Shown piece after piece: positions 1-5,333 of a DNA stretch of 5,333 nt. Position 1 is the stretch's first letter, and each line of letters starts with the position of its first letter. Source of the stretch: JACPSX01 sp035288405 [NCBI: bacterium] (GTDB lineage Bacteria; JACPSX01); the NCBI GenBank assembly GCA_035288405.1, contig DATEAK010000052.1, positions 1-5,333 on the forward strand, in the 5' to 3' direction. The notes under the pieces are model-generated. The model was given only the letters and a program-made list of their open reading frames with translations. It had not been told where the DNA came from and did no database searches. The position numbers were made by a program, and so were the translations under genes.

Positions 1-941
1 TGTACGAGGACGAAACGCCGGCGGAATTCCGAGTAAAGCTCAAGGAATCTCTCTACGGCCCACAGGCGCTCGAGAATCCCCTTGGTGTAATCCAGACGCT
101 CCACCCCCAGGGCCATGACTTCGCAATGAAGATCACGGCGGATCTTTTCCGCCCTGTGCGACGTTTGGGGCTGTCTCACGATCCTTTCGTGGTAATCCAC
201 GTCCACCCCCACGGGGAAGGCCCTGACGGCCGTCGTGTGGCCCTTGTAATGGACCAGGCGGTCCCGCCGGTCCACTTCGGCCCCAAGAATCTGGGCCGCG
301 CAGTCGAGAAAATTGCTGACGTACAAATCCAGGTGAAAGCCGAGCAACGTACTGCCCAGCAGTCCCTGAAGAATTTCCGCACGCCACGGCAACGCCCGAA
401 AGACATCCGGATGAGGAAACGGAATGTGCCAAAAAAAAGCGACTCGAGACCTCGGCTTCTGCTCCCGGAGCAGACGGGGGACCAGAGCCAGATGATAATC
501 GTGAACCCAGGTGAAGTCGTGGTCGCGCAATTCCACCAGGACGGAATCGGCGAACTTTCGATTTACCCGCTCGTAAGCCTTCCATTGGCTCGTGGAGAAC
601 CGGCAGCGCCCGAGAAAATAGTGGCACAGAGGCCACAGAACCGTGTTGGAAAACCCGTAGTAGAACTCGGTCACGTCTTTCTGGCTGAGGGCGATGAACT
701 TGACCTGGTACCGGGGATCTTCTTCGGGGATGTAGATGGATCCGATCTCGCGCTCCACCTCTCCCTCTCCCCAACCCAGCCACATTCCCCCCTGGGTGAG
801 CAGAACGGGTTCCAGGGCGGAGACCATACCGCCGATGGTCTTTTCAAGACGGCGCCCGTCCTTCCCCATCCGCAGTACGTAAGGCGTCCGGTTGGAAACG
901 ATGAGGAGACGGCTGTCACCGGGAAGGCCGTTCATCGTCAC
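1..941 (-). CDS. otsA: Trehalose-6-phosphate synthase (GT20), C-terminus cut off by window edge
   Basis: Cytoplasmic retaining glycosyltransferase that joins NDP-glucose and glucose-6-phosphate into trehalose-6-phosphate. The 313 codons present (usual length about 470-480) carry family motifs in order: RLLIVSNR (res 11-18), GGMVSAL (37-43, the glycine loop for the sugar nucleotide), WLGWGEGE (54-61), WVHDYHLALVPRLLRE (145-160), FFWHIPFPHPDVFRALPWR (169-187), GFHLDLY (201-207), and VERLDYTKGI (280-289), whose Arg and Lys bind phosphate in E. coli OtsA. The NDP-sugar-binding C-terminal part lies beyond the left edge. An in-frame TGA at 945-947 leaves only GTG 941 or ATG 935 as start. I chose GTG 941 because GGGAGG (951-956) sits 9 nt before it and 15 nt before the ATG. 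It lies 153 nt downstream of the membrane-protein gene on the same strand and could be the third gene of that operon. A trehalose-phosphatase is expected nearby but is not visible. Confidence 0.95.
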   Translation of the reverse strand, partial: MTMNGLPGDSRLLIVSNRTPYVLRMGKDGRRLEKTIGGMVSALEPVLLTQGGMWLGWGEGEVEREIGSIYIPEEDPRYQVKFIALSQKDVTEFYYGFSNTVLWPLCHYFLGRCRFSTSQWKAYERVNRKFADSVLVELRDHDFTWVHDYHLALVPRLLREQKPRSRVAFFWHIPFPHPDVFRALPWRAEILQGLLGSTLLGFHLDLYVSNFLDCAAQILGAEVDRRDRLVHYKGHTTAVRAFPVGVDVDYHERIVRQPQTSHRAEKIRRDLHCEVMALGVERLDYTKGILERLWAVERFLELYSEFRRRFVLV

Positions 942-970
942 GGTTCAGATCCTCCCGTTTCTTGGCCTGA

Positions 971-999
971 CCGGCAATGAATGCCGGCGAGAGCCGGCA
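971..999 (-). promoter_or_regulatory. Three-segment alternative hairpin in the otsA leader
   Basis: On the plus strand CCGGCA (971-976), TGCCGGC (982-988) and GCCGGCA (993-999) lie within 29 nt. The middle segment can pair with the left one (6 bp, 5-nt loop) or with the right one (7 bp, 4-nt loop), but not both. In the otsA transcript the structure ends 29 nt before the chosen GTG start and 14 nt before the Shine-Dalgarno GGGAGG. No T-tract follows either stem, so it is not a standard intrinsic terminator. It could be an mRNA processing or stability element, a translation-modulating leader, or a chance GC-rich repeat. The rest of the 942-1094 spacer shows no convincing gene or promoter. Confidence 0.35.
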
Positions 1000-1094
1000 C
1001 CGGGTAGAGAGACCTGCAGTGCGAAGGCATCTAAGATGACGTTTCCAACCATGAACATCCGTTCTCCCTGGCAGCGGAGATCGCGATTACCCGC

Positions 1095-1808
1095 TTAGAG
1101 GTGAGAGAACTCGTCTTTTTTCTCCGGGCCTGAGGACTCTCCGCCGCCCAGATGCTCCTCCAAAAATGCCCGAGCCCTGTCCCGGGCGCCCAGTCCGAAA
1201 GCCAAAGCCAGGGCCAGGACGACCCCACCGAACGTGATGGAGAAGGCGACCACGATGAGGTTGTAGGCCAGGCCCAGTTGCTCGAGGGCCATGGCCGCCG
1301 TAAAGGCCAGTATGCCGCCCCGCACTCCCCGGGCGATCCAGCGAGCCTGGCGTATGTTTGCGTTGACGGCGGCGATGAGGGCGGCGCGGCCGATGAAATT
1401 GCCGAGTAAGAATCCGATGAAGAGGATGACCAGAGCCACGACCAGGTTGGGGAGAAAGGCAAAGAAACCCGAGGTGAGCCGGTCCGTGGCCTTGATCCCC
1501 AGAGCGTCCAGGGCGGCGACCAGAAAAATGACCAGGGAAGTCCAGTACACGGCCCGCCCGAGAAACAGCGAGGGGGTTTCGCCGAGGGCCCCGCCGAGTA
1601 GGGTATTGGAAAAGCCCAGGCGTTGACTGTGCTGGTCGGTCTTGCCCGCCTTCAACAGACGAATGGTGAGCCACCGGATCAGCAGAGAGACCAGGAAGCC
1701 GACGGCGGCGATCGTGAGGGCGCTGAGCAGGTTGGGGAGGAACAGGGTGAGCTTTTCTGCAAAGAGACGCAGAGAATCACCGAATACCCGGGTAAGGAAA
1801 TCCCACAT
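1095..1808 (-). CDS. Conserved-TM-helix membrane protein, mechanosensitive-channel-like (CmpX type)
   Basis: Polytopic inner-membrane protein of 237 aa with about five hydrophobic segments (roughly res 24-50, 83-103, 119-143, 164-180 and 183-205). An internal duplication is plain: FLPNLLSALTIAAVGFL (23-39) and FLPNLVVALVILFIGFL (118-134), offset by 95 residues, each followed by an Arg-bearing amphipathic stretch. The final helix ends in AFGLGARDRARAFLEEHL (203-220), the Gly/Arg-rich exit typical of conserved-TM-helix proteins related to MscS/CmpX. The soluble beta domain of true MscS is absent and the protein ends in a short charged tail. The ATG lies 2 nt after the stop of the glycosyltransferase gene. 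Its ribosome site (GGGAGG) lies inside the last codons of that gene, so the two are likely translationally coupled. The family name is from memory of the motif. Channel activity or turgor sensing is inference from family and context. Confidence 0.8.
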   Translation of the reverse strand: MWDFLTRVFGDSLRLFAEKLTLFLPNLLSALTIAAVGFLVSLLIRWLTIRLLKAGKTDQHSQRLGFSNTLLGGALGETPSLFLGRAVYWTSLVIFLVAALDALGIKATDRLTSGFFAFLPNLVVALVILFIGFLLGNFIGRAALIAAVNANIRQARWIARGVRGGILAFTAAMALEQLGLAYNLIVVAFSITFGGVVLALALAFGLGARDRARAFLEEHLGGGESSGPEKKDEFSHL

Positions 1809-1810
1809 GA

Positions 1811-3094
1811 TTATTTCCTCCCTTCCTCAGGGCCGCTTTTTCGCCAGCGCTCTCTGAGGTAACTTTTCTGGATTTCGAACGTCAAAGCAAGATCCTCGAT
1901 GGCTTCCTCGGCTTCCTCCGGAGTGCTGTCCCGGGTGGCGAGGACATGGGAGGCGGTCTTGGCCAGATAGAGGGGGACGAGGGATTTGATCAGGTGATCC
2001 CGGTTCATGGCCTTAGTATGATAAGCCAGGGCGAATTCGTAGATGAGGATGGCCCACAGCTCATCATCGAGACAGAAGTGCTCCGGGGAAGCTTGTCCCA
2101 CCTGAGTGAACCGGTCGACAATTTCCGGTGCAAGGAATGTTTTCCACAGAGGAGACAGCTCTCGCAAGCCCAGCCGGAATTTCTCGATCATCAGGTCGAC
2201 GTTTACGTGCACGGGTTCGGAGCCCACTGCGTACGGGAACCCGAAAAGTGGAACGGAGACGGAACCGTCGACCAGATCCCAGGAAGCCGCAAAGGTTTCC
2301 ATCAGGCTGAAAACGGAACCCACCACCTGGGTCATCATGGTGCCCAGGTGAACACCGGGATCTTTCGCATCGTGTATCTTGGCGCCAAGAAAGGACTGGC
2401 AGATATTGGCCTTGCTGGCTAGGGCGATCGTGGTCATCCAGATGTCGATTCCGAAGCGAGCCACATCGGAGTCCCAGACATCCCGGCTTAGAAACTCGTC
2501 CACCAGCTTTTGCGAAAAACCAAAGTCGCCGCCGATGGGCTGGCGAATCCGCTTTCCGTACAGAGCCCGGGTCAGAGGGTACACGATCGTGTTCGTAATC
2601 GTGCCGTCGTATTTGTGGCGCATGTAGAGGGGAGATACGTAATCGAAATTTCGGGACAGGATGGGACTCAGGAGAAGCTCCATCCACTCGGGTGTGATGC
2701 TGCGCAGGTCTGAATCCACAACGGCGCAGGCCTTTACCTGAAGAGCCTGGGCGATTTCGAAAATCGTGCGAAACGAGCTCCCTTTCCCCGGGATTCCGTG
2801 ATAGGGGGTGATGATTTTCTCCAGGGAATTTCCGGGAAGTTGGATGAGAAGAGACTGGAGATCGGCCAAGGTTGCACTGCGCACGGCATCCTGCGTGCCG
2901 TCATTGGATCCCCCATCAGAGTTGACCAGCACGGTCTTGCAGGAGGGGAAATATTTCGCCAAGCCGGCGTTCACGGCCCGCACGACATGGGAGATCGTCT
3001 TGGAGTTGTTGTAGCTCGGAATACCGACCAGTATGTCGGCCTTGCCGATTCGGGCGATCGCCTGTTCTCTGTCTTCTGCGAGTTGTTCGGGCAT
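1811..3094 (-). CDS. GT-A glycosyltransferase, mannosylglycerate / glucosyl-3-phosphoglycerate synthase-like (GT78/GT81-related)
   Basis: Cytoplasmic 427-aa glycosyltransferase, predicted to transfer a hexose from a nucleotide sugar to glycerate or 3-phosphoglycerate, giving a compatible solute. Motifs in order: GIPSYNNSKTI (24-34) and NSDGGSNDGT (58-67) for nucleotide binding; PGKG (102-105); DSDL (127-130) as the metal-binding DxD; PEW (135-137); QPIGGDFGFS (185-194), matching the QPLGGE/QPLSGE acceptor loop of the two families; FGIDIWMTT (214-222); and KIHDAKDPG (239-247) with a likely metal-ligand His. A helical C-terminal region with DELWAILIYEFALAYHT (344-360) resembles the C-terminal domain of Rhodothermus mannosylglycerate synthase. 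I chose ATG 3094 because AGGA lies 8 nt upstream; an in-frame GTG at 3190 adds 32 atypical residues. It is the first gene of the minus-strand set and is closely followed by the TM protein. Donor and acceptor cannot be decided from sequence alone. No transmembrane segments are seen, which argues against a polyprenol-linked enzyme. Confidence 0.8.
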   Translation of the reverse strand: MPEQLAEDREQAIARIGKADILVGIPSYNNSKTISHVVRAVNAGLAKYFPSCKTVLVNSDGGSNDGTQDAVRSATLADLQSLLIQLPGNSLEKIITPYHGIPGKGSSFRTIFEIAQALQVKACAVVDSDLRSITPEWMELLLSPILSRNFDYVSPLYMRHKYDGTITNTIVYPLTRALYGKRIRQPIGGDFGFSQKLVDEFLSRDVWDSDVARFGIDIWMTTIALASKANICQSFLGAKIHDAKDPGVHLGTMMTQVVGSVFSLMETFAASWDLVDGSVSVPLFGFPYAVGSEPVHVNVDLMIEKFRLGLRELSPLWKTFLAPEIVDRFTQVGQASPEHFCLDDELWAILIYEFALAYHTKAMNRDHLIKSLVPLYLAKTASHVLATRDSTPEEAEEAIEDLALTFEIQKSYLRERWRKSGPEEGRK

Positions 3095-3201
3095 ATGTGG
3101 ATTCCTGACATACCTTTGCTCTTTTCCTTTTAAAGTAACACGCCAACAGGGCCCGCACAAGGGCGATCTCCGCGGGAGGAGCGGAAACACTCGTGGACGT
3201 C

Positions 3202-3240
3202 TTTGAAATCTGGACTTTTTTGTGTTTCAAACAAATCTGG
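3202..3240. repeat. Short direct and inverted repeats at the divergent promoter
   Basis: AAATCTGG occurs at 3206-3213 and again at 3233-3240, a 27-bp period. TTTGAAA (3202-3208) and TTTCAAA (3225-3231) form a 7-bp inverted repeat with a 16-bp spacer. All four elements overlap or flank the predicted -35 box at 3220-3225, a place where a regulator could bind. The region is AT-rich, so chance matches are possible and no known operator is recognised. Confidence 0.3.
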
Positions 3241-3248
3241 TGTAAAAT
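3220..3248 (+). promoter_or_regulatory. Sigma70-like promoter facing the truncated permease
   Basis: TTGTGT (3220-3225) and TAAAAT (3243-3248) are separated by exactly 17 bp, the optimal spacing, inside the only clearly AT-rich stretch of the window. The -10 box matches the consensus in five of six positions. A start near 3255 would leave a leader of about 70 nt before ATG 3328. It probably drove the permease gene before that gene was truncated. If active now, it would produce a short transcript heading towards the convergent hydrolase gene. Confidence 0.45.
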
Positions 3249-3327
3249 TAATTTCAACCGTTCAATTTGAGTGCGTCGCTCTGCAGGAAATTCAAGAGCG
3301 CGAGAGTCACTTTGGAAATTTCTCATC

Positions 3328-3459
3328 ATGAAGAAGTTTGAAACAGAAGTTCATCTGAGCCGGGAGATGGGCCTCCTCGACGTCACCCTGATCGGAGTCG
3401 GTGCCATGATCGGTGCCGGCATCTTTGTGCTTACCGGCATTGCCGCCGGATTCGGTTGA
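3328..3459 (+). pseudogene. 5' remnant of an APC-superfamily amino-acid permease
   Basis: This 43-codon reading frame starts MKKFETEVHLSREMGLLDVT and continues into GVGAMIGAGIFVLTGIAAG (res 23-41). This is the conserved pre-helix and first unwound membrane helix of amino-acid/cationic-amino-acid permeases, which coordinate substrate with the GAGIF backbone. Full-length relatives have about 12 helices and more than 400 residues. Here the match ends after IAAG with FG and a TGA stop. None of the following sequence in any frame resembles a permease, and the intact hydrolase gene ends only 110 nt further on, so the remainder is missing rather than frameshifted. The ribosome site is weak (GGA 11 nt upstream); an upstream in-frame GTG at 3271 gives a non-conserved extension. 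A functional 43-aa membrane peptide is possible but less likely than decay. Confidence 0.8.
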
Positions 3460-3505
3460 GACTGGTCTGGAACACGAAAGGCAAGCGCGCTGCGGGATCA
3501 GGGAA

Positions 3506-3543
3506 CCGGGGCCGGTCGCAGGAAGATCCCGGCACGGCCCCGG
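3506..3543. terminator. GC-rich inverted repeat between convergent genes
   Basis: CCGGGGCCG (3506-3514) and CGGCCCCGG (3535-3543) are perfect 9-bp complements with a 20-nt loop. They lie 27 nt past the stop of the hydrolase gene on the minus strand and after the permease remnant on the plus strand. The position fits a bidirectional transcription end or RNA-stabilising hairpin. Neither side has a run of T, so intrinsic termination is doubtful. A second weaker pairing, GGGATC (3494-3499) with GATCCC (3525-3530), competes with it. Confidence 0.35.
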
Positions 3544-3569
3544 ACATAATCCCAACGTCGGGGACTAAA

Positions 3570-4235
3570 CTACTCTTTGCTGAGAACCTCGACCGGGCAA
3601 GCTTTGACCAAATTCTTGAACTTGCGGGCATCCTCGTCCGAGCCCACGATGGTTCCATAGTGCATGGGGATCGCCAGCTTGGGCGCCAGCCGATCGGTTG
3701 CCTGGGCGGCCTCCTCAGCGGTCATAACGTACGTGCCGCTCACCGGGATAAGAGCCACATCGATATTCTTCACTGCGCCCATCTCCTCGGTAAAATCGCT
3801 GTCCCCCGTGTGGTAGATGCTCACGCCTCCCATCTTCACGATGAAACCCACTTTTCCATCCGCTTTGGGGTGGAAGGGAATCCCCGGCTCGCGAAACTTG
3901 TTCGTGTTGTACGCGGGAACCATTGTGAGCTCGACCCCATTGAGTTTGAGGCTCTGACCCGGGGACACGATGCGGATTTCCTTGGCGTTGACTTGCCCCT
4001 TCAGTTTTTCCTCGCATGACTTGATGGTTAAGATGACCGTTCCCGGTCCGCACACCTTCTTGGCGTCCTCCGGGCTGCAGTGATCCATGTGCTCGTGAGA
4101 GATCAGAAGATAATCCGCGGGCTCCAGGTTTGTGGCTGTAATCTTGAACGGATCCACGTAGATGGTCTTCTCGCCTTTGATTCGGAACCCATCGTGTCCC
4201 AGCCAGCTGATCTTCACTCCCTTGTATTCGTACAT
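3570..4235 (-). CDS. Metallo-beta-lactamase-fold metal-dependent hydrolase (UlaG/UPF0173 type)
   Basis: Cytoplasmic 221-aa protein with no signal peptide, the usual length for the short UlaG-like/UPF0173 branch. The opening VKISWLGHDGFRI (7-19) holds the early LGH motif (H14). The metal site is HEHMDH (47-52, pattern HxHxDH). Further candidate ligands are D145 in HTGDSDF (142-148) and H192 in PMHYGT (190-195). YNTNKFREPGIPFHPK (109-124) followed by GKVGFIV matches the conserved substrate-side loop of this branch. The start at ATG 4235 is firmly set by AAGGAGGT (4241-4248), 5 nt upstream. The substrate is unknown: relatives include UlaG lactonase, but most members are uncharacterised. It lies 171 nt downstream of the flavoprotein gene on the same strand and may share its transcript. 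No specific pathway link is visible. Confidence 0.9.
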   Translation of the reverse strand: MYEYKGVKISWLGHDGFRIKGEKTIYVDPFKITATNLEPADYLLISHEHMDHCSPEDAKKVCGPGTVILTIKSCEEKLKGQVNAKEIRIVSPGQSLKLNGVELTMVPAYNTNKFREPGIPFHPKADGKVGFIVKMGGVSIYHTGDSDFTEEMGAVKNIDVALIPVSGTYVMTAEEAAQATDRLAPKLAIPMHYGTIVGSDEDARKFKNLVKACPVEVLSKE

Positions 4236-4325
4236 TGCGCACCTCCTTGGACTGTTTATGAAAGAGGCCCCCACCAGTTCCCTTACTATGGACGTAAAAT
4301 GTTTTCGAACTGACGGATTCTGCTA

Positions 4326-4358
4326 TCACCTCCTCTAGCGGGAAGCCGACGGCTCCCG
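4326..4358 (-). promoter_or_regulatory. Bulged hairpin and orphan Shine-Dalgarno in the hydrolase leader
   Basis: At 4339-4358 CGGG, bulged A, AGCC pairs with GGCTCCCG across a 3-nt loop (8 bp in all), 48 nt past the flavoprotein stop. No T-tract follows on the minus strand, so it is at most a weak terminator or a 3'-end stabiliser. Directly after it in the minus-strand transcript, AGGAGGTGA (4326-4334) plus the next T is a ten-base perfect complement to the usual 3' end of 16S rRNA. No ATG, GTG or TTG follows at normal spacing. The remainder of 4236-4406 holds only the hydrolase ribosome site. Confidence 0.35.
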
Positions 4359-4406
4359 GTTATGCCGACATACCACCCACCAAGCAGGCGAAATTCGGAT
4401 CCGCGT

Positions 4407-5333
4407 CTATGACAAGCGGAAGACGTCCGCAAACGGAGAGCGGACTTTTTCCCTCTTGGGCGGGTGGATCCGATAGCGATCCAGAGGAACCTCCCAGTAA
4501 TCGATGGTCTCCCGATCGGCGTCCGTGCGCTTCATCAAAAGCCACTTAAGCCCGTTCTCGTCGTCTCGGAACGGGTAGTCCTCCCGGAACAAGTTCCCCC
4601 GGCTCTCCTGCCGCGTTTCCATGGCCTTTACGGCCAGTTCGGAAAGTCGCAAGAAGCTGACCGCCTCGTTGGCCTTCACGAGTTCATGGGTGTCCGGAGC
4701 CGATACCTGGGGAAGAACCTCTTCGCGCAGTTCCTTTAATTGCTGCCGGACCTCGGCCAGCCGTGCAGCGTTCGGGAAGAGACTGTTGCGGGCCGGCCCG
4801 AAAATCCGGCTCACGCCATGGAAGATGTCGAATCCCCGCACCTGGGAAATGCGATGAAGGGGGGCCAGGACTTCTTCCCGCAGGGCCTGGGACTGTGCAG
4901 TCTGCACCGGGGCGGTGCCCGCTTCCTTGGCAAATTTCGCGGCCCGTTCCCCAGCCCGGTAACCGCTCACGTTCGCGAATGTGGAGGGAGCGCTGGCAAT
5001 GGAACCCGCGGCGTTGTGGGGGAGATTGCTGGCAAAACCCACGGCAAAAAGCCCCTCCACTCCGGTCCGGCAATCCAGATCAATCCGGATCCCGGTGCCA
5101 TGGCGGCTTCCCAGGGTCACGTAGGCGTTCGTTTCCAGAGGTTTCGTGCGCGGGTCCAAGTGAAACTCTTTGAGAGCTCCCGTGAAAAACGGCACCACGC
5201 GCTCCAGATCTTTCAGGTCTTCCTCGGTGAAGTTTCTCATGTCGAAATAGCAGGGACCTCTCCCCTCCAGGTTTTCGACGGCAATGGCCCGCACGATGGT
5301 CCCCAGGCTGGTAAGCTCCATCCACTTGGGATC
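4407..5333 (-). CDS. FAD-dependent oxidoreductase, fumarate reductase/SdhA/AprA superfamily flavoprotein, N-terminus beyond window edge
   Basis: C-terminal 308 residues of a flavoprotein whose family is usually 550-650 aa long; the Rossmann FAD-binding N-terminus lies outside. Starting from the edge, WMELTSLGTIVRAIAVENLEGRG (4-26) corresponds to the SdhA/FrdA segment with 'RDVVSRAI...EGRG'. GVEGLFAVGFASNLPHNAAGS (91-111) is the second FAD-contacting segment (GLYAVGE in SdhA). ETRQESRGNLFREDYPFRDDENGLKWL matches the C-terminal helical 'ESRGxHxREDxPxRDDxxW' signature. The catalytic His and Arg of true fumarate reductases (HYTMGG and NRLGSNS) are not found in the equivalent places. The PHNAAGS stretch looks more like adenylylsulfate reductase alpha (PHKFSSGS). 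The redox substrate is therefore unresolved. An iron-sulfur partner might lie upstream beyond the right edge. The stop is at 4407 and the hydrolase gene follows 171 nt downstream. Confidence 0.85.
   Translation of the reverse strand, partial: DPKWMELTSLGTIVRAIAVENLEGRGPCYFDMRNFTEEDLKDLERVVPFFTGALKEFHLDPRTKPLETNAYVTLGSRHGTGIRIDLDCRTGVEGLFAVGFASNLPHNAAGSIASAPSTFANVSGYRAGERAAKFAKEAGTAPVQTAQSQALREEVLAPLHRISQVRGFDIFHGVSRIFGPARNSLFPNAARLAEVRQQLKELREEVLPQVSAPDTHELVKANEAVSFLRLSELAVKAMETRQESRGNLFREDYPFRDDENGLKWLLMKRTDADRETIDYWEVPLDRYRIHPPKREKVRSPFADVFRLS

What the first reader, a model, noticed from the sequence alone, without database searches (positions are those of the whole stretch)
1..3094. Candidate compatible-solute operon: glycosylglycerate-type synthase, TM-helix channel-like protein and trehalose-6-phosphate synthase
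Three same-strand genes combine a GT78/GT81-like glycosyltransferase, a conserved-TM-helix membrane protein with 2-nt spacing, and OtsA. Each family is individually linked to osmotic stress. A unit coupling two solute synthases with a possible turgor-responsive membrane protein would be a coherent osmoadaptation module. I do not know of this exact trio as a described system.
Basis: partly seen in the sequence, partly recalled or inferred. Interest (0 to 1): 0.6.

Follow-up and report, generated by a model that had tools for sequence, protein, structure and literature searches.

The report
Sugar-solute enzyme paired with channel
Across several bacterial phyla a gene for an enzyme that probably makes a protective sugar-acid solute sits beside a gene for a shortened pressure-sensitive channel, which suggests that making the solute and releasing it are coupled; the third gene of the trio, for trehalose synthesis, is only an occasional neighbour.

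Summary
The three genes are real and placed as described: a GT78/GT81-like glycosyltransferase (GT1), a membrane protein (MSH) starting 2 nt later, and an OtsA N-terminus cut by the window edge. The trio is not a conserved system: OtsA was found in 5 of 80 related loci. The GT1-MSH pair is. MSH follows GT1 in 80 of 80 fetched loci and in 77 of 81 GT1 copies from 148 Nitrospirota genomes. GT1 co-occurs with glucosyl-3-phosphoglycerate synthase (GpgS), is fused to it in three genomes, and often neighbours a mannosyl-3-phosphoglycerate-phosphatase-type HAD. MSH keeps only the MscS membrane part. Most unpaired paralogues end in a beta-type segment; MSH has instead a C-terminal peptide D[D/E]-hydrophobic-x-H-[L/I] (penultimate His in 77 of 80 paired copies, 0 of 16 unpaired). 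A GT1 branch that lost its catalytic residues is still paired with MSH and keeps one GT segment that the unpaired sister clade lacks, perhaps the docking site. Best reading: a glycosylglycerate-type solute synthase coupled, perhaps physically, to a beta-domain-less MscS-like channel. Product, channel activity and binding are untested.

The parts
1811..3094 (-). GT1: GT78/GT81-related glycosyltransferase, 427 aa, predicted glycosylglycerate-type synthase
   Evidence: fold: mannosylglycerate synthase Z 33.9, rmsd 3.5, 356 residues aligned; profile vs 2y4k E 5.3e-6; 80 related loci at 56-76% identity
2708..2716 (-). D-S-D (residues 127-129), the DXD-type metal site of GT1
   Evidence: D129 in 80 of 80 and D127 in 79 of 80 aligned sequences; aligned with D100/D102 of mannosylglycerate synthase
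2594..2620 (-). R159-x3-D163-x3-T167, equivalent to R131/D135/T139 of mannosylglycerate synthase (recalled as its glycerate site)
   Evidence: alignment; each residue in 80 of 80 sequences
1955..1999 (-). GT1 residues 366-380 (paired consensus EHLLKSLTPLYLGRT): candidate docking segment for the channel
   Evidence: top of 397 sliding windows: identity to the paired consensus 0.81 paired, 0.89 degenerate-but-paired, 0.45 unpaired sister clade
1095..1808 (-). MSH: membrane protein with two PF05552 repeats and no MscS beta-domain, 237 aa
   Evidence: PF05552 51.7 bits, no PF00924 at E<=0.1; downstream of GT1 in 80 of 80 loci
1119..1496 (-). MSH residues 105-230: MscS-like TM1-TM2-TM3 unit
   Evidence: the 11 best rows are all MscS: Z 8.3-10.3, rmsd 4.0-9.1, 83-126 residues, 21-29% identity; that tool warns that Z under about 13 can be chance for helical proteins
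1098..1115 (-). C-terminal peptide DEFSHL of MSH, after a variable charged linker
   Evidence: penultimate His in 77 of 80 GT-paired MSH, last residue L or I in 71 of 80; penultimate His in 0 of 16 unpaired paralogues
3..941 (-). OtsA (GT20) N-terminal 313 aa, cut by the window edge; occasional neighbour, not a core part of the module
   Evidence: PF00982 282.8 bits; 80% identical to the start of a 765-aa OtsA-OtsB protein in L001

Best explanation
GT1 and MSH form one osmoadaptation module. GT1 transfers a hexose in the glucosylglycerate pathway: either a second hexose onto glucosylglycerate made by GpgS and its phosphatase, or a hexose directly onto D-glycerate as mannosylglycerate synthase does. 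MSH is an MscS-derived channel reduced to its membrane part. It most likely opens on hypo-osmotic down-shift and lets the solute out. GT1 probably docks through its C-terminal helical domain onto the conserved C-terminal peptide of MSH, so synthase and valve are one complex. OtsA next door adds trehalose in this organism but is not a general part. Shown by computation: pairing, co-occurrence, the fusion, absence of the beta-domain, the tail motif, and retention of pairing by catalytically degenerate copies. Inferred: chemistry, channel activity, binding.
For: Pairing: 80 of 80 loci; 77 of 81 GT1 copies in 148 Nitrospirota genomes. Tree of 164 sequences: one clade of 127 (SH-like support 0.966) holds all 126 paired copies plus one unpaired; the sister clade of 29 has none. 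Pathway: GT1 in 67 and GpgS in 63 of 148 genomes, 62 shared (hypergeometric 2e-34, uncorrected for kinship). Of the five GT1 genomes without stand-alone GpgS, three carry a GpgS-GT1 fusion, GpgS half 412-417 bits vs cut-off 262; the other two (G094, G130) have only the degenerate GT1. Phosphatase-type HAD in 41 and glycerate kinase in 11 of 80 loci. Two clusters read gpgS-msh-HAD without GT1 (L109, L110). Channel: MscS fold match. Tail: 77 of 80 vs 0 of 16. Docking: 12 of 12 degenerate GT1 (second Asp of DXD and K104 lost) are paired with MSH, close pairs dN/dS 0.09-0.21, keep segment 366-380, and their MSH partners keep the tail, 13 of 13 including the partly degenerate L089.
Against: No assay, expression or interaction data. 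GT1 relatives of the sister clade lie next to the same pathway genes (for example L125, L134, L135) without MSH, so the chemistry does not need the channel. The closest relative of the window, G001, has neither a GpgS_Meth match nor a mannosyl-3-phosphoglycerate-phosphatase match; it is a metagenome-assembled genome of unknown completeness. Seven of 45 paired genomes lack a full-length GpgS_Meth match. MSH has no beta-domain, so gating could differ from MscS or it may not be a channel. One GT1 of the clade (L118) has no MSH within about 6 kb downstream. One of two GpgS-paired MSH lacks the tail (L110). The degenerate pairs evolve faster than the intact ones, and distant pairs reach dN/dS 0.37-0.52 near saturation. 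The docking segment was found by comparing clades, not by a structure of the complex.
Confidence: 0.55

Rival explanations
1. Co-regulated neighbours without physical contact: the channel is a dedicated release valve encoded beside its solute synthase, as MscS-type channels are in ectoine clusters.
For: Precedent stated in PMC13342039 (passage), which cites Czech 2022; conserved adjacency.
Against: Does not by itself explain the conserved C-terminal peptide or why catalytically degenerate GTs stay paired and keep one segment.
Confidence: 0.27
2. The GT feeds a glycolipid or an intracellular polysaccharide begun on glucosylglycerate (as mycobacterial GpgS begins methylglucose lipopolysaccharide), and MSH is a flippase or membrane anchor rather than an osmotic valve.
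For: GpgS starts methylglucose lipopolysaccharide in mycobacteria (PMC2674218 passages); GlgX, TreY and TreZ lie in some loci.
Against: The recurrent neighbours are a glycosylglycerate phosphatase family and glycerate kinase, with sugar-ABC-transporter-like genes in some loci; MSH matches MscS. Elongation or methylation genes were not searched for specifically.
Confidence: 0.1
3. The trio GT1-MSH-OtsA is a dedicated osmoadaptation operon.
For: OtsA directly downstream in the window and in L076, and 4.2 kb downstream in L001.
Against: OtsA found in 5 of 80 loci only; 153 bp gap with an inverted repeat between MSH and OtsA in the window.
Confidence: 0.06

Closest known systems
Mannosylglycerate synthase, GT78 (Rhodothermus marinus, PDB 2bo4/2bo7/2y4k; source organism recalled)
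   Same: Fold (Z 33.9, rmsd 3.5, 356 of 427 residues), DXD, R-x3-D-x3-T site, QPxGGD/E and GID motifs
   Different: 16-17% identity; no Pfam MGS_GT hit for the window protein at E<=0.001; its relatives co-occur with GpgS and are paired with a membrane protein
Glucosyl-3-phosphoglycerate synthase, GT81 (GpgS)
   Same: Related catalytic domain (Z up to 19.7); same gene neighbourhoods; natural GpgS-GT1 fusion
   Different: 50 bits against a cut-off of 262; separate clade that coexists with GpgS in the same genomes
MscS / CmpX-type mechanosensitive channel
   Same: PF05552 repeats and the TM1-TM3 unit; CmpX is described as an MscS homologue (PMC10965496 passages); that CmpX itself has the PF05552 architecture is recalled, not tested
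   Different: Beta-domain PF00924 not found; a linker and a conserved C-terminal peptide instead
Ectoine biosynthetic clusters with MscS-type channels (Czech 2022, known here only through PMC13342039)
   Same: Solute synthesis genes with a channel gene beside them
   Different: Different solute chemistry; here the pairing is near-invariant in its clade, the channel lacks the beta-domain, and the pairing outlasts loss of catalytic residues
Mannosylglucosylglycerate pathway of Petrotoga (enzymes recalled; PMC2832527 is not held; the pathway is mentioned in PMC3694870, passages)
   Same: GpgS followed by a second hexosyltransferase is the most economical place for GT1

Membership tests
GT78 mannosylglycerate synthase | Fold over most of the protein | tested here: met
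   Z 33.9, rmsd 3.5, 356 residues, model range 21-415
GT78 mannosylglycerate synthase | DXD and R-x3-D-x3-T acceptor-site residues | tested here: met
   the role of the triad is recalled
GT78 mannosylglycerate synthase | Match to the Pfam MGS_GT model (PF21969) | tested here: not met
   no hit at E<=0.001 for the window protein; the GT1 half of a GpgS-GT1 fusion scores 27.4 vs 27
GT78 mannosylglycerate synthase | Hexose transfer to D-glycerate | not testable with these tools
   needs an enzyme assay
GpgS (GT81; NF010496, NF040724) | Curated score cut-off | tested here: not met
   NF010496 50 bits vs 262; NF040724 not listed at E<=0.001
MscS channel family | Conserved TM helix PF05552 | tested here: met
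   51.7 bits vs 22, two stretches
MscS channel family | Cytosolic beta-domain PF00924 | tested here: not met
   absent at E<=0.1 in the window protein and at E<=0.01 in three other GT-paired MSH; found at E<=0.1 in 5 of the 7 unpaired paralogues scanned, 4 at or above cut-off
MscS channel family | Tension-gated conductance | not testable with these tools
   needs electrophysiology
OtsA trehalose-6-phosphate synthase (GT20) | PF00982 | tested here: met
   282.8 bits vs 32.5
OtsA trehalose-6-phosphate synthase (GT20) | TIGR02400 equivalog cut-off | tested here: inconclusive
   292.9 vs 564.85, but only 313 aa lie in the window
Conserved GT1-MSH-OtsA trio | Recurrence in related genomes | tested here: not met
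   OtsA in 5 of 80 loci; immediate neighbour in one

The most novel reading that the evidence does not exclude
An enzyme-capped mechanosensitive channel: a MscS-type pore lost its cytosolic beta-domain and recruited the solute synthase as its cytosolic subunit through a C-terminal peptide, so the enzyme that fills the cell with solute also reports on or gates the valve that empties it. In one Nitrospirota lineage the enzyme has become a catalytically dead, purely structural or regulatory channel subunit.
Probability: 0.3. Interest if true: 0.87.

Novelty: new variant of a known kind. Interest (0 to 1): 0.62.

Why it matters
Solute synthesis and mechanosensitive release are usually treated as separately acting systems. 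A near-invariant gene pair in Nitrospirota, Desulfobacterota, Acidobacteriota, Zixibacteria and others (by record title), with a short conserved peptide on the channel and a conserved segment on the enzyme, gives a concrete test of whether a cell couples making an osmolyte to letting it go. It also points to a glycosyltransferase clade in the glucosylglycerate pathway whose reaction is unknown to me, and to naturally beta-domain-less MscS-like proteins, useful for asking which parts of MscS are needed for gating.

Tried and rejected
Considered and rejected: OtsA as a core member (5 of 80 loci); GT1 as an ordinary GpgS (50 bits vs 262; separate clade); MSH as a complete MscS channel (no PF00924). 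The Foldseek search of MSH gave no match at E<=0.001; the MscS match rests and on weak profile hits (E 0.29 and above), and the VIA tool warns that helical proteins can reach such Z by chance. BAR-domain and chemoreceptor rows were taken as long-helix matches. No Rfam RNA over gathering score, no tRNA, no PHROG family for GT1 or MSH. Whether GT1 works directly on glycerate or as a second transferase stays open: co-occurrence and fusion with GpgS favour the second, the GT78 fold and the GpgS-less genome G001 the first. A direct comparison with the Persephonella or Petrotoga enzymes was not possible because the genomes open to the genome search are unnamed and the one scan of genome contigs was used. 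Ten literature searches showed no paper on a GT-channel pair of this kind in their listings; two searches listed only 15 of 29 and 10 of 15 papers, only open-licence papers are held, and apart from the passages and the section named in the report only listings were seen.

Limits of the counts. One search used 81 of the 86 GT1 rows (five fragments or weak rows dropped, which drops genome G046), 83 of 105 MSH rows (those over 240 bits) and 68 of 71 GpgS rows (the three fused proteins dropped; the G015 and G081 rows kept are partial). Phylum names of the three genome samples are read from the record titles of their centres (L043, L036, L024), not told by the tool. The 60 loci are the 30 fetched from each (best matches), not all rows. 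The tree labels come; fetched DNA reached only about 1.5 kb downstream, and one unpaired GT lay under 900 bp from its end, so its label is uncertain. L023 (split MSH) was left out of the tail count and of alignment A2; L075 (short GT1) was left out of alignment A1 and of the tree; L035, L045 and L061 were also not put into A2. Fifteen divergent Nitrospirota GT1 were examined: 12 degenerate and paired, one partly degenerate and paired (L089), two intact and unpaired (L091, L108). dN/dS used 16 of 66 (degenerate GT1), 14 of 66 (their MSH) and 16 of 36 pairs each for the intact genes; the others were saturated or too close. One of the 16 unpaired paralogues (in L048) lies just upstream of GpgS rather than behind a GT. 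An earlier count said 0 of 14 unpaired paralogues, 12 with a beta end; the correct counts are 16 and 14.
Full report
What is in the window. Three minus-strand genes fill 1-3094: GT1 (3094 to 1811, 427 aa), MSH (1808 to 1095, 237 aa, 2 nt after GT1) and the first 313 aa of OtsA (941 to the window edge). The GT is poorly recognised by sequence (PF00535 below cut-off; 50 bits to glucosyl-3-phosphoglycerate synthase against a cut-off of 262). Its AlphaFold2 model (mean pLDDT 86) matches mannosylglycerate synthase, GT78, over most of the chain (Z 33.9, rmsd 3.5, 356 residues) and GpgS, GT81, over less (Z up to 19.7, rmsd 2.9, 224 residues). The A1 profile ranks mannosylglycerate synthase first (E 5.3e-6) and aligns R159-x3-D163-x3-T167 with R131/D135/T139, which I recall as its glycerate-binding residues. 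They are invariant in 80 of 80 aligned sequences.

The pair, not the trio, is conserved. The genome-contig scan gave 80 loci at 56-76% identity, the best 80 of 585; by record title they are mostly Nitrospirota, with deltaproteobacteria, Acidobacteria, Zixibacteria, Aminicenantes, KSB1, Gallionellaceae and Tectomicrobia. MSH lies downstream on the same strand in 80 of 80, within 134 bp in 78; L023 has a split MSH. OtsA is seen in 5 of 80, next to MSH only in L076. In L001, the closest relative, sugar-ABC-transporter-like genes lie between MSH and a 765-aa OtsA-OtsB protein, which is followed by a TreT-like gene (380 bits vs cut-off 775). TreY or TreZ clusters occur in 9 of the 80 loci (one member of each scanned). 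I have no control for how often trehalose genes would be near by chance.

A less selected sample gives the same answer. In 148 genomes of the phylum of Nitrospira defluvii 81 GT1 copies were kept and 77 have MSH downstream. Of the four others, G093 is split over two contigs, G153 and G020 belong to the unpaired sister clade, and G076 is partial. Six of 83 MSH copies lack GT1 upstream. In five of these GpgS lies within 700 bp on the same contig (G112, G158, G081, G048, G093), though G048 and G093 start close to a contig end where GT1 may be cut; G043 has none. L109 and L110 (from G158 and G112) read gpgS-msh-HAD. In 60 loci from samples of 199 and 198 genomes of the phyla of L036 (Acidobacteria) and L024 (Syntrophorhabdaceae), 30 of 40 GT1 at or above 555 bits have MSH; 0 of 20 lower-scoring ones do. 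The ten high-scoring ones without MSH are L118 and nine of the sister clade.

Pathway context. Neighbours recurring in the 80 loci are a second GT in 42 (GpgS family; NF040724 327-376 bits in three scanned members, all under its cut-off of 700), an HAD of the mannosyl-3-phosphoglycerate phosphatase family in 41 (226.5 bits vs 164.75 for one scanned member) and a glycerate 2-kinase in 11 (one scanned: 244.6 bits, under the cut-off of 670, but PF13660 and PF05161 well over theirs). Across the 148 genomes GT1 is in 67, GpgS in 63, both in 62. The 63 genomes with a high-scoring GT1 (651 bits or more) all have a GpgS-type enzyme: 60 a separate one (two of them partial), and three (G019, G038, G047) a fusion whose N-terminal half passes the GpgS cut-off (412-417 vs 262 bits) and whose C-terminal half is GT1. 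G094 and G130 have only a degenerate GT1 and no GpgS. Among 45 paired genomes (46 of the 80 loci, chosen to leave out most Nitrospira; one also in the 148), 38 have a full-length GpgS_Meth match and 41 a phosphatase-family match, 38 of them over cut-off. The window's closest relative G001 has neither. GT1 relatives of the unpaired sister clade also lie beside GpgS, the HAD or glycerate kinase in several loci. I read this as a place in the glucosylglycerate pathway, with the exact step open.

The channel. MSH is predicted with five long helices (mean pLDDT 81, pTM 0.56). Its C-terminal half (105-230) matches TM1-TM3 of MscS (Z 8.3-10.3, rmsd 4.0-9.1, 83-126 residues, 21-29% identity). It has two PF05552 stretches and no PF00924; three other GT-paired MSH were also without PF00924. 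Sixteen paralogues not placed behind a GT were examined. Fourteen end in a beta-type segment by eye; seven of the sixteen were scanned, and PF00924 was found in five, four at or above cut-off. MSH instead ends in a variable charged linker and D[D/E]-hydrophobic-x-H-[L/I]. The penultimate residue is His in 77 of 80 GT-paired copies, in 13 of 13 copies paired with degenerate or partly degenerate GT1, in 3 of 3 next to the fusions and in 1 of 2 GpgS-paired copies, against 0 of 16 unpaired ones.

Pairing outlasts catalytic residues. A divergent GT1 group in the Nitrospirota sample has lost the second Asp of DXD and K104 in 12 of 12 members, and H241 in 11 of 12, yet all 12 are followed by MSH. Pairs at 62% identity or more have dN/dS 0.09-0.21 (their MSH partners at 72% or more 0.04-0.11), against medians of 0.017 and 0.021 for the intact pair; distant, nearly saturated pairs reach 0.37-0.52. 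So they are constrained, if less so. In a FastTree tree of 164 sequences one clade of 127 (SH-like support 0.966) contains all 126 paired GT1 (113 intact, 12 degenerate, one partly degenerate) and one unpaired (L118; no MSH found in L172); the 29-member sister clade is unpaired. The degenerate group sits inside the paired clade, but its exact position is weakly supported (0.69). Comparing the groups, K104, G105, D129, D163, Q185, I187 and H241 are among 16 columns kept in paired and sister enzymes and changed in the degenerate ones (D163 mostly to Glu). Nine columns go the other way, kept in paired and degenerate but not in sister enzymes, among them L313, A357, H367, K370 and L377. A scan of 397 windows puts 366-380 first (paired 0.81, degenerate 0.89, sister 0.45) and 310-324 second. 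A metal-independent activity of the degenerate GTs is not excluded.

Interpretation. Published: mechanosensitive channels release compatible solutes on down-shock (PMC11009771 section 4, read), and MscS-type channels are encoded in ectoine clusters (PMC13342039 passage, citing Czech 2022, which is not held). Against that background GT1-MSH is a solute synthase with its own valve. The tail peptide, the missing beta-domain and the segment retained in degenerate enzymes go further and suggest contact between the two proteins. This last step is inference from sequence. PMC11009771 was searched for the terms mechanosensitive, gene cluster, operon, GT81, Persephonella and glucosylglycerate synthase; only mechanosensitive occurred, once, in the general down-shock context.

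Verdict. I call it a new variant of a known kind, with a bolder reading (an enzyme-capped channel) that the data do not exclude.

Noticed in passing
window 3328-3459 (+): 43-aa N-terminal remnant of an APC-type amino-acid permease (BcaP-like, E 1.2e-9) ending in a stop: apparently a truncated gene between GT1 and the hydrolase gene.
   Followed up: partly
window 3570-4274 (-): Metallo-beta-lactamase-fold hydrolase (Lactamase_B_3, 113 bits; NCBIfam PRK00685 114.1 vs cut-off 144).
   Followed up: no
window 4407-5333 (-): C-terminal part of a fumarate reductase/succinate dehydrogenase-type flavoprotein, open at the window edge.
   Followed up: no
G003:C130:1545-3029 and G073:C1:275020-276510: Open frames of about 520 aa with several tandem MSH-like repeats, in a Zixibacteria genome and a genome of the Nitrospirota sample.
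   Followed up: no
L082, L083, L084: Natural fusion of an actinobacterial-type GpgS with GT1, 777-797 aa, in three genomes without stand-alone GpgS_Meth.
   Followed up: yes
L109:3665-6520 and L110:3520-6375: gpgS-msh-HAD gene clusters without GT1.
   Followed up: partly
window 982-999: Perfect 7-bp GC-rich inverted repeat with a 4-nt loop between MSH and OtsA, without a T-tract.
   Followed up: no
NF040724: No GpgS-type protein scored here reaches the family's curated cut-off of 700 bits (best about 386), so this model would not name any of them.
   Followed up: no
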